This document shows, piece after piece, positions 1-64,000 of a stretch of DNA of 64,000 nt (the stretch's first letter is position 1; every line of letters begins with the position of its first letter). Source of the stretch: Chitinophagaceae bacterium. GTDB lineage: Bacteria > Bacteroidota > Bacteroidia > Chitinophagales > Chitinophagaceae. Made by a program: the position numbers and the translations under genes. Location: contig JALHNJ010000001.1 in the NCBI GenBank assembly GCA_022843585.1, positions 744,001 to 808,000 on the forward strand, read 5' to 3'. A model generated the notes under the pieces. That model was not told where the DNA came from. It was given only the letters and a program-made list of their open reading frames with translations, and made no database searches.

Positions 1-189
1 AAGAGTGAGGTAATGACCTTTGAATTTGAATTCCCAATCAATGGTATCAAAGTCATCTTCTTTGTGCGAAAATTTGATGCTGAAGTCCTGGCTCAGCACA
101 TCGGCAACATGATAGAATTGTTTTAATCCGCCATCATCGGAAATAACGGCTTCGGTGCAGCCGAGGTTGGTTCGTAGGGTGAGGCTCAT
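1..189 (-). CDS. Hypothetical protein, C-terminus cut by window edge
   Basis: Reading leftward from an ATG at 187-189, the frame stays open for 63 codons to the window edge, so only the N-terminal part is visible. It begins MSLTLRTNLGCTEAVISDDG and continues with a stretch rich in Asp, Phe and Lys. There is no signal peptide or membrane segment in the visible part, so it is probably cytoplasmic. I do not recognise the family. The next gene downstream of its start (256-450) has the same direction. Confidence 0.55.
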   Translation of the reverse strand, partial: MSLTLRTNLGCTEAVISDDGGLKQFYHVADVLSQDFSIKFSHKEDDFDTIDWEFKFKGHYLTL

Positions 190-255
190 AGATAAGGTAT
201 TTAGGTTTAATCATAAGACTGTATTGGGTGGTGTTTAGCTGCACAAAACAATTAA

Positions 256-450
256 TTAACTTCTGAATTTCTTTGCTTTTTTAGAAGCTTTGGTACCATC
301 AGGATCGCCACTCAAAATTTTCTCTGCTCCTACATTCTTTCCATTGGTAGGGCATCCTTGTTTACGTTTAAATAAATTGCCAAACATACCACAAGAAGAG
401 AGTAAGACCGTGAGGCTCAAAGCGACAGCTAAAAATCGAAGGTTTTTCAT
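256..450 (-). CDS. Small lipoprotein, 64 aa
   Basis: A short protein with a basic start (MKNLRF), a hydrophobic stretch and a lipobox-like LLSSC near residues 16-20, so it is predicted to be a lipoprotein with the Cys as the lipidated residue. The mature part is only about 45 residues, carries a second Cys (QGCPTNGKN) and ends in a strongly basic tail (KASKKAKKFRS). The ATG at 448-450 is the only sensible start. Function unknown. It stands alone, with repeat-rich DNA upstream. Confidence 0.75.
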   Translation of the reverse strand: MKNLRFLAVALSLTVLLSSCGMFGNLFKRKQGCPTNGKNVGAEKILSGDPDGTKASKKAKKFRS

Positions 451-599
451 ATGTAATCTTAGTTAATAATGATTGTCATATGTTATTCGTCATAAAATTT
501 TCTGCGCTAATAAAAGATAGCTTAAAAATTTTATGGCTCATTTCATTGTTGACAGCATATGTGAATAACGAATTTACGCCTAAATAATTGCATATGGAA

Positions 600-752
600 G
601 AGCCGGGAGCCCTTAGTCAGCAGTCGGGAGTGGAGAGTCTTGACTCAGAAGAAGTTAGTTATTGATTTAATTTTTGAACTAGAGAACCGTAAAAACACTT
701 AGCAATCAGGAGTCTGGCTCCCGACTATTGACTCAAGACTCCGGACTCTCCC
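600..752. repeat. Imperfect inverted repeat built from a gggagtc/gactccc-like word
   Basis: The left arm (about 600-648) and right arm (about 705-752) are made of variants of the words cgggagt, gagagtc, gactc and cggactc, and the right arm is largely the reverse complement of the left. The right arm runs into the 3' end of the gene at 733-1260: the last codons of that gene (for ..RESPES) and its stop lie inside the repeat. It is not a coding sequence and not a clear terminator, since it has no T-run. Confidence 0.6.
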
Positions 753-1260
753 TAAACCAATCCGCATACCGTACATAATTATTCGCAATCCGATAAATTT
801 CGCCGCTAATCATCTCCTGCGAAATGTCTTTTACTTTTTTAGCAGGTACACCTGCATAAATGCTCCCCGGTTCGCAAACACTGTTTTCTAATACAACTGC
901 TCCCGCAGCAATTATAGTGTTGCTGTGTATCACACAATTGTCCATTACAATGGCACCCATTCCGATCAGCACATTATCATGCACCGTGCAGCCATGCACA
1001 ATAGCATGATGGCCGATGGACACATTATTACCAATCGTAGTTCCATATTTTTCGAAAGTGCAATGAATACAAGCACCATCCTGCACATTTACTTTATTGC
1101 CCATTTTAATAAAATTCACATCGCCCCGGACAACGGTGTTGAACCAGAAGCTGCAATCGTCACCTGCAATCACATCGCCAACAATAGTGGCATTGGGTGC
1201 AATGAAATTATTGTTACCAAATTTTGGAAACTTATCTTCTACGGACAATAGAATCGGCAT
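733..1260 (-). CDS. Gamma-carbonic anhydrase family protein (YrdA/PaaY type)
   Basis: A 175-residue left-handed beta-helix protein of the hexapeptide-repeat family, the size usual for bacterial YrdA/PaaY/CaiE proteins. The three expected metal-ligand histidines are present: His66 in the ACIHCT segment, and His84 and His89 in IGHHAIVHG. Isoleucine/valine-rich hexapeptide turns (IGNNVSIG, VLIGMGAIV, IIAAGAVV) cover most of the chain. It probably binds zinc or iron in the cytoplasm; true carbonic anhydrase activity is not certain for this subfamily. The last residues (RESPES) are encoded by a repeat element, so the C-terminal tail has probably been replaced by repeat sequence. Confidence 0.9.
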   Translation of the reverse strand: MPILLSVEDKFPKFGNNNFIAPNATIVGDVIAGDDCSFWFNTVVRGDVNFIKMGNKVNVQDGACIHCTFEKYGTTIGNNVSIGHHAIVHGCTVHDNVLIGMGAIVMDNCVIHSNTIIAAGAVVLENSVCEPGSIYAGVPAKKVKDISQEMISGEIYRIANNYVRYADWFRESPES

Positions 1261-1307
1261 AATATTTTTTGTTTATTGCGAGGAACTGTACTCCTGCAAA
1301 TTAGAGA

Positions 1308-1350
1308 ATTTCTTTGCGCCTTTGTGTTCCTTTGCGTTCTTTGTGTCAAA
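1308..1350. repeat. Tandem ctttg(c/t)g word repeat
   Basis: Four or five near-copies of the word ctttgcgcc / ctttgtgtt / ctttgcgtt / ctttgtgtc follow one another just before the start of the aminotransferase gene. The period is 9-10 bases. The stretch happens to be open in the aminotransferase frame but looks like repeat, not protein. It resembles the ctttgcgt-type intergenic repeats seen in many bacterial genomes. Confidence 0.55.
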
Positions 1351-1358
1351 TATTTCAA

Positions 1359-2546
1359 TTGAATCAAAGGGAACTTTTTTTACAGCATGTAGCACAAACA
1401 TCGCCGGCACCACTTGCACTCGAAATAGTGAAAGCAGAAGGATGTTCATTATTTGATGCAGCCAGGAAAGAATATATTGATTTAATAGGTGGCATCAGTG
1501 TGGCAAATGTAGGTCATCGCCATTCCGCAGTAATTGAAGCCATACAAAAACAACTGGATGCTTACCTGCATATAATGGTGTATGGAGAATTTATTGAGTC
1601 GCCACAGGTGCAGTATGCCAATTTGCTGACCGACCATTTGCCTGTAACATTGAACTCCGTTTATTTCACCAATTCTGGTGCTGAAGCAGTAGAAGGCGCC
1701 CTGAAACTGGCCAAACGGGTAACGAACAGAACACAGATCATCGCTTTTAATAATTCTTATCATGGTTCTACACATGGCGCATTAAGTGTAATGGGAGATG
1801 AGTATTGGCGAAATGCATTTCGTCCCTTGCTACCAGATGTATTGCATTTGGAATATAATTCTTTTGCATCTTTAGAATCAATAACAGAATTGACGGCATG
1901 TGTAATTGCAGAAACTGTGCAGGCCGAAGCTGGGGTTAAAGCACCTTCAAAGGAATGGATGCTGGCCTTACGAAAAAAATGTATTGATACAGGAGCTTTG
2001 TTGATTTTGGATGAGATACAAACTGGTTTTGGCCGAACCGGAAAATTATGGGGCTTTGAACATTTTGATATTAGTCCGGATATATTATTATTGGGAAAAG
2101 CATTGGGCGGCGGTATGCCGCTGGGAGCATTCATTGCTGACAAAGTATTGATGGATGCATTTACAGAAAATCCTGTGCTGGGTCATATCACCACATTTGG
2201 TGGCCATCCTGTTTGTTGTGCTGCCGGTATGGCGGCTATGAAGGCCCTGCTGGAGGAGGGAATGATTAAAAGAGTACAGGAAAAGCAAGACGTTTTCAAA
2301 TCCTTATTGATTCATCCCCAAATAAGAATGGTTCATTCTTTTGGTCTATGGCTGGCAATAGAGTTCGATTCTTTTGAAACGAATAAAAAAGTAATTGATC
2401 ATTGCATTGAGCAGGGTGTATTGACAGACTGGTTTCTTTTTGCTCCTGCTTGTTTGCGAATATCACCCCCATTGATTATTTTGGAAGATCAGATAAAATA
2501 TTCAGTTGGTATTATACTAAATGCGCTGCAACTAATAAAAAATTAA
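1359..2546 (+). CDS. Class III aminotransferase (acetylornithine/4-aminobutyrate type)
   Basis: A PLP-dependent class III aminotransferase of 395 residues. Visible are the N-terminal fold (DLIGGISVANVGHRH), the phosphate-cup NSGAEAVEGALK, the Asp that holds the pyridine nitrogen in LILDEIQTGFGRTG, and the Schiff-base lysine near residue 246 in LLGKALGGGMPLGAF. The substrate cannot be told from sequence; acetylornithine, ornithine or 4-aminobutyrate are the usual ones. No ATG is available in a sensible place: the frame runs up through a ctttg repeat to a TTG at 1314, and I prefer the TTG at 1359 (giving NQRELFLQHVAQTS), because what precedes it is repeat. Nine bases separate it from the TraB-like gene, so they are likely co-transcribed. 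Confidence 0.88.
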   Translation: MNQRELFLQHVAQTSPAPLALEIVKAEGCSLFDAARKEYIDLIGGISVANVGHRHSAVIEAIQKQLDAYLHIMVYGEFIESPQVQYANLLTDHLPVTLNSVYFTNSGAEAVEGALKLAKRVTNRTQIIAFNNSYHGSTHGALSVMGDEYWRNAFRPLLPDVLHLEYNSFASLESITELTACVIAETVQAEAGVKAPSKEWMLALRKKCIDTGALLILDEIQTGFGRTGKLWGFEHFDISPDILLLGKALGGGMPLGAFIADKVLMDAFTENPVLGHITTFGGHPVCCAAGMAAMKALLEEGMIKRVQEKQDVFKSLLIHPQIRMVHSFGLWLAIEFDSFETNKKVIDHCIEQGVLTDWFLFAPACLRISPPLIILEDQIKYSVGIILNALQLIKN

Positions 2547-2555
2547 AATCTTTTC

Positions 2556-5500
2556 ATGAAGAAATTCGTACTCTTTTTTCTTATAACTTTTATTGCCCAT
2601 CTGTCACCAGGACAGGATACAAAACTGACCAATACTTTACTTTGGAGAATTTCAGGTAATCAATTATCAAAGCCCTCGTACTTGTATGGAACGATGCATC
2701 TTACGGATAAAAGAGTTTTTCAGCTTGGTGATTCTGTTTATAAAGCATTGGAACAAACAGAAGGTTTTGCAGCCGAGTTAGATATGAACCGGGTAGGTAC
2801 GCAAATGGTCAACCATTTTATTAAAGAAGCAGAAGAGAAAGCTGCGAAAGAACCTGTTCGGGTAAAAGATGAAGTAAGTGCAGACGTTTGGAATTTATAC
2901 AAGGAGAAACTTGCAATACGATTTAATAAAAAGGCAAATAAAATTACAATAGATGATCTGGATGCTATAGAAACACAACTTCAAACAGATTTATTTAGAA
3001 AAGGCGATATGCCTACTTTTTTAGATGCCTGGTTATTTGGGCAGGCCCGCAAACAAGGCAAATGGGTGGGCGGAATAGAAGAGATTGAAGACCAGCTTGA
3101 GCATACCTCACTTGATTCAGATGTAGAAGAAAAAATACAAATGGCCTTATTTGATGATGCTTATTACCGGGAAGGGTTGGAATCTTTCATCAAAACGTAT
3201 ACGAATCAACAGTTGGATAGCATTGACGCATTGATGTACAGAGCAGCCAATGGCGACAAGGACTATATCATGATCAAAAGGAATTTAAAAATGGCCCGGA
3301 GGATGGATAGCCTATCAGCCATTCGTAGTACTCTCTTTGCAGTAGGTGCAGCACATTTGCCCGGCGATTCCGGGGTGGTAGCACTTTTGCGTAGTCGGGG
3401 ATTTACGGTAACACCTGTTATTTCCTCAAGAAAAGTAAGCTCTGATAAATATGCTCCAAAAGTAGTTGCCGCCCAGTGGGTTCCTGTACAAACACGGGAC
3501 AGCGGCTATTTACTTCAAATGCCTGGTGTGGCAGATGCGATAGAGATGTATCAGGCTATGGGGCTTGAAATGAAAATGTTCTTTGATATTTCATTTATGA
3601 AAATGTATATGACGCTGGGGATTGATATGCCTGAAGAACGAAAGAAAATAGGTGCTGATAGTATATTTAATAGTCTTAAATATCAGTATGCTAAGAACGG
3701 AAAAGTAATAAGTGAGAAAAAAATTACTGTTAATAGTCTAGATGGTCGTGAATACCGGTTTAGTTCAAATGAAGGAGAGATCAAGATGCAGATATTCTTA
3801 CCCGGTATGGAACAGGTTATTATAAATGGGGTGTTCGCTTTCAAAGAAAAAGCACTGACGGAACCTGATACAGAAAAGTTTTTTCAATCCTTTGTATATA
3901 ATCCGAACAGGCCAAAAAAGCCGACTTCAGAAAAAGTATGGACACAAATGAAATTTCCGTTGCAATCATTTTCTGTTGAAATACCAGTTATGCCAAAGGA
4001 GGCTAAGGATGTAGTTTCAGAAGAAGGAAAAACTGTTTATACCTGGCAGGCATACGATATCCAGGACCAGGTTTTTTATGGTATGCGGGCGGCATTAATG
4101 AAAGAAGGGATGTACGATGCAGGAGATGATACCGCTTACTTTATAACTGTAAAAGAAAATCTTAAAGCAAACTTTGAAAATGTTAAGCTTAGCGATTCTG
4201 CTTTTTTTTCAATAAATAATTATCCTGCTTATACAGTGACACTTACGGGAAAAGCAGAAGGAGATTTTGTTGAAACTAAAATGATTACAGTGGTTCGGGG
4301 AGGGGTAAGTTATTATTTGTATGCACTATACATTCCAACAGAAACTGGTAGTAATGCTGCAAAAAGATTTTTAAATTCATTTCGATTATTACCTTACAAT
4401 CAACCTGAATGGGAAATGGTTACATCGCCTGATAAATCTTTTACTACCACTTCTCCTTTCCCTTTACGAAAAGTTGAAAATGTAGAAGATGATATTCATC
4501 CCGGTTCAGAGAGATTTATGATATATGATTCATTAGCTGCGGTTACCACTTATTTTGATAAAACGAAATTGCCGGATTGGTATTGGTTTAGTTCTGACAC
4601 TGGTTTTTTAAGAAGAAGAGCAGGGCAGTATATGGTTTACGGAGACTCACTAGCAGATTATAAATATTTTAAAACAGGCAATCTTGCAGGAGTTGGCTTT
4701 ACGGTTATTAAACCCGGCGAGCATCTTGTAAAAAAAGTGCAACTGGTTTTAAATGGCAATGAACTTTTTGAATTATACGGCCATTTTGCACAACAAGATG
4801 TGGCGGGTATGTTTAGCCGTTCTTTTGAGGATTTTAAAATTGCAAATGAAAAAAAGTGGGATGGTATTGGAGTTTCTAAAATGAGTGAGCTTTCAAGAAC
4901 TTTAAAAAATGCAGATAAAGCAACGATTGAGGAAGTGAAATTATGGTGGGATAATTTAGAATTTACTGCTGCTGATATTCCAGCCTTACAAAATTTGGCA
5001 CTAACTATTTATCCAGATTTTGATACAACCTATTATCAAAACCTGAATAGTGAAATCTTTCGGCAGATAGAAATAGTAGATAGCAATCATACAACAGTTG
5101 ATTTTATTAAGAAGAATTACGCTTCTATTCAGCCTAAAGATGATTTCGTAAAACCTTTAGTGGTTTCATATTTGTCGGGAATTAAAACCTTAACTTCTTT
5201 TGCTGTTTTAAAGGAATGTTTGTTGAATAATTCCTTTGTAGAAACTAAAGTGCCTTACTATCCTCACTCATTATATGATTCGCTGGAACTTACCGCCACC
5301 TTATTTCCAGAGCTGATGGAAGTGGCAGGAAAAGAATCTATGTGGGACCTGGTAAGCGGACTCGCCACTTCATTGCTGGATGATAGTTTATTTGAAAAAA
5401 GTATAATCAGGCAATATAGCAAATCATTTATCGACGCAACTAAGCGGATACTGGCAAATGATAAGAAGGATATCGAAGACGGACTATATAGTTATGCCGA

Positions 5501-6104
5501 TTTGATCCGTATACTGGGTATTATTAATACTGCTGAGTCAAACAGTCTGCTGGCAAAATTTGACACCTTTAATGACCGTGGAATAAAATTCCAGACTTTA
5601 ATTGCTCTTCTGGAAAATAATCAGCCCGTTAATACAAAGACGATCACTACGCTGGCTACTACTGATGAATTCAGGCATGAGCTGTATGACCATTTAAAAA
5701 AAATGAACAAGCTGAAACTTTTTCCCGCTGCTTATCTTACACAGAAAGAGCTTGGCCAAAGTAAATTGTATAGTTATGCTACGGATGAGGAAGCCCCTAC
5801 CATGATTACTAATGTGGGGATGAAGACAATTTTATATAAAGGGAAACAACAAAAATTTTATTTATACAAGGTTGCATTCTCCGAAGACGAGACAGTTTAC
5901 TATTTAGGCGTAGCTGGTCCGTATTCACTCAATAGTAAAGATGTTACAAGCACCCATACTGTTACCGGGGTGTATTGGGATAAAGAGTTTGGGGATGAAA
6001 CAATTGACAAGCTTTTTAATGAGTATATGGCATCTATAGAAACATACGAGGAAGAAAACAAGGAAGGGGATTCGCCCCCAGATGAGAAAGAGAATAAAAA
6101 GTAG
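2556..6104 (+). CDS. Very large TraB/GumN family protein, exported, 1182 aa
   Basis: The N-terminus is a signal peptide (MKKFVLFFLITFIAHLSPGQ). Residues about 25-300 form a TraB/GumN domain: the GTMH motif at 45-48, a central acidic helical part, and the closing AVGAAHLPGDSGV motif near 263-275. These are the conserved histidine-bearing motifs of this putative metalloprotease family. TraB/GumN proteins are usually about 300 residues; here nearly 900 further residues follow, without a family I recognise. That part contains two similar units beginning around W-x-M-x(2)-P-x(2)-F (near 465 and 620), then a helical region, and ends in a Glu/Lys-rich tail. It follows the aminotransferase by 9 bases and is closed by a hairpin terminator at 6215-6249. 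Confidence 0.8.
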   Translation: MKKFVLFFLITFIAHLSPGQDTKLTNTLLWRISGNQLSKPSYLYGTMHLTDKRVFQLGDSVYKALEQTEGFAAELDMNRVGTQMVNHFIKEAEEKAAKEPVRVKDEVSADVWNLYKEKLAIRFNKKANKITIDDLDAIETQLQTDLFRKGDMPTFLDAWLFGQARKQGKWVGGIEEIEDQLEHTSLDSDVEEKIQMALFDDAYYREGLESFIKTYTNQQLDSIDALMYRAANGDKDYIMIKRNLKMARRMDSLSAIRSTLFAVGAAHLPGDSGVVALLRSRGFTVTPVISSRKVSSDKYAPKVVAAQWVPVQTRDSGYLLQMPGVADAIEMYQAMGLEMKMFFDISFMKMYMTLGIDMPEERKKIGADSIFNSLKYQYAKNGKVISEKKITVNSLDGREYRFSSNEGEIKMQIFLPGMEQVIINGVFAFKEKALTEPDTEKFFQSFVYNPNRPKKPTSEKVWTQMKFPLQSFSVEIPVMPKEAKDVVSEEGKTVYTWQAYDIQDQVFYGMRAALMKEGMYDAGDDTAYFITVKENLKANFENVKLSDSAFFSINNYPAYTVTLTGKAEGDFVETKMITVVRGGVSYYLYALYIPTETGSNAAKRFLNSFRLLPYNQPEWEMVTSPDKSFTTTSPFPLRKVENVEDDIHPGSERFMIYDSLAAVTTYFDKTKLPDWYWFSSDTGFLRRRAGQYMVYGDSLADYKYFKTGNLAGVGFTVIKPGEHLVKKVQLVLNGNELFELYGHFAQQDVAGMFSRSFEDFKIANEKKWDGIGVSKMSELSRTLKNADKATIEEVKLWWDNLEFTAADIPALQNLALTIYPDFDTTYYQNLNSEIFRQIEIVDSNHTTVDFIKKNYASIQPKDDFVKPLVVSYLSGIKTLTSFAVLKECLLNNSFVETKVPYYPHSLYDSLELTATLFPELMEVAGKESMWDLVSGLATSLLDDSLFEKSIIRQYSKSFIDATKRILANDKKDIEDGLYSYADLIRILGIINTAESNSLLAKFDTFNDRGIKFQTLIALLENNQPVNTKTITTLATTDEFRHELYDHLKKMNKLKLFPAAYLTQKELGQSKLYSYATDEEAPTMITNVGMKTILYKGKQQKFYLYKVAFSEDETVYYLGVAGPYSLNSKDVTSTHTVTGVYWDKEFGDETIDKLFNEYMASIETYEEENKEGDSPPDEKENKK

Positions 6105-6214
6105 GAGAGAATTTTAGTATGTTCTACTATTCCTGCAACACGACCAAAAGGTGGGCTCTCAATAGTAAGCCTGCGATTAGAAGAGCATCCAGGTAGACGG
6201 GGTAGTGTATTATA

Positions 6215-6249
6215 AAAAGGCTGCTGGTAAATTTCAGCGGCCTTTTTAT
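6215..6249. terminator. Bidirectional hairpin terminator
   Basis: The stem aaaaggctgctg / cagcggcctttt has one G-T pair and an 8-base loop, with A-runs before it and T-runs after it. It lies between the converging TraB-like gene (+) and RidA-like gene (-), so it can serve both strands. Confidence 0.75.
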
Positions 6250-6263
6250 ATAAATTAAAATTT

Positions 6264-6782
6264 TTAATCTTCTACTTCCACAATCATTTCAATTTCCACC
6301 GCCATATTCACCGGCAATGAACACATACCTACGGCTGATCTTGCATGTTTTCCCTTTTCGCCAAACACTTCTACCATTAAATCGGAAAAGCCATTGATAA
6401 CTTTTGGATGGTCTTTAAAATCGCCTTCGCTGTTTACCATGCCTAATACTTTTACAATTCGTTTTACTTTATTAAGACTACCAAGTTCCATTTTTAAAAC
6501 GGCCAATTGATTGATAGCAGTTAATCTTGCAGCCGCTTTTCCTTCTTCAATCGTCAGATCTTTTCCCACTTTGCCGGTGGTGTAAACACCTGCGGCATTG
6601 GTGGGTCCTTTACCTGCTAAAAATAAAAGATTACCTGTTCTAACAACATGGACATAATTAGCCATTGGTGTACTTATGACTGGCAATTCTATTTTCAATT
6701 CTTTTAATTTGTCTTCTGCAGTCTGGCTCATAACAAATATGGTTGTGTTTAGTAATAAAAGAAGGGATATAAACTTTTTCAT
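6264..6782 (-). CDS. RidA/YjgF-family protein with signal peptide
   Basis: A RidA (YjgF/YER057c/UK114) domain of about 150 residues follows an N-terminal hydrophobic leader (MKKFISLLLLLNTTIFVMSQ), so it is predicted to be exported. Typical segments are YVHVVRTGNLLFLAGKGP, the central KVKRIVKVLGMVNS and the closing HARSAVGMCSLPVNMAVEIE; the RSAVG arginine is the residue used for substrate binding in RidA. Cytosolic RidA removes reactive enamine/imine intermediates; the job of an exported copy is unknown. I start at the ATG at 6780-6782, because the longer frame upstream runs into a dispersed repeat. It is the last gene of the leftward glycerol locus, 118 bases after glpF. Confidence 0.87.
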   Translation of the reverse strand: MKKFISLLLLLNTTIFVMSQTAEDKLKELKIELPVISTPMANYVHVVRTGNLLFLAGKGPTNAAGVYTTGKVGKDLTIEEGKAAARLTAINQLAVLKMELGSLNKVKRIVKVLGMVNSEGDFKDHPKVINGFSDLMVEVFGEKGKHARSAVGMCSLPVNMAVEIEMIVEVED

Positions 6783-6820
6783 AGTGAAAGTTTTATTGTC
6801 AATTAAACTCTTCGCAAATG

Positions 6821-6888
6821 CTGAGTAGCGAATAGAAACCTGAAGAGTGCTACGCAAGGGACGATGATAGTAGCACTGTAGCTGGTTA
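6821..6888. repeat. Dispersed 68-base repeat, copy A
   Basis: This element begins ctgagtagcg, has the core cctgaagagtg and acgcaagggacgatg, and ends gtagctgg. It matches position for position the element at 37992-38059 with about 77% identity and no gaps. Here it lies between glpF and the RidA-like gene, and its orientation is opposite to their transcription. In copy B it has the same orientation as the downstream gene. That argues against a leader RNA. Confidence 0.7.
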
Positions 6889-6900
6889 CAAAATTATATT

Positions 6901-7608
6901 TTACAATAATCCAAATGCCCATGCTCCCAACAAAGCACCTGCAATAGGCCCAACTACTGGTATCCAACTATAACTCCAATCGCTATTTCTTTTTTCGGGT
7001 ATGGGTAAAATAAAATGTGCAATCCTTGGCCCCAAATCTCTGGCAGGGTTAATAGCATAACCGGTTGGTCCGCCCAATGATAAACCAATGCCTAATACCA
7101 ATAGTGCTACCGGCAACGCATCTAATGTTCCCATTGAGGATGCAGGTTTCGACATGGCTAATGCGCCAAATGTCAATATAAATGTACCGATGCACTCGGT
7201 AATAAGATTATAACCCACATTACGAATAGCAGGTGCATTACAGAACACCGCCATTTTTAAATCAGCATCCGTTGTTACATCAAAATGTTGTTTATAAGCC
7301 AGCCATGCAATACAGGCTCCAACAAAAGCACCACCAAACTGTGCAAGGATATAGGTGGGCATTAACGCAGCATCAAAATCACCAAATACCGTGAGTGCAA
7401 TAGTAATGGCGGGGTTCAGGTGACCACTGCCACCCAAATTAGTAGAAGCATATACTCCAAGAAAAACAGCCATGGCCCATCCAAATGTAATAACGATCCA
7501 TCCGCTATTTTGACCTTTTGTATTGGTAAGAAGAACATTGGCTACTACACCGGCACCCATAATAATGAGTAAAGCTGTTCCTGCAAATTCACCGATAAAT
7601 GGAGACAT
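6901..7608 (-). CDS. glpF: Glycerol uptake facilitator (aquaglyceroporin)
   Basis: A 235-residue MIP-family channel with six hydrophobic segments and the two pore half-helices: LNPA at about residue 64-67 and INPARDLGPR near 185. The Asp right after NPAR in the second motif is typical of glycerol-conducting aquaglyceroporins and not water-only aquaporins, which fits its place directly after glycerol kinase. It sits in the inner membrane and lets glycerol in by facilitated diffusion; GlpK then traps it. A gap of 109 bases with a hairpin at the glpK stop separates the two genes. Confidence 0.93.
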   Translation of the reverse strand: MSPFIGEFAGTALLIIMGAGVVANVLLTNTKGQNSGWIVITFGWAMAVFLGVYASTNLGGSGHLNPAITIALTVFGDFDAALMPTYILAQFGGAFVGACIAWLAYKQHFDVTTDADLKMAVFCNAPAIRNVGYNLITECIGTFILTFGALAMSKPASSMGTLDALPVALLVLGIGLSLGGPTGYAINPARDLGPRIAHFILPIPEKRNSDWSYSWIPVVGPIAGALLGAWAFGLL

Positions 7609-7687
7609 AGATTAGAGTTTTAAATTTTACTATTCACTTATTGTAATTATGATAATCAATTGGAAAGAATGTTTCCGGTTGCCAGTT

Positions 7688-7721
7688 ATAAGTAACCAGT
7701 AACAGGAAACTGGTTACTTAT
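7688..7721. repeat. Perfect 13-bp hairpin at the glpK stop codon
   Basis: Arms ataagtaaccagt and actggttacttat pair perfectly around an 8-base loop. The glpK stop codon (7718-7720) lies inside the right arm. There is no T-run on the minus strand after it, so it is not a typical intrinsic terminator. It may stabilise or process the glpK mRNA, or may be one of the repeat-word elements (gtaaccag family) that lie at gene ends in this window. Confidence 0.6.
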
Positions 7722-9211
7722 TCCTCCGTCCAGGCTTGCGCAGCTTTTACTGCTTTCTTCCATTTTTTTTGTAAGTCATTTCTTGTCTCATCCGTCATGG
7801 ATGGAGCAAAAGATTTATCTTTTTGCCAATACTGTTGCAGCTCATTAATGTCTTTCCAAAAACCAACTGCTAATCCTGCGAGATAGGCAGCACCCAATGC
7901 AGTTGTTTCTGTTACCTGTGGTCGTACAACATTTGTTTTGATAATGTCTGCCTGAAATTGCATCAATTGATTATTTACTGTGGCACCACCATCTACTCTT
8001 ACTTCTTTAATTGGTAAGCCAGCATCTGCTTCCATGGATTGCATTAAGTCCATCGATTGAAATGCGATGCTTTCAATAGCGGCTCTTGCAATATGGGCAT
8101 CACTGCTTCCTCTTGTTATTCCCACAATTGTTCCTCTTGCATGTTGATTCCAGTAAGGTGCACCCAAACCTGTAAATGCAGGAACAAGATAAACTCCACC
8201 ATTATCTTCTACTTTAGAAGCTAATGCTTCTACATCGCCGGAAGTTTGAATAATCTTTAATCCATCTCTCAGCCATTGTACTACGGCACCACCAATAAAT
8301 ACACTTCCTTCTAATGCATAATGAACTTCGCCATTTACTTTCCATGCAATGGTTGTGAGCAAATTATTTTTTGATGTAACGGGTTTTGTTCCAGTATTCA
8401 TCAACATAAAACAACCCGTACCATAGGTATTCTTCACCATCCCTGGCTGCGTACACATTTGTCCGAACAAAGCAGATTGCTGATCACCAGCAATACCACT
8501 AACGGGAACAGGTGTTGCCGTTAATATATTTTCTGTATGTCCATAAATTTCGCTGCTGCTGCGAACTTCGGGAAGCATATTAGACGGAATGCCGAATAGC
8601 GACAACAATTCTTCATCCCATTTCAATTCATGAATGTTATACAGTAAGGTTCTTGATGCATTCGACATATCTGTTGCATGCACTTTGCCGTTGGTTAATT
8701 TCCAAAGCAACCAGCTATCAATAGTTCCAAAACATAATTCACCTTTTTGTGCTTTATCTCTTGCGCCTTCTACATTGTCCAATATCCATTTTACTTTAGT
8801 GCCGGAGAAGTAGGCATCCGTAACCAATCCTGTTTTTGCCTGGATGGTTGGTGCATGTCCGTCTTTCTTTAGCAAATCGCAATAGTCTGCTGTTCGTCTG
8901 TCTTGCCAAACAATAGCATTGTAAATCGGAAGATGGGTATCTCTATCCCACACCACGGTTGTTTCCCGTTGATTGGTAATTCCGATAGCAGCTATATCTG
9001 TAATGTTTAGCCCTGCCTTAAGTACTGCTTCCGTAGCTACGCCTAATTGTGTGCTCCAGATCTCATTGGCATCATGCTCTACCCAACCCGGCTGCGGAAA
9101 AATTTGTGTAAACTCTTTTTGTGCGGTAGCAACAATACTTCCTTTCTTATCAAATACAATAGCTCTTGAACTGGTAGTTCCCTGGTCCAGGGACAAAATG
9201 TAATCGGGCAT
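7718..9211 (-). CDS. glpK: Glycerol kinase
   Basis: A 497-residue FGGY-family kinase, full length. It starts with the phosphate-binding [13 protein letters not shown], then has [13 protein letters not shown] and NAIVWQDRR for glycerol binding, a [13 protein letters not shown] segment, the [11 protein letters not shown] loop with the catalytic Asp, and the C-terminal ATP-binding [13 protein letters not shown]. It converts glycerol plus ATP to sn-glycerol-3-phosphate in the cytosol. It lies between glpF and the SGNH hydrolase gene in the same direction. A gap of 124 bases with an inverted repeat upstream leaves room for its own promoter. Confidence 0.97.
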
Positions 9212-9273
9212 AGCAATCGTTTATTATAATGACTAAATATAGTTTGAAAACTTTAAAAGAAATGGGCTGATTT

Positions 9274-9317
9274 CAAAGAGAACCCAGGTCTTTAAGATTT
9301 TTATTCAGTTCTCTTTG
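9274..9317. promoter_or_regulatory. 10-bp inverted repeat upstream of glpK
   Basis: caaagagaac (9274-9283) and gttctctttg (9308-9317) are perfect reverse complements around a 24-base spacer, in the gap between the SGNH hydrolase gene and glpK. It could form an mRNA hairpin separating expression of glpKF from the upstream Sus genes, or be a protein site. There is no convincing T-run after it on the minus strand. Confidence 0.4.
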
Positions 9318-9335
9318 TTCTTTCTAAATCGACTT

Positions 9336-10007
9336 CTAATCCTTTACAAGAGGCTTCAATAACATAGCCCACAACTTATAGCCTTCTGCATTTAAATGCA
9401 GCCCGTCATATGTGTATTTTTTATCCAATTTTTTATCATCGTCTAAAAAACTTAGGTGAATATTTAATACAGCAATTTTTTCTTCCGCAGGAAATTTCAT
9501 GATTGCAGAATTGACAATAGCAATATGATCGTCTTTGCCATAATGATTTTTTGCCGGAAAAGTATTATTCACCGGAAGCAGGGTTTGAAAATATATTTTG
9601 GTTTTTGGCGATTCATTTTTTATTCGCCTGATCATTTTTCTGTAGTTGTCAATTATTACACTGTCAGGAATGTTCCGTGCAATATCATTAATACCAATAA
9701 GAATAAAAACCTTGGCTGGTTTGCCTTCTATTATCTCATCTAATCTTTCCAATATGCCAAAAGTTATATCTCCTGAAATGCCCCGGTTACGGGCATCATT
9801 TATTTGTAACAGTTCGTTCCAATCGGTATAATCAGTAATACTATTGCCGAGGAAAATAATATCCTTGTCACTATTAGGGTAGCTGCGAAAATTTTCTACC
9901 CGTTGCACATAGTTGTTGGGACGAAAAGTGCTATCCCATTTTGCCGATTGTGCAGAGGTGGAAATACTCCCACTAATTATCAAGAGTAATAGAATAATTC
10001 TCTTCAT
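9336..10007 (-). CDS. Secreted SGNH/GDSL hydrolase
   Basis: A 223-residue protein with a signal peptide (MKRIILLLLIISGSISTSAQ). The SGNH blocks are all visible: block I FLGNSITDYTDW with the nucleophile Ser, block II Gly in ISGDITFGIL, block III LIGINDIARN with the Asn, and block V YDGLHLNAEGY with the catalytic Asp-x-x-His. It is a serine esterase or lipase-like acyl hydrolase acting outside the cytoplasm. It starts 3 bases after the phosphoesterase stop, so the two are translated from one mRNA. By context it may remove acyl groups from glycerolipids; that is inference. Confidence 0.9.
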   Translation of the reverse strand: MKRIILLLLIISGSISTSAQSAKWDSTFRPNNYVQRVENFRSYPNSDKDIIFLGNSITDYTDWNELLQINDARNRGISGDITFGILERLDEIIEGKPAKVFILIGINDIARNIPDSVIIDNYRKMIRRIKNESPKTKIYFQTLLPVNNTFPAKNHYGKDDHIAIVNSAIMKFPAEEKIAVLNIHLSFLDDDKKLDKKYTYDGLHLNAEGYKLWAMLLKPLVKD

Positions 10008-10010
10008 TAA

Positions 10011-11423
10011 TTATGCTTTATATATTTCAACAAATTTTTTACCGAATCGATCTGTGGCTATCACTTTTACTTCTTTTGTAGTTGCCGGAATCATTGCTTT
10101 AAACATATGTTCCGTTTTTCTTGGTTCTGCAAATCCTCTTGGCTTTGGAAGGTCTGGTCCTAATAATGTTTTGTAGGCAACAGGATCAAATCCGGTGAAT
10201 TGTTCTAATGAACCTTTTGATACACCATCCACTATATATTCTGTTTTCCACGCATCATCGTGGTTCCAGATATTTACGAGTAATTCTTTTTGTGAGTCCG
10301 GTTTGTCTTCTGCAAAAATTTTCATTTGGTGGTTAGGATCTTCACCGGTTGACTGGTATCGCCATTCTAATTGATTTCCTTTTACATTATACACACCATA
10401 ACCGCAAGGAGTACCATCACCACAAATGGCACCTGTCCACCAGGCACCGCATACAGTACCATGATTATGTTCGTAAACATTATCTGTAATTACATTGCGA
10501 TGATAGTGAGTGTGGCCTGACATGATATGAACATTTCGTCCTGCCAATAAAGGATACAATTCTTTATTATTCTTGATGCCATTGTGCACTGGTATATGTA
10601 CACAGAGAATGACTAGATTTTCTTTTGGAACAAACGAAAGGTCTTTTTGCAACCAATCTAATTGTTGCTGTGAAATATGCCCATCATACTCCCGGTCTTT
10701 TCCGAGATAGCGAACATCATCCATCACTATATAATGCGCCTTACCCCGGTTAAAAGAATAATAAGTTGGCCCGTATGTTTTTTGAAAAGTATCATCCGAT
10801 TTTTCATCACCACCTTTATTGTAATCCATATCATGGTTGCCGATACATTGGAAGAAAGGAACTCCCATCTGTTCCACCGCTTTATTATAATCCTGGAACA
10901 GGTGTAATTCGTCCCAAACAATATCACCAACCGTTATTCCATGTAATAGAGCTCCGCTGCCAGCTGCTGTTACCCATTTCTGTACATCGGGTACCGATTG
11001 CTTCATCATTTTTTCTACATCACTTGCATTTTTTACTTGAGGGTCAGCCCAAATTACAAAGCTGTGATCATTATCGTTTTTATCAAGTGGAGTAAGTGTA
11101 AAATCTCCGTCTTTCTTCCCTTTTATATTTTCAATGAATTTATAATGACTGGCAACGCCTTTCTCCTGTAAAAATTCATAACCGGCAGGGGTGCTAATGA
11201 AAATTGTTGTGGCATCAGGATGTGGTTCCAATTCATATTTTCCATTACTATCTGTTACTACTACAGAATATCCATCGCTAACTACTACCGATTTTATTCC
11301 ATAGCCTTTGGCTGAAACTCTTCCTTTTATTTTTTTACCGGTTGTTATTGCAGGCAATGAGCCCGCCATCATTAATCCACCGGTAAGCCATGCGGTATGT
11401 TGTATAAACTTTCTTCGTTGCAT
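10011..11423 (-). CDS. Calcineurin-like metallophosphoesterase, exported
   Basis: A 470-residue protein beginning MQRRKFIQHTAWLTGG, a twin-arginine-like export signal. Residues about 30-110 form a beta-sandwich N-terminal domain. The metallophosphoesterase core follows with IWADPQVK (the first metal motif has Gln where D-x-H is usual), GDIVWDE, CIGNHD, LCVHIPVH and SGHTHYHRN, so the dimetal site looks intact. A C-terminal beta domain (from about 350) completes the known three-part architecture. It likely cleaves a phosphomonoester or phosphodiester in the periplasm or at the surface. It lies 3 bases from both neighbours, so it belongs to the Sus transcription unit. Confidence 0.88.
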   Translation of the reverse strand: MQRRKFIQHTAWLTGGLMMAGSLPAITTGKKIKGRVSAKGYGIKSVVVSDGYSVVVTDSNGKYELEPHPDATTIFISTPAGYEFLQEKGVASHYKFIENIKGKKDGDFTLTPLDKNDNDHSFVIWADPQVKNASDVEKMMKQSVPDVQKWVTAAGSGALLHGITVGDIVWDELHLFQDYNKAVEQMGVPFFQCIGNHDMDYNKGGDEKSDDTFQKTYGPTYYSFNRGKAHYIVMDDVRYLGKDREYDGHISQQQLDWLQKDLSFVPKENLVILCVHIPVHNGIKNNKELYPLLAGRNVHIMSGHTHYHRNVITDNVYEHNHGTVCGAWWTGAICGDGTPCGYGVYNVKGNQLEWRYQSTGEDPNHQMKIFAEDKPDSQKELLVNIWNHDDAWKTEYIVDGVSKGSLEQFTGFDPVAYKTLLGPDLPKPRGFAEPRKTEHMFKAMIPATTKEVKVIATDRFGKKFVEIYKA

Positions 11424-11426
11424 AAT

Positions 11427-12926
11427 TTATTCTTCAATAGTTGTGGCTCCTTCAATTTCAGCAACAGTTGAAGCAGCGGTTAATCCAATTGCATTTAATG
11501 TGCGGGCTGTTGTCCATCTGCCCGTTATAATATTATAGGTGCCTCCAAGCCTTACAAAATTGGTGGCGGGAGGAAAAGCTAATTTGCCTGTATTGGACCC
11601 CTGGTTAAAGTATGGCTGTAATTGTAAAGTTGATGGATTTGTGATATCGTAGTAATCAGTATTACTAATCTTATAACCTCTTTCGGGGGGGCCAGCTGTG
11701 TAAAGACTGCCACCACCACCATAAAATAACACATCGACTGGAATAGTATCATTGGTAACGTTAGTAAGATCGAAGACTGCTATCCCACCTGCATTTCCAC
11801 TATTTGCTAACAAATTAGTAGTGGCAGTGCCAAAGCCATCTCCCGCAACAGAGGCATACATTTTACTTATCCAAAAAGAAGAGCTAATATTAGTAGAGCC
11901 TGCACCCCAAATATTTTTATTAGCACCTACATAAATATATTGGCCTTTTGTAACTGTACCTGAAGTAATATTTATTTTATATGTTCTTGCACCACCAGTA
12001 GCCCATCCATTTGCCGGAAAACCTGTTGGTACATTAGCTCCGGCATTATTTGTTGTTACTAAAGAAAAATTATTTACAGCAAAATCAATATTTTTTGTAG
12101 CCAATAATTGTACATACTCATAGTTGGCATCTGTTCCTGTTGGGTCAACTAAGTATCCCGTAATTACTAATGGAGCAATTTTGGGTGCAGTCGCACTAAG
12201 AATAACGATGTCTGCAATTGTTCTTGGCCACAACTGTGGAGATGTTGTTTCGTTTTTGAAAATTATACCTGTAAAGTTTGATAAGAAAGGAATAACGTTG
12301 TTAGCATAACTGGCAGTGGGTTCTGTATGCAATATCAGGTTTCCAAAACCATCGTTGATGATTTTGTCTCCCAGATATGTAGTGCCTGCAGGATAGGAAG
12401 CATCAAAGCCAACTCTTGTAACAGTTATTAATGTACTTTCAAAACCATCAGGATTGGCTAATACTGCATTAGCTTTTACAATTAAAGGCGTTACGGTATT
12501 ACCAGATGAAATTTTTGTGATGTCGCTGCTTTCAATACCCGTTACCTGAAGTATGCCATTTATTCTTTTTAAAACAGCACCAACCATATTAATAACCAAA
12601 GAATCTCCAGGTTGGTAACTGGCTGCATCAGGACCAATGGCTATTGAAATTCCACGAGCCTGTGAAAGACGACGACTATCTTGTAAAATCAATAAACCTG
12701 CAGGCAAATTTCCACCTGAATGATCTGAAGTTACAATACCGGTGATTTTATCAGAGCCAAACATATTGTCTATGCCCAGGGTAACGTCAGCTCCTTTATA
12801 TAAATCCCGAATATCAAAAATAGAGATATAGGGACTGATTTTCCCTCCCGGATAATTTTCTTTTTTGCATCCTAACAAACCAATCATGGCCGTTAAAATG
12901 AATAAGTATATTATATTTTTTTTCAT
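11427..12926 (-). CDS. DUF5689-domain surface lipoprotein
   Basis: About 499 residues, starting at the ATG at 12924-12926 (MKKNIIYLFILTAMIGLLGC); the lipobox LLGC gives a lipidated Cys at about residue 20 and KKENYPGG follows. Residues about 35-250 match the DUF5689 pattern (ISIFDIRDLYKG, ITGIVTSDHSGGN, ILQDS). The C-terminal half (ITGYLVDPTGTDANYEYVQL and on) looks like a lamin-tail-type beta domain. Such proteins often accompany SusC/SusD pairs and are thought to bind substrate at the surface. A start at 12983 would overlap susD; I reject it because the signal peptide begins at the later Met. It is 3 bases before the phosphoesterase gene. Confidence 0.8.
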   Translation of the reverse strand: MKKNIIYLFILTAMIGLLGCKKENYPGGKISPYISIFDIRDLYKGADVTLGIDNMFGSDKITGIVTSDHSGGNLPAGLLILQDSRRLSQARGISIAIGPDAASYQPGDSLVINMVGAVLKRINGILQVTGIESSDITKISSGNTVTPLIVKANAVLANPDGFESTLITVTRVGFDASYPAGTTYLGDKIINDGFGNLILHTEPTASYANNVIPFLSNFTGIIFKNETTSPQLWPRTIADIVILSATAPKIAPLVITGYLVDPTGTDANYEYVQLLATKNIDFAVNNFSLVTTNNAGANVPTGFPANGWATGGARTYKINITSGTVTKGQYIYVGANKNIWGAGSTNISSSFWISKMYASVAGDGFGTATTNLLANSGNAGGIAVFDLTNVTNDTIPVDVLFYGGGGSLYTAGPPERGYKISNTDYYDITNPSTLQLQPYFNQGSNTGKLAFPPATNFVRLGGTYNIITGRWTTARTLNAIGLTAASTVAEIEGATTIEE

Positions 12927-12964
12927 TGCTGTTATTTTAAAAAGTGTTTTAAACATTTTTATCA

Positions 12965-14476
12965 TTATGGTTTTTGCCACCAAACCTGTGTTGATATTAC
13001 ATCTGGTCCCTGTGCTGCAACAGCTAATTGATAATTGGTTGGATTAGTTGACTGAACATACACTGGGTATGTCATTCTTGCGGGCATTATACCATTATTT
13101 CTTAAGCCAGCTCCAACTGGCAAAACAGGGTGCCCGGTACGACGATACTCAAACCATTGTTGATGATCCGCCAGAAACAGTGCATAATATTTTTGCAAAT
13201 GAATCTGTTCCATTTTATCATTCAATGTTCCTGTATTGTCCCAGGCTATATCTGCTGCTGCTAAATAAGTTGCAATCGGAACAGACCAACCGGGAACCCA
13301 TAGCGTTATGCTATTTAAAACACCATCGTTGTAATGAGTTTCTGCTGAACTGCTAATCCATCCTTTTACAGCAGCTTCCGCCATTATAAATTTTAGCTCC
13401 GCATAATTCATCATCATACCTGTTAACGGATCAGTTTGCAAGCTGACAGCGGAAGTATTGGAATAGAAATAGGACTTTTTAATAGGATCTGCTCCGGGAG
13501 AGTAACCACTGGGTACACCACTAAAAGCGCCTTGATACGGAGCTATACGCCACCTGTTAATTCCACTTGTTCCCAAGCTTATGTCAATACGTGGGTCATT
13601 CCATACTACCAGGTTATCAATAAAGAAACTGGCAATACCCGGCGCTCTAAAATCTTGTTCTCTTACATTATTATAAGGAGATGTATAAGGTCCAGCCCCT
13701 GTCCATCTTAAAATAGCCGATTCGTCGTTATTAGCCATTACCGGATATTCAGCAGGACGATCTTGCAAAATGTCTTTAATTTTTGCAGCACATAAACTGG
13801 TTACTTCCGCTTTTCCGGAAATTCTTAATAGTAAGCGTAAGTATAAGGAGTTTCCAAACTTACGCCAGCGGGAAACACTGCCACTGTAAACAGGATCGCT
13901 GGTGCCAATGATTGTTCTATTGAGACTTAGTAACATATTAGCTTCTTCCAATTTTTGAAAAATATCAAGATAAATATCTCGTTGTCTGTCAAATCTTGGT
14001 TCAAAGATGCTACTATCACGGGCAAGATTTGATTGAGAATAAGGTATATCACCATACGTATCTGTAAGTATCGAGTATATCCATGATTGACAAATAAGAG
14101 AAATGCCCATATAGGATTCGTTGCGATTAAGATCTGTGCTTGCAATCTTATATACATCTTTAAAATTGCTCAACTCGGAATATAATCCGTTATAGAGATA
14201 ATCTGCCCAGTTTGCTCGGTAGTCATACCTGAATACTTTCCCTTCTCCATCACCAAGATCAACAGAAACCTGCATCAATTCGTTATTAAAGTTCCTGTTA
14301 CGAATCATATTATAGGTTAGTGTATTAACAAGTGCAGGAGGTAGCAATTGCTGTGGTAAAGCCACAGGGTTGGCATTAGGGTCAGTATTTATCTCTTCGA
14401 AATTTTTTGTGCAGGATGCAAGTACAATACTGAATAGTATTGCAACATATGATAATTTATATAACATTGTTTTCAT
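12965..14476 (-). CDS. SusD/RagB-family nutrient-binding lipoprotein
   Basis: A 503-residue SusD-like protein of the SusD-like_2 type. The lipobox VLASC (near residue 21) is followed by TKNFEEINTDPNANP, the usual start of mature SusD-like proteins of this type. Helical TPR-like segments run through the chain, and the C-terminal part has the common HLQKYYALFLADHQQWFEYRRTG-type ending (only part quoted). It is the outer-membrane lid that binds substrate and passes it to the SusC barrel. It begins 11 bases after the susC stop, a translationally linked pair. The ligand cannot be read from sequence; the locus suggests a glycerol-containing compound. Confidence 0.92.
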   Translation of the reverse strand: MKTMLYKLSYVAILFSIVLASCTKNFEEINTDPNANPVALPQQLLPPALVNTLTYNMIRNRNFNNELMQVSVDLGDGEGKVFRYDYRANWADYLYNGLYSELSNFKDVYKIASTDLNRNESYMGISLICQSWIYSILTDTYGDIPYSQSNLARDSSIFEPRFDRQRDIYLDIFQKLEEANMLLSLNRTIIGTSDPVYSGSVSRWRKFGNSLYLRLLLRISGKAEVTSLCAAKIKDILQDRPAEYPVMANNDESAILRWTGAGPYTSPYNNVREQDFRAPGIASFFIDNLVVWNDPRIDISLGTSGINRWRIAPYQGAFSGVPSGYSPGADPIKKSYFYSNTSAVSLQTDPLTGMMMNYAELKFIMAEAAVKGWISSSAETHYNDGVLNSITLWVPGWSVPIATYLAAADIAWDNTGTLNDKMEQIHLQKYYALFLADHQQWFEYRRTGHPVLPVGAGLRNNGIMPARMTYPVYVQSTNPTNYQLAVAAQGPDVISTQVWWQKP

Positions 14477-14487
14477 TGTTTCTAAAT

Positions 14488-17400
14488 TTATAGTCCAACA
14501 ATAAGATTAAATCCTAAAGTCCTTGTAGATGGGAATTGGCCAATTTCAAAGCCTGTTACTATATCTGTTCCGGCCAATGTTCCAAACTCAGGATCAAACA
14601 TGGGCCATGGAGACCATATAAAAAGGTTGCGTCCGTATATGCCAAATGTTAATCGTTGTAACCCCAGTTTCTTTGTAACTTTTGCATTGAGGCTATAATC
14701 GAGCCGGGCTTCTCTGAATTTGATAAAGTCGGTACTAAAAGTGCTGCCTTCAGCATTATCAATTCCCCAATGAGAACGGTAATATTCATCTATATCTGTA
14801 GCAATGGTAGTATTCGGAATATATTTTCCATCTACATCCAATACAACTCCATTACCTATAATACCGTTGTAGCGGCCGGGTAAGGTCTTTGTTAATTTTC
14901 CCTGCTCCGCCATTTTATAATGCATAAGAGAGTGTCCAACAGCACCAAATTGTGCATCAAACAAAACGTTCAGCGTAAATCCTTTTAATGAAAATTCATT
15001 ACCAAAACTTACTTTACCCTTAGGTATGGTGTTGCCCAAGTAAACAACATCTTGCGAAATTTGTGCAAATCCTGTTGTAGCATCATATACCACTTGTCCA
15101 TCAGGGGCTCTTACGTATCCTCGTCCGTACAAGTCTCCCATACTGCCGCCAACTTTAGCTACGATCTGCCCACCACCAACTGGTCCGGTACGAAGAACTA
15201 CTGAACTATCTGCAAGCTCTGCTACTTTATTGCGGTTAGTTGAGAAAAGTATACTAGATGTCCAGGTAAGTCCTTTGGTCGATTTTATTGGAGTGCCGAG
15301 AAGTGCTATTTCCAGTCCTTGATTATTTACCCTACCGGCATTTATTATTGCCCTGGAAAAACCAGCCGAACGATCAATAACTCTTTCCAATATTTGATTC
15401 TTTGTATTTCCTGTATACACAGCAAAGTCGAAGCTCAAACGGTTTTTAAACATTTTTATATTGGTTCCCGCCTCGTAGGTGATTGTTTTAAGCGGCTTTA
15501 AATCGGGATTGGCTAATGTGGCTGGATTTTGCAGACCACCATTGTATAAACTTCCTGCAGTTGCAAAATTAAATGCTGTACGATAAGGTACTGTTCCACC
15601 TCCACCAACTCCGGAAATGGAAAATCTGAATTTTGCAAAGTCGATTGATTTTGGCAGATTGAAAATTTCCGAAGCAATAAAGCTTACGTTAGCCGATGGA
15701 TAAAAGAAACCTGCATTAGTAGTGCGTAGTGGGGTAGCTAATACGCTGTTCCAATCCTGACGACCTGTTAAATCCAGGAATAGAAAATTTTTATAGGCCG
15801 ATGTAATTACACCATAAAAACTATTGATACCATATTCACTTTTCCAGGGGATAGTAACTAATGGGCCGGCACTGTTTGACATGGAATACACACCGGGGTA
15901 AGTAAGTGAGTCTGCACGGTTTTCATCCCTGTTATAATTGTTACGTAAAATGCTACCGCCACCAGTTATAGAAAAATCAAAATCATTATTTATTTTTTTA
16001 CTGTATTTCAACAAAAAGTCGCTGCTGGCTTCTTGTGAGAAAATGTTCTGTGTTCTATAACTTCCTTTTTGAAATCTTGAACCTGCATCATATGGACGTT
16101 CTTGTGATCTTTGCTCATAGCTCATATCCATCGATGTTCTTACTTGTAAGCTCAGGTCTTTTGTAAAATTATAAGTGGCCTGAAGGCTTCCGGTAACGCC
16201 ATGCCTGTTAGAGCGGTTAAGAAATTCGTAAGCAACAGCGTAAGGGTTTTCTGGAAATGTACTGTAAGGATATAATATTCTTCTTCCTTCTTGCCCGTTA
16301 ACCCAATAGTTTTTCAACCAATCAAGGTCGGCATTTGGTTGCCAGAAAATAAACCAGTACATGATGGATTGGTTGCCATAACCATTTCCAGGAAGGTTAT
16401 CGCTCCATTTATTTGTATAATTTATTTTGGCTGCAATCTGTAGTTTGTCACTAATTTTTGAGTTTACTGACAATGCTACTGTATTACGCTTATAACCCGT
16501 GTTGGGCATAATCCAGTTATTAGAAACGTTGGTTAGTGAGAAACGGGCCGTTGTTTTTTCTGTCCCACCGCTTAAACTTATGCTATTGGTGATAGTATTA
16601 CCCTCTTCAAAATAATCTCGCAGCTTATTTTCATAGCCTACCCATGGAGTTCTTTCTACACCCCGGGCTTGTGTAACCGGATCAAACTGATAAAACGATT
16701 GGCCATTAAATCGTGGGCCATATGCAGAACTTGTTGCACTGGTACTTGCACCATCCGCAGACGCTCCGAAAGAATAATAAGGGGTGCCATCAAGTCCCTG
16801 GCCATATTCAAATTGCATATCAGGCCACCTGTTTATTTGCTCAATTGAGGCATTGGAATTAAAAGTGATGCCGATACCTTTTTTCTTGCTATTACTTCCG
16901 CCAGATTTAGTTGTAATAACTATGGCACCATTGGCAGCTCTTTCACCATACAACGCAGCCGCGCCAGGTCCTTTTAATACTGTTACAGATTCAATGTCCT
17001 CCGGGTTTATATCATTCAAGCTGCTTCCATAGTCAGCAGGCATATTATCACTACCAGTGCCATACGGCGTTTCACCACTAATACTGCTACGGCGACCGCT
17101 TCCCTGGTTTATAATTACTCCATCTACCACTATCAGTGCTTCGTTATCGCCGGTAAGATTATTTTCTCCCCGCAAAATTATTTTGTTCGAACCTGCAGGG
17201 CCTCCATTGGAACGAACAAGATTTAAACCAGCTACTTTTCCGGATAGTGCATCCGTCCAGTTGCTGGATAAGGCGTTGGTAAGCTCTTCTCCTTTTACAG
17301 TAGTAGTGGCATAGCCTAATGCTTTTTCCTCTCTTTTTATACCGAGTGCTGTAACTACAACACCTTCCATCTCTTGATTATTATTTATTAAATCAATATT

Positions 17401-17706
17401 GATGACAGTGCGATTGCCTACTCTGGTTTCAAAATTTTTATAACCAACAGCTGAAATAATCAGTGTTTGATTATCACTTGCTTTTAATGAGTAAGCTCCT
17501 TTGTCGTCGGTGAGTGTACCTGACCTGGTGCCTTTTATCTGCACCGAAGCATTCGCAATCGGCGAACCATCTTCAGGGTTTTTAACTACACCACTAACTG
17601 TTTTTTCCTGTGCCAATGCAGCAAAACTGATGGTAAGGAGCAAACAAGCCAGCAACAAGCGGGGGCCTGCAAGTAATTTTTTTGCAGCAGTTGTTAGCGA
17701 TCTCAT
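14488..17706 (-). CDS. SusC/RagA TonB-dependent outer-membrane transporter
   Basis: With the start at the ATG at 17704-17706 (MRSLTTAAKKLLAGP) the protein has 1072 residues and a signal peptide ending near FAALAQ. Then come the carboxypeptidase-like domain (KTVSGVVKNPEDGSPIANAS), the SusC plug signature (ALGIKREEKALGYATTTVKG; VVDGVIINQG; IESVTVLKGPGAAALYGERA) and a long TonB-dependent beta barrel ending in NLIVGL. A frame opening at 17853 would put about 50 residues before the signal peptide, so I reject it. It imports a substrate bound by SusD, energised by TonB. It is the first Sus gene of the unit, after glpD. Confidence 0.95.
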   Translation of the reverse strand: MRSLTTAAKKLLAGPRLLLACLLLTISFAALAQEKTVSGVVKNPEDGSPIANASVQIKGTRSGTLTDDKGAYSLKASDNQTLIISAVGYKNFETRVGNRTVINIDLINNNQEMEGVVVTALGIKREEKALGYATTTVKGEELTNALSSNWTDALSGKVAGLNLVRSNGGPAGSNKIILRGENNLTGDNEALIVVDGVIINQGSGRRSSISGETPYGTGSDNMPADYGSSLNDINPEDIESVTVLKGPGAAALYGERAANGAIVITTKSGGSNSKKKGIGITFNSNASIEQINRWPDMQFEYGQGLDGTPYYSFGASADGASTSATSSAYGPRFNGQSFYQFDPVTQARGVERTPWVGYENKLRDYFEEGNTITNSISLSGGTEKTTARFSLTNVSNNWIMPNTGYKRNTVALSVNSKISDKLQIAAKINYTNKWSDNLPGNGYGNQSIMYWFIFWQPNADLDWLKNYWVNGQEGRRILYPYSTFPENPYAVAYEFLNRSNRHGVTGSLQATYNFTKDLSLQVRTSMDMSYEQRSQERPYDAGSRFQKGSYRTQNIFSQEASSDFLLKYSKKINNDFDFSITGGGSILRNNYNRDENRADSLTYPGVYSMSNSAGPLVTIPWKSEYGINSFYGVITSAYKNFLFLDLTGRQDWNSVLATPLRTTNAGFFYPSANVSFIASEIFNLPKSIDFAKFRFSISGVGGGGTVPYRTAFNFATAGSLYNGGLQNPATLANPDLKPLKTITYEAGTNIKMFKNRLSFDFAVYTGNTKNQILERVIDRSAGFSRAIINAGRVNNQGLEIALLGTPIKSTKGLTWTSSILFSTNRNKVAELADSSVVLRTGPVGGGQIVAKVGGSMGDLYGRGYVRAPDGQVVYDATTGFAQISQDVVYLGNTIPKGKVSFGNEFSLKGFTLNVLFDAQFGAVGHSLMHYKMAEQGKLTKTLPGRYNGIIGNGVVLDVDGKYIPNTTIATDIDEYYRSHWGIDNAEGSTFSTDFIKFREARLDYSLNAKVTKKLGLQRLTFGIYGRNLFIWSPWPMFDPEFGTLAGTDIVTGFEIGQFPSTRTLGFNLIVGL

Positions 17707-17920
17707 AATGATTAAATTATTAGGGTTGAAAAAATAAAAAATTGGGGCAGACAATGCAGTAGAGTGTCGAAAAAAAGAATCGACAGCTTTTGAACTGTTA
17801 TACAGCTCAATCTCTTTTCTTTTTTTCTGCCCGCAAAGAAATGACAGCTTCATATGTGCAATCGTTATTGGTTGTTATGAAATAATTAAGTTCTGTCCGT
17901 ACTATTGTACAATTCAGAAA
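17707..17920 (-). promoter_or_regulatory. Leader and possible promoter of the susC unit
   Basis: A 214-base gap between glpD and susC. On the minus strand a TTG and, 18-19 bases later, tTTCTTTG (close to TAnnTTTG, one mismatch) lie around 17830-17860, which would give a long untranslated leader. A small inverted repeat (tgtcga 17765-17770 / tcgaca 17780-17785) lies within that leader. No strong terminator follows glpD, so readthrough is also possible. Confidence 0.3.
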
Positions 17921-19525
17921 TTATTTTAATATATACTGTTCTGCTAATTGATTGAAACTGGTAACCTGCTCATCTATCCACTCCTGGTTTCTTCCTAATG
18001 CTTTTGCCATCACCACAGCTACTTCGGCCGCAATGCGACGGCTCTCTCTGGCATCCAATAAAAGTGCTCTTGTTCTTCTTGATAAAAAGTCTTCTATTGT
18101 TCTGGCCATTTCATGTTCTACTGCCCAGGTAATTTGTGTTTTATGAATTTTCAATTCCTCACTGATCCATTGATTAGCATCGCCATTCATTTGCTGGCGA
18201 ATTAATTTTGCATCACTTCCATAGAAGTACAAGGGATCTTTCCAGTTAATATTATTTTCGTAGCCATGAATATGTAAACTGGCGGTGGTAGGTTCGTTGT
18301 GTTGCCAGCGTAAATCTTTTTCGATCCTGTTTACCATGTCTTCTCCCATTTTGCGATAAGTAGTCCATTTGCCACCAAGAATAGTAAACAGATGGGAGGC
18401 AGAAACAATGATCTTATGACTGCGGGAAATTTCTTTCGTTTTCTGTTCTCCATTTTGTGGTGCTGCTAATGGACGGAGGCCTGCAAACACACTCAACACA
18501 TTACTGCGCTGCGGTTTTCTTTTCAGGTAGCTACCTGCTGTTTCCAATATAAAAGAGATCTCTTTTTCCAATGCCTGCGGTTCAAGCGATGCTTCTTCAA
18601 CCGGTGTATCCGTAGTACCCACTACTACTTTACCATGCCAGGGTACAGCAAATAATACACGGCCGTCACTTGTTTTTGGTATCATCAACGCATCGCTGCT
18701 CGGATAAAATTCTTTGTCCAATACAATGTGTACACCCTGGCTTACACAAATGGTTTTGGCACTGCCGGGTTTATCCATCATTAATATATCATCTACAAAA
18801 ACACCCGTAGCATTTACAACGGCTTTAGTTTGTAGTTGAAAGATTTTTTTTGTTTCAGTATCTTCTGCCACCACACTGGTAATATTTCCTTTATCATTCT
18901 TTAAAAGGTTCACCACTTTTACATAGTTAATAGCCGTGCCGCCGGCTTCCAAAATACTTTGTGCTAGGTTGATGGCAAGGCGGGAATCATCAAATTGTCC
19001 ATCATGATACAGAACGCCGCCTTTTAATCCCTTCTCATTTATACCAGGCATTTTTTCTAATGCCTCTTTACGGGAAATAAAATTGGATGGACCAAGGCGA
19101 AGCTTGCCGGCAATACGGTCGTACAATTTTAAACCGATGGTGTATTTCAATTTGTCCCAAAGGCTATAAACCGGAACAATAAAAGTTTGATTTTTTACAA
19201 GGTGTGGCGCATTTTGGTGTAGTAAGCCTCTTTCAATACTGGCTTCCCGTACCAATTTTACATCGCCTTGTGCCAGGTAGCGAACACCGCCATGTACCAA
19301 CTTGGTGCTGCGGCTGGATGTGCCTTTTGCAAAGTCAGACTGTTCAAGCAGTAGGGTTTTATATCCCCGGGAAACTGCATCCAATGCAATTCCTAACCCG
19401 GTGGCACCTCCTCCAATAACAATAATATCCCACTCGGAATTGGGGTTGGCCAACCTTTCTAATTGTTGACTGCGGTTGGTAATATTGACTGAATTGAGTA
19501 AATCGTTCATTTTCAATCCCTTCAT
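17921..19525 (-). CDS. glpD: Glycerol-3-phosphate dehydrogenase (FAD)
   Basis: A 534-residue aerobic-type GlpD/GlpA-family enzyme. The N-terminal FAD-binding Rossmann motif is IIVIGGGATGLGIALDA, followed by SRSTKLVHGGVRYL, the DAAD-family substrate loop, and the C-terminal domain of the GlpO/GlpD type (TRALLLDARESR). It oxidises sn-glycerol-3-phosphate to dihydroxyacetone phosphate and passes electrons to the quinone pool at the inner membrane. Starts at 19525 (MKGLKMND) and 19510 (MNDLLNSV) are both possible; an AAGGG lies just before the second. It is divergent from the GlpR-like gene and is the first gene of the leftward locus. Confidence 0.95.
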   Translation of the reverse strand: MKGLKMNDLLNSVNITNRSQQLERLANPNSEWDIIVIGGGATGLGIALDAVSRGYKTLLLEQSDFAKGTSSRSTKLVHGGVRYLAQGDVKLVREASIERGLLHQNAPHLVKNQTFIVPVYSLWDKLKYTIGLKLYDRIAGKLRLGPSNFISRKEALEKMPGINEKGLKGGVLYHDGQFDDSRLAINLAQSILEAGGTAINYVKVVNLLKNDKGNITSVVAEDTETKKIFQLQTKAVVNATGVFVDDILMMDKPGSAKTICVSQGVHIVLDKEFYPSSDALMIPKTSDGRVLFAVPWHGKVVVGTTDTPVEEASLEPQALEKEISFILETAGSYLKRKPQRSNVLSVFAGLRPLAAPQNGEQKTKEISRSHKIIVSASHLFTILGGKWTTYRKMGEDMVNRIEKDLRWQHNEPTTASLHIHGYENNINWKDPLYFYGSDAKLIRQQMNGDANQWISEELKIHKTQITWAVEHEMARTIEDFLSRRTRALLLDARESRRIAAEVAVVMAKALGRNQEWIDEQVTSFNQLAEQYILK

Positions 19526-19529
19526 TAGG

Positions 19530-19638
19530 TTTCATTTTAACTCAAAACGAAACTGATTAATAAGAAAATGAAAGTAAAGAAAAATTTAACTAAACAATTA
19601 AAAATATTTCGAAATAACAGTGATTTTTTATTGTTTCG
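19530..19638. promoter_or_regulatory. Divergent glpD/regulator control region with TTTCG boxes
   Basis: Between glpD and the GlpR/DeoR-type gene the DNA carries tttcatttt (19530-19538), cgaaa (19548-19552), the palindrome atttcgaaat (19606-19615) and tttcg (19634-19638). DeoR-family regulators such as AgaR bind repeated TTTCR words, so these are candidate operators for the neighbouring regulator. A weak promoter-like ttatcttttg (about 19667-19676) lies before the regulator gene. Confidence 0.4.
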
Positions 19639-19704
19639 TATCGGGAGGTGGCTTTAGACTTATTTTATCTTTTGAAATTCAATAACATCTGATTAAATTG
19701 ACGC

Positions 19705-20493
19705 ATGGCTGTCTCTAAAAATATAGTGGTACATACGCTGGCCGAACGGCACCAGCATATCCTGGATACCTTAAAGAAGGAAGGAAAAGTAAATGTGCTT
19801 GACCTTTGTAATGACTTAAATGTTTCGTCGGTTACAATTCGAAAGGATTTAAAACTGCTGGAGACCAAAAACCTTTTATTCCGCACACATGGTGGTGGCA
19901 CACTCAGCAATCCTTATACTGCCGACAGGCATGTGAGTGAGAAAGAAAAAATAAAAGCAAAAGAAAAAGCAGACATCGGTACTGTTGCAGCAGAGTTAAT
20001 AGAACAAGATGATTGTATAATCATTGCATCTGGTACCACCGTTCTTTCTTTGGCAAAAAGTATAAAACCGCAAGGTCATCTTACCGTTATTACAGCAGCA
20101 TTGAATGTGGCTACTGAATTAAATCATGATCCTGATATAGAAGTATTGGTATTAGGTGGCATACTTAGAAAAAGTTCTTCTTCCGGGACAGGTTTGTATG
20201 CAGAAAAAATGCTCGAAGATTTTTCTTGCAGCAAATTATTTTTGGGGGTGGATGGAATTGATATCGAATTTGGTCTAACTACCACCCATGTAATGGAAGC
20301 TCAACTCAACCGCAAAATGATTGAAGCCGCACAAAAAACAATTGTACTCACCGACTCAAGCAAATTTGGCAAACGGGGCTTTGGAAGAATTTGTGGCTTA
20401 GAAGAAGTAGACCAGATTATTACTGATAGCGGCATCTCTGAACATCTGCAAGAAAAATTGAGAGGGATGGGAATTGAGGTGACGATTGTTTAA
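19705..20493 (+). CDS. glpR: DeoR/GlpR-family transcriptional repressor
   Basis: A 262-residue DeoR-family regulator. Residues about 10-60 form the helix-turn-helix (ILDTLKKEGKVNVLDLCNDL ... SSVTIRKDLK), followed by the family hinge FRTHGGG. The C-terminal sensor domain (about 80-255) shows IIIASGTTVLSLAKSI and FLGVDGIDIEFGLTT, which bind a phosphorylated sugar-type effector. Lying divergently beside glpD, it is most likely GlpR responding to glycerol-3-phosphate and repressing the leftward locus; the effector is inferred from position. Its last 4 bases overlap the end of the converging DUF5686 gene. Confidence 0.88.
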   Translation: MAVSKNIVVHTLAERHQHILDTLKKEGKVNVLDLCNDLNVSSVTIRKDLKLLETKNLLFRTHGGGTLSNPYTADRHVSEKEKIKAKEKADIGTVAAELIEQDDCIIIASGTTVLSLAKSIKPQGHLTVITAALNVATELNHDPDIEVLVLGGILRKSSSSGTGLYAEKMLEDFSCSKLFLGVDGIDIEFGLTTTHVMEAQLNRKMIEAAQKTIVLTDSSKFGKRGFGRICGLEEVDQIITDSGISEHLQEKLRGMGIEVTIV

Positions 20494-22976
20494 AACGCCA
20501 CCCTAAAACTTCCAAACACTCCAAAGTTTTTATCATTCACCCTTGTAAGAGTAGTTGGCAGCACCCGCCAGATAAAATCTATTCTGAACACCCGGAATAT
20601 ATTGTCCACACCAGTTCCTAATTCTAAATAAGGTTTGCCATCCAATGTTTGAAAACTATGTCCTTGTTTAAAATTAAGCTCTTTATTTTTTTCTGAAAGA
20701 CTACCTACTAAAACTTTAGCCGTCCAGAATTGGCGGAAGCGAAGTTTGGGAAATAAGCGGAAGATGCCATTACCAATATTATGTTCGATGTTGGCTCCTG
20801 CATATTGATCATGAATAAATTCCCAGCGGTTCATCATATTAAATGCATACTTATTATAATAATACATTTCATTGCCCGGGGCAATATCAAGCAATGTATA
20901 AGGTAGTGTGCCAAATGTTTTTCCGCCGTATACATACCAGGAAATATTGCCAAAGGGGGGGATTTTAAAATAATCAGAAACGCTGGCCGAAACTTTAGTG
21001 TAGCTATAGTTGCTTCTAAAAACTCCTGCAAACCCTCTGCTGATATTTATTTCACCAATAGGATATATGCTACCAAGGCTGGTGCGGTAAAAATGACTTT
21101 CTAAAAAACGTTCAAGGTAAGCAAAACGAAAACGTACCGACACTTCAAAGTTGGTAAGCGGTTTATTATTACCAGTAGCTTTAAATGAGTCAATCGGTAT
21201 TAAATTTCTTAAAGGGAGGTATGATTTATGTGTAACCGCAACAAGGTTCGACAACCACGGTATTACTTCTTTAAAAAACTCAAACCTTTTTTCATTCACC
21301 TTAATATTTTTTACAACAATCCCTTTTTTACGAACGGCTAGTGCAAAAACATTGTCCTGCGATATTTCTCCATAATAGTTTTGCCCCCAGTCCAAATCGT
21401 TGGTAAAGGATGCATATAAATAAGTACGGGGGTCCTTGTTGGGTAGAAAAAACATTTCTCCCATACCTTTTAATTTTTTATCGCCAAACCCATAGGCTAA
21501 ATAAGTATGAAAACGGAATCGTTTATCAAAGTGCTTGTTAGTGCCAAAGTCAAACCGAACCCGGAAGCCTTCCCAGCCATTAGTGGTTATCCAGTTCATC
21601 CAAGGCCCTAATTGAAAATTGCCTACATCTAAATAGCCAGTACCAATAAAGCCCATTGTTTTAGTAAACTTTTGAAACACCGGAGCATTGGTCAATGTAT
21701 CGATCATTTTAATTATTCCACTTTCTGTTTTGCTCAACGGCTCATGGCGTGCAACTGCCCAAAACGATTTTTCTTTTTCAGCTGCTCCGGCTAGTGTAAT
21801 TATTTCTTCCTGTATTTTGTTTTTATTTAGTTCAGTAACAACGGATGAATCGTTGACAACAATGTTTCTATAAGTAGTTGTTTTTCTACCAATAAAACCT
21901 GGTCTGTCTTTTCCGGCGGGAGAGAGGTCGATCACAAATTTATCTTTTGATAAAAACCAGGTGGAATCATCGATCATTTTATACTCCTGTATCAGGCTCA
22001 GGTTCTCCACAAAATTTACATTGGCTTCTTTGCCAAGCCGTAGGTTCATTCGTTGAATGGCAAATGTGCCAACATGTACCCAGCAGTCACCTTCAAAAGT
22101 ATCACCCCCCTTTCTGCGGGGAGTAAACACTAAATGGAAATAACGTTGGTTGGCAATAAGCTGAGTATCTATTACCTGGTAATTATAATAGTAATCGCCA
22201 TTATCACTGGCAGGACTTACAAATTGTTTATCAAAAACAGGAATGAAGTTGTTGTATATATTCACTACCTGGTCCATACCGCCTAATAATTTCAGTACAC
22301 TTTCATTTTTTACACCGTTGGTGTTTGCAGCTTTTATTATTTCTCTTCTTTTTTTGGGAGACTTTTGATAATAGTAGTCAGAGATAGCTTCTGTTAAGTA
22401 AGCGGGCAGGTATCTTAATCCTTCGGATGTATCAATGTTTTGATTAATAAGATTAGTAATGGACTTTAGCGGTTTTAACTTACCAAACTTTTCAAAATTT
22501 ATATTCTTCAGATCAAGTTCAAGTTTGTTGTATAATTCGTAGGAGAAATTATCAAAACGGTAGCGGTCATTATTTGGTTTGTTTTGAACGATCTTTCGCC
22601 AAACCAATAATCCTTTATTCACTTTTACTTTTAACTGCGCACCTTCATTAAAAGTGCCTCTTTCCATATTAATACTTAAAAGAATGGAGTCTTTGCCTTT
22701 TTCTAGTAGGTAACGGAACGGTTGATAACCTACGCAGGTTATTTCCAATGTATCTGCAGGCCACTCGTTGAAGTAAAAAGTAAAGCTGCCCGATGAGTCA
22801 GTAAGCTTACCCATGGTGGTGCTTTTGAAACTAACGGACGCAAAGGGAATAGTTTCTTCACTATGCGAATCCTTTACTACACCTCGGATGACTTTTCTCT
22901 GCGCCAGTGTAGGCTGTAGAAAAAGGATGAATAAAACAGAAAAACTGAAGAGTTTGTATAGTTTCCGTATGGGCAT
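20490..22976 (-). CDS. DUF5686 outer-membrane protein with carboxypeptidase-like domain
   Basis: An 828-residue protein with a signal peptide (MPIRKLYKLFSFSVLFILFL ... LAQ). Residues about 27-110 form a CarboxypepD_reg-like beta domain (RGVVKDSHSEETIPFASVSF). The rest matches the DUF5686 family: an N-terminal periplasmic part rich in KNR-type charged segments and a C-terminal beta-barrel of alternating aromatic strands ending in FGSFRVAF, a good barrel terminus. The role is unknown; the family is widespread in Bacteroidota outer membranes. Its stop overlaps the end of the GlpR-like gene by 4 bases (tail-to-tail). Confidence 0.82.
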   Translation of the reverse strand: MPIRKLYKLFSFSVLFILFLQPTLAQRKVIRGVVKDSHSEETIPFASVSFKSTTMGKLTDSSGSFTFYFNEWPADTLEITCVGYQPFRYLLEKGKDSILLSINMERGTFNEGAQLKVKVNKGLLVWRKIVQNKPNNDRYRFDNFSYELYNKLELDLKNINFEKFGKLKPLKSITNLINQNIDTSEGLRYLPAYLTEAISDYYYQKSPKKRREIIKAANTNGVKNESVLKLLGGMDQVVNIYNNFIPVFDKQFVSPASDNGDYYYNYQVIDTQLIANQRYFHLVFTPRRKGGDTFEGDCWVHVGTFAIQRMNLRLGKEANVNFVENLSLIQEYKMIDDSTWFLSKDKFVIDLSPAGKDRPGFIGRKTTTYRNIVVNDSSVVTELNKNKIQEEIITLAGAAEKEKSFWAVARHEPLSKTESGIIKMIDTLTNAPVFQKFTKTMGFIGTGYLDVGNFQLGPWMNWITTNGWEGFRVRFDFGTNKHFDKRFRFHTYLAYGFGDKKLKGMGEMFFLPNKDPRTYLYASFTNDLDWGQNYYGEISQDNVFALAVRKKGIVVKNIKVNEKRFEFFKEVIPWLSNLVAVTHKSYLPLRNLIPIDSFKATGNNKPLTNFEVSVRFRFAYLERFLESHFYRTSLGSIYPIGEINISRGFAGVFRSNYSYTKVSASVSDYFKIPPFGNISWYVYGGKTFGTLPYTLLDIAPGNEMYYYNKYAFNMMNRWEFIHDQYAGANIEHNIGNGIFRLFPKLRFRQFWTAKVLVGSLSEKNKELNFKQGHSFQTLDGKPYLELGTGVDNIFRVFRIDFIWRVLPTTLTRVNDKNFGVFGSFRVAF

Positions 22977-23080
22977 TAGAGCATAAAAATACAGTCAGTT
23001 GGTGGATTTTGGATTGTTAAATGATTGATAACAGGAGAAAAAACTGAAAAACTATTTGGAGGAGTGAGAAATAAAATACT

Positions 23081-23097
23081 ACTTTGTAGTACAAAGT
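23081..23097. promoter_or_regulatory. Perfect palindrome, candidate operator
   Basis: actttgta-g-tacaaagt is a perfect 8+1+8 palindrome ending 7 bases before the start codon at 23105. It overlaps where a promoter and transcript start would be expected. A winged-helix regulator is the second gene of the same unit, so it is a natural autoregulatory site. Confidence 0.55.
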
Positions 23098-23104
23098 GCT
23101 TTTT

Positions 23105-23740
23105 ATGGAAGAAAGAAACCAACAACCCACCGAAACATTAAAGGATATTAAGCAGTTGATGGAGCGAAGCAGTCGCTTTATCAGCCTTAGTGGGTTAAGC
23201 GGCATTGCTGCAGGAGTCTGTGCATTGATAGGAGCATGGATTGCTGATGATATACTTTCAGAAGCCGGATGGCGGTTTCCTGCTGATCCATTCCGTAATA
23301 TAACAGGTGATTTGGTTACGATGCGGTTATTATTTTTAGGAGCAGCTGTATTTGTTGCGGCACTTCTGCTTTCTTTCTTTCTTACGTACCAGCGGTCGAA
23401 AAAACTAAATCTCCCTATATGGGATCATACATCCCGCCGTTTGTTATGGAACCTCTTCGTTCCTATTGCTGCCGGCGGATTATTTGTATTAGGAATGTTG
23501 CAATATGGCGAATGGAGGTTTGTAGCACCTGCCTGTTTGATATTTTACGGGCTTGGTTTAATTAACGGAAGCAAATACACCTGGACAGATATACGATACC
23601 TAGGCTATCTGGAAATAGTTCTTGGTGCAATTAATATGTGTTGGATTGGCTATGGCCTCTATTTCTGGGCAATAGGATTTGGAGTGCTCCATATTTTTTA
23701 TGGAGCTATTATGTGGTATAAGTATGAAAGAAACGCATAA
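23105..23740 (+). CDS. Multi-pass membrane protein, unknown function
   Basis: About 211 residues starting at the ATG at 23105 (MEERNQQPTETLKDIKQLME), which I prefer over a start 9 bases upstream because that falls near the palindrome. A short cytoplasmic helix is followed by at least five or six hydrophobic segments (ISLSGLSGIAAGVCALIGAW, LFLGAAVFVAALLLSFFL and later ones). No catalytic motif is visible. It is followed at 5 bases by the winged-helix regulator; membrane protein plus such a regulator is a recurrent pair in Bacteroidota, from which I infer a sensing or stress role. Confidence 0.75.
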   Translation: MEERNQQPTETLKDIKQLMERSSRFISLSGLSGIAAGVCALIGAWIADDILSEAGWRFPADPFRNITGDLVTMRLLFLGAAVFVAALLLSFFLTYQRSKKLNLPIWDHTSRRLLWNLFVPIAAGGLFVLGMLQYGEWRFVAPACLIFYGLGLINGSKYTWTDIRYLGYLEIVLGAINMCWIGYGLYFWAIGFGVLHIFYGAIMWYKYERNA

Positions 23741-23745
23741 CCAGT

Positions 23746-24045
23746 ATGAAGAACCCTATAACAGGTTTAAATAAAATTTTTGAAAGCCGCATTCGTCTGG
23801 GTGTGATGAGTATTCTGATAGTGAATGAAGAAATCAACTTCAATGATCTTAAACAACTACTTGAAGTAACCGATGGTAATCTTGCAACCCACCTGGTAAA
23901 CCTGGAGGAGAATGGGTTTATCAAAGTACACAAGGGGTTTATTGGTCGAAAAACTAACACAACTTATTCAATAACAAAATCCGGCGAGAAAGCTTTTGCG
24001 GAGCATATCACTGCATTAGAAAATATGATCAAAGGAGTAAAATAA
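23746..24045 (+). CDS. Winged-helix transcriptional regulator (HTH_34/MarR-ArsR like)
   Basis: A 99-residue single-domain regulator. The segments RIRLGVMSILIVNEEINFND, LLEVTDGNLATHLVNLEE and the wing KTNTTYSITKSGEKAF fit the winged-helix DNA-binding family PF13601, in which the recognition helix is TDGNLATHL. There is no sensor domain, so it probably acts as a dimer responding through partners. It sits between the membrane protein (5 bases) and the Coq4-like gene (5 bases) in one transcription unit and may bind the palindrome at 23081-23097. Confidence 0.88.
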   Translation: MKNPITGLNKIFESRIRLGVMSILIVNEEINFNDLKQLLEVTDGNLATHLVNLEENGFIKVHKGFIGRKTNTTYSITKSGEKAFAEHITALENMIKGVK

Positions 24046-24050
24046 AACTT

Positions 24051-24530
24051 ATGCAAAAATATTTTAAACGTATTCGCTCATCCATACTGGTGTTTCTAAC
24101 ACATAATATTGCGTTGCCACTTTTACGTCAAGTAAGAAAACCAGCAACATTCACTTATTCAGAATTGGAATTATATATGTTGCCAGAAGGTACATTAGGT
24201 AATGATCTTTTTTACTTTCTTGAAAAGAGAGACCTTCCACTATTAAAGCATTATGCCCGGCATGATCTGAAACATGTATTACTGGGTTACGATACAACCG
24301 ATGAAGGCGAAGTGTGTCTGCAAAGTTTTATGTTGGGCAATGGCCGTATTTCATTTCCGGTATTGGCTACAGTAGTATATGGGTATCTTACCATGCCAGA
24401 GTATTGGAAAGCGATGCGTTCGGCTTATAGGCAAGGCAAAAAATGTGCTTCTATTCATGGATGGAAGTGGAATGAATTACTGACGGAAGAAACTGCTGTA
24501 TTGCGAAATAAAGTTTATGGTAACGCTTAA
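24051..24530 (+). CDS. Coq4-like protein
   Basis: A 159-residue protein with the hallmark Coq4 metal motif H-D-x-x-H-x(11)-E: HDLKHVLLGYDTTDEGE at about residues 67-83. Flanking residues also fit, since Coq4 proteins have HVLTGxPTTxxGE where this has HVLLGYDTTDEGE. Downstream helices (FMLGNGRISFPVLATV, YRQGKKCASIHGWKW) agree with the Coq4 helical fold. Coq4 organises or catalyses a step of ubiquinone synthesis in eukaryotes and some bacteria; Bacteroidota normally make menaquinone, so the role here is open. It is the third gene of the winged-helix operon. Confidence 0.72.
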   Translation: MQKYFKRIRSSILVFLTHNIALPLLRQVRKPATFTYSELELYMLPEGTLGNDLFYFLEKRDLPLLKHYARHDLKHVLLGYDTTDEGEVCLQSFMLGNGRISFPVLATVVYGYLTMPEYWKAMRSAYRQGKKCASIHGWKWNELLTEETAVLRNKVYGNA

Positions 24531-24538
24531 ATCATTTT

Positions 24539-25144
24539 ATGAAAACTAAAATAGCTATATTAATAATTTTCGTTTTGATACATGCTTCCTGCAAAGACTC
24601 TCTTACGGAAAACCAACAAAGTGAAGAAACTCCCAGATCATTGGAGGATAAAAATTCTTCTTATGATATAGGTTCAAAACGTGGGTATGGTGATATGGTG
24701 GAAAGCTTATATAGCGAACTAGTAGAAAAAAAATCCCAGTTAAAAGAGCTTGAAAAGGGAATTGATAATCTCCCTGGAAGTAAATATGATTCAATAGAGT
24801 TATTTAATTACTATAAAAGTAAAAACCAAGCATTTTATAGTTCCGCTGAAAGACATATTGCTAAAATCCGAGATTCGGTTTTGCAGGATAAAATCAAGAT
24901 ATTGATTGCAAAAAGTTTTACTAAATACAATTCTTTAATTTCTCATCATAGCAATGTTCTAGAATCTATTGAGACAAAAGAAATGAATCTGGCTGATTTA
25001 CATCTAGTACTAAAAATTACAAGGACTTTGCCTATAATTGAAAAGTATCAGGAAAGAAGTCTTCCTTCTGTAAAACCATTAGAAGGAATTTTGAAGCAAT
25101 ATGATAATGTGATTCAACTTGTAGATACTCTCACAAGGAGATAA
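24539..25144 (+). CDS. Predicted lipoprotein, helical, 201 aa
   Basis: The N-terminus MKTKIAILIIFVLIHASC is a lipoprotein signal with Cys near residue 18. The mature chain is rich in Lys, Glu and Ser and is mostly predicted helix (VEKKSQLKELEKGIDN, KIRDSVLQDKIKILIAK), with no catalytic motif. It follows the Coq4-like gene by 8 bases and precedes the diacylglycerol kinase gene by 19, so it is likely part of the same transcript. I do not recognise the family. Confidence 0.7.
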   Translation: MKTKIAILIIFVLIHASCKDSLTENQQSEETPRSLEDKNSSYDIGSKRGYGDMVESLYSELVEKKSQLKELEKGIDNLPGSKYDSIELFNYYKSKNQAFYSSAERHIAKIRDSVLQDKIKILIAKSFTKYNSLISHHSNVLESIETKEMNLADLHLVLKITRTLPIIEKYQERSLPSVKPLEGILKQYDNVIQLVDTLTRR

Positions 25145-25163
25145 TTCTAAGCGGAAAAGCAAA

Positions 25164-25553
25164 ATGAAACAAAAGAGGAACATACCTTTCTCACTTCGGG
25201 CAAGAGGGCAAAGTTTTAAGTATGCTTTTGAAGGTATTAAAGCTTTTTTCAAAGAAGAGCATAATGCCCGTATTCATCTTGCTGCAACTGTTATGGTAGT
25301 TATCTTATCAATTGCCCTTCCTGTTACCATAATAGAAATTATTGCTTTAACTCTCTCCATTGGGTTTGTTTGGGTAGCCGAGATATTTAATACAGCTATT
25401 GAAAAGGCAATGGATTTTATGTCAACTGAAAGTGACAGTCGCATCAAAGTAATAAAAGACTTATCTGCTGCAGCGGTATTAGTAGCAGCCGCTGTTGCTT
25501 TGGTTACAGGCTGTTTAATTTTTATTCCTAAAATATTAGCATGTATAAATTAA
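25164..25553 (+). CDS. dgkA: Diacylglycerol kinase family membrane protein
   Basis: A 129-residue small integral-membrane kinase of the DgkA/undecaprenol kinase family. The cytoplasmic helix SFKYAFEGIKAFFKEEHNAR carries the acidic/amide residues and the conserved EIFNTAIEKAMDF contributes the active-site Glu and Asn. Three hydrophobic helices follow the expected order. It phosphorylates diacylglycerol or undecaprenol at the inner membrane, returning lipid to phospholipid or cell-wall cycles. It overlaps the DUF1361 gene by 13 bases, so the two are translationally coupled. Confidence 0.88.
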   Translation: MKQKRNIPFSLRARGQSFKYAFEGIKAFFKEEHNARIHLAATVMVVILSIALPVTIIEIIALTLSIGFVWVAEIFNTAIEKAMDFMSTESDSRIKVIKDLSAAAVLVAAAVALVTGCLIFIPKILACIN

Positions 25554-26227
25554 AAAATATAGAGCTGGCTAAACTCTCTATTTCCAGTACTATCCACGAT
25601 TGGTTACTACTATCATCTGCTTTTAGCTGCTTGCTATTATTTGCAAGGATGATAGTAACCGGCTCCATAGAATATATTTTTCTCCCTTGGAATTTATTTC
25701 TGGCCTTTGTACCATATTGGATTACGCAATGGATTACAACCAATATTTCCATTATTGAAAACAAATGGAAACTCTTGCTTGCGTGTGCAATATGGTTGCT
25801 TTTTATGCCCAATTCATTTTATATCATTACAGATCTTTTTCATCTTACACATGTTGATTCTGCACCCAAGTGGTTTGATTTATTATTAATTTTTTCCTTT
25901 GCCTGGAATGGTATTATTGCTGGTGTTTTATCGCTTCGGCGGATTGAACAGATTGCTGCTTTACTAAAAGGAAATAAATTTTCTATTGCCTTGGTGTTTG
26001 GAGTAATGTGGTTAAGTGCTTTTGGAATTTATATAGGCAGGTTTCTTCGCTTTAATAGTTGGGATGTGGTAACCGACCCGTTTTCATTAGCCGCAGAAAT
26101 TTTAGCTATCATCGTAAATCCTTTTGAAAATGGGTTTGCGTGGGGGATGACAATTTGCTATTCTGCATTTATGACCTTGTTATATTTCACCGTACAAAAA
26201 TTGGGTGAAGCCTTGGCTAAATCGTAA
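25541..26227 (+). CDS. DUF1361 membrane protein
   Basis: A 228-residue multi-pass protein of the DUF1361 family. Recognisable are FLAFVPYWITQW, the stretch LLFMPNSFYIITDLFHL, WFDLLLIFSFAWNGIIAG and GIYIGRFLRFNSWDV. Six or seven hydrophobic segments place it in the inner membrane. No biochemical role is known for the family. It starts inside the end of dgkA (13-base overlap) and is closed by a strong hairpin terminator at 26233-26257. Confidence 0.85.
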   Translation: MYKLKNIELAKLSISSTIHDWLLLSSAFSCLLLFARMIVTGSIEYIFLPWNLFLAFVPYWITQWITTNISIIENKWKLLLACAIWLLFMPNSFYIITDLFHLTHVDSAPKWFDLLLIFSFAWNGIIAGVLSLRRIEQIAALLKGNKFSIALVFGVMWLSAFGIYIGRFLRFNSWDVVTDPFSLAAEILAIIVNPFENGFAWGMTICYSAFMTLLYFTVQKLGEALAKS

Positions 26228-26232
26228 ATTAA

Positions 26233-26257
26233 AAAACCCTTCATAAAGAAGGGTTTT
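26233..26257. terminator. Bidirectional hairpin terminator
   Basis: aaaaccctt (26233-26241) pairs perfectly with aagggtttt (26249-26257) around a 7-base loop. A-rich and T-rich flanks make it work on both strands. It separates the converging DUF1361 (+) and the large barrel protein gene (-). Confidence 0.85.
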
Positions 26258-26279
26258 ACTATTGCAAAAATTGGTTGTT

Positions 26280-29200
26280 TTAAAAATCTAATCCCATGGC
26301 AAAATACCAGCTTGGTTTTCCTCTAAACACTCCTTTCATTTCCCAGGCGGCATCTACCCGAAGGAAATAACCGAGCAGAGTACTCCTGGCACCAAAGCCA
26401 TATCCACCTGCAAAAGGTCCTATTCCACCAGCTTTTATTTTTATATTAATTGGAGAAGGAGGAGCCTGGTAAATTACATTAGGCCTTTCAAACTTATCAT
26501 ATGCCCCGTTCCATGCTGTACCTAAATCAAAAAACTGAACAACCTGAAAGTTTCTTAGAAAGGCATTATTAATAGGTTTATTAAAGAAAGATGTAAATAC
26601 AGGTACTCTTATCTCACTGTTTATTACAAAAGCGTTGTTGCCATTGGCTACGTTTTGTTGAAAGCCTCTTAGGTTAACTGCGAGTGACTGGTAAGCATAG
26701 CTATTGTCAGGATCGGGTCTATTGGCATTATTGAATTTTGGAAATAGCCAGTTGTCAACACCACCTAAATAGTAGATAATTTTCTGATCGCCCCATGAAA
26801 AATCGGCAGCACTCCGTACGGCCCATATGATGTTACGGTAAATAGGTAAGTAATGCCTCGCATCAAAACCAACATTCATGGTAATAGGATAATCACCCGT
26901 TCCTTTTGAACCAGATTTACTGATTTGGGTATTAAAATCGAGAAATGCTTTCCAGCGAAGGCCTTTCCAAATATTCATAGCAGGCGAAACAGCATCGTCA
27001 TGTACATATTCAATATGTGCCAATGCATAGCCAAGCCTGTTGTCAGGAGTTGTAAGTGATGTTGGGTCTGTTGATAATGTAACATACTTATCACTACGGT
27101 ATGCTACATTAAAACGGATACTTTTTATTTTATTGAAAGGATAGGATATCGTTGCCTGGTAAAGATTAGTAAAGGACTTGGCAAAATAAAGAGAATCATC
27201 ATATAGTGGTGGATTATTAACGGAGTTCCGGTAATAAGTGAATCCATAATCTAACCTTTTCTTCAGGTATTGTGCAGTAAATACATACTCATTATTATCC
27301 AGATTAGGACTGATGCGTAAGCCACCGGCAAATTTCCAATCTTCAAATAAATCGGATGTCCCTAACCGAAGTATACCATTAAATGGATTGCCATTGCTAA
27401 GATTGATGGGGCCGCTGCCTCCCTGGTATGCCTGAAAACGGGTTACCAATACATTATTATTAAAACCACTAACCAAATAATCAGTAAAAAATTTAGGCGG
27501 ACGATACTCAAATATTTTTGCCTTTTTTAAAATAGGATCTATTGCTGGTTGATTTGTAGTTGTAACAGCACCAGTAGTTGCACTATCTCTTTTTTCTTCA
27601 TCAAAACCAGTATTAAAGAAGTCCTGTGGTTTTTTTGTAGCGGTATCTACAGTAGGTTGATAGGTGGCGCCTTTGCGAGCCGCTTTCTTTTCTTCCTCAA
27701 TTAGTTTGCGCAGATACTCCGTTGGACTTGCATTTACATTGCGGCGGCGCAATGTATTTTCATCTACCCGCAGGCGGTATAATAATTTTGTATCACCCAG
27801 CTTCACCACTTCACTTACCTGTTGATTGTCGCCGGCGGTTCTTGTTTCCAACATACTACTTTGATAGTTGGTCAATGGAAATACATACGATGAATCGTTG
27901 GTAATAGAAACAAATCCTACGGAATCGATATCCGATTTCTCCCATACTTTTAATACACTGTCCACTTCTTCTTTTGGCGGGTTGCGCAGCATTTCATCAC
28001 CAATAAAAACCAAAGTATCCAATCCGGCTCTTTCAGTTTTAAAGAAACCGGCATAGCGGTTATTAATACCATTTTCATCGCTGATGAAGGTGAAATGCGA
28101 CTGGTTGTATTGCGAAGGGAATCTTGCATTGCCAAATTTCAAATCCGTCATTTTTGAAATTTGCTTCACATCTGACTTATTCCAGTTATCAACGAGATAA
28201 ATATTAAAATGCTTACCGGGCAATGAATCATCACTGCTGGCAGCAGTGGCCGATGGCCTGTTGCTGGAATACAATACACCTGTTTTATTCGGAAATGCTA
28301 CAAACGATGGGTCTAAATCATCATACACATCATTGGTAACTTGCTCAATAGTTTGTTTGTCGATTTTATAAATAAAGATGTCCGTCTGGCCACTTCTTAC
28401 AGCACTCATCAATAGGGTGTTATTGTCCAGCATGTATTTCATATCCTGCACCTGGTCAAACTTATCAATTTCCTGTTTCCAGAGTTTTGTACGGTTCACC
28501 ATATCATACACAAAGAATTTTGTTTTTCCTTCTTCGTTATATAATACAGCAAGGCGGGTTCCTTTACCATCCCAAGCCAATATCGGGTAGTTAGGATGTT
28601 TATCATCTTCACGGCTGCGAACACCGAGTTTTAATAATATTTTCCTGTTCACAAAATTTTCCATCAACACTACTTGGTAGCGGCCTTGTGTAAACTCCAC
28701 CAATGCATAGGTAAAGCTGCGGGGAACAGGATTTGCATTAAAGCGGATATAGTCTTTTTTACCAACTGTTTCGCTAATAGATAACTGACCTTTTGGAGTA
28801 TTACGACGGCCACGAATGTCTTTAAAATATTGTTGTTGCACATCCACCATAAAATCCTGCAACAGTTTTTTGAATTTCTTTTTTGCAATTTTATTGGAGG
28901 CGTTGTTCAGGTTGCGATAGATACGGGACAGGTATAAAAAATAAGTGGTTTTGTTTTTACCATATTTATCAGCAATATATTTCCAAAAAGAATGACCGGC
29001 CAGCAATGGTTTATCAAAAGCAAACTGGTAAAAATTATTGTAAGAACCCGCCAGCATAGCGGAACGGAGCTCATCATCTAAAGAGGTGCTCCAGTTTTCA
29101 GCGGCATAAGAAATAAAACCATCGGTTAGCCATTTTGGTAGATCAAGCAAAGCCTGGTTAGCAGCAAACTCACCCAGATCGTCACCAAATAAAACATTAT

Positions 29201-29639
29201 CAACCAAAATTTTTGCAATACCCTGTCTGATCTGGCGGCGAAGATTATCATGATTGCCATCAAAATAAACAAGCATTTTATTATTCACCAGTTTCGTGAC
29301 ACCACCAGTGGTTTGCCAATCAATACCCAGCCCTATGTTAGATTGTTGCATTTCATCGTAGTTGTTATACACTACAATATTGGCCCGACGTTGTAAGCCA
29401 TACTCCACAAATTCTTCAATACCCGCCAACTCAAGTTCGGCAATCTGGGCTACATATTTGCCAAGCCCCAAACCATCCTGGCTAAAATAGCTGTTGAAAT
29501 TTTCTGTCTGGTAATATTTCCATTTGAATTTTTGGTATTGCACACGGTTCTTACCAAATTCAACGGTGTTCACTTGCGCTGCAGTTTCCATTGCAAGGAA
29601 AGCGGAAAGGCAGACAATCAGGCTTAATACTTTCTTCAT
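26280..29639 (-). CDS. Large outer-membrane protein: gluzincin-like/TolB-like propeller plus Omp85-type barrel
   Basis: An 1119-residue protein with a signal peptide (MKKVLSLIVCLSAFLAMETAAQ). Residues about 25-280 resemble a peptidase-like helical domain without a clear HExxH motif (LPKWLTDGFISYAAENW). About 280-560 contains repeated WD/TolB-type propeller blades (YVLAWDGKGTRLAVLYNEEG-like, only roughly quoted; LDPSFVAFPNKTGVLYSSNR). After a linker rich in Lys and Thr, the C-terminal 400 residues form a surface-antigen/Omp85-like barrel ending in SWYFAMGLDF. The function is unknown; such proteins are common in Bacteroidota outer membranes. It is transcribed alone. Confidence 0.78.
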   Translation of the reverse strand: MKKVLSLIVCLSAFLAMETAAQVNTVEFGKNRVQYQKFKWKYYQTENFNSYFSQDGLGLGKYVAQIAELELAGIEEFVEYGLQRRANIVVYNNYDEMQQSNIGLGIDWQTTGGVTKLVNNKMLVYFDGNHDNLRRQIRQGIAKILVDNVLFGDDLGEFAANQALLDLPKWLTDGFISYAAENWSTSLDDELRSAMLAGSYNNFYQFAFDKPLLAGHSFWKYIADKYGKNKTTYFLYLSRIYRNLNNASNKIAKKKFKKLLQDFMVDVQQQYFKDIRGRRNTPKGQLSISETVGKKDYIRFNANPVPRSFTYALVEFTQGRYQVVLMENFVNRKILLKLGVRSREDDKHPNYPILAWDGKGTRLAVLYNEEGKTKFFVYDMVNRTKLWKQEIDKFDQVQDMKYMLDNNTLLMSAVRSGQTDIFIYKIDKQTIEQVTNDVYDDLDPSFVAFPNKTGVLYSSNRPSATAASSDDSLPGKHFNIYLVDNWNKSDVKQISKMTDLKFGNARFPSQYNQSHFTFISDENGINNRYAGFFKTERAGLDTLVFIGDEMLRNPPKEEVDSVLKVWEKSDIDSVGFVSITNDSSYVFPLTNYQSSMLETRTAGDNQQVSEVVKLGDTKLLYRLRVDENTLRRRNVNASPTEYLRKLIEEEKKAARKGATYQPTVDTATKKPQDFFNTGFDEEKRDSATTGAVTTTNQPAIDPILKKAKIFEYRPPKFFTDYLVSGFNNNVLVTRFQAYQGGSGPINLSNGNPFNGILRLGTSDLFEDWKFAGGLRISPNLDNNEYVFTAQYLKKRLDYGFTYYRNSVNNPPLYDDSLYFAKSFTNLYQATISYPFNKIKSIRFNVAYRSDKYVTLSTDPTSLTTPDNRLGYALAHIEYVHDDAVSPAMNIWKGLRWKAFLDFNTQISKSGSKGTGDYPITMNVGFDARHYLPIYRNIIWAVRSAADFSWGDQKIIYYLGGVDNWLFPKFNNANRPDPDNSYAYQSLAVNLRGFQQNVANGNNAFVINSEIRVPVFTSFFNKPINNAFLRNFQVVQFFDLGTAWNGAYDKFERPNVIYQAPPSPINIKIKAGGIGPFAGGYGFGARSTLLGYFLRVDAAWEMKGVFRGKPSWYFAMGLDF

Positions 29640-29724
29640 AAACTCTTACGTTTCTAATATCTTATTTAATCGTTTTTACCAGCAGCCGGTATTGATTTGT
29701 ATGTCCGGAGGTAGCAAGACAGGT

Positions 29725-29732
29725 TATCTTTG
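29725..29732 (+). promoter_or_regulatory. Bacteroidota -7 promoter element, MBL gene
   Basis: TATCTTTG fits TAnnTTTG exactly, and the surrounding ggttatctttgcat is identical to the element before mfd. A TTTG at 29696-29699 may be the -33 part, although the 25-base gap is longer than usual. It would give a leader of about 40 bases for the gene at 29778. Confidence 0.55.
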
Positions 29733-29777
29733 CATCTGGTACACCGTTCCATTTTTAAAAGTACGAAAAAACCATCC

Positions 29778-30422
29778 ATGTTAACTGTTAAGTCATTCAC
29801 TTTTAGTCCCGTTCAGGAGAATACCTATGTTTTGTATAACGAACAAAAACAGTGCTGCATTATAGACCCCGGCTGTTATTTTCCGGAAGAAAGGGAGGAG
29901 TTAAAAACGGGCATTGAAAAGACAGGCCTGACCCCAGTTTTGCTGCTTAACACACATTGCCACCTCGACCATGTTTTCGGCAACAAATTCGTTCATGATA
30001 CCTGGGGACTAACCCTCTACCTGCACGAAAAAGAAAAACCAGTGCTGGATTTTGCCCCACAGTCAGGTCTGATGTACCAACTTCCATTCGACAATTATGA
30101 AGGACCTTTGGTTTACTTAAAACCCGGAAATTTGATAAAAATCGGGGAAGATGAACTGGATATCCGGTTTACTCCCGGTCATTCGCCCGGCAGCATCTCT
30201 TTTTATCATGAAGCTGGCGGCTTTATTATCGGAGGTGATGTATTGTTTAATGGAAGTGTGGGAAGAACTGACTTACCCGGTGGAAATATGAGTACATTGG
30301 TAAATAGCATTCAAACCCAATTTTTCACCCTGCCGGATGAAACGAAGGTGTATTCCGGTCATGGGCCGGTAACTACGGTCGGTTTTGAGAAAATGAATAA
30401 TCCTTTTGTGAAGATGTATTGA
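29778..30422 (+). CDS. MBL-fold metallo-hydrolase (glyoxalase II-like)
   Basis: A 214-residue metallo-beta-lactamase-fold enzyme. The start at 29778 (MLTVKSFTFSPVQENTYVLY) fits the family; the longer upstream frame would cover the promoter. The Zn motif THCHLDH near residue 55, further ligands in FTPGHSPGSISF (His), GGDVLFNGSVGRTDLPGG (Asp) and YSGHGPVTT (His) are all present, so the dimetal site is complete. It is probably cytosolic. The members closest in motif pattern hydrolyse glutathione or related thioesters; the real substrate is unknown. Confidence 0.9.
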   Translation: MLTVKSFTFSPVQENTYVLYNEQKQCCIIDPGCYFPEEREELKTGIEKTGLTPVLLLNTHCHLDHVFGNKFVHDTWGLTLYLHEKEKPVLDFAPQSGLMYQLPFDNYEGPLVYLKPGNLIKIGEDELDIRFTPGHSPGSISFYHEAGGFIIGGDVLFNGSVGRTDLPGGNMSTLVNSIQTQFFTLPDETKVYSGHGPVTTVGFEKMNNPFVKMY

Positions 30423-30429
30423 GAATAAG

Positions 30430-30684
30430 ATGGAGAAATTTCCTAAAATACTGAAAGGGCAAGCTGTTCCATTGAGAGCAGATACTTATACAGGTCATGT
30501 TTTGGATGAGTCTTATAATGTTGCAAGGAATGAGAATCAAAAAGTATATACAGTTTTTGAGACAGTCCACGAAGCTTTAGATTTTGCAAAATCAGTCTTG
30601 GAAGAAAAGTATAATCAAGTCGAATGCACTATTTATAATCAAAACCAAGAATTGCTGCATTATCTCAATCCTTTTCAAAAATGA
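30430..30684 (+). CDS. Small hypothetical protein, 84 aa
   Basis: An 84-residue protein starting 7 bases after the MBL gene, in the same direction, so likely co-transcribed. It is polar and lacks a signal peptide. Alternating strand and helix pattern (YTVFETVHEALDFAKSVLEE) suggests a small alpha/beta fold. I do not recognise the family. Confidence 0.6.
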   Translation: MEKFPKILKGQAVPLRADTYTGHVLDESYNVARNENQKVYTVFETVHEALDFAKSVLEEKYNQVECTIYNQNQELLHYLNPFQK

Positions 30685-30718
30685 ATAGCACTTTTGTGAA
30701 GATAAAACTCTCCGTTTA

Positions 30719-31027
30719 ATGAATCAGAAGTCAGTTTGGTTGAGAATATTTTTTAGCATTATTCCATCTTTCTTTTTATTTCTTAACTTATCTGATATTA
30801 TGGATGTTTGGAAAGGTGGATATGGCTACCCATTCGGAAGTGAGTTCTTTTCCCCAAATTCAATATATCGTTCCCGGAATTTTTACATTGGGTTCGTATT
30901 ATTTTCAATCATATTCCTCGCAATTACCCTTTTCTTAATCTGGAAACAAAAATGGAATTGGCTGCTAATTGTTGTACTAATTGATATCGCCTTTTTGGCC
31001 TATCCATTCTTTACAATGGACGAGTAA
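30719..31027 (+). CDS. Small membrane protein, 102 aa
   Basis: A 102-residue protein with three hydrophobic segments: near residues 5-25 (SVWLRIFFSIIPSFFLFLNL), 52-72 (FYIGFVLFSIIFLAITLFL) and 80-98 (WLLIVVLIDIAFLAYPFF). It is likely an inner-membrane protein of unknown role. It stands 34 bases after the previous small gene and converges on the flippase gene, leaving only one base between their stops. Confidence 0.6.
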   Translation: MNQKSVWLRIFFSIIPSFFLFLNLSDIMDVWKGGYGYPFGSEFFSPNSIYRSRNFYIGFVLFSIIFLAITLFLIWKQKWNWLLIVVLIDIAFLAYPFFTMDE

Positions 31028-31028
31028 A

Positions 31029-32564
31029 CTATTTTTTCAAAAACCTCCCCACCACCGGCATCCGCTCAAACTCCTTTCGTTCTACATTCAATACCAGCAA
31101 AGTAAATAAACCTACAAAGAACAAGCTTACTCCACGGTTTATCCAACTATTCAAATCCATTAAAAGAAATGCCTGGTGTAATCCAAATAAAATAAGGCAG
31201 ACTGCTATATAAGCCAGTATCTTTTTTCTTGCATATGGAATAGGATAATGTTTTTGCCCCAGGGAATAGCTAACGGCCATCATAAATCCATAACATAGAA
31301 CAGTGGCAATAGCACAAGCCATATAGCCGAGTATGGGAATAAATATCCAGTTGAATGCAATAGTAATTGCAGCACCTCCCAGTGTTATCCATGCACCGGT
31401 CAATGTCTTTTCTTTTATTTTATACCAGATAGAAAGGTTGTAATAAATGCCAAGGAAAATTTTAGCCAACATTAATAGTGGTACTATTTTTAAACCGGTA
31501 TAATATTCAGGGTAGCGGGTACCCATAAAGTATTTCCAGATGTCGAGAAAAAGTGTGACACCTAAAAAGCAAAAACAACAGGCAATAACGAAGAATTTCA
31601 TCACTCTTGCATATGTACGTTGCGCATTTTCCGAAGTTGATTGTTTAAAAAAGAAAGGCTCCGCACCCATACGAAATGCCTGTATAAACAACACAATTAC
31701 TACGGCCAGTTTATAATTGGCTGAGTAAATACCGGATTGTGAAAATGCTTCTTCTGTAGTGCCGGGATATAATTTCAGCAGCATGATGCGATCAATGGTT
31801 TCATTGATCATTCCACCAAAACCTACAATGATTAACGGCCAGCTATAGCGCATCATTTCTTTCCAGAAACCCGGGTTTAGCTGGAAACGAAATTGAAAAA
31901 ATTCTTTAGCCAATAATAATAAAGTAACACCGCTGGCGATCAGGTTAGCAATGATAACATAGCCCAATCCTATTTTGGGATTATACAACGCAGCAAAAAA
32001 ATTATCGGCATCTTTTTCATACGCATTCTTACAAACCACCAGGAAGAAAATAACCAGCCCTACATTAATTAGTATGTTCAATATTTTTATGGCCGCAAAC
32101 TTTCTGGGTCTTCCTTCATGCCGGAGTTTTGCAAATGGCATTACGGCCAATGTGTCTAACGCCACAATCAGTATCACCCAGGTAATGTATTCCGGATGCT
32201 TGGGCATTTCCAAGAAAACTGCAAAGTCGTTTGTAAAAAGAAAAAGGAAACCTGTTAATAATGCTGTGGTTATAAGGATGGAGGAAGAGCATGTATTGTA
32301 AACCTTGCTTTCCGGCTGCAATGCCGCAAAACGGAAATACGAAGTCTCGAGACCGTACGTATAAATAATATTCAAAAAAGCGGCGATGGTAAAAAGGGTG
32401 CTGATCTTGCCATACTCTCCCGAAGCGAAAATGGTAACCAATAGCGGCGTAAGCAGGTAATTAAGGAAGCGGCCGAAAATACTGCTTACCCCATACCATA
32501 AAGTTTGCCCCGCCAGTTTTTTAATACCACTCAAAGGATTGGAAAATTTAGTTTTAGCCGTCAA
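31029..32564 (-). CDS. Oligosaccharide flippase (Wzx/MATE-like)
   Basis: A 511-residue membrane protein with 12 or more hydrophobic segments, the size and pattern of the polysaccharide-transport (Wzx/RfbX) branch of the MOP superfamily. The N-terminal LAGQTLWYGVSSIFGRFLNY is typical of this branch in Bacteroidota. It would move lipid-linked sugar units across the inner membrane. The only start in a sensible position is a TTG (32562-32564); no ATG is available before the first membrane segment. No other sugar-polymer genes lie next to it. Confidence 0.87.
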   Translation of the reverse strand: MTAKTKFSNPLSGIKKLAGQTLWYGVSSIFGRFLNYLLTPLLVTIFASGEYGKISTLFTIAAFLNIIYTYGLETSYFRFAALQPESKVYNTCSSSILITTALLTGFLFLFTNDFAVFLEMPKHPEYITWVILIVALDTLAVMPFAKLRHEGRPRKFAAIKILNILINVGLVIFFLVVCKNAYEKDADNFFAALYNPKIGLGYVIIANLIASGVTLLLLAKEFFQFRFQLNPGFWKEMMRYSWPLIIVGFGGMINETIDRIMLLKLYPGTTEEAFSQSGIYSANYKLAVVIVLFIQAFRMGAEPFFFKQSTSENAQRTYARVMKFFVIACCFCFLGVTLFLDIWKYFMGTRYPEYYTGLKIVPLLMLAKIFLGIYYNLSIWYKIKEKTLTGAWITLGGAAITIAFNWIFIPILGYMACAIATVLCYGFMMAVSYSLGQKHYPIPYARKKILAYIAVCLILFGLHQAFLLMDLNSWINRGVSLFFVGLFTLLVLNVERKEFERMPVVGRFLKK

Positions 32565-32634
32565 CTACAATGCCAGTGTAACAAAAGTAATTGATGCTCA
32601 GACAAAAAACGAATTCATCTGTTTGCCTATCAAT

Positions 32635-32685
32635 ATTTGGGATAATTGCAACGATTTTGCCTCTTACTGTATCTTTATCCCAAAT
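32635..32685. promoter_or_regulatory. 11-bp inverted repeat between divergent genes
   Basis: atttgggataa (32635-32645) and ttatcccaaat (32675-32685) are perfect reverse complements with a 29-base spacer. They lie in the divergent gap between the flippase and the exported coiled-coil protein. Candidate operator or hairpin; a promoter-like tatctttatc overlaps the right arm. Confidence 0.4.
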
Positions 32686-32784
32686 TATTCTGGTATGAAA
32701 TGAGCCTAAAGTAAAACTTACCAACCGGTAATAAATATTTGCGGCGAATTACATGTGACAAAATTTAAAAATAAAAATATACAC

Positions 32785-33429
32785 ATGAAAAGAAATATGT
32801 TTACCCTTTTATTAGTAGTTGGATTTGTAACAATAGCTTCAGCGCAAGCTTATGAAGGCACTATACAATACGGTAAGAAAAAGCAGCGGGCAGTAATGAT
32901 TGATTATGGGTTTACTCCTGAAGCCGTAGAAAATGCCTTTGTGCAGAAAATGGCAAAGTTGGGATATAAGCCCAAAGAAGAAAAAGGAATTTTAAATAAG
33001 GACAAAGGATTTCTTGTTTTCAAAAATTCCTATGTAACGGATATCAGTAGCGAGAGTATTGACTATGTAGTTAAAGTAGAACGGAAAAGTCGCAAAGAAA
33101 AAGACGAAGCAGTGCTATATGTTATATTAAACAAAGATGATAAGAACCTGATGGATGTTTTGTCGCCAGAAGATATTGGGAGAGCAAAATCATACTTGAA
33201 TAACTTGCTGCCAGATGTGGAAGCTGCCAGTTTAGAACTAGAAATAAGAGCACAGGAAGAAACAATTGCAAAGGCGGAAAAAAAACTAAGAGACCTACGA
33301 GACGACCAGTCCTCACTGGAGAAAAAATTAGCAGATAATAAAACCGAACAGGAGAATACGCAAAAAGATATTGAGAACCAAAAGCAATCTTTGGGTGTAT
33401 TGATTGGCAAGAGAAAGCCTTCTTTCTAA
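32785..33429 (+). CDS. Exported coiled-coil protein, 214 aa
   Basis: Start at 32785 (MKRNMFTLLLVVGFVTIASAQ) gives a clean signal peptide; an upstream start at 32755 would put ten polar residues before it. The mature N-terminal 100 residues look like a small alpha/beta domain (YEGTIQYGKKKQRAV). From about residue 145 a Lys/Glu/Asp-rich coiled coil runs almost to the end (LEIRAQEETIAKAEKKLRDL and on). Function unknown; likely periplasmic. A hairpin terminator follows at 33449. Confidence 0.75.
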   Translation: MKRNMFTLLLVVGFVTIASAQAYEGTIQYGKKKQRAVMIDYGFTPEAVENAFVQKMAKLGYKPKEEKGILNKDKGFLVFKNSYVTDISSESIDYVVKVERKSRKEKDEAVLYVILNKDDKNLMDVLSPEDIGRAKSYLNNLLPDVEAASLELEIRAQEETIAKAEKKLRDLRDDQSSLEKKLADNKTEQENTQKDIENQKQSLGVLIGKRKPSF

Positions 33430-33448
33430 TTTACTTCACTTTATATAT

Positions 33449-33476
33449 AAACTCTCCGGTATTAGGGGAGTTTTTT
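33449..33476. terminator. Hairpin terminator
   Basis: aaactctcc (33449-33457) pairs with ggggagttt (33465-33473) with one G-T pair, followed by a T-run to 33476. It sits between the converging coiled-coil gene (+) and the MauG-type peroxidase gene (-). Confidence 0.75.
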
Positions 33477-33493
33477 ATTTTATACCCAGTTGA

Positions 33494-34549
33494 TTAATCG
33501 GGTTGACGAAAACGGGTGTCTTGTATGAATGCAGAATCTGTCAATGCCCGGAGAAATAATAAAAGGTCTGTTGTTTGTGCATTGGTAAGTGTAATTCCGT
33601 TTGTCAATAAGGGGTCCAGTGTGCTGCTTTGTTGAACTCCCGTTCGATAATGATTGACACATTGCAATAAGGTACCCATTCTTCCATCATGCATATAGTT
33701 AGCGGAAATATAAGTGTTGCGCAGCGTAGGTACTTTAAATTTTAATGAATCTTCTGCCTTGCCTGTAACGATTAAGCGGCCATAATCTTTCAAAAAATTA
33801 TCAACCGGCAAGCCAATATTCCGGTAACTGTAATCTGTAAATAAAGGTTCTGGGTGACAAGTTGCACAATTTGCTTTATACACCTGGTAGCCATTTTCTT
33901 CCTGTATTGAAAAACTCTCCATTCCTTTTTTATACCTGTCGTATTTAGAATTGGCAGAAACCATGTAGCCGGTAAACTGTGCCAATGCTTGTAAAATATA
34001 TTCAGGCCGTATAAAAGGATAACCAAATACTTTTTTAAATGCATCTCTATATTCTTTATCATCCTGTATTTTACTGATAATACCGTTGAATGATTCGCCC
34101 ATTTCAATATGCCCGTTAATAGGTTGTGCGATAGCATCTACTAACGAAGAATATTTTCCATCCCAATGAAAACTGGTATTCCAGACAAGATTAAATAACC
34201 CCGGCGCATTGCGTAAAGTATGAGAGTTGTTTACACCATGGCTACGGTCATGCTCAAAAGTACCGAAGCCGGCTATTTGCTGATGACAGGATGAACATGG
34301 AGTAACATTGTCAATAGAAAGGCGGCCATCGTAAAATAGTTTTCTGCCCAATTCAAAACCTTCTTTGCTTAATGGATTATCCGAAAAAGCATAAGTCGGT
34401 TGCGGAAACCCTGCCGGTCTTTCCTGTTGTAATAATTGCAATCCGATTGTATGTGGCCCTTTTCTGCAAGAACCTAACAGGTAGGAGAAAGTAGTAAAAA
34501 ATATTAGTAAAAAAATTATCGTCAACAGGCTTTTTCGCACAACATTCAA
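33494..34549 (-). CDS. Di-haem cytochrome c peroxidase / MauG family
   Basis: A 351-residue protein with two haem c motifs: PCSSCH near residue 84 and NCATCH near 235, the spacing of the MauG/bacterial cytochrome c peroxidase family. The signature LRNAPGLFNLVWNTSFHWDG and KVPTLRNTYISANYMHDG also fit. A hydrophobic leader ends in LLGSC, so it may be a lipoprotein in the periplasm. It reduces hydrogen peroxide or oxidises a protein partner. The start is TTG (34547-34549); a GTG three codons later (34538-34540) is an equal candidate, and no ATG lies near. Confidence 0.9.
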   Translation of the reverse strand: MNVVRKSLLTIIFLLIFFTTFSYLLGSCRKGPHTIGLQLLQQERPAGFPQPTYAFSDNPLSKEGFELGRKLFYDGRLSIDNVTPCSSCHQQIAGFGTFEHDRSHGVNNSHTLRNAPGLFNLVWNTSFHWDGKYSSLVDAIAQPINGHIEMGESFNGIISKIQDDKEYRDAFKKVFGYPFIRPEYILQALAQFTGYMVSANSKYDRYKKGMESFSIQEENGYQVYKANCATCHPEPLFTDYSYRNIGLPVDNFLKDYGRLIVTGKAEDSLKFKVPTLRNTYISANYMHDGRMGTLLQCVNHYRTGVQQSSTLDPLLTNGITLTNAQTTDLLLFLRALTDSAFIQDTRFRQPD

Positions 34550-34587
34550 TTGAACATCTAATTTACAATTATTCCGGCAGTTTGGTT

Positions 34588-34989
34588 TTAGTAATCACCT
34601 CTTTTAATTTTTTGCCTGCCGGATTTTATATCTGCATTTTTCTTTTTCCAATCCAATCTCTTTTGTTTCGATGCTTTGCTGACTTTTGTAGCAATGCGGG
34701 GTTTTTTCTTTTCCAGGGACTTACTAATCAGTTCGTTTATTTTTTCAACTGCTTCTGCTTTATTGGATAGTTGGGTACGATGGGTTTGGGCTTTTACCTG
34801 CAAATAACCTTCGGCCGTAATACGGTTGGATAATTTTTCTTTCAACAATTTTTTATGCTCTTCGGTTAATATCTGCGAAGAGTCAACATGAAAAGAAGCA
34901 ATAACAGCAGTTTCCACTTTGTTTACATTTTGCCCGCCTTTGCCACCACTTCGGGTAGTTTGAAAATTTATTTCTTTGCTTACGTCCAT
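34588..34989 (-). CDS. arfB: Alternative ribosome-rescue factor ArfB (YaeJ)
   Basis: A 133-residue release-factor-like peptidyl-tRNA hydrolase. The catalytic GGQ lies in TRSGGKGGQNVNKVETAV near residue 20, and the C-terminal tail is strongly basic (KKPRIATKVSKASKQKRLDW ... SGRQKIKRGD), which in ArfB enters the empty mRNA channel of stalled ribosomes. The size is right for ArfB and too small for RF1/RF2. It frees ribosomes on mRNAs lacking a stop codon. It is divergent from dtd, with mirrored promoter elements between them. Confidence 0.93.
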   Translation of the reverse strand: MDVSKEINFQTTRSGGKGGQNVNKVETAVIASFHVDSSQILTEEHKKLLKEKLSNRITAEGYLQVKAQTHRTQLSNKAEAVEKINELISKSLEKKKPRIATKVSKASKQKRLDWKKKNADIKSGRQKIKRGDY

Positions 34990-35009
34990 CTTTGTACTGA
35001 TATTTTCTG

Positions 35010-35046
35010 TAAAGTTAACATCGTTGCAATAATGAAATTAACTTTA
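35010..35046. promoter_or_regulatory. Mirrored divergent promoter elements for arfB and dtd
   Basis: taaagttaa (35010-35018) and ttaacttta (35038-35046) are perfect reverse complements. Each reads TAACTTTA outward (TAnnTTTG with a final A), lying about 20 bases before arfB on the minus strand and 22 bases before dtd on the plus strand, which is right for two back-to-back promoters. It could also bind one dimeric regulator. Confidence 0.45.
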
Positions 35047-35068
35047 TAGGATAACCATAAACAAACAT

Positions 35069-35521
35069 ATGCGGGCTGTTATTCAACGGGTATCAAAAGC
35101 TAGTGTAACCATAGGCGGAAGAATTCATTCTCAAATAAGTAAAGGTTTGTTGCTTCTTGTTGGAATAGAAGATGCAGACACCTATGAAGATATTGAATGG
35201 CTGAGCGGCAAAATTGTAAACCTCCGAATTTTTGATGATGCAGCAGGTGTAATGAATGAGTCGGTAAAAGATAAAAACGGAGAGATAATATTGGTAAGCC
35301 AGTTTACATTACATGCTTCAACAAAAAAAGGAAACAGACCTTCTTATATTAAAGCCAGTAAACCAGAAATTGCAGTTCCTTTATATGAAAAAATGATTGT
35401 GCAGTTAACTGCTGATTTAGGTAAGCCAATCGGTACAGGCATATTTGGTGCAGATATGAAAGTAGAATTGCTAAATGATGGACCAGTGACAATAATTATA
35501 GATACAAAAAGCAAAGAGTGA
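35069..35521 (+). CDS. dtd: D-aminoacyl-tRNA deacylase
   Basis: A 150-residue DTD, the usual size. Family motifs are present: start MRAVIQRVSKASVTI, the SQFTLHAST motif (active-site Ser-Gln) near residue 80 and the NDGPVTI motif near residue 137 whose Gly-Pro blocks L-amino acids. It removes D-amino acids wrongly loaded on tRNA. A convergent small gene (35534-35866) separates it from the MazG-like gene. Confidence 0.96.
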   Translation: MRAVIQRVSKASVTIGGRIHSQISKGLLLLVGIEDADTYEDIEWLSGKIVNLRIFDDAAGVMNESVKDKNGEIILVSQFTLHASTKKGNRPSYIKASKPEIAVPLYEKMIVQLTADLGKPIGTGIFGADMKVELLNDGPVTIIIDTKSKE

Positions 35522-35533
35522 TTTATTCGCCAT

Positions 35534-35866
35534 TTACTCTCTTATTCCAATTTTCTCCGTATAAATTTTTCCGTCACTCAATCCCACCATCAGAAAAAAT
35601 GTTTTTTGACTCACTGGGATATTGATCACAAATGAACTGTTGTTGACTTCCCGTTGTTCAACCACCCGGTTACCACCAGTGGTCCATAACATTACATGTT
35701 TTATTTGTTTGCTGCTTTTAATAGTAATTTGTTTTCCGGCAGTCAACAATTTGTAAGGCTTGCTTTCTTTTGCTACAGAAGACATTTCAGGCTGTGCCTG
35801 GGAAACAAAAAGAGATGCGGACAAGATAGTGACAGCTAATAGCCGCCGAATTACGGTAACCATCAT
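35534..35866 (-). CDS. Small exported beta protein resembling a lone T9SS C-terminal domain
   Basis: A 110-residue protein with a signal peptide (MMVTVIRRLLAVTILSASLF ... SQAQ). The mature part of about 85 residues ends VGLSDGKIYTEKIGIRE, and the earlier segment HVMLWTTGGNRVVEQREVNN recalls the Y/L-x-x-x-G-x-x-V strands of type IX secretion sorting domains. No cargo domain precedes it. It may be a stand-alone beta protein or remnant of a secreted protein. It converges on dtd with 12 bases between stops. Confidence 0.6.
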   Translation of the reverse strand: MMVTVIRRLLAVTILSASLFVSQAQPEMSSVAKESKPYKLLTAGKQITIKSSKQIKHVMLWTTGGNRVVEQREVNNSSFVINIPVSQKTFFLMVGLSDGKIYTEKIGIRE

Positions 35867-36009
35867 AGAATACTTTTAATCTTTTAAAGGAATTGGTTTA
35901 CAACGTTCTTCAGAGGGTAGGAGGTTCAATTCATCCCGTTATCAACTGGCGGGAAATGCTAAACGCCAAGAATCATGCTATATTGCGATCATTCTCTAAA
36001 TTTTTTGTT

Positions 36010-36336
36010 ATGACTATTGCAAATGCCCAGCTACAAGTAGACGAATGGATAAAAACAGTTGGTGTTCGTTATTTCAGCGAGTTAACTAATATGACAATAC
36101 TAACTGAAGAAGTTGGAGAACTGGCCCGCATCATGGCCCGTAAATATGGCGACCAGAGTTTTAAAAAAAGCGATGAGGGCAAAGATCTCGGAGATGAAAT
36201 GGCGGATATATTATGGGTATTAATTTGCATGGCCAATCAAACTGGTGTTGATTTAACTGTAGCGTTAGAAAAGAATTTTGAGAAAAAGAATCTGCGAGAT
36301 AGGAACAGGCATAAGAATAATGAGAAACTGAAATAA
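36010..36336 (+). CDS. MazG-like nucleotide pyrophosphohydrolase
   Basis: A 108-residue all-helical NTP pyrophosphohydrolase. The acidic EEVGELARIMARKYGD and GDEMADILWVLICMAN supply the ExxE and ExxD magnesium ligands of the MazG/dUTPase-2 superfamily. The start at 36010 (MTIANAQLQVDEWI) fits the family; an open frame to 35893 adds residues with no similarity. It probably hydrolyses a non-canonical nucleotide to its monophosphate. It lies 37 bases before the YihY gene. Confidence 0.9.
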   Translation: MTIANAQLQVDEWIKTVGVRYFSELTNMTILTEEVGELARIMARKYGDQSFKKSDEGKDLGDEMADILWVLICMANQTGVDLTVALEKNFEKKNLRDRNRHKNNEKLK

Positions 36337-36373
36337 TACAACTGTTTGGCATAGTTTTTAAACCGTACCAGTA

Positions 36374-37351
36374 ATGACAATCAAGGATCTCTGGAAAATT
36401 ACAAAACACTCCTTTACTGATTTTATTGACAGTAATATTTTAGGGTTAAGTGCTGCATTGGCTTTTTTTACAGTTTTTTCGTTACCCGGCTTACTCATTA
36501 TCATTATTTGGTTCAGCGATCTTTTTTATGGTCGAGATGTAGTGGAAGGGTCTATTTATCACCAAATTGAAGGATTTGTCGGGCATTCGGCAGCTCTTGA
36601 TATCCAGGAAACTATCCGTAATGCCAGCATGAGTTCGGAAAGCAACTTTGCTACTATTGTTGGATTGACAGCTCTCATTATTGGTGCTACCAGTGTTTTT
36701 GGCGAAGTACAGGATTCAATTAATCATATCTGGAAGTTGAAGGCAAAGCCAAAAAAGGGGTTTGGTTTTATAAAACTAGTGCTGAATCGTTTACTTTCCT
36801 TTTCCATGATCATTACACTGGGGTTTATTTTGCTTGTTTCGTTGATTATAAATGGCGGACTTGATTTTGTACTGAATAACCTGATGGATAAATACCCACA
36901 ACTGGCCGTATGGTTGGTTTATATACTTAATATAATTATTACCTACTTTATTACCGCTTTCATTTTTGCTGCCATTTTCAAAGTACTGCCCGATGCCAAA
37001 ATAAAATGGAAGCATGTATGGATTGGGGCTTTTGTAACTGCTTTTTTATTTATGCTGGGTAGGTTTGTGATCGGCTATTACCTGGGACATAGTAGAATGA
37101 GTTCTGCCTATGGTGCTGCAGGTTCAGTAATTGTTATTTTGTTATGGGTCTATTATTCTTCGATGATATTATATTTCGGAGCTGCATTTACGCATGCATA
37201 TGTTGTGCATACAGGCTCCCGTATTTATCCTACCAGCTATGCAGTATGGGTGCAACAAATTGAAGTAGAATCCGAAAAATCTATTCAACAGCAGCCGGAA
37301 GAAAAAATAGTGATTGAAGTGTCTCCACCTAAAACGGAAGATTCAGTTTAA
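36374..37351 (+). CDS. YihY/BrkB family inner-membrane protein
   Basis: A 325-residue membrane protein of the YihY/virulence-factor BrkB family (once called ribonuclease BN). Six hydrophobic segments are spread through the chain. Family features include LSAALAFFTVFSLPGLL, ATSVFGEVQDSINHIW and the late FGAAFTHAYVVHTGS. A Glu/Gln-rich soluble tail follows the last helix. The function is unsettled; nuclease activity was wrongly assigned to this family in the past. It is probably co-transcribed with the MazG-like gene. Confidence 0.9.
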   Translation: MTIKDLWKITKHSFTDFIDSNILGLSAALAFFTVFSLPGLLIIIIWFSDLFYGRDVVEGSIYHQIEGFVGHSAALDIQETIRNASMSSESNFATIVGLTALIIGATSVFGEVQDSINHIWKLKAKPKKGFGFIKLVLNRLLSFSMIITLGFILLVSLIINGGLDFVLNNLMDKYPQLAVWLVYILNIIITYFITAFIFAAIFKVLPDAKIKWKHVWIGAFVTAFLFMLGRFVIGYYLGHSRMSSAYGAAGSVIVILLWVYYSSMILYFGAAFTHAYVVHTGSRIYPTSYAVWVQQIEVESEKSIQQQPEEKIVIEVSPPKTEDSV

Positions 37352-37484
37352 AATTAATTTTCGGGGCAAGCTGAAATATTGCTTTCCCAGTCTTTGAAGT
37401 TTTATTGTGTTTTAAATAAGAATTATCAGAAAACTATAGCAACGGCTTTATTTTTGCTGTTGTCAGCCTATAAAATACAAGTTT

Positions 37485-37946
37485 ATGAAATCTTATGTGA
37501 TTGCTATACTACTTGGCATTTCTGTTTTCTCTGCTTCTTGTAAGAAGTCTGCAAAAGCAAATTGCGATGGACCGGACTTAAACTGTACAGGTGTATTCTG
37601 TATCATGTTTTGGTCCCACATGGATTTTAAGTTGGTAGATAAAACTACCCGTGAGGATTTGCTTTTTGGCCCAAGCCCACGTTATACTTTCTCAGATATA
37701 AAAATCTTTTCTGACCCTGCAAGAACAAATGCCTTAGCCCTAAATGAGGATAATGCAGCAAAAAAAATCAGACTCGGTACTGCAAGAGCTGAAATGTATC
37801 TCGAAATAAAAGGCACAACTGTTTATAAACTAACAGTAGAGTTTAAGGCAGAAGATTGTTGCACCAACCGTGCAAAGTCGGTATGGATTGATGGTAAAGA
37901 AGTTTGTGTTTGTTGCAACGATGTAATTGCTATACCTGTTGATTAA
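37485..37946 (+). CDS. Cys-rich predicted lipoprotein, 153 aa
   Basis: The N-terminus MKSYVIAILLGISVFSASC is a lipoprotein signal with Cys at about residue 19, followed by KKSAKANCDG. The mature protein carries about seven more Cys residues (CDGPDLNCTGVFC; DCCTNRAKS; EVCVCCNDV), suggesting disulfides or metal binding outside the cytoplasm. No known catalytic motif. It stands alone, with the dispersed repeat and glyS downstream. Confidence 0.7.
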   Translation: MKSYVIAILLGISVFSASCKKSAKANCDGPDLNCTGVFCIMFWSHMDFKLVDKTTREDLLFGPSPRYTFSDIKIFSDPARTNALALNEDNAAKKIRLGTARAEMYLEIKGTTVYKLTVEFKAEDCCTNRAKSVWIDGKEVCVCCNDVIAIPVD

Positions 37947-37991
37947 ATTTCGTAAAGAGTGTTGCCTATCTAATTAGGCTGCGAGATAAAG

Positions 37992-38059
37992 TTGAGTAGC
38001 GAACTGAATCCTGAAGAGTGCGACGCAAGGGACGATGCGAAGGGTGCCGCAGCTGGCAA
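37992..38059. repeat. Dispersed 68-base repeat, copy B
   Basis: Matches copy A (6821-6888) end to end without gaps: ttgagtagcg, then cctgaagagtg, acgcaagggacgatg and a final gcagctgg. It lies 39 bases upstream of the glyS promoter element in the same orientation as glyS, opposite to the situation of copy A. The G+C content is higher than in the flanks. Confidence 0.7.
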
Positions 38060-38098
38060 CATCATCTTTTTCATAGCCCTTTTTCGCTTTTTTGGGCT

Positions 38099-38106
38099 TA
38101 TTTTTG
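38099..38106 (+). promoter_or_regulatory. Bacteroidota -7 promoter element of glyS
   Basis: TATTTTTG fits TAnnTTTG exactly. Only 6 bases separate it from the glyS ATG at 38113, so the transcript would begin at or next to the start codon. Confidence 0.55.
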
Positions 38107-38112
38107 CCGCCT

Positions 38113-39588
38113 ATGGCAAACGATTCGAATAAATTTCAGGCGATCATCTCGCATTGTAAAGAGTACGGTTTTATTTTTCCCAGTAGTGAAATTTATGATG
38201 GCCTGCAGGCTGTGTACGACTACGGACAAATGGGTAGTGAGCTGAAAAAGAACATCAAAGATTATTGGTGGAAAAGCATGACGCAGTTGCACGACAATAT
38301 CGTAGGTATTGACGCAGCCATTTTTATGCATCCTACCACCTGGAAGGCAAGCGGCCATGTTGAAAATTTCAACGACCCGATGATCGATAATAAAGACAGC
38401 AACAAACGATATAGAGTAGACCATCTTATTGAAGGCTTTGCAGAAGAGTTAAGAGCCAAAGGTGAAAAGGAGAGTAACGAAGCAGATAATTTACTGGGTC
38501 AAATGGAATCTCTGCTGGCAAAAGATGATTTTGCAGGATTGAAATCATTGATCGAAACGAATAACATTAAATGTGCTGTTAGCGACACTTGCAACTGGAC
38601 AGATATTCGCCAGTTCAACCTTATGTTCTCTACAGAATTTGGTTCAACCGTTTCCAGCGATGATGAGGACAATAAAGTTTATCTAAGACCAGAAACTGCA
38701 CAAGGTATTTTTGTAAACTTTTTAAATGTGCAAAAAACCGGACGAATGAAAATTCCGTTTGGTATTGCGCAAATAGGTAAGGCTTTTAGAAATGAAATTG
38801 TTGCAAGACAATTTATTTTCCGCATGAGAGAGTTTGAACAAATGGAAATGCAATTCTTCATCCGCCCCGGCACACAAAAGGAGTGGTATGAAAAATGGAA
38901 AACCACAAGATTGGAATGGCACAAAAGTCTTGGCATGCCAGCAGAAAAATATCGCTACCACGACCATGTAAAGTTGGCTCACTACGCAGATGCAGCTTGC
39001 GATATTGAATTTGAATTTCCAATTGGTTTTAAAGAGTTGGAAGGCATTCATAGCCGCACTGATTTCGATTTAAAACAACACCAGGAATTCAGCAAAAAGA
39101 AACAGCAGTATTTTGATAATGATATCGACCCGACTACGGGCAAAGCTTATGGCAACTATATTCCTTATGTAATTGAAACATCAATCGGGTTGGATAGAAT
39201 GTTTTTAGCTGTAATGAGTCATGCATACGAAGAGCAGGATCTAAGTACGGCAGAAAAAAAAGACAGTCGTGTTGTATTGAAATTCCCTGCCAAACTTTCC
39301 CCAATTAAATTGGCCGTATTGCCATTAACGAAGAAAGATGGTTTGCCAGAAATTGCGGAACAAATTATGGCTGATTGCAAAGCAGATTTTCGTTGCTTCT
39401 ATGAAGAGAAAGATTCAATTGGTAAACGCTACAGAAGGATGGATGCATTAGGAACTCCTTTCTGTGTTACAGTTGATCATCAAACAAAAGAAGACAACAC
39501 AGTTACAATTCGTCATAGAGATTCGATGGATCAGGAAAGGGTGTCGATTGAAAAATTAAAAAATATTGTATTAAACGCAATTGCATAA
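38113..39588 (+). CDS. glyS: Glycine--tRNA ligase (dimeric type)
   Basis: A 491-residue class II glycyl-tRNA synthetase of the alpha-2 (eukaryote/archaea-like) type used by Bacteroidota, not the bacterial alpha2-beta2 type. Motif 2 has VYLRPETAQGIF and FRNEI, motif 3 has SIGLDRMFLA, and the C-terminal anticodon-binding domain (LAVLPLTKKDGLPEIAEQI) follows. I start at the ATG at 38113 (MANDSNKFQAIISHCKEYGF); earlier starts at 38092 would overlap the -7 promoter element. It is followed by a strong hairpin terminator. Confidence 0.96.
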   Translation: MANDSNKFQAIISHCKEYGFIFPSSEIYDGLQAVYDYGQMGSELKKNIKDYWWKSMTQLHDNIVGIDAAIFMHPTTWKASGHVENFNDPMIDNKDSNKRYRVDHLIEGFAEELRAKGEKESNEADNLLGQMESLLAKDDFAGLKSLIETNNIKCAVSDTCNWTDIRQFNLMFSTEFGSTVSSDDEDNKVYLRPETAQGIFVNFLNVQKTGRMKIPFGIAQIGKAFRNEIVARQFIFRMREFEQMEMQFFIRPGTQKEWYEKWKTTRLEWHKSLGMPAEKYRYHDHVKLAHYADAACDIEFEFPIGFKELEGIHSRTDFDLKQHQEFSKKKQQYFDNDIDPTTGKAYGNYIPYVIETSIGLDRMFLAVMSHAYEEQDLSTAEKKDSRVVLKFPAKLSPIKLAVLPLTKKDGLPEIAEQIMADCKADFRCFYEEKDSIGKRYRRMDALGTPFCVTVDHQTKEDNTVTIRHRDSMDQERVSIEKLKNIVLNAIA

Positions 39589-39591
39589 AAT

Positions 39592-39618
39592 AAAAGCCGG
39601 TTCATAACCGGCTTTTTA
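39592..39618. terminator. Hairpin terminator of glyS
   Basis: aaaagccggtt and aaccggctttt pair perfectly over 11 bp around a 3-base loop, then t-rich sequence. It lies 4 bases after the glyS stop and may also serve the converging DUF1569 gene. Confidence 0.88.
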
Positions 39619-39639
39619 ATTTCTTATATCCTATTTCCT

Positions 39640-39671
39640 ACTCACCATGCCCCACTCGCCACTCACACTCC
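39640..39671. repeat. actcgcc/actcacc word repeat over a gene end
   Basis: Repeated words actcacc, actcgcc, actcaca separated by short spacers. The repeat covers the stop codon (39663-39665) and last codons of the DUF1569 gene. Confidence 0.5.
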
Positions 39672-40109
39672 AAACTGCTGTAAGTGATGATCTAAATGTT
39701 TCCACTGGCTCTTACTCCATTGTTCTTTTGTAAGTTCTCCAAAAACAGGATGAGGTTTTGTGGTCAGTTTTTCCGGAGAAAAATTGTTCACCATTTCAAC
39801 GAGCTTTTCCCGTTCTTTAATAAAATCCCTTGAGTCGGCTATTTTAAATGTCTTATCCGTAGGCAAGTTCTTTGCATACGGCTTTTCATTATACAAACTG
39901 CTTTTGAAAAAAATAGATAATGTGCGGATAAGAAAATTTCCTTTAGGAGTATGCTCTCCATACGCCACTTTCAATGGTTGCTGCAAATGGGCCAGCATTT
40001 GCGCTACATCCATGCTGCCCCATTTTCTTTGTGTAGCAGGTTTTAGGTTGTTGATACGGGAAACGATTTCTTCCTTTACAGCAGGGTCAAACAAGTTTTT
40101 TACTTCCAT
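39663..40109 (-). CDS. DUF1569 protein (DinB-like fold)
   Basis: A 148-residue protein of the DUF1569 family. The conserved histidines fit a DinB/YfiT-type metal site: MLAHLQQPLK near residue 40 and KHLDHHLQQFG at the C-terminus. The middle segment RKWGSMDVAQ is also conserved in the family. Related proteins use the three-His site to bind zinc or act as thiol transferases; the substrate here is unknown. The last codons lie within a repeat-word element, so the natural C-terminus may have been trimmed. Confidence 0.85.
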   Translation of the reverse strand: MEVKNLFDPAVKEEIVSRINNLKPATQRKWGSMDVAQMLAHLQQPLKVAYGEHTPKGNFLIRTLSIFFKSSLYNEKPYAKNLPTDKTFKIADSRDFIKEREKLVEMVNNFSPEKLTTKPHPVFGELTKEQWSKSQWKHLDHHLQQFGV

Positions 40110-40160
40110 AATGGGTGCAAAAATAGCTCATCCATTTATTTGAAACTATCCTTTTTATTG

Positions 40161-40934
40161 CTAACCATATAATTCCTGGTGAATGGATTTTCGGTCATAT
40201 CCCAGGTCCTGAATTCTTTTCTTAGCCTCATCGATCATGTTTTTCCAACCACACAGAAAAAAGTAAGCCGGCTTCACAATTTTTTGTTCTGGATTTTCTG
40301 GCGAGAAAGTCATGTTCCTGGTGCAAATATCCTCATACACCTGGTGTACATATCCTTGTCTTACCAAATGATCCTCATTGCCCGGCTCTTCACGGGAATA
40401 GGTTGTAATGAATTGAAAGCTCGGTACTTTACGGCTAAGCTCTCTTAATTCCGGAGCATATAAAGCATCGCCAAATTTGCGGCAACCAAAAATCAAATAA
40501 ATTTTATGGTGCGGAATATTATTCGTTAGCAAGTGATGCGCCATAGACCTAAAAGGAGCAATGCCCGTACCGGTACAAATAAAGAAAAGGTCTCTGTCGA
40601 TGGGATCTGGTAATGTAAATACGCCTTGCGGCCCACGAAGTGTAAGTTCAGAACCGACTACTACATTGTTAAACAGCCACGGTGTTCCTAACCCATCCTC
40701 CAACAATACAATTACCAGTTCAAATACATTAGTTCCATCCGGCCAGCTGGCAATGGAATAGCTTCGCCACCGTTTATTCGGCTTTTCGTGTATGGGCAGA
40801 TCCAGTGTAACAAATTGACCGGGTATAAAATCGAAGAAAGTAAGTTCGGGAACCTCTATCCAAAAGCGGCGGGTACTCGAGGTTTCATTTTCTATTCGAA
40901 TTACTTTGCCGGTACGCCAGGGTTGAACTGCCAT
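40161..40934 (-). CDS. Ferredoxin-NADP reductase-like FAD oxidoreductase
   Basis: A 257-residue two-domain flavoenzyme. The FAD domain has RRWRSYSIAS-like WRSYSIASWP (the R-x-Y-S motif near residue 55) and TLRGPQGVF. The NAD(P) domain begins FICTGTGIAPFRSMAHHL and continues with IYLIFGCRKFGD; the C-terminal YFFLCGWKNMIDEAK binds the nicotinamide. It lacks an iron-sulfur domain, so it probably transfers electrons between NAD(P)H and a ferredoxin or flavodoxin. It is monocistronic and divergent from mfd. Confidence 0.88.
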   Translation of the reverse strand: MAVQPWRTGKVIRIENETSSTRRFWIEVPELTFFDFIPGQFVTLDLPIHEKPNKRWRSYSIASWPDGTNVFELVIVLLEDGLGTPWLFNNVVVGSELTLRGPQGVFTLPDPIDRDLFFICTGTGIAPFRSMAHHLLTNNIPHHKIYLIFGCRKFGDALYAPELRELSRKVPSFQFITTYSREEPGNEDHLVRQGYVHQVYEDICTRNMTFSPENPEQKIVKPAYFFLCGWKNMIDEAKKRIQDLGYDRKSIHQELYG

Positions 40935-41028
40935 ATGGAAGCTTTTTATTGAACTAGTAAAATACGAATAGCTCCCGAATTAGCAATTTAAAAATCCACG
41001 AAATCCATTTAATCCCCTGATCCGTGGT

Positions 41029-41036
41029 TATCTTTG
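41029..41036 (+). promoter_or_regulatory. Bacteroidota -7 promoter element of mfd
   Basis: TATCTTTG fits TAnnTTTG exactly and shares ggttatctttgcat with the element before the MBL gene at 29725. Only 8 bases separate it from the ATG at 41045, so the mRNA has almost no leader. Confidence 0.6.
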
Positions 41037-41044
41037 CATTTCTC

Positions 41045-44000
41045 ATGGGTGTACAGGATTTGCTGGAACAGTATCAAAAATCCCCCCGCCTTTTTCAATT
41101 GGCGGACAGGCTCTCGTTTGCCCAACCAGAAAAAATTGCACTTAAAAATTTACAGGGAAGTTCATCTCAATTTGTAGTGGCGGCTGCTTTTATGCATCCA
41201 TCATCATCCCTATTGAACCATTTGATTGTTTTAAATGATGCAGAAGAGGCGGCTTATTTCCATAATACCTTAGAGAACCTTACATCAGCTTTAGATATTT
41301 TTTATTTTCCGTCTTCATTTAAGAATAGAAAAAATTATCAGTTGCTCAACTCTTCCCATGTAATGTTGAGAACTGAGGCCCTCACAAAAATTGCGGCTGG
41401 TGGGAATAAGAAAATTATTGTTACGTACCCTGAAGCGTTGTTTGAAAAAGTAGTATTACCTGCTACACTTTCATCTAACATCATTCAAATTAAATCAGGC
41501 GATACTTTAAATGTAGAGCAATTGTTGCTTATATTGTCTGATTATGGTTTTGAAAGAACAGATTTTGTTTACGAGCCCGGGCAGTTTGCCATTCGGGGTG
41601 GTATTCTGGATATTTATTCTTTTGGTAATGAAAAACCTTACCGGGTAGAATTATTTGGAAATGATGTTGACTCTATACGCATAGTTGATCCCGAAACACA
41701 ATTGAGCGAACGGAAATTATTGCAGGTAAGCATCATTCCCAATGTGCATTCACAGTTTGAAAGCGAAGAAAGAATTTCGTTGTTTAATTTTCTACCAGAA
41801 AATACCGTTGTGTGGATGCAGGATTATGAACTCTGCAAAGAACATCTTGCAGAAAACGAAGAGGATCTGGCGGCTTTTCTTCGCCATCAGCAGGAAGTGA
41901 AAGAAGCTTTTTTAGCAAGCAATAGTACACATGCAGAAAAGGCAGCAGCAAAACGGAAGGAGCAGGAAGATCAGGATGATAAATTAATAAAGAATGAAGT
42001 AGGCATAAATGATTTTATCTCTGCTGAAAGCCTCGAAGTTGAATTAAGTAAAAAGCATTTGGTAGAATTTGGTTACCAGTCCTACTTATCAAAATTCGAA
42101 ATTGACTTCAATACAAAATCACAACCCGCATTCAATCGTCAATTTGATTTGCTGATTAAAGATTTGAAAAATTGGGAAACAAAGAAATTTCAATTATACA
42201 TTTTTGCTGAAAATCCTAAGCAGTTAGAAAGGCTTCGCAGTATTTTTAGTGATTTGAAAGCTGAGATTGTTTTCAATCCCATTGCTACTTCCATACATGA
42301 AGGGTTTATTGATGAAGACCAGCAAATAGTTTGCTATACCGATCACCAGGTTTTTCAACGGTATCATAAGTACAAGGTAAAACAGGCCTATAATAAGAAT
42401 AAAGCAATTACTATAAGAACACTGCGGGAATTACAACCCGGAGATTTTGTTACACATATCGACCACGGTGTTGGAATTTTCAGCGGTCTGCAAAAAATAG
42501 AAGTCAATGGCAGAACACAAGAGGCAGTGCGATTGATTTACAAGGACACAGACATTTTATACGTCAACATCAACAGCTTGCATAAAATTGCCAAGTTTAC
42601 AGGTAAAGAAGGAAGTGTGCCCAAAGTAAATAAACTCGGTAGTGATGTTTGGAGTAAACTAAAAGAAAAAACAAAAACCAAGGTTAAGGAAATTGCCTTC
42701 GACCTGATAAAACTTTACGCTAAAAGAAAAGCTCAACAAGGATTTCAGCATACACCAGATAATTATATGCAGACGGAGTTGGAAGCGTCTTTTATTTATG
42801 AAGACACACCGGACCAAAGCAAAGCAACTGCCGATGTGAAAAAAGATATGGAGTCACCATCGCCAATGGACAGATTGGTTTGTGGTGATGTTGGGTTTGG
42901 TAAAACTGAAATTGCTATCCGTGCAGCATTTAAAACTTGTATAGATGGAAAACAGGCGGCGGTATTAGTTCCAACTACTATACTTGCTTTTCAGCATTAT
43001 CAAACGTTCAAGGAGCGGTTAAAGGATTTCCCTGTTACCGTTGATTATATCAATCGCTTTAAGTCGGCCAAAGAAAAAAAGGATACGCTTAAGAAAGTTG
43101 AAGAAGGAAAGGTTGACATTATAATAGGTACACATGGCTTGCTGGGCAAAGAAGTAAAATTCAAAGACCTTGGTTTATTAGTGGTAGATGAAGAACAAAA
43201 ATTTGGTGTAGCACATAAAGAAAAAATTAAAACACTTCGTACTGCTATTGATTGTTTGACGTTAACTGCAACACCAATTCCAAGAACTTTACAATTCTCG
43301 TTGATGGGTGCAAGAGATTTAAGCATTATGAATACGCCACCGCCAAACAGGCAACCGATTCAAACAGAAGTGCAGGTGTACAACGAAGATTTTATAAGAG
43401 AAGCCATTTATTTTGAAACAGAAAGGGGCGGGCAAGTTTTCTTTATTTATAATCGTATTGCGGGTTTGGCAGAAATGGCAGCCATCATTCAAGCCCTTTG
43501 TCCTGATCTGAGTATTGGATTTGCTCATGGGCAAATGGAAGGGCATGAGTTAGAAGAAAGAATTTTCAATTTTATTGATAGAAGATACGACGTACTTATC
43601 TGCACCAATATTGTAGAAAGCGGTGTTGATATACCGAATGTAAACACCATTATTGTCAACAATGCACATCAATTTGGTTTAAGTGATCTGCACCAATTGC
43701 GGGGAAGAGTTGGAAGAAGTAATAAAAAAGCATTTTGTTATTTATTAGCTCCGCCGATGAGTACATTGCCGAATGACTCCAAGAAAAGATTACAAACACT
43801 GGAGCAGCACAGTGAATTAGGAAGTGGTTTCCAGATAGCGATGCGGGATTTAGATATTCGTGGTGCAGGCAATTTATTAGGCGGAGAGCAAAGCGGCTTT
43901 ATGGCCGATATTGGTTTTGAAACCTACCAGAAAATATTAGATGAAGCCATTCGGGAATTAAAGCGAACAGAGTTTAAAGAGTTGTTCAAGGAAGAAATTA

Positions 44001-44500
44001 CAAAGCAGGACGACTTTGTTTCCGATTGTATAATTGATACAGACTTAGAGATTTTAATTCCTGATGAATATGTAGAAAGTATTGGAGAAAGACTATCACT
44101 TTATCAGCGTCTTGACAATTGTGAAACAGAAGAAGAGCTGACGGAAATGAAAATAGAAATGGAAGACCGTTTTGGCACCTTGCCACAACCGGTACAAGAT
44201 TTATTTACTACAGTAAGATGCCGTAAACTGGCAGTTGAACTTGGGTTTGAAAAAATGTCGTTGAAGGATACCACACTTCGTTGTTTCTTTATCAATCGGC
44301 CAGACTCGCCGTATTTTGAATCTTCTACCTTCCAAAAAATTATCCAGTTTTTGCAAACTGAGACTAATAAAGCAAAGCTTAAACAAAATGGCCGTTTATT
44401 TATGCTGATTGCCAATGACATGAAAAATATGGATGAGGTAAATCGCTTTCTTCAAGGTATGCATTCCTGGTGTTTTGCTGATTCTGCAATCCCGGCATAA
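41045..44500 (+). CDS. mfd: Transcription-repair coupling factor
   Basis: A 1151-residue Mfd, full length. The N-terminal UvrB-like region is followed by the RNA-polymerase-interaction domain (PGDFVTHIDHGVGIFSGL near residue 475), then the RecG-like motor: Walker A GDVGFGKTEIA near 618, Walker B DEEQKFGV near 715, motif III TATPIPRTLQ and motif VI HQLRGRVGRS. The C-terminal TRCF domain closes the protein. It removes stalled RNA polymerase and recruits UvrA. I start at the ATG at 41045 (MGVQDLLEQYQK); an earlier GTG at 41024 lies upstream of the -7 element. Confidence 0.97.
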   Translation: MGVQDLLEQYQKSPRLFQLADRLSFAQPEKIALKNLQGSSSQFVVAAAFMHPSSSLLNHLIVLNDAEEAAYFHNTLENLTSALDIFYFPSSFKNRKNYQLLNSSHVMLRTEALTKIAAGGNKKIIVTYPEALFEKVVLPATLSSNIIQIKSGDTLNVEQLLLILSDYGFERTDFVYEPGQFAIRGGILDIYSFGNEKPYRVELFGNDVDSIRIVDPETQLSERKLLQVSIIPNVHSQFESEERISLFNFLPENTVVWMQDYELCKEHLAENEEDLAAFLRHQQEVKEAFLASNSTHAEKAAAKRKEQEDQDDKLIKNEVGINDFISAESLEVELSKKHLVEFGYQSYLSKFEIDFNTKSQPAFNRQFDLLIKDLKNWETKKFQLYIFAENPKQLERLRSIFSDLKAEIVFNPIATSIHEGFIDEDQQIVCYTDHQVFQRYHKYKVKQAYNKNKAITIRTLRELQPGDFVTHIDHGVGIFSGLQKIEVNGRTQEAVRLIYKDTDILYVNINSLHKIAKFTGKEGSVPKVNKLGSDVWSKLKEKTKTKVKEIAFDLIKLYAKRKAQQGFQHTPDNYMQTELEASFIYEDTPDQSKATADVKKDMESPSPMDRLVCGDVGFGKTEIAIRAAFKTCIDGKQAAVLVPTTILAFQHYQTFKERLKDFPVTVDYINRFKSAKEKKDTLKKVEEGKVDIIIGTHGLLGKEVKFKDLGLLVVDEEQKFGVAHKEKIKTLRTAIDCLTLTATPIPRTLQFSLMGARDLSIMNTPPPNRQPIQTEVQVYNEDFIREAIYFETERGGQVFFIYNRIAGLAEMAAIIQALCPDLSIGFAHGQMEGHELEERIFNFIDRRYDVLICTNIVESGVDIPNVNTIIVNNAHQFGLSDLHQLRGRVGRSNKKAFCYLLAPPMSTLPNDSKKRLQTLEQHSELGSGFQIAMRDLDIRGAGNLLGGEQSGFMADIGFETYQKILDEAIRELKRTEFKELFKEEITKQDDFVSDCIIDTDLEILIPDEYVESIGERLSLYQRLDNCETEEELTEMKIEMEDRFGTLPQPVQDLFTTVRCRKLAVELGFEKMSLKDTTLRCFFINRPDSPYFESSTFQKIIQFLQTETNKAKLKQNGRLFMLIANDMKNMDEVNRFLQGMHSWCFADSAIPA

Positions 44501-44586
44501 GCAATTACCCGTATCTGTCTCAAACGCTTAGCAGTATTGGCTTTTCTCAGCTATTTATACTATTTTTAATATCCATAACAGTCGCT

Positions 44587-47500
44587 ATGAGGTTCAATCC
44601 AATTCCCCTGATAACATGCTGCCTGCTTATTAGTTTTAGCACATGGGCACAAACAGATTCCCATCGCCAGCTATTATTAAAAAGCGGTACCATTACTCCG
44701 GTAAAAAATATTACTCCGGAAGCAATTAATACTTTTAACAGGAATGCACAAACTGCACAGGAAAAAAAATTTGCTGTTATTCAATTTGAACAAATACCAA
44801 CCGAAGCTGTAAAACAACAATTGAGGCAGCAAGGTATTGAACTGCTTGATTATATTCCCCACAATGCTTATACAGTAACTATTTCAGGTTCACTGAATGC
44901 AACAGTTTTAGTACAGGCAAAAGCAAGTGCAGTAATTGAACTTACGGCTATGCAAAAAATGCAACCTCAAGTGGCGCAGGGAAATTTTCCAGCGTATGCA
45001 GTAAAAGTTGCGGGCACGGTGGATGTAAATATCAGCTTCCCAAGATCATTTTCTTTTGATGTGGTTAACGATGAGTTGAGAAAAAGGAATTTCGACATTA
45101 CTTCTGTAGAGCTAAAGGATTATAGGGTTATAACATTAAGAATTCCTGTACAACGACTGGGTGAGTTAGCATTATTACCTTTTATCGAGTATGTTGAAGC
45201 TATACATGGAGATGATGTTCCATTAAGCCAGTTTTGGACAAACTGGGGCAGAGATGGTGTTCGGGCATCTCAACTTAGTGCACCGCTAAGTGTGGGAGGA
45301 AAAAATCTTAAAGGAAGTGGAGTTGTAATTGGTATTGGTGATAATGCAGATTTTCAACCACACGTAGATTTTACCAACAGGGTAATTAGCCGGGCTGGTA
45401 CAGGCTATGGTGGTCATGGTACGCATGTGGCTGGTATTTCAGGTGGAGCAGGGATACGCAACGAAGTACGTACAGGATTTGCACCTAAATCAACACTGAT
45501 AGCGCAAGTTTATTCGAATATTTTTATAAATGCCCCCGCTTATATTGCTGATCATGGTATGGTTATTACCAATAACTCTTACGGCAATAATGTATCGGAG
45601 TGTGCTACATTTGGTGTGTATGATTTGTATTCAAGAATTTTGGATCAACAGGCAACAGATCTTCCTAATCTGCAAAGTGTTTTTGCTGCTGGCAATAGTG
45701 GGCTGCTAAAATGTGCTCCTTTCCCCGATAGTTTTAGAACTGTATTGGGTGGCTACCAATCAGCAAAAAATGTTATTAGTGTAGGCAATGCTACTCCAAT
45801 TGGATTTATTTTTCAGCAATCGAGCAGAGGTCCGGTAAGAGATGGCAGAGTTAAACCGGAAATAACTGCTGTGGGTTCCTTTATTACAGCTGCAGGTCCG
45901 ACCCCTCCATTTAATTATTACTATGAAAATACCGGAACAAGTATGGCGGCCCCCTCTATTTCTGGGGGACTTGCTTTGTTGTATGAAAAATATCGCCTAC
46001 AGAATTCGGGTGCCAATCCAAAGAACGGATTAATGAAAGCACTGGTTTGTAATAGTGGTGATGATTGGGGAGTAGCCGGACCAGATTACACACATGGATT
46101 TGGCGTAGCAAATTTTCGCAGGGCAATGGAGACGTTAGAGAATAATCGGTTTGCTACAGGTGATATTACTGAAACAGATCCTGATGATGAAATAATTGTG
46201 AATGTACCCGCCGGTACAGCAGAATTAAAAGTGATGTTGTATTGGAATGATCCGGCAGCAGCAGCTATGGCTTCACACGCATTAGTAAATAATCTTGATC
46301 TTGAAGTGCAACCCAATGCAGCGGCGCCTGTATTGCCTTTAATACTGGATACCGCATTTAATATGATAAAAATTGCGGCTACAAACGGAATTGATAACAT
46401 TAATAATATTGAACAGGTAGTAATAAAAAATCCTGCTGCGGGAAATCATACCATACGTATAAAACCAACCAGTATTACAGTGGGTGCTTCACAAGAATAT
46501 TTTATAGTGTATGATTTTGTACCTACTGTAACTGTTCTTACTGCTCCGTTTGGAGCAGAAACATATGTGCATGGAGAAAATGTAATTGCAAGATGGGATT
46601 CATATGGGGATCCACAATCTACATTTACGATTGAATTCAATGATGGAATAGGCAGTGGATGGACAACAATGAAAGATAATATTGAAGCCGATAAAAGATT
46701 ATTTTTTTATACCACACCTAATCCCAACCAATGGTTTATTGTACCTCAGGTAACCACTAATAATGCACAAGTACGAGTTACCCGAAACACTGGCGGATTA
46801 TCCAGTACCAGTTTGCCTTTTGTTATTTGTGATACGATGAATGTAAGCCTGTCTGCAAATCAATGCGAAGGCTATTTTTCTATTGATTGGCTTCCTGTTA
46901 CCGGGGCAGCCGGCTATGAAGTAATGATGTTGCAAGGGGATGAAATGGTTTCTGTTGCTACAGTTAACAATTCTACATTTACTTATACTATTGGGGGCTT
47001 GTCAAAAGATTCTGTTTACTGGGTTACGGCAAGGCCTTTAATCAGCACTGCTGCTATACCAGCACCCAGTCCCGGCAGAAGAGGAATAGCGGTTTTTAGA
47101 AAGCCTGATGCCGGCAATTGTACAAACCCCATTTCAAACTTTGATGTAAAAATTGATTCAATACTATCGCCGTTAAAAAATGGACGTTTGCTAACCTCCA
47201 CTGAATTAAATACAAGTACCCCGGTAAGTATTCGTATCAAAAATTTAGACGATGATCCTACTACAGGAGATATTGAAGTAACATACACTTTAACCGGACC
47301 AACTTCTGCAACAGCTACAGAGGTTATTAATCCTTCAATTGCTGGTGGAGGAACCTATGTGCATACATTTAATCCATCAGAAAATATTGACCTTTCTGCA
47401 ATTGGAACATATACACTGGAAGTTACTATTACACAACTTGACGTTATTGATCCTGTTTTACAAAACAACACCTTAATTCAAACATATAAGCAGTTGCCAA

Positions 47501-50136
47501 ATCCGTTAATCTCGCCTGCAATTACCAGCATCAATTATCCGGCAGCATATATTGATAATTTTGATGCAACAACTATTCAATCTTTCACATTAAATCAGAT
47601 TGGTATGCCGGGGCTGGATAAATACGATTTTGTAAATAGCACCGATTTTGGAAGAATAAGAACATTTATAAATACAGGGATTGCGTATTCAGGAAACAGA
47701 GCCATAACATTAGATGCTTCTATTGTAAATACAGGTACTACCGATTCACTCACAGGTACGTATAACCTTTCAAATTTTACCGCATCCTTGCATGATTTGC
47801 GACTTGACTTCCGCTACAAAAATCACGGGCAAGGAAATAATGCTGCTAATAAAGTTTGGATAAGAGGAAAAGATGACGAGAACTGGATTGAAGCCTATGA
47901 TCTTTTTGCTAACCAGAGTGAAGTTGGAGAAGGATATAAGCAAACTGAAAGTATTGAGCTCAGCGACCTTTTAAATAATGCCGGACAAATTTTTACACCA
48001 AGCTTTCAGGTACGCTGGGGACAATATGGAACCCATATGGCTGCTGATGATAATGGAGCTGCCGGTTATACTTTTGATGATATAAGATTATATCGTGTAG
48101 CGGATGATATGCAAATGATGAGTATTGATACTCCTACTTCCGCCAGTTGTGCTTTAACAGCTGCTACACAAATAAAAATAACTGTACGTAATAGTGCAGA
48201 TGTTGATATTGCAAATGTGCCTGTCATTTTTAGAGTAGATGGTGGTGCCTGGTTAGCTGTTCCGGAAAATATTCCATTGATTCCTGCCAATGATACCGTG
48301 CAATATACTTTTATCGCAACAGCAGATCTTTCTGTATTTGGGTCGCATTTCATTGAAGCGGTAGTAGACTATGGAACAGATACCTATCCAATTAATGACA
48401 CTGCAAGACTTACCATCTTAAACCTTCCTGTTGTTGTAGTTACCCCTTCAACTCCCCACCTCGAAAATTTTGAATCAAGTAACGGGTCATGGTTTACGGG
48501 AGGTAAAAACAGCTCATGGGAATATGGTACGCCAGCATCATTTCGTATTAATAGGGCTGCCAGTGGAAGCAAAGCCTGGAAAACCAGGATCAGTGGAAAT
48601 TATAATGATCTCGAAAAATCATTTTTATACTCACCATGCTTTAATGTGTCGGCACTAACTAACCCAACACTTAGTTTTAGTATTTCTCTTGATTTTGAAG
48701 ATTGCGGAGCCACTACGCTTTGTGATGGTGCGTACATGGAATATTCATTGGATGGAGAAACATGGGACACCTTAGGTGCTTTTGGGCAGGGAACAAACTG
48801 GTATAATAAAAACTATGCTTCAGGTGTTGAATTGTGGAGTGTACAGAATTATACCCGTTGGCATGTGGCTACTATTCCGCTTTCAGTAATAGGCGTTGCT
48901 CCTGCTTTGTTAACGCAATTGCGTTTTCGGTTTGTAGTTATATCGGATCCATTCTTAAACAGAGATGGGATTGCCGTGGATGATATTCATGTGTACGATA
49001 ATCCTTATGGTATTTATGATGGCTTAACTATGGTAACGCCGCAAACAGTCAATATTCCCGGCGATAATAGCTGGGTTGATATTCTTTCTTCCACCAATAA
49101 ATTAATTGCATCTGTAAAATCTCCTGTAACTGCAATGGGCAGTACAGAAGTTCAAGCATACATTCATACTGGTGGACCTCGTATTAGCGGTCTTCAATTT
49201 TATCATAACAGAAATATTACAATCAAGCCAACAACAACTACTTTAAGCGATTCTGCAACTGTTCGTTTTTATTTTCTTGATACCGAAACTGAGGCATTGA
49301 TCAATGCAACAGGCTGTGCTTATTGCTTTAAGCCTTCCACAGCGTATGATTTGGGCGTTACAAAATACTCAGACCCCGATAAAGCAAAAGAAAATGGCAC
49401 ACTGGCAGATAATACTAACTCACCGGGTGTATACAATTTTATTCTTTCTTCAAAAGCAACGAAGGTTCCTTTTGATAAAGGCTATTATGCAGAATTTAAA
49501 GCAAATGATTTTTCAGAGTTTTGGTTGAATAACGGAGGGCTTAACCAGGATAGGCCATTGCCAGTTCAGCTACTTAGTTTTGCAGCCCGCAAATCTAGCA
49601 ATGGAAAAGATGTTTTGACAGAATGGGTGACGGTAACGGAGCAGAACGTAAACCGCTATGAAGTAGAAGTAGCAAAAAGTAATAGCGACTACCAGCAGAA
49701 CAGGTTTGTAAAAATTGGTGAAGTAAGCAGTAATGGAAATTCAGTACAAGAACAGCGTTATAATTTTACAGATATTGAAAATAGTAAAACTGGTACCCGA
49801 TACTATAGATTAAAGATGATAGATAATGATGGGAGCTTTACTTATTCTCCCATAAGGCCTGTTCTTTTTAATGAGGAAATACAATGGCAGGTTAATCCAA
49901 ACCCTTCTACCGGACTTTTCAACTTTACATGCCAGGTTACAGATGGCGACATAGTATCTGCTAAAATATATGATGTAAGCGGCAAGTTGGTGCAGATTAA
50001 ACAAATAATAGGGAACGGTTTTATCCAGCGTATTAATATAGATTTATCAGAAGCTAAGTATGCAAATGGTCTATACCTGCTGGAAGTTGTTGCTGGTCAG
50101 ATAAAGCAATCTTTTAGATTGTTGAAACAGGAATAA
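44587..50136 (+). CDS. Giant S8 subtilisin-like peptidase with type IX secretion signal
   Basis: An 1849-residue secreted peptidase. A signal peptide (MRFNPIPLITCCLLISFSTW) is followed by a propeptide-like region (25-210). The catalytic triad is Asp near 251 (VIGIGDNADFQPHVDF), His near 276 (GGHGTHVAGIS) and Ser near 453 (GTSMAAPSISGG). Beyond 570 come several beta modules, including CARDB-like domains (ISPAITSINY region and near 1170) and two jelly-roll/MAM-like modules. The last 75 residues form a type A sorting domain (WQVNPNPSTGLFNF ... YANGLYLLEV), which sends it through the type IX system to the cell surface. It is monocistronic. Confidence 0.92.
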   Translation: MRFNPIPLITCCLLISFSTWAQTDSHRQLLLKSGTITPVKNITPEAINTFNRNAQTAQEKKFAVIQFEQIPTEAVKQQLRQQGIELLDYIPHNAYTVTISGSLNATVLVQAKASAVIELTAMQKMQPQVAQGNFPAYAVKVAGTVDVNISFPRSFSFDVVNDELRKRNFDITSVELKDYRVITLRIPVQRLGELALLPFIEYVEAIHGDDVPLSQFWTNWGRDGVRASQLSAPLSVGGKNLKGSGVVIGIGDNADFQPHVDFTNRVISRAGTGYGGHGTHVAGISGGAGIRNEVRTGFAPKSTLIAQVYSNIFINAPAYIADHGMVITNNSYGNNVSECATFGVYDLYSRILDQQATDLPNLQSVFAAGNSGLLKCAPFPDSFRTVLGGYQSAKNVISVGNATPIGFIFQQSSRGPVRDGRVKPEITAVGSFITAAGPTPPFNYYYENTGTSMAAPSISGGLALLYEKYRLQNSGANPKNGLMKALVCNSGDDWGVAGPDYTHGFGVANFRRAMETLENNRFATGDITETDPDDEIIVNVPAGTAELKVMLYWNDPAAAAMASHALVNNLDLEVQPNAAAPVLPLILDTAFNMIKIAATNGIDNINNIEQVVIKNPAAGNHTIRIKPTSITVGASQEYFIVYDFVPTVTVLTAPFGAETYVHGENVIARWDSYGDPQSTFTIEFNDGIGSGWTTMKDNIEADKRLFFYTTPNPNQWFIVPQVTTNNAQVRVTRNTGGLSSTSLPFVICDTMNVSLSANQCEGYFSIDWLPVTGAAGYEVMMLQGDEMVSVATVNNSTFTYTIGGLSKDSVYWVTARPLISTAAIPAPSPGRRGIAVFRKPDAGNCTNPISNFDVKIDSILSPLKNGRLLTSTELNTSTPVSIRIKNLDDDPTTGDIEVTYTLTGPTSATATEVINPSIAGGGTYVHTFNPSENIDLSAIGTYTLEVTITQLDVIDPVLQNNTLIQTYKQLPNPLISPAITSINYPAAYIDNFDATTIQSFTLNQIGMPGLDKYDFVNSTDFGRIRTFINTGIAYSGNRAITLDASIVNTGTTDSLTGTYNLSNFTASLHDLRLDFRYKNHGQGNNAANKVWIRGKDDENWIEAYDLFANQSEVGEGYKQTESIELSDLLNNAGQIFTPSFQVRWGQYGTHMAADDNGAAGYTFDDIRLYRVADDMQMMSIDTPTSASCALTAATQIKITVRNSADVDIANVPVIFRVDGGAWLAVPENIPLIPANDTVQYTFIATADLSVFGSHFIEAVVDYGTDTYPINDTARLTILNLPVVVVTPSTPHLENFESSNGSWFTGGKNSSWEYGTPASFRINRAASGSKAWKTRISGNYNDLEKSFLYSPCFNVSALTNPTLSFSISLDFEDCGATTLCDGAYMEYSLDGETWDTLGAFGQGTNWYNKNYASGVELWSVQNYTRWHVATIPLSVIGVAPALLTQLRFRFVVISDPFLNRDGIAVDDIHVYDNPYGIYDGLTMVTPQTVNIPGDNSWVDILSSTNKLIASVKSPVTAMGSTEVQAYIHTGGPRISGLQFYHNRNITIKPTTTTLSDSATVRFYFLDTETEALINATGCAYCFKPSTAYDLGVTKYSDPDKAKENGTLADNTNSPGVYNFILSSKATKVPFDKGYYAEFKANDFSEFWLNNGGLNQDRPLPVQLLSFAARKSSNGKDVLTEWVTVTEQNVNRYEVEVAKSNSDYQQNRFVKIGEVSSNGNSVQEQRYNFTDIENSKTGTRYYRLKMIDNDGSFTYSPIRPVLFNEEIQWQVNPNPSTGLFNFTCQVTDGDIVSAKIYDVSGKLVQIKQIIGNGFIQRINIDLSEAKYANGLYLLEVVAGQIKQSFRLLKQE

Positions 50137-50231
50137 AAGAGATATTAATAGTTAAGGCGAGGGTACGTCGGAAGCTCTGTGTGTTGCTTTATTTGAACGG
50201 TGAGATCCTGCATTTTCTCAATTACTAAAAA

Positions 50232-50257
50232 ACCCGTCTCGGTTAAGCAAGACGGGT
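50232..50257 (-). terminator. Hairpin terminator of the 70-aa gene
   Basis: acccgtct (50232-50239) and agacgggt (50250-50257) pair perfectly. On the minus strand the hairpin is followed by a run of T, so it ends the transcript of the gene at 50281-50487; it may also stop the converging subtilase transcript. Confidence 0.75.
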
Positions 50258-50280
50258 GTATCAATACGTTAATTGTAGGC

Positions 50281-50487
50281 TTATTCCCAGCCTTGCTTTG
50301 CAATTCCTGCTTTAATAGCTGCTAGTGCTTTTTCTGCTCCCATTAGGGTTGTAAGCTTATTGCCTTTACCATCGTTTCCTTGCGCCATATAAGCTCCTTT
50401 AGCTGTTTTAGTAATAACAGCATCCAGCATTTCAACGCCTTTTTCTTTCGTTTTTACGTTATAGGCTGTAATTTTTACATCTGACAT
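50281..50487 (-). CDS. Small basic protein, 68 aa, conserved-looking
   Basis: A 68-residue soluble protein starting at the ATG at 50485-50487 (MSDVKITAYNVKTKEKGVEM); a TTG two codons earlier is less likely. It is rich in Lys and Ala (AKGAYMAQGNDGKGNKL; AEKALAAIKAGIAKQGW) and has no signal peptide. The regular alternation of strand-like and helix-like parts suggests a compact fold. No family recognised. It is flanked by hairpin terminators on both sides, so it is its own unit. Confidence 0.65.
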   Translation of the reverse strand: MSDVKITAYNVKTKEKGVEMLDAVITKTAKGAYMAQGNDGKGNKLTTLMGAEKALAAIKAGIAKQGWE

Positions 50488-50567
50488 TGTCAATAGTTTT
50501 TGAGTTAGTAAAGACTGAAATTAAGCATTCCGGCCGGTTTTAAAGGCTAAAATTTCCAAAAAGACAT

Positions 50568-50592
50568 TAAAAAGCCCCTTTTAAGAGGGGCT
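50568..50592 (-). terminator. Hairpin terminator of gyrB
   Basis: agcccct and aggggct pair around a 6-base loop just after the gyrB stop. On the minus strand a run of five T follows the hairpin. Confidence 0.8.
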
Positions 50593-50620
50593 AATTTGTT
50601 TATTTATAGTTACTTAAGTC

Positions 50621-52615
<1,995 letters not shown>

Positions 52616-52646
52616 CTATGTTTTTATACTGGGAAAATAGAACTCA

Positions 52647-52654
52647 CAAATTTA
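52647..52654 (-). promoter_or_regulatory. Candidate -7 promoter element of gyrB
   Basis: On the minus strand TAAATTTG fits TAnnTTTG. It lies about 46 bases before the gyrB ATG, giving a leader of about 40 bases. No clear -33 TTTG is seen. Confidence 0.45.
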
Positions 52655-52717
52655 CGGAAATGAGGTGGTGAAATGGGTTTTTAAATGCTCTTTTTACACC
52701 TATTTTAGGAGTCTGTG

Positions 52718-52760
52718 GATAACGAAAAAATGCCTTAAAACAGGGCATTTTTTCGTTATC
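52718..52760. terminator. Long perfect hairpin terminator between lpxC-fabZ and gyrB
   Basis: gataacgaaaaaatgcc and ggcattttttcgttatc pair perfectly over 17 bp around a 9-base loop. The stem carries six A on one side and six T on the other, so it can stop transcription on both strands. It isolates gyrB from lpxC-fabZ, which is transcribed toward it. Confidence 0.85.
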
Positions 52761-52805
52761 TGCAATGACTATTTCTAGTTGAGCAACTTTAAGGACTTTA
52801 GGGCT

Positions 52806-54251
52806 TTATTTTTTTACAATCTGCGCCACCAAATCAGCCTCAGCGCAAACCTTATTTCCAACATAAGTAGTGCCTTTCATTTCGCAGATTCCTCTACGTA
52901 TGGGGGCACTTAATTCCATCTTTAGAATTAATGTATCTCCCGGCTTTACCATATTCTTGAATTTGCAGTTATCGATCTTCAGGAAATAAGTGTCGTAGCT
53001 ACCTTCACCACTAAGATTTATTGCTAATATGCCACCACATTGTGCCAGTGCTTCAATTTGTAATACACCCGGCATAACGGGGTTGCCGGGAAAATGCCCC
53101 TGAAAAAACCATTCATTAAAAGTTACATTCTTAATACCGATAATATGCGTATCACTTAACTCAATGATCTTATCTACTAACGCAAATGGATAGCGATGCG
53201 GTAATTTCTTTTCAATAAACTGTTGGTCATAAACCGGTGGGATATTTGGATTGTAAACCGGTATTCCTTTAGTGTGTTTATTTTTCTTGATGTATTGCTT
53301 TATTTTTTTTGCAAATTCCACATTGCTGCTATGTCCTGGGCGATTGGCAATGATTCTGCCTTTTATGGGATAACCAATCAAAGCAAGGTCTCCAATTACA
53401 TCCAATAACTTATGACGAGCTGGTTCATTGGGAAAATGTAACTCCAGGTTGTTTAAGTAGCCTTCACTTTTAATTTCAATTTTATCTTTATTGAATATTT
53501 TCTTCAATCGCTCCATCTCTTTATCATCAACAGGTTTGTCAACGATAACTATGGCATTATTTACATCACCACCTTTTATCAAGTTATTATCCAGCAACAT
53601 TTCTAATTCATGTAAAAAACAAAATGTGCGACAAGGAGAAATTTCTTCTTTAAAATCGGCGAGATGTTTCAGGCCCGCATGCTGTGTTCCTAATACAGGT
53701 GAGTTGAAATCAATCAACGTAGTTACCTGGTATTCGGTAGATGGCATTGCTACCATTTCTACTCTTTTATCTTCATCGTAATGATAAATATTTTCATCAA
53801 TACTATACCAAACTTTTGCCGCATCTTGTTCTGCAACGCCAGCTTTTTCAATTAATGCTACGAATGGTGCAGAACTGCCATCAATGATTGGCATTTCAGG
53901 GCCATTAATTTCCAACAAACAATTATCAACTCCCATTCCTACTAATGCGGCTAATACATGTTCAACGGTGCTTACTTTAACGCCATTGCTTTCTAATGTA
54001 GTACCACGACTTACATCAGTTACTAAATCGCAATCGGCTTTTATAATGGGTTGATTAGGCAAATCAATACGCTGAAACTGGAAACCAAATCCAGATGCAG
54101 CCGGATTCAAAGTTAAATCTGCCATGATACCCGTATGCAAGCCTGTGCCTGAAATAGTAACAGCGGATTTTAGTGTGTGCTGTTTATCAGGATTGAAATC
54201 AGGCGAGATAATAGTACCTGTATTTGTTTTATTTTCTGCTGATGTTATCAT
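52806..54251 (-). CDS. lpxC-fabZ: LpxC-FabZ fusion protein
   Basis: A 481-residue bifunctional protein. Residues about 1-300 are the Zn deacetylase LpxC (KVSTVEHVLAALVGMG, the ARHKLLDVIGDLAL motif and NRPGHSSNVEF give the ligands and catalytic residues). Residues about 325-480 are FabZ ((3R)-hydroxyacyl-ACP dehydratase) with GHFPGNPVMPGVLQIEALAQ carrying the active His and Glu. LpxC makes the first committed step of lipid A synthesis; fusion to FabZ is normal in Bacteroidota. I start at the ATG at 54249-54251 (MITSAENKTNTGT), since the longer frame would overlap the -7 promoter element. Confidence 0.96.
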   Translation of the reverse strand: MITSAENKTNTGTIISPDFNPDKQHTLKSAVTISGTGLHTGIMADLTLNPAASGFGFQFQRIDLPNQPIIKADCDLVTDVSRGTTLESNGVKVSTVEHVLAALVGMGVDNCLLEINGPEMPIIDGSSAPFVALIEKAGVAEQDAAKVWYSIDENIYHYDEDKRVEMVAMPSTEYQVTTLIDFNSPVLGTQHAGLKHLADFKEEISPCRTFCFLHELEMLLDNNLIKGGDVNNAIVIVDKPVDDKEMERLKKIFNKDKIEIKSEGYLNNLELHFPNEPARHKLLDVIGDLALIGYPIKGRIIANRPGHSSNVEFAKKIKQYIKKNKHTKGIPVYNPNIPPVYDQQFIEKKLPHRYPFALVDKIIELSDTHIIGIKNVTFNEWFFQGHFPGNPVMPGVLQIEALAQCGGILAINLSGEGSYDTYFLKIDNCKFKNMVKPGDTLILKMELSAPIRRGICEMKGTTYVGNKVCAEADLVAQIVKK

Positions 54252-54256
54252 GCGGG

Positions 54257-54264
54257 CAAAGATA
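54257..54264 (-). promoter_or_regulatory. Bacteroidota -7 promoter element of lpxC-fabZ
   Basis: On the minus strand TATCTTTG fits TAnnTTTG exactly. Only 5 bases (cccgc) separate it from the ATG at 54251, so the mRNA would be leaderless. Confidence 0.55.
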
Positions 54265-54292
54265 GGATTTACCATTCACAGCTTTATCCCAG

Positions 54293-55168
54293 TCAGATAA
54301 TTCTGTAATTCTTGTATCCAAAAAATCTTTTTCCGGTTAGTTTTTCCAACTTGTGCAACAGCTTGTCTTTAAAGGAAAGTCGGGTCTGGGAAGTATCAAG
54401 GTCGATATGCCAGTTTTTTTCGGAAATTCTTTTGTGCATTACTGCCGGATGTGTGCCCTTGAATAAATCAATTGAATCGGTGTTATTAAAATAATCATAT
54501 TGGTCTTTATCTGTAAGAACCGATTCTTGATAATCGATGCCATTCCATAGGCCGGAAAAATTATTATACTTTTTTAATTGCTCATGTGGATGCCGCACCC
54601 AACCATAATGATAAATAGAAGCATCAATTTTCTTAACCCTTAATTTGTTGTTTTGTTTGGTACGAAAGCCCTGTGCATCACGATAAGAAACGACATTATT
54701 ATTATTTCTTATAAGCCGGATCTCATTTTTATACCACCGCCTTGAGTCGCCGATATAATCATAGGTGCCATAGAAATGCTTGTAATTGAACAGCAGGCCG
54801 TCAACATTTTTATTATCTGCATATTTAGTGGCAGCATCTACAATAGGGGTTAAATCATTTTCATGTACCACCTCATCTGCTTGCAAATAAAATGCCCATT
54901 CATATTCTTGTGATACATGTGCTAATGCTTTATCGGTTTCACTGGCCAATACTCTTCCACCTTCTTTTAGGGATTCGTCCCAGACAGAATGTACGATTTG
55001 AATTTTTGGAGATTTAATTGACTCGATTAATTGCAAAGTGCCATCGTCGCAATTACCAATGCTAACAATAAACTTATCTACGATCGGCAATATGGAAGTA
55101 ATAGATGCAACTACAGGATAGTCATATTTTACAGCATTCTGAATAAAAGTGAATCCACAGATTTTCAT
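54293..55168 (-). CDS. Glycosyltransferase family 2-like protein
   Basis: A 291-residue protein with the glycosyltransferase-A fold: it opens MKICGFTFIQNAVKYDYPV, binds a nucleotide with FIVSIGNCDDGTLQLI and carries an acidic WAFYLQADEVVHENDL motif where the D-x-D/D-x-E metal site is expected. No membrane anchor is seen. The substrate is unknown; beside lpxD and lpxC-fabZ, lipopolysaccharide core or O-antigen sugar is a possibility. It lies 20 bases after lpxD on the same strand, between lpxD and lpxC-fabZ. Confidence 0.82.
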   Translation of the reverse strand: MKICGFTFIQNAVKYDYPVVASITSILPIVDKFIVSIGNCDDGTLQLIESIKSPKIQIVHSVWDESLKEGGRVLASETDKALAHVSQEYEWAFYLQADEVVHENDLTPIVDAATKYADNKNVDGLLFNYKHFYGTYDYIGDSRRWYKNEIRLIRNNNNVVSYRDAQGFRTKQNNKLRVKKIDASIYHYGWVRHPHEQLKKYNNFSGLWNGIDYQESVLTDKDQYDYFNNTDSIDLFKGTHPAVMHKRISEKNWHIDLDTSQTRLSFKDKLLHKLEKLTGKRFFGYKNYRII

Positions 55169-55187
55169 GGAAAAAATAAAAGTTAAA

Positions 55188-56234
55188 CTAAGATACCTTT
55201 TCTGCGAGTAACCGCTTTACCAATGCTTCCAGTTCTTTTACTCTTTTTTCAAGTTCTGGGAGTTTGCGGCTTGCTGCCTGACTACGTAATGCAGAAGTGT
55301 AATCGTATGCAGGAGAACCGGTAACTGCTTTACCAGCTTCGATTGATTTACTTACGCCACTTTGCGCATTTACTTTGGCGCCATCGCCTAATTGTATATG
55401 GCCAACAATACCAGCCTGTCCCCCAATCATTACTCCATTACCAATTTTAGTGCTGCCGCTAACACCTGCTTGTGCAGCAATCACCGTACTGTTCCCAATT
55501 TCTACATTGTGTGCAATCTGTATCAGGTTATCAAGTTTAGCGCCTTTTTTAATTAAGGTAGAGCCAATTGTTGCTCGGTCAATAGTGGTGTTGGAGCCTA
55601 TTTCTACATTATCTTCTATAACTACATTTCCTATCTGTGGTACTTTTTTAAAACTACCATCAGCCTGTGGTGCAAAACCAAAACCATCGCTACCTATAAT
55701 GGAGCCTCCATGAATGACAACATTATTTCCAATCTTACAATCATTATATATTTTAACCCCGGGATAGATAATAGTGTTATCACCAATAATAACATTATCG
55801 CCAATATATGCGTTTGGATAAATTTTAGCGTTGTTGCCGATTTTTACATTTTCGCCCAGGTAAGCAAAGGCGCCGATAAAAACATTGTGTCCATACGATG
55901 CGTTTTTTGCAATATAACAAGGTTGTTGAATACCGGTTAGTTGCTGCTGCATTATTTCCTGGTACTTGCTGAGTAATGTGGCAAATGCGGTATATGCATC
56001 AGGTACTCTTATCAGCGATGCTGCTACAGGTTGTTTTAACTCATATGTGTCATTTAATATAATGACGGAAGCATTGGTGCTGTATAAAAATTCTTCGTAC
56101 TTAGGATTGGCGAAAAAAGTTAACTGCCCTTCTTTAGCTTCTTCAATTTTCCCAAAAGAATTTACTGAAGTCTCAGGGTTGCCTTCTACTTTTCCACTAA
56201 CGATTAAGGCTATTTGTGTTACAGGAAATTGCAT
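55188..56234 (-). CDS. lpxD: UDP-3-O-acylglucosamine N-acyltransferase
   Basis: A 348-residue LpxD. The N-terminal uridine-binding domain (KIEEAKEGQLTFFANPKYEE, the family signature) is followed by left-handed beta-helix hexapeptides from about 105 to 300. The catalytic His lies in IQIAHNVEIG near residue 240, and GSDGFGFAP is the acyl-chain loop. The C-terminus is a coiled coil (LPELEKRVKELEALVKRLL), longer than in E. coli. It adds the second hydroxyacyl chain to the lipid A precursor. It is followed by the glycosyltransferase. Confidence 0.96.
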   Translation of the reverse strand: MQFPVTQIALIVSGKVEGNPETSVNSFGKIEEAKEGQLTFFANPKYEEFLYSTNASVIILNDTYELKQPVAASLIRVPDAYTAFATLLSKYQEIMQQQLTGIQQPCYIAKNASYGHNVFIGAFAYLGENVKIGNNAKIYPNAYIGDNVIIGDNTIIYPGVKIYNDCKIGNNVVIHGGSIIGSDGFGFAPQADGSFKKVPQIGNVVIEDNVEIGSNTTIDRATIGSTLIKKGAKLDNLIQIAHNVEIGNSTVIAAQAGVSGSTKIGNGVMIGGQAGIVGHIQLGDGAKVNAQSGVSKSIEAGKAVTGSPAYDYTSALRSQAASRKLPELEKRVKELEALVKRLLAEKVS

Positions 56235-56283
56235 GAAACTGGGTTTAGAGTTAAAGGGTTAAGGTTTAGCTTATTATTTTACC

Positions 56284-57489
56284 TTACACCTTTAAATAAC
56301 AAATGTAATATTTTTTAACTGTGCCACTGAGATTCTGCTGAATTAGCGCATTGTCAACAGCCGATATATCTTTTACGGTTCCGTCTTTAAAAAGAATATT
56401 GATCCGTTCATCTTTTGGGTCGTAGGTAGTATTACTGGTCTCACCAGTAAATGCAAAATAACTGGCTTCTCCTTCTGTAATTCCAAGAGTAGCCGCTGCC
56501 TCTTTTCTTTTTTCTGCTACAATTGCATCATCAAATGGAGTAACCTGCAATTTTACTTTTAGCAAATTTCGCTCCACTAATGACCGGCAAAGAGTCGATA
56601 ATATTTTATCATCATGCATTTGCCAAAATTTTACGGCACCCATCATATCATAATCATCCAATTGACAAAATTCGAATAACCATTCGTTAATAGCTACTTG
56701 TTTTCCATCCTGAAGGGCTAAAAAAACATCTAAAAAAGGAGATGGAGCTGTTGCTTTTATTTCTTTAGCCCGGTGCAATATTTTTTGTAAAGTTTGTTCG
56801 GCACTCACCACTGTTTTATGCAAGTAGACTTGCCAATACATTAAACGTCGGGATACTAAAAATTTTTCAATGGAGTAGATGGCTTTTTCTTCTACCATTA
56901 ATTGGCCGTCTTTTACAGCCAGCATTTTAATGATGCGATCGTAACCAATTACACCTTCCGCAACTCCTGTAAAAAAGCTATCCCGGTTCAAATAATCCAG
57001 TCTGTCAACATCGAGTTGACCAGATACTAATTGATGTAAAAACTTCTTAGGATAATTATCTGTAAAAATGTCTATAGCAGGGGTTAATTGTCCGACAAAA
57101 GCCTCATTCAATTTTTCCATCAGCAAGATGGAAATAGTTTCATGATGTACGTCTGTTATCAACTCACTTTCGAGTGCATGAGAAAAGGGTCCATGGCCAA
57201 TATCATGCAACAAGATGGCTACTTTTGCTCCCAACTCTTCTTCAGCTGTTATTTCAATGCCTTTGCCTTTTAATTCATTCAACGCAAAACACATTAAATG
57301 GTATGCGCCGAGGGAATGATGCAAACGGGAATGTACAGCACCGGGATACACCAAATGTGCAAAAGCCATCTGGTGAATGTTCCTCAACCGCTGATAATAG
57401 GGATGAGAGATGATTTGTAAAATCAACGGGTGGTCGATGGTAATAAAACCATAAACTGGGTCGTTGATTATTTTGCGGACAGGCGTCAT
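56284..57489 (-). CDS. HD-domain phosphohydrolase (SAMHD1/YdhJ-like)
   Basis: A 401-residue HD-superfamily hydrolase. The metal-binding residues are visible as HSRLHHSLGAYHLM, LLHDIGHGPFSHALES (the HD pair) and LDVDRLDYLNRDSFFTGV (the closing Asp). The fold is the dNTP triphosphohydrolase-like family; bacterial members of this type are probably nucleotidases. A C-terminal helical extension is unassigned. It lies 49 bases before lpxD on the same strand, so the two may be co-transcribed; this neighbour order (HD gene, lpxD, lpxC) is common in Bacteroidota. Confidence 0.9.
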   Translation of the reverse strand: MTPVRKIINDPVYGFITIDHPLILQIISHPYYQRLRNIHQMAFAHLVYPGAVHSRLHHSLGAYHLMCFALNELKGKGIEITAEEELGAKVAILLHDIGHGPFSHALESELITDVHHETISILLMEKLNEAFVGQLTPAIDIFTDNYPKKFLHQLVSGQLDVDRLDYLNRDSFFTGVAEGVIGYDRIIKMLAVKDGQLMVEEKAIYSIEKFLVSRRLMYWQVYLHKTVVSAEQTLQKILHRAKEIKATAPSPFLDVFLALQDGKQVAINEWLFEFCQLDDYDMMGAVKFWQMHDDKILSTLCRSLVERNLLKVKLQVTPFDDAIVAEKRKEAAATLGITEGEASYFAFTGETSNTTYDPKDERINILFKDGTVKDISAVDNALIQQNLSGTVKKYYICYLKV

Positions 57490-57573
57490 TGTTGCTTTTT
57501 TGTTAAAGGCCCCGAAAGGGCTGGCAGTAAAAGTACAACGGGAGAGTTTAAAAAGCTATTTTTGAAAGAAGTG

Positions 57574-57664
57574 GCTGGTTGCTGGTTACTTGTCACTTCT
57601 TATAGGTGGCTGTATTTGATAATTCCAACTTGTTTAAAAACATCCAGCAACTAAAACCAGCAAC
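57574..57664. repeat. gctggtt/ccagcaa inverted word repeat before porX
   Basis: Left part gctggttgctggttacttg (57574-57592) and right part ccagcaactaaaaccagcaacg (split here: ccagcaacta at 57643, aaaccagcaacg to 57664) are made of reverse-complementary words. They fill the divergent gap between the HD gene and porX and end 9 bases before the porX ATG. Confidence 0.55.
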
Positions 57665-57672
57665 GAATAAAA

Positions 57673-59229
57673 ATGCCAATAGCAAAAATTATTTGGGTAG
57701 ATGATGAAATTGAAAGTCTTCAATCACAAAAAATGTTTTTGGAGAATAAAGGATATGAAGTGCAAACTTTTACCAATGGCTTTGATGCCATTGATTATGT
57801 AAAAGATAATCCTGTGGATGTAGTATTGATCGATGAAAGTATGCCGGGTATTACTGGTTTGGAAACTCTGGCAAAAATCAAAGAGCTTAAACAATCGCTG
57901 CCGATTGTTTTAATAACTAAGAATGAAACAGAAAACCTGATGGACGATGCCATCGGTTCGCAGATAAGCGATTACCTTATTAAACCTGTAAATCCCAACC
58001 AGGTTTGGCTCAGTTTGAAAAAAATATTGGATAACCGAAGATTGGTGGCAGAAAAAACTACTACTGCTTACCAACAGCAGTTCCGTCACCTATTTACAGC
58101 ACTCAACAGTAATCCCGATCATAATGAGTGGATGGATATTTATAAGAAGTTGGTGTATTGGGAACTGGAAATGGAGAAAAGTGATAGTCCCGAAATGCAG
58201 GAAATATTACAAAGCCAGAAAAGTGAAGCCAATACAGAGTTCTTTAAATTCGTTTCAAGAAATTATGCCAGTTGGGTGGGACCGAAAAGCACCAATGGTC
58301 CGGTAATGAGCCACTCACTAATGAAGTTTAAAGTGTTGCCGCATTTAGAAAAAGGCACACCACTATTTTTTATCCTGATAGATAATCTTCGTTTTGATCA
58401 ATGGAAAGCCATACAGCCAATATTTTCTGAAAGCTTCCGCATATTAGAAGAAGAAAGCTTTTATAGCATTTTGCCTACCGCCACTCAATATTGCCGCAAT
58501 GCCATTTTTGCGGGAATGATGCCGGTAGAAATTGAAAAGAATTTTCCGCTCCAATGGAAAAATGATGAAGAAGAAGGTGGAAAAAATTTGCATGAAGAAG
58601 AATTTTTCAGAACACAATTAAAGAAAGCCGGTAAGGGGGATTTAAGAGTTTCCTATACCAAAGTAGTAAACAATCATGCGGGTCTTGAGTTGGTCAACAA
58701 TATTCATAACCTGTTGAATAACGATTTGAATGTTATTGTATACAACTTTGTAGATATGCTTAGCCATGCCCGAACAGAAATGGAAGTTTTGAAAGAACTG
58801 GCGGGAGATGAAATGAGTTATCGTAGCATCACTACCTCATGGTTTGAGCATTCTCCCCTGCACCAGGCATTAAAGAAGATTGCAGATAAGGGTATTAAAA
58901 TTGTATTGGCTACCGACCATGGTAGTGTACGGGTAAAAACCCCGTATAAAGTGGTAGGCGATAAGCAAACTACTACCAACCTTCGTTATAAGCATGGCAG
59001 AAATCTGAACTATGAACCCAAAGAAGTGCTGGCTTACCGTGAACCGAGAGATATTGGGTTGCCGTCACCAACAATTAATTCATCCTTCATTTTTGCCAAA
59101 GAAGACAGTTTTCTTTGCTATCCGAACAACTACAACTATTATGTAAATTATTACAAGAATACTTTTCAGCACGGGGGAGTTAGTTTGGAAGAAATGATAG
59201 TGCCAGTGATAAAGATGGAGAGTAAGTAG
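57673..59229 (+). CDS. porX: PorX: response regulator with PglZ phosphatase-like domain
   Basis: A 518-residue two-domain protein. Residues 1-125 are a receiver domain with the phosphoacceptor Asp54 (VVLIDESMPG), acidic Asp10/Asp11 and the conserved Lys in LIKPVN. Residues about 190-518 form a PglZ (alkaline-phosphatase fold) domain: FFILIDNLRFDQW, ILPTATQYCRN and the metal pair ATDHGSVRV. PorX regulates type IX secretion genes, with PorY and a SigP sigma factor, and is also reported to degrade cyclic oligonucleotides or zinc-dependently bind. It is monocistronic; the subtilase at 44587 is a likely cargo of the system. Confidence 0.94.
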   Translation: MPIAKIIWVDDEIESLQSQKMFLENKGYEVQTFTNGFDAIDYVKDNPVDVVLIDESMPGITGLETLAKIKELKQSLPIVLITKNETENLMDDAIGSQISDYLIKPVNPNQVWLSLKKILDNRRLVAEKTTTAYQQQFRHLFTALNSNPDHNEWMDIYKKLVYWELEMEKSDSPEMQEILQSQKSEANTEFFKFVSRNYASWVGPKSTNGPVMSHSLMKFKVLPHLEKGTPLFFILIDNLRFDQWKAIQPIFSESFRILEEESFYSILPTATQYCRNAIFAGMMPVEIEKNFPLQWKNDEEEGGKNLHEEEFFRTQLKKAGKGDLRVSYTKVVNNHAGLELVNNIHNLLNNDLNVIVYNFVDMLSHARTEMEVLKELAGDEMSYRSITTSWFEHSPLHQALKKIADKGIKIVLATDHGSVRVKTPYKVVGDKQTTTNLRYKHGRNLNYEPKEVLAYREPRDIGLPSPTINSSFIFAKEDSFLCYPNNYNYYVNYYKNTFQHGGVSLEEMIVPVIKMESK

Positions 59230-59248
59230 AATGAATTGTCCATGGCGA

Positions 59249-59356
59249 ATAGTGAATGGGTTGTGGAAAACAACCTTTTTCATTAAGCCATTATCAAGGC
59301 AGTAAATTTTATATTTGCATTAAATAATTCACAATTGGCTGTACACCATTCACTAT
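59249..59356. repeat. Inverted repeat (atagtgaatgg) framing a small gene start
   Basis: atagtgaatgg (59249-59259) and ccattcactat (59346-59356) are perfect reverse complements. The ATG of the next gene (59355-59357) begins inside the right copy. A promoter element (59310-59317) lies between the arms. Confidence 0.55.
59310..59317 (+). promoter_or_regulatory. Candidate -7 promoter element
   Basis: TATATTTG fits TAnnTTTG exactly, followed by cat. It lies 37 bases before the ATG at 59355 and could drive the 91-aa gene and the PhnP-like gene. Confidence 0.5.
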
Positions 59357-59630
59357 GAAATACACACAAACAACTCTCGATAAATTAGAAGCTATTCCTG
59401 AACAAGCTGGTTATGTGCTTCGCTATGAAAGAGGTACTTTCCAAAGTGGGTATTGCATTTTGGAGGCTAAAAAAGTAGTGGTATTGAACAAGTTTTTGCA
59501 AACAGAAGGTCGCATCAATACCCTTATTGATCTTATACCACAGCTTGATATTAATGCGGAAATGCTTACACCGGAATCTGCAAAAATTCATGCAGATATT
59601 ATTTCCAAAGTTGAGTTGAACGAGAAATAA
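59355..59630 (+). CDS. Hypothetical protein, 91 aa
   Basis: A 91-residue soluble protein (MKYTQTTLDKLEAIPEQAGY). The sequence alternates short strands (VLRYERGTF, GYCILEAKKVVVLN) and a helix (QTEGRINTLIDLIPQL), with no catalytic motif visible. The ATG lies within an inverted repeat, but the rest of the gene has normal codon use. It is transcribed in the same direction as the PhnP-like gene, 62 bases before it. No family recognised. Confidence 0.68.
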   Translation: MKYTQTTLDKLEAIPEQAGYVLRYERGTFQSGYCILEAKKVVVLNKFLQTEGRINTLIDLIPQLDINAEMLTPESAKIHADIISKVELNEK

Positions 59631-59692
59631 GGAACATATAATTTTACTTTCTCATTCCTTATTCTTAATTGCTCATTTCTTATTTTTACTTA

Positions 59693-60487
59693 GTGAGCTA
59701 TCCTTCCATCAAAATAACTTTCCTCGGTACCGGCACCAGCAGTGGGGTGCCTATGATTGGTTGTGATTGTGAAGTGTGCAGCTCCACCGATAAAAAAGAC
59801 CATCGACTTCGCTCCAGTATTTTAGTGCAGTCTGAAAAAACTACTTTAGTGGTAGATACCGGACCAGATTTTCGCTATCAGATGTTGCGCCAAAAAGTAA
59901 AGCACTTGGATGCTGTTGTATTCACTCATCCCCACAAAGACCATCTGGCAGGATTGGACGATATCAAGGCATTTAATTACCTCACTAAAAAATCAATAGA
60001 AGTATATGCCGATTCGTTAACGGAAGAAGCAGTGCGACGAGATTTTTATTATGCATTCTCTGATACTAAATATCCCGGTATACCAGAATTAAATTTGAAT
60101 ACAATTACTTCGGAACCTTTTATGGTGGGAGATATTCCAATCACTCCTATTTTGGTTTGGCATTTAAAAATGCCCGTAATGGGTTTCCGTTTTGGAAAAT
60201 TTACCTACATAACAGATGCCAACAGAATTGATGAAGCCGAAAAAGAAAAAATAAGAGGAAGCGATGTATTAGTGCTAAATGCCCTTCGTAAACAAAAGCA
60301 TATTTCTCACTTTACACTGGGTGAAGCCACTGAATTGGCACTAGAACTAAAAGTGCCAACAGCTTATTTCACTCATGTTTCTCATCAACTTGGACTTCAT
60401 GCAGAAATAGAAGCTGAATTACCGAACAATATTCATTTGGCATACGATGGGTTGGAGTTAGAATTTTACCCCGGGCTTATAAAATAG
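59693..60487 (+). CDS. PhnP-like MBL-fold phosphodiesterase
   Basis: A 264-residue metallo-beta-lactamase-fold enzyme starting with GTG (MSYPSIKITFLGTGTSSG; GTG at 59693-59695, no ATG near). It has the PhnP-specific Cys cluster GVPMIGCDCEVC, the metal motif FTHPHKDHLAGLDD near residue 80 and a terminal YFTHVSHQLGLH. These features fit the PhnP/tRNase Z-like family, which cleaves phosphodiesters, for example cyclic ribose phosphates. No phosphonate genes lie nearby, so the real substrate may differ. Between it and the upstream gene is a stretch of cattcctta words. Confidence 0.88.
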   Translation: MSYPSIKITFLGTGTSSGVPMIGCDCEVCSSTDKKDHRLRSSILVQSEKTTLVVDTGPDFRYQMLRQKVKHLDAVVFTHPHKDHLAGLDDIKAFNYLTKKSIEVYADSLTEEAVRRDFYYAFSDTKYPGIPELNLNTITSEPFMVGDIPITPILVWHLKMPVMGFRFGKFTYITDANRIDEAEKEKIRGSDVLVLNALRKQKHISHFTLGEATELALELKVPTAYFTHVSHQLGLHAEIEAELPNNIHLAYDGLELEFYPGLIK

Positions 60488-60514
60488 AGGGGGAGTTATA
60501 TTTTTAGCTAACAC

Positions 60515-60546
60515 TTGTTAGTTTATTTAATTTTTCTTTATCTTGC
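60515..60546 (+). promoter_or_regulatory. Candidate promoter of the acyl-CoA dehydrogenase gene
   Basis: TTG (60515-60517), 21 bases, then TATCTTGC (60539-60546), close to TTTG-N19-21-TAnnTTTG. It gives a leader of about 90 bases that contains the hairpin at 60588-60617. Confidence 0.45.
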
Positions 60547-60587
60547 ACCTGCCTTTAAAAGTTGCTTGCTTTATATGAAGGTAAACG

Positions 60588-60617
60588 CTGTGCCACCCCT
60601 AAATTGGAGTGGCACAG
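60588..60617 (+). promoter_or_regulatory. Hairpin in the acyl-CoA dehydrogenase leader
   Basis: ctgtgccacccc and ggagtggcacag pair over 12 bp with one mismatch and a 6-base loop. It ends 28 bases before the ATG. There is no T-run after it, so it is not a clear terminator; it may be a leader RNA structure or end of the previous transcript. Confidence 0.5.
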
Positions 60618-60645
60618 TTATTAATATTTAACGCTAACGATTATT

Positions 60646-61785
60646 ATGAATTTTCAACAGTCGGAACTTACTCAACAGGTAGCCCAAACAGCTAAAGATT
60701 TTGCACAACAATATATCAGGCCATTTGTGATGGAGTGGGACGAAAGCCAGGAATTTCCTGTTGTAGTTTTTAAGGAGATGGGTAAACTTGGATTGATGGG
60801 TGTGTTGGTACCTGAAGAATATGGTGGGGCAGGGCTCTCTTATTATGAATATAAAGAAGTGGTCGTCGAAATTTCTAAAGTATGTGGTTCTATTGGATTG
60901 AGTGTAGCGGCGCATAATTCTCTTTGCACTGGGCATATAATGACATTTGGTAACGAAGAACAAAAGAAAAAATGGCTACCCAAATTAGCAACTGCTGAAT
61001 GGATTGGTGCCTGGGGTTTAACAGAAGCAAATACCGGAAGCGATGCAGGAAATATGAAATGTACTGCTGTAAAAGATGGCGGTGATTGGATAATTAATGG
61101 AACGAAAAATTTTATTACACATGGTAAGAGTGGCGATGTAGCAGTAGTGGTATGCAGAACCGGAGAGCCAAGAGCAAAAAATAATTCAACAGCTTTTGTA
61201 GTAGAGAAAGGAACAAAAGGGTTTAGTGCAGGCAAGAAAGAAAATAAGTTGGGTATGCGGGCCAGCGAAACCGCAGAAATGGTTTTTGATAATTGCCGTA
61301 TTAGTGATGCCAATCGCCTAGGAGAAGTGGGGGATGGTTTTAAGCAAGCCATGAAAATATTAGACGGCGGAAGAATTTCAATTGCCTCACTTTCACTCGG
61401 AATTGCAAAAGGTGCTTATGAAGCTGCATTACAATATTCGCAAGAACGTCACCAGTTTGATAAACCTATTTCCAGCTTCCAGGGAATATCTTTTAAGCTG
61501 GCCGATATGGCTACGGAAATTGCCGCAGCCGATTTATTAATTCTGCAGGCTTGCGATCTAAAAGAACGAAAACTCCCGATGACCAAAGAAGCAGCCATGG
61601 CAAAATATTATGCCAGCGAAGTTGCGGTGAAAACGGCCAACGATGCGGTACAGATTTATGGCGGGTATGGTTATACCAAAGATTTTCCTGTAGAAAAATT
61701 TTATAGGGATGCTAAGCTGTGTACAATTGGAGAGGGAACAAGTGAGATACAGAAATTGGTAATTAGTAGGGAAGTGTTGAAGTAA
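60646..61785 (+). CDS. Acyl-CoA dehydrogenase
   Basis: A 379-residue acyl-CoA dehydrogenase. N-terminal helical domain, the FAD-binding motif WGLTEANTGSDAGNMKC, the middle beta domain NGTKNFITHGKSGDVAVVV, and the C-terminal RDAKLCTIGEGTSEIQKLVISR with the candidate catalytic base Glu. It is the length of short-chain (butyryl-type) acyl-CoA dehydrogenases. It oxidises fatty acyl-CoA or branched acyl-CoA with an electron-transfer flavoprotein. Chain length cannot be read. It is monocistronic with its own promoter and leader hairpin. Confidence 0.95.
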   Translation: MNFQQSELTQQVAQTAKDFAQQYIRPFVMEWDESQEFPVVVFKEMGKLGLMGVLVPEEYGGAGLSYYEYKEVVVEISKVCGSIGLSVAAHNSLCTGHIMTFGNEEQKKKWLPKLATAEWIGAWGLTEANTGSDAGNMKCTAVKDGGDWIINGTKNFITHGKSGDVAVVVCRTGEPRAKNNSTAFVVEKGTKGFSAGKKENKLGMRASETAEMVFDNCRISDANRLGEVGDGFKQAMKILDGGRISIASLSLGIAKGAYEAALQYSQERHQFDKPISSFQGISFKLADMATEIAAADLLILQACDLKERKLPMTKEAAMAKYYASEVAVKTANDAVQIYGGYGYTKDFPVEKFYRDAKLCTIGEGTSEIQKLVISREVLK

Positions 61786-61846
61786 TAGCTGATAAGAAAA
61801 TAACATGGCAGCGAAGCTTTACTAAATGAATTTTTATTTTCGTTGT

Positions 61847-62350
61847 ATGAACATATCCGCTGCTATTCTTATCGAAAAATATGACCTGACTCCCCACCCA
61901 GAAGGTGGCTTCTACAAGCAAACTTATATTTCCAACGAAAGGATACCAGCTGAAGCCTTGCCGGAAAGATTTAGTAGCAGTCGCTATTTCAGTACAGCCA
62001 TCTATTTTTTATTAGAGCAAGGAAATTTTTCCGCTTTTCATCGTATCAAAAGCGATGAGGTCTGGCATTTTTATGCGGGAGGAAATCTGAATATTTACAT
62101 CCTCCATCATAATGGCAATTTAGAAGTATTGACATTGGGTGATGAAATTACTGCTGATATTTCTTTTCAATTGGTAGTACCTGCCGGCTGTTGGTTTGCA
62201 TCAGAGCCAGTTAAAGGAGTTGCTTTTTCTTTTGTTGGCTGTACTGTATCGCCGGGGTTTGAATTTGCCGACTTTGAATTGGCAAATGCCATGGAATTAG
62301 TAAGGGAATATCCAGCGCATAAGGCCATTATTGAAAGGTTATGCCGGTAA
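61847..62350 (+). CDS. DUF985 cupin protein
   Basis: A 167-residue cupin of the DUF985 family. Key segments are TPHPEGGFYKQTY, STAIYFLLEQGNFSAFHRIK, the metal-binding ESD region SDEVWHFYAGGNLNIYIL and the final VVPAGCWFASE. The metal site (His in FHR, Glu in SDEVWHF, His) fits a cupin. An upstream ATG at 61826 gives MNFYFRC and I prefer the later one, starting NISAAILIEKYDLTP. Substrate unknown. It converges on the damaged FkbM gene with 39 bases between. Confidence 0.88.
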   Translation: MNISAAILIEKYDLTPHPEGGFYKQTYISNERIPAEALPERFSSSRYFSTAIYFLLEQGNFSAFHRIKSDEVWHFYAGGNLNIYILHHNGNLEVLTLGDEITADISFQLVVPAGCWFASEPVKGVAFSFVGCTVSPGFEFADFELANAMELVREYPAHKAIIERLCR

Positions 62351-62389
62351 TTGAATCTGTTTCACCTCCTGTATCCCAGCAATCCTGAT

Positions 62390-63055
62390 TTAAGGGCATG
62401 CTAAGAAATAATAATTTATTTCTTTACGAAACTGTTTTATAAAAGAAGCCTTATCTAACTCAGGCAAATTTTGCAGCCATGCTTTCAGCGTAAATATCTT
62501 CAGGTTTTGTTTCATAAAAAGGCGCAGCTCCCAGTCTGTGTTCAAAAAGTACAAAGGGAGTGTTTCGCTTAATAGTTTCCTTAGCTCCTAATAATACTTC
62601 CGGCTCCGCACCTTCTACATCTATTTTAATAAAATCTATTATAATGGAAGAATCGATAACCGTATCCAGTTTGGATTTTGTTACCTGAATATCAATAATT
62701 TTTGGGAAGGGATATGATAAACTCTTTCTTTAAAACCACTATAGCCTGGAGAGTTTTTTATGTATTTAAAGCTGGATTGACCTTCTGTGTTACTTAATGC
62801 ATAGGGAAGTATAATATGCTTTGGACTGGTATAATTAATTTTTAATTGCTCGTAGAATTCTGGCAATGGTTCAAATCCCCAATGCATCCCGTCTGGAGCC
62901 AATTTAATCATCTTGCTCAAAAAACTTCCTTTATGGCAGCCTATGTCAATACAATTGGAGTTTTTTTTAATTACACTTTTCATAATCTGAAAAGTCTGTT
63001 TATTGTACTGAATGTTCTTTAAAAAATAATAAGGAGTTTTTAATAAGTTTTTCAT
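62390..63055 (-). pseudogene. FkbM-family methyltransferase, frameshifted
   Basis: The opening ORF (63055 down to 62681) carries an intact FkbM start: NCIDIGCHKGSFLSKM (SAM-binding), APDGMHWGFEPLPEF. It then stops early. In the next frame the same protein continues: VTKSKLDTVID, DFIKIDVEGAEPEVLLGA, FVLFEHRLGAAPFYETKPED. A single missing base in cccttccc (62704-62711) explains the first break. A second shift follows near 62489-62503, after which NLPELDKASFIKQFRKEINYYFLAC completes the family's C-terminus in a third frame. The enzyme would add a methyl group to a sugar, lipid or peptide. It looks like a broken gene, unless a sequencing error lies behind the first break. Confidence 0.8.
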
Positions 63056-63118
63056 TGACTTTTATTGGCAAGTATCTGCTATCCAAAAATAGGAAACCCG
63101 CTGTTTGTATAATACGGC

Positions 63119-64000
63119 TTATCTCACCTCCTGCATCTCCACCAGCTTTCTGTAAAATCCATTTTGTGCCAACAACTGTTCATGATTTCCTCTCTCTACT
63201 ATCTTTCCTTTTTGTAAAACAATAATTTCATCTGCATGGCGAATAGTAGAAAGCCGGTGTGCAATAACAATACTTGTACGATTCTGCATCATATTGTTAA
63301 TAGCATCCTGCACTAAGCGTTCGCTTTCAGTATCAAGAGAAGATGTAGCTTCATCCAAAATAAGAATCGGAGGGTTTTTTAAAACAGCTCTTGCAATAGT
63401 TAATCGCTGCCGCTCACCCCCACTTAATTTGCTTCCCCGATCGCCAATATTACTGTCATAGCCACCTTCTTTTTTTATAATGAAATCATGGGCATTGGCA
63501 ATTTTCGCTGCTTCCGTTATTTGCTCATCGGTAGCATCTTGAAAACCTAAAGCAATATTATTTTTAATGGTATCATTAAATAATATTGGTTCTTGTGTTA
63601 CAATGCTCATCAAACTACGAACAGAGTGTAAAGAGTAGTCTTTAATATTCACCCCATCAATTAAAACTTCGCCACCTGTTACATCATGAAACCTCGGAAC
63701 TAAATCTGCCAATGTTGATTTTCCGGCACCAGAAGAACCCACTAAAGCAATAGTCTGTCCTTTTTTAACGGCGAAGTTTATGTTGTCAAGTATTACAGCA
63801 TCTTCGTAAGCAAAACTTACATTTTTAAATTCTATTGTTGAAGTAAATGCAGGCAACAACTTCCCATTCGGGTTATCATCTACAGTAATCGGTGTTTTTA
63901 ATATTTCCTCAATACGATTGATGGCTGCTGCGCCTTTCCGCATATTGCTGAACGATGTAGATAATGATTTTGCCGGGTTGATAATGTTGTAAAAAATACC
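63119..64000 (-). CDS. ABC exporter, MsbA-like, C-terminal part (cut by window edge)
   Basis: The frame is open to the window edge, so 293 residues of the C-terminal part are visible. The last membrane-domain stretch (NPAKSLSTSFSNMRKGAAAI) is followed by a complete ATPase domain: Walker A GSSGAGKSTLAD, Q-loop VTQEPILFND, signature LSGGERQRLTIARA, Walker B PILILDEATSSLD and H-loop IVIAHRLSTIRH. The family of MsbA/lipid A-type exporters fits best; the true substrate is unknown. The product ends in LVEMQEVR. It lies 63 bases upstream of the broken FkbM gene and reads toward it. Confidence 0.93.
   Translation of the reverse strand, partial: GIFYNIINPAKSLSTSFSNMRKGAAAINRIEEILKTPITVDDNPNGKLLPAFTSTIEFKNVSFAYEDAVILDNINFAVKKGQTIALVGSSGAGKSTLADLVPRFHDVTGGEVLIDGVNIKDYSLHSVRSLMSIVTQEPILFNDTIKNNIALGFQDATDEQITEAAKIANAHDFIIKKEGGYDSNIGDRGSKLSGGERQRLTIARAVLKNPPILILDEATSSLDTESERLVQDAINNMMQNRTSIVIAHRLSTIRHADEIIVLQKGKIVERGNHEQLLAQNGFYRKLVEMQEVR

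Follow-up and report, generated by a model that had tools for sequence, protein, structure and literature searches.

The window, a 64-kb stretch of Chitinophagaceae DNA, contains what is probably a glycerol-phosphate scavenging operon, in which a GlpR-governed SusCD module for glycerophosphodiester or phospholipid fragments has docked into a glp locus and has had its receptor exchanged. This reading is drawn from the gene content, the recurrence of the arrangement, the absence of the module from a sister genome, and the receptor exchange, which is documented by sequence comparison.

Gene organisation of the locus

The gene order glpD-susC-susD-DUF5689-MPE-SGNH-glpK-glpF-ridA was read on one strand, with a DeoR/GlpR-type gene divergent, from open reading frames (ORFs) and Pfam/NCBIfam assignments (MPE, metallophosphoesterase; GDPD, glycerophosphodiester phosphodiesterase). 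All ten genes named in a preliminary description of this DNA were found on the strands and in the families given there:

6264..6782, minus strand: exported RidA-like protein (PF14588/PF01042)
6901..7608, minus strand: GlpF, MIP-family channel, aquaglyceroporin by context (PF00230; TIGR00861 171.4 bits, cut-off 171.25)
7718..9211, minus strand: GlpK glycerol kinase (TIGR01311 756.9 bits; NF000756 839.5)
9336..10007, minus strand: secreted SGNH/GDSL hydrolase (PF13472)
10011..11423, minus strand: MPE, exported calcineurin-like metallophosphoesterase, MetallophosN-core-MetallophosC (PF16371, PF16370)
11427..12926, minus strand: DUF5689 lipoprotein (PF18942 88.2 bits; weak lamin-tail match, PF00932, below cut-off)
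12965..14476, minus strand: SusD-like lipoprotein, SusD-like_2 (PF12771 347.9 bits)
14488..17706, minus strand: SusC-like TonB-dependent transporter (TIGR04056 549.7 bits)
17921..19525, minus strand: GlpD-type FAD glycerol-3-phosphate dehydrogenase (PF01266, DAO; PF16901, DAO_C)
19528..19575, no strand assigned: putative GlpR operator, three TTTCRTTTT-type repeats immediately upstream of glpD
19705..20493, plus strand: divergent DeoR/GlpR-family regulator (PF00455, PF08220)

The starts of susC (17706, in an ORF from 17853), the DUF5689 gene (12926; ORF from 12983) and ridA (6782; ORF from 6857) are the likely ones, picked by eye from signal peptides. The locus holds the GlpK, GlpD, GlpF and DeoR-type regulator of a glp glycerol catabolic locus, together with the adjacent SusC transporter and SusD lipoprotein of a SusCD-type uptake system. 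GlpD scored below the NCBIfam GlpD cut-off (296.8 vs 360), and the sole other GlpK match in a search of the same genome was an FGGY kinase of 23% identity. Association of GlpD, GlpK and GlpF is frequent among relatives.

Measured gaps of 11 bp (susC-susD), 38 bp (susD-DUF5689), 3 bp (DUF5689-MPE) and 3 bp (MPE-SGNH) bear out the spacing of 3-38 bases previously noted from susC to the SGNH gene. The genes glpK and glpF do follow in the order described, but only after gaps of more than 100 bp (SGNH-glpK 124 bp, glpK-glpF 109 bp), and glpD is separated from susC by 214 bp. The run from susC to ridA would be transcribed together with glpD. A sigma-70/terminator scan, a weak method here, gave no minus-strand terminator match in the gaps between these genes, and a consensus Bacteroidota-type promoter pattern was uninformative, with 0 exact matches in the window vs 3.3 expected. 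Separate promoters could fit into the gaps of 214 bp and 124 bp. RidA looks like an ordinary part of the glp locus of the genus and not of the inserted module; of the 14 genus loci read that are without the module, 7 have RidA downstream of GlpF (L234, L241, L243-L246, L248), with one ORF between the two in L244.

Exported enzymes and proposed pathway

The MPE motifs DxQ, GD, GNHD, H and GHTH were invariant in an alignment of 21 sequences, the window's included, and the protein has a twin-arginine-like start. Its predicted model was poor (mean pLDDT 54), such that enzyme specificity is not readable from it, and a fold search with this weak model returned no match at E≤0.001. The best fold matches, SbcD, 2nxf and acid sphingomyelinase, belonged to the calcineurin superfamily and unrelated folds ranked lower, which amounts to agreement with Pfam only. 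For the SGNH hydrolase, the motifs GNSIT, GxND and DGLHL were invariant in nine aligned sequences; a PDB profile search placed 6njc and 7pzg (named sialate O-acetylesterase/lysophospholipase L1) as nearest solved relatives and PAF acetylhydrolases among the lower-ranked matches. The DUF5689 lipoprotein is a putative surface ligand-binding partner of SusCD, for which a search of solved structures gave no convincing relative; its model (pLDDT 30.8) was discarded.

In the proposed pathway, the SusCD-DUF5689 receptor would pass glycerophosphodiester-type molecules through the outer membrane, with deacylated or lyso-phospholipids and similar glycerol-phosphate debris, for example phospholipid headgroups, as candidate cargo. 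The exported SGNH esterase and MPE, with GDPD in most relatives, would remove acyl groups and phosphate outside the cytoplasm; the freed glycerol would enter through GlpF and be converted by GlpK to glycerol 3-phosphate and by GlpD to dihydroxyacetone phosphate. GlpR would govern the whole scavenging pathway, and the SusC-to-SGNH block plus GlpR would together make up the unit inserted at glp. We infer both the substrate and the order of reactions from sequence.

Distribution of the module and receptor exchange

The family sample comprised 147 genomes, 92 of which carry glpK; 89 glpK loci were read from 87 of these (G106 and G039 twice), the five left out having partial genes (G139, G041, G122, G128) or a 42% match (G116). 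Further glpK loci of G007, G006 and G096 (L224-L226) were read but stand outside the count, and in the named set, four of 80 loci were without a called glpK ORF and 76 were counted. Orthologous SusCD lies inside the glp gene run in 11 of the 89 loci, and a SusC lies within 9 kb in 17. Exclusion of L176, whose SusC sits beyond ECF-sigma/FecR genes, lowered the former count from 12 to 11; L072 was scored as without SusCD; it has GDPD among its glp genes, and a distantly related SusCD pair (28% SusD) follows glpF at a distance of about 3 kb. GlpR, GlpD, SusCD, DUF5689, MPE, SGNH and GlpK recur in the same order in other genera (L033, L039, L042, L057), and the arrangement is therefore more than chance. 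Relatives of the window SusD at E≤1e-60 were present in 38 of the 147 family genomes, its own included; a scan of viral contigs confirmed none.

The preliminary description had taken absence of susCD from most relatives' glp loci to count against its reading, and such absence is literally what the survey returned, with 76 of the 89 loci lacking SusCD both within the glp genes and directly next to them. Its picture of a SusC/SusD system built into a complete glycerol locus stands as regards the genes present, but the SusCD-enzyme block is dispensable and lineage-restricted, and in the sister genome G530 the module and GlpR are both missing from the corresponding glp site. We read this absence as recent docking, not as lack of function, because unrelated SusCD pairs have joined glp several times (below).

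A second sister, G532, retains GlpR, GlpD, MPE, SGNH, GlpK and RidA at 80-97% identity, and its SusC, SusD and DUF5689 are only 58, 44 and 32% identical to those of the window. By sequence, the receptor part, SusC-SusD-DUF5689, has been exchanged while the enzymes stayed, and the SusC-to-SGNH block plus GlpR behaves as a unit, present or absent, in this genus; the direction, gain or loss of the module, would be a matter of interpretation. More tentatively, glp may be a place where outer-membrane receptors dock interchangeably: recombination, with edges in the N-terminal part of SusC and in the MPE N-terminus, would swap the ligand-binding SusC-SusD-DUF5689 set and leave the regulator and the glycerol-phosphate enzymes in place. 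A single catabolic pathway would then be served, in closely related species, by distinct surface receptors that evolve separately, the driving force being either the choice of ligand or evasion of phages that use SusC.

GDPD and the substrate class

Of the 11 glp loci with orthologous SusCD, 9 also carry GDPD within that run of genes; among the remaining 78 loci, 5 have GDPD in their glp genes (Fisher p 1.5e-7, a value that ignores relatedness; with relatedness counted there were 4-5 independent pairs and the sign test, median p 0.125, was not significant). The GDPD of G039 was found in an adjoining stretch, L232, ordered GDPD-SGNH-MPE-PLDc_2-DUF5689-SusD-SusC-GlpT-like-GlpD; in G264 (L238) the order is GlpD-GlpK-GlpF-GDPD-SusC-SusD-MPE-GDPD-GlpT-like. 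Genes for PLD-like, GlpT-like MFS and alpha-galactosidase proteins each occur in single orthologous loci. The glycerophosphodiester or glycerolipid substrate suggested previously thereby gains comparative support, but the window operon itself is without the GDPD of GDPD-based glycerophosphodiester utilisation and without GlpT. A tblastn search of the SGNH-glpK gap gave no convincing GDPD remnant (best E 0.34), and the two GDPD genes of the genome that exceed the Pfam cut-off both lie outside the operon. The C12 GDPD was considered as a relocated module gene and rejected, given copies of 95%, 87% and 68% identity in G530, G532 and G556 and the presence in G091 of both a C12-type (69%) and a module GDPD (47%); sisters that carry the module and sisters that lack it both have this gene.

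SusCD importers usually take ligands larger than free glycerophosphodiesters. Polymeric glycerol phosphate, such as teichoic or lipoteichoic acid fragments of dead Gram-positives, would suit SusCD in this respect and overlaps with the proposed pathway in all but the ligand: depolymerisation would fall to GDPD and MPE, removal of ester substituents to SGNH, and use of the glycerol to glp. GDPD, esterase, phosphoesterase and the GH36 alpha-galactosidase of L039 fit a substituted poly-glycerol-phosphate. We nevertheless consider this source unlikely, as lipids are indicated by the PLD-like gene of L232, PF04185 in L203 and the lysophospholipase/PAF-acetylhydrolase-like SGNH, no peptidoglycan-cutting family is found among the ten window proteins, and no such locus appeared among the literature matches listed.

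Regulation and phosphate scavenging

The divergent regulator belongs to the DeoR family; the name GlpR rests on its position, because the best NCBIfam match is AgaR, below cut-off (252.9 bits vs 260). An operator position weight matrix (PWM) was built from the regulator intergenic regions of 28 relatives. The repeats at 19528-19575 resemble those of relatives and form the top cluster of the window (score 37.7), although the cluster is not statistically secure: 3 of 20 Markov-1 controls reached this score, and L227 has a score of 39.6 at an unrelated site. No convincing cluster was found by PWM scan upstream of susC, glpK or the C12 GDPD; in the 20-kb stretch around the latter, the five top-scoring operator-like clusters all lie elsewhere than upstream of that gene. 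Control of the locus by GlpR is a prediction. Among the 18 of 35 glpK loci of the genus that were read (window included), GlpR and the inserted module are together in 2 and both missing in 16.

The closest known systems are Flavobacterium PusCD. As given in the available text of PMC8115612, PUS loci place SusCD beside periplasmic phosphodiesterases or phosphomonoesterases, PusD forms are polyphyletic, the proposed targets are lipid headgroups and nucleic acids, and induction follows phosphate depletion. The window shares SusCD beside an exported phosphoesterase; it differs in that the set lies inside a regulator-glpD-K-F locus with SGNH, and with GDPD in relatives, whereas no glp genes accompany PUS in that text and the word glycerol is absent from its main text. 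Were phosphate the prize and glp merely a convenient sink, the free-standing cassette relatives would fit well, lying not under GlpR but beside FecR-type (11 of 20) and ECF-sigma-type (7 of 20) neighbours (counted by cluster, one member per cluster verified by Pfam). The position inside glp, the divergent GlpR-type gene, the operator-like repeats at glpD, and the joint presence or absence of GlpR and module argue against phosphate as the prize, which we regard as improbable.

Free-standing relatives and repeated recruitment

Four loci have a non-orthologous SusD_RagB-type pair within or next to their glp genes: L096 (with GDPD and MPE), L203 (PF04185 phosphoesterase), L217 (GDPD grouped with glpD, the regulator separating it from glpK) and L224 (a purple-acid-phosphatase-like protein); L100, with a GDPD-domain protein, is a further case whose SusD is weakly called. 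MPE-SGNH-GDPD occurs in glp without SusCD in L176 and L178, and SusC-SusD-DUF5689-MPE-GDPD-SGNH forms one unit away from glpK in L239 and L240, where the glp-type MPE is 70 and 82 kb from glpK. A 395-genome phylum sample yielded six other genomes with this MPE, and only in G029 and G264 does it lie within 10 kb of glpK; an MPE of the glp type can therefore occur apart from glp. On a SusD tree of 43 rows (L232 omitted, since it overlaps L044), the labels 'glp' and 'free' need 10 changes, at least 5 of them forced by starred branches; on an MPE tree of 27 rows, they need 2-3. A clean glp/free split on one branch of the first MPE tree (21 rows) was dropped after L233 and L236-L240 were added, because the free L239/L240 copies fell on the glp side.

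Chance placement of an unrelated SusCD cassette between glpD and glpK could draw on the module's absence from most relatives' glp loci and from G530, and on the roughly ten genomes whose SusD orthologues (62-74% identity) sit a long way from glpK; it is very unlikely, since different SusCD types joined glp, presence and absence track GlpR, and GDPD, MPE and SGNH are recurrent partners. Glycosylglycerol or galactolipid headgroups as main substrate are equally hard to credit, the GH36 alpha-galactosidase, which in L039 is flanked by GDPD and glpK, being found in 1 of 11 loci (some unassigned ORFs unscanned) and the common partners being phosphoesterases.

Relation to other systems and significance

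Bacterial glp regulons comprise GlpR, GlpD, GlpK and GlpF, with GlpQ, GlpT or Ugp for glycerophosphodiesters. The window shares their intracellular pathway and repressor family, and its relatives add GDPD and a GlpT-like MFS protein; unlike them, it has SusCD outer-membrane uptake, no GDPD or GlpT in the operon, and a regulator that matches AgaR best. With polysaccharide utilisation loci it shares a SusC-SusD pair, surface lipoprotein and exported hydrolases in a single run, but Pfam assigned no glycosidase or lyase family, and hence no glycan-degrading enzyme, to the ten window proteins. In Bacteroides thetaiotaomicron, BT4724-25 (TonB receptor, RagB/SusD) lie near BT4727 (GDPD family), similar to SusCD near GDPD in the window's relatives; these are lines of an iron-stimulon table, which in its available part gives no glp context (PMC10434189).

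The locus offers a concrete gene set to test, and the comparison of sisters in which the module is absent or carries another receptor is a natural experiment in which SusCD specificity changes and the downstream pathway stays constant. SusCD systems have been described mainly for glycans. If a SusCD set indeed serves glycerol catabolism, with GDPD, SGNH and phosphoesterase genes as its recurrent partners, the range of these systems would come to include carbon from lipids.

Organisation and putative regulation of the locus

Open reading frames and protein families in the window define one gene run and a regulator facing away from it:

6264–19525, minus strand: gene run from glpD to the RidA-like gene
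19705–20493, divergent from the glpD run: DeoR-family regulator

The order of transcription is GlpD, SusC, SusD, a DUF5689 lipoprotein, an exported metallophosphoesterase (MPE), a secreted SGNH/GDSL hydrolase (SGNH), GlpK, GlpF and an exported RidA-like protein. This gene content and order, as well as the intergenic spacing of 3–38 bp from SusC through SGNH, had been proposed in the preliminary description and were borne out; larger gaps lie between glpD and susC (214 bp) and between SGNH and glpK (124 bp). Hereafter the block between glpD and glpK is designated the module and SusC-SusD-DUF5689 the receptor. The genome contains a single second GlpK match (23% identity, E 4.5e-16). The RidA-like gene (6264–6782) is also found 3' of GlpF in 7 of 14 module-free loci of the genus and in 8 loci of the family. 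Inspection by eye revealed a 9-bp inverted repeat with a 10-base loop and no T-rich tail just after the glpK stop (approximately 7691–7718), possibly a processing or attenuation hairpin ahead of glpF.

Repeats of the type TTTCRTTTT are common to the regulator-glpD intergenic regions of relatives. The best cluster in the window, at 19528–19575 immediately 5' of glpD, had the highest score in the 64 kb (37.7; runner-up 30.1), a score that was reached in 3 of 20 random sequences and exceeded by an unrelated site in the stretch L227 (39.6). No comparable cluster was found upstream of susC or glpK. Of the 13 loci that have a SusCD pair of whatever type, 9 include a GlpR-type gene, compared with 9 of the 76 that have no pair. 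A single GlpR-controlled transcript for the operon is plausible.

Features of the encoded proteins

The metallophosphoesterase ligand motifs of MPE were invariant across 21 sequences and include DxQ at a place where DxH is usual; its N-terminal start is twin-arginine-like. Comparison with solved sequences gave weak matches for MPE (purple acid phosphatases, E 4e-5; Rv0805, E 0.006), 6njc and 7pzg as the closest relatives of SGNH, with PAF acetylhydrolases lower in the list, and many relatives of SusD (best 3ejn), none of which fixes its ligand; for DUF5689 no relative was found below E 0.29. Predicted structures of MPE (pLDDT 54) and DUF5689 (pLDDT 30.8) were too weak for use.

Distribution among relatives

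Counting the genome under study, GlpK (E≤1e-100) was detected in 92 and SusD relatives (E≤1e-60) in 38 of 147 sampled genomes of the family, probably Chitinophagaceae. Among 89 family glpK loci, from 87 of the 92 GlpK-bearing genomes, SusC-SusD orthologous to the window's lay within the glp gene run in 11 (L176 being left out) and an unrelated SusD_RagB-type pair lay beside glpD in two (L203, L217), leaving 76 with no pair in or beside glp. The preliminary description had named absence of susCD from most relatives' glp loci as refuting its reading, and such absence is what these 76 loci show. SusC of some kind was located within 9 kb in 17 of the 89. In a named set of 80 glpK loci (glpK ORF called in 76), SusC was inside the gene run in two, from Pontibacter sp. 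(L096) and Arcticiflavibacter luteus (L100); in Pedobacter boryungensis (L104) a SusCD-DUF5689-MPE set adjoins glpR. Close MPE homologs (E≤1e-110) occurred in 7 of 395 phylum-sample genomes, own genome counted, and lay within 10 kb of glpK in two of the other six (G029, G264).

Among the matches listed for titles and abstracts in the open-licence literature on SusC/SusD with glycerol kinase, glycerophosphodiester or teichoic acid, no SusCD-glp locus was found. The nearest system found is the phosphate utilisation system (PUS) of Flavobacterium (PMC8115612, PMC8812569), and B. thetaiotaomicron has a SusCD pair near a glycerophosphodiester phosphodiesterase (GDPD) gene (PMC10434189).

Comparison of sister genomes

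GlpK is present in 35 of 42 genomes of the genus. Across 18 glpK loci, including that of the window, GlpR and the inserted module were both present in two and both absent in 16, a pattern that may stem either from gain in the window's line or from loss in the others. Two of the 16, L236 (2960–9122) and L237, have SusC-SusD-MPE split from a GlpK-GlpD-GlpF locus by one opposite-strand gene, with MPE 66% identical to the window's. The sister genome G530 (L234) has GlpK of 98% identity and, at its glp locus, lacks GlpR, SusCD, DUF5689, MPE and SGNH; its glpD-glpK gap is 67 bp, and past the missing glpR the flank retains 91.6% identity. At E≤1e-30, neither G530 nor G556 (93 and 97% complete) gave a match to MPE.

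The sister genome G532 (L233) resembles the window closely in GlpR (97%), GlpD (92%), MPE (90%), SGNH (80%), GlpK (97%), GlpF (85%) and RidA (97%), whereas its receptor is much lower (SusC 58%, SusD 44%, DUF5689 32%) and nearest to that of L057, another glp-linked locus from a different genus (SusD 69%, SusC 72%, DUF5689 57%). At the DNA level, similarity is about 83% between 22608 and 16358, the latter position lying within SusC; it then nearly vanishes, apart from a single stretch at 65.5%, and returns at 11288, within MPE. SusC identity is 93% over the first 60 residues, 58–73% to about residue 420 and mostly 43–63% thereafter; that of MPE is 58% over the first 60 residues, then 85% and then at least 95%. 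As this gradation has no sharp edge, the breakpoint positions are approximate.

Phylogeny of receptor and MPE

In a SusD tree of 37 rows, nine changes were needed between the labels 'in glp' and 'free-standing' (a SusCD cassette away from glp genes), at least four being forced by starred branches; with later loci added (43 rows, four borderline loci not counted) ten were needed, at least five forced. These labels clustered no more than shuffled ones. All glp-linked MPE copies fell on one side of a branch with support 99 in a 21-row tree; with 27 rows, free copies from L239 and L240 fell among the glp-linked ones, so that 2–3 changes were needed, below every shuffle.

Free-standing cassettes had FecR-type (11 of 20) and ECF-sigma-type (7 of 20) genes nearby, as counted from protein clusters with a Pfam check on one member of each. 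At L229:3307–13687, the genes grouped with a free-standing SusC-SusD-DUF5689 encode FecR, a sigma-type protein, a member of the endonuclease/exonuclease/phosphatase family and an SGNH similar to that of the window; this set is another phosphoester-type cassette. At L061:7529–9103, a PF01663 type I phosphodiesterase/nucleotide pyrophosphatase comes after a relative of the SusCD pair, beside which neither DUF5689 nor MPE was called.

Association with GDPD and other genes

Nine of the 11 orthologous SusCD-glp loci, all but those of the window and L047, have GDPD (PF03009; the L033 copy scores 131 bits) in that gene run; among the 78 remaining family loci, 5 have it with glp genes (Fisher p 1.5e-7, treating related species as independent). 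A kinship-aware count on the GlpK tree gave 4–5 independent pairs on supported branches, with GDPD accompanying SusCD in 3.5–4.0 on average and the opposite in 0–0.2 (sign test, median p 0.125). GDPD lies between SGNH and glpK in L033, L042 and L057; no convincing remnant was found in the corresponding gap of the window (9212–9335). In L176 and L178 the run GlpD-MPE-SGNH-GlpK-GlpF-GDPD contains no SusCD, and L239 and L240 have SusC-SusD-DUF5689-MPE-GDPD-SGNH about 82 and 70 kb from glpK on the same contig.

Other partners include an MFS gene in L039 and L232 that is presumably GlpT-like (Pfam match MFS_1 only). L232 also has a PLD-like gene and L039 a GH36 alpha-galactosidase, while L224 encodes a protein resembling purple acid phosphatases and L203 a phosphoesterase of family PF04185. 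At L202:2950–6305, the genes preceding a GlpR-GlpD-GlpK-GlpF-MPE locus encode a PF01663 phosphodiesterase and an alkaline phosphatase that also matches GDPD_2; the latter's domain pair is the one reported for PhoA1 of Flavobacterium PUSII (PMC8115612).

Proposed pathway

Protein families and gene linkage suggest a pathway from uptake to glycolysis. SusCD, with DUF5689, would take up a glycerol-phosphate compound; SGNH and MPE, joined by GDPD in most relatives, would release glycerol, and an unlinked GDPD may perhaps take part in the window's genome. Since the operon has no GlpT, dephosphorylation ahead of uptake would agree with GlpF-GlpK. GlpF, GlpK and GlpD would then pass the released glycerol to glycolysis.
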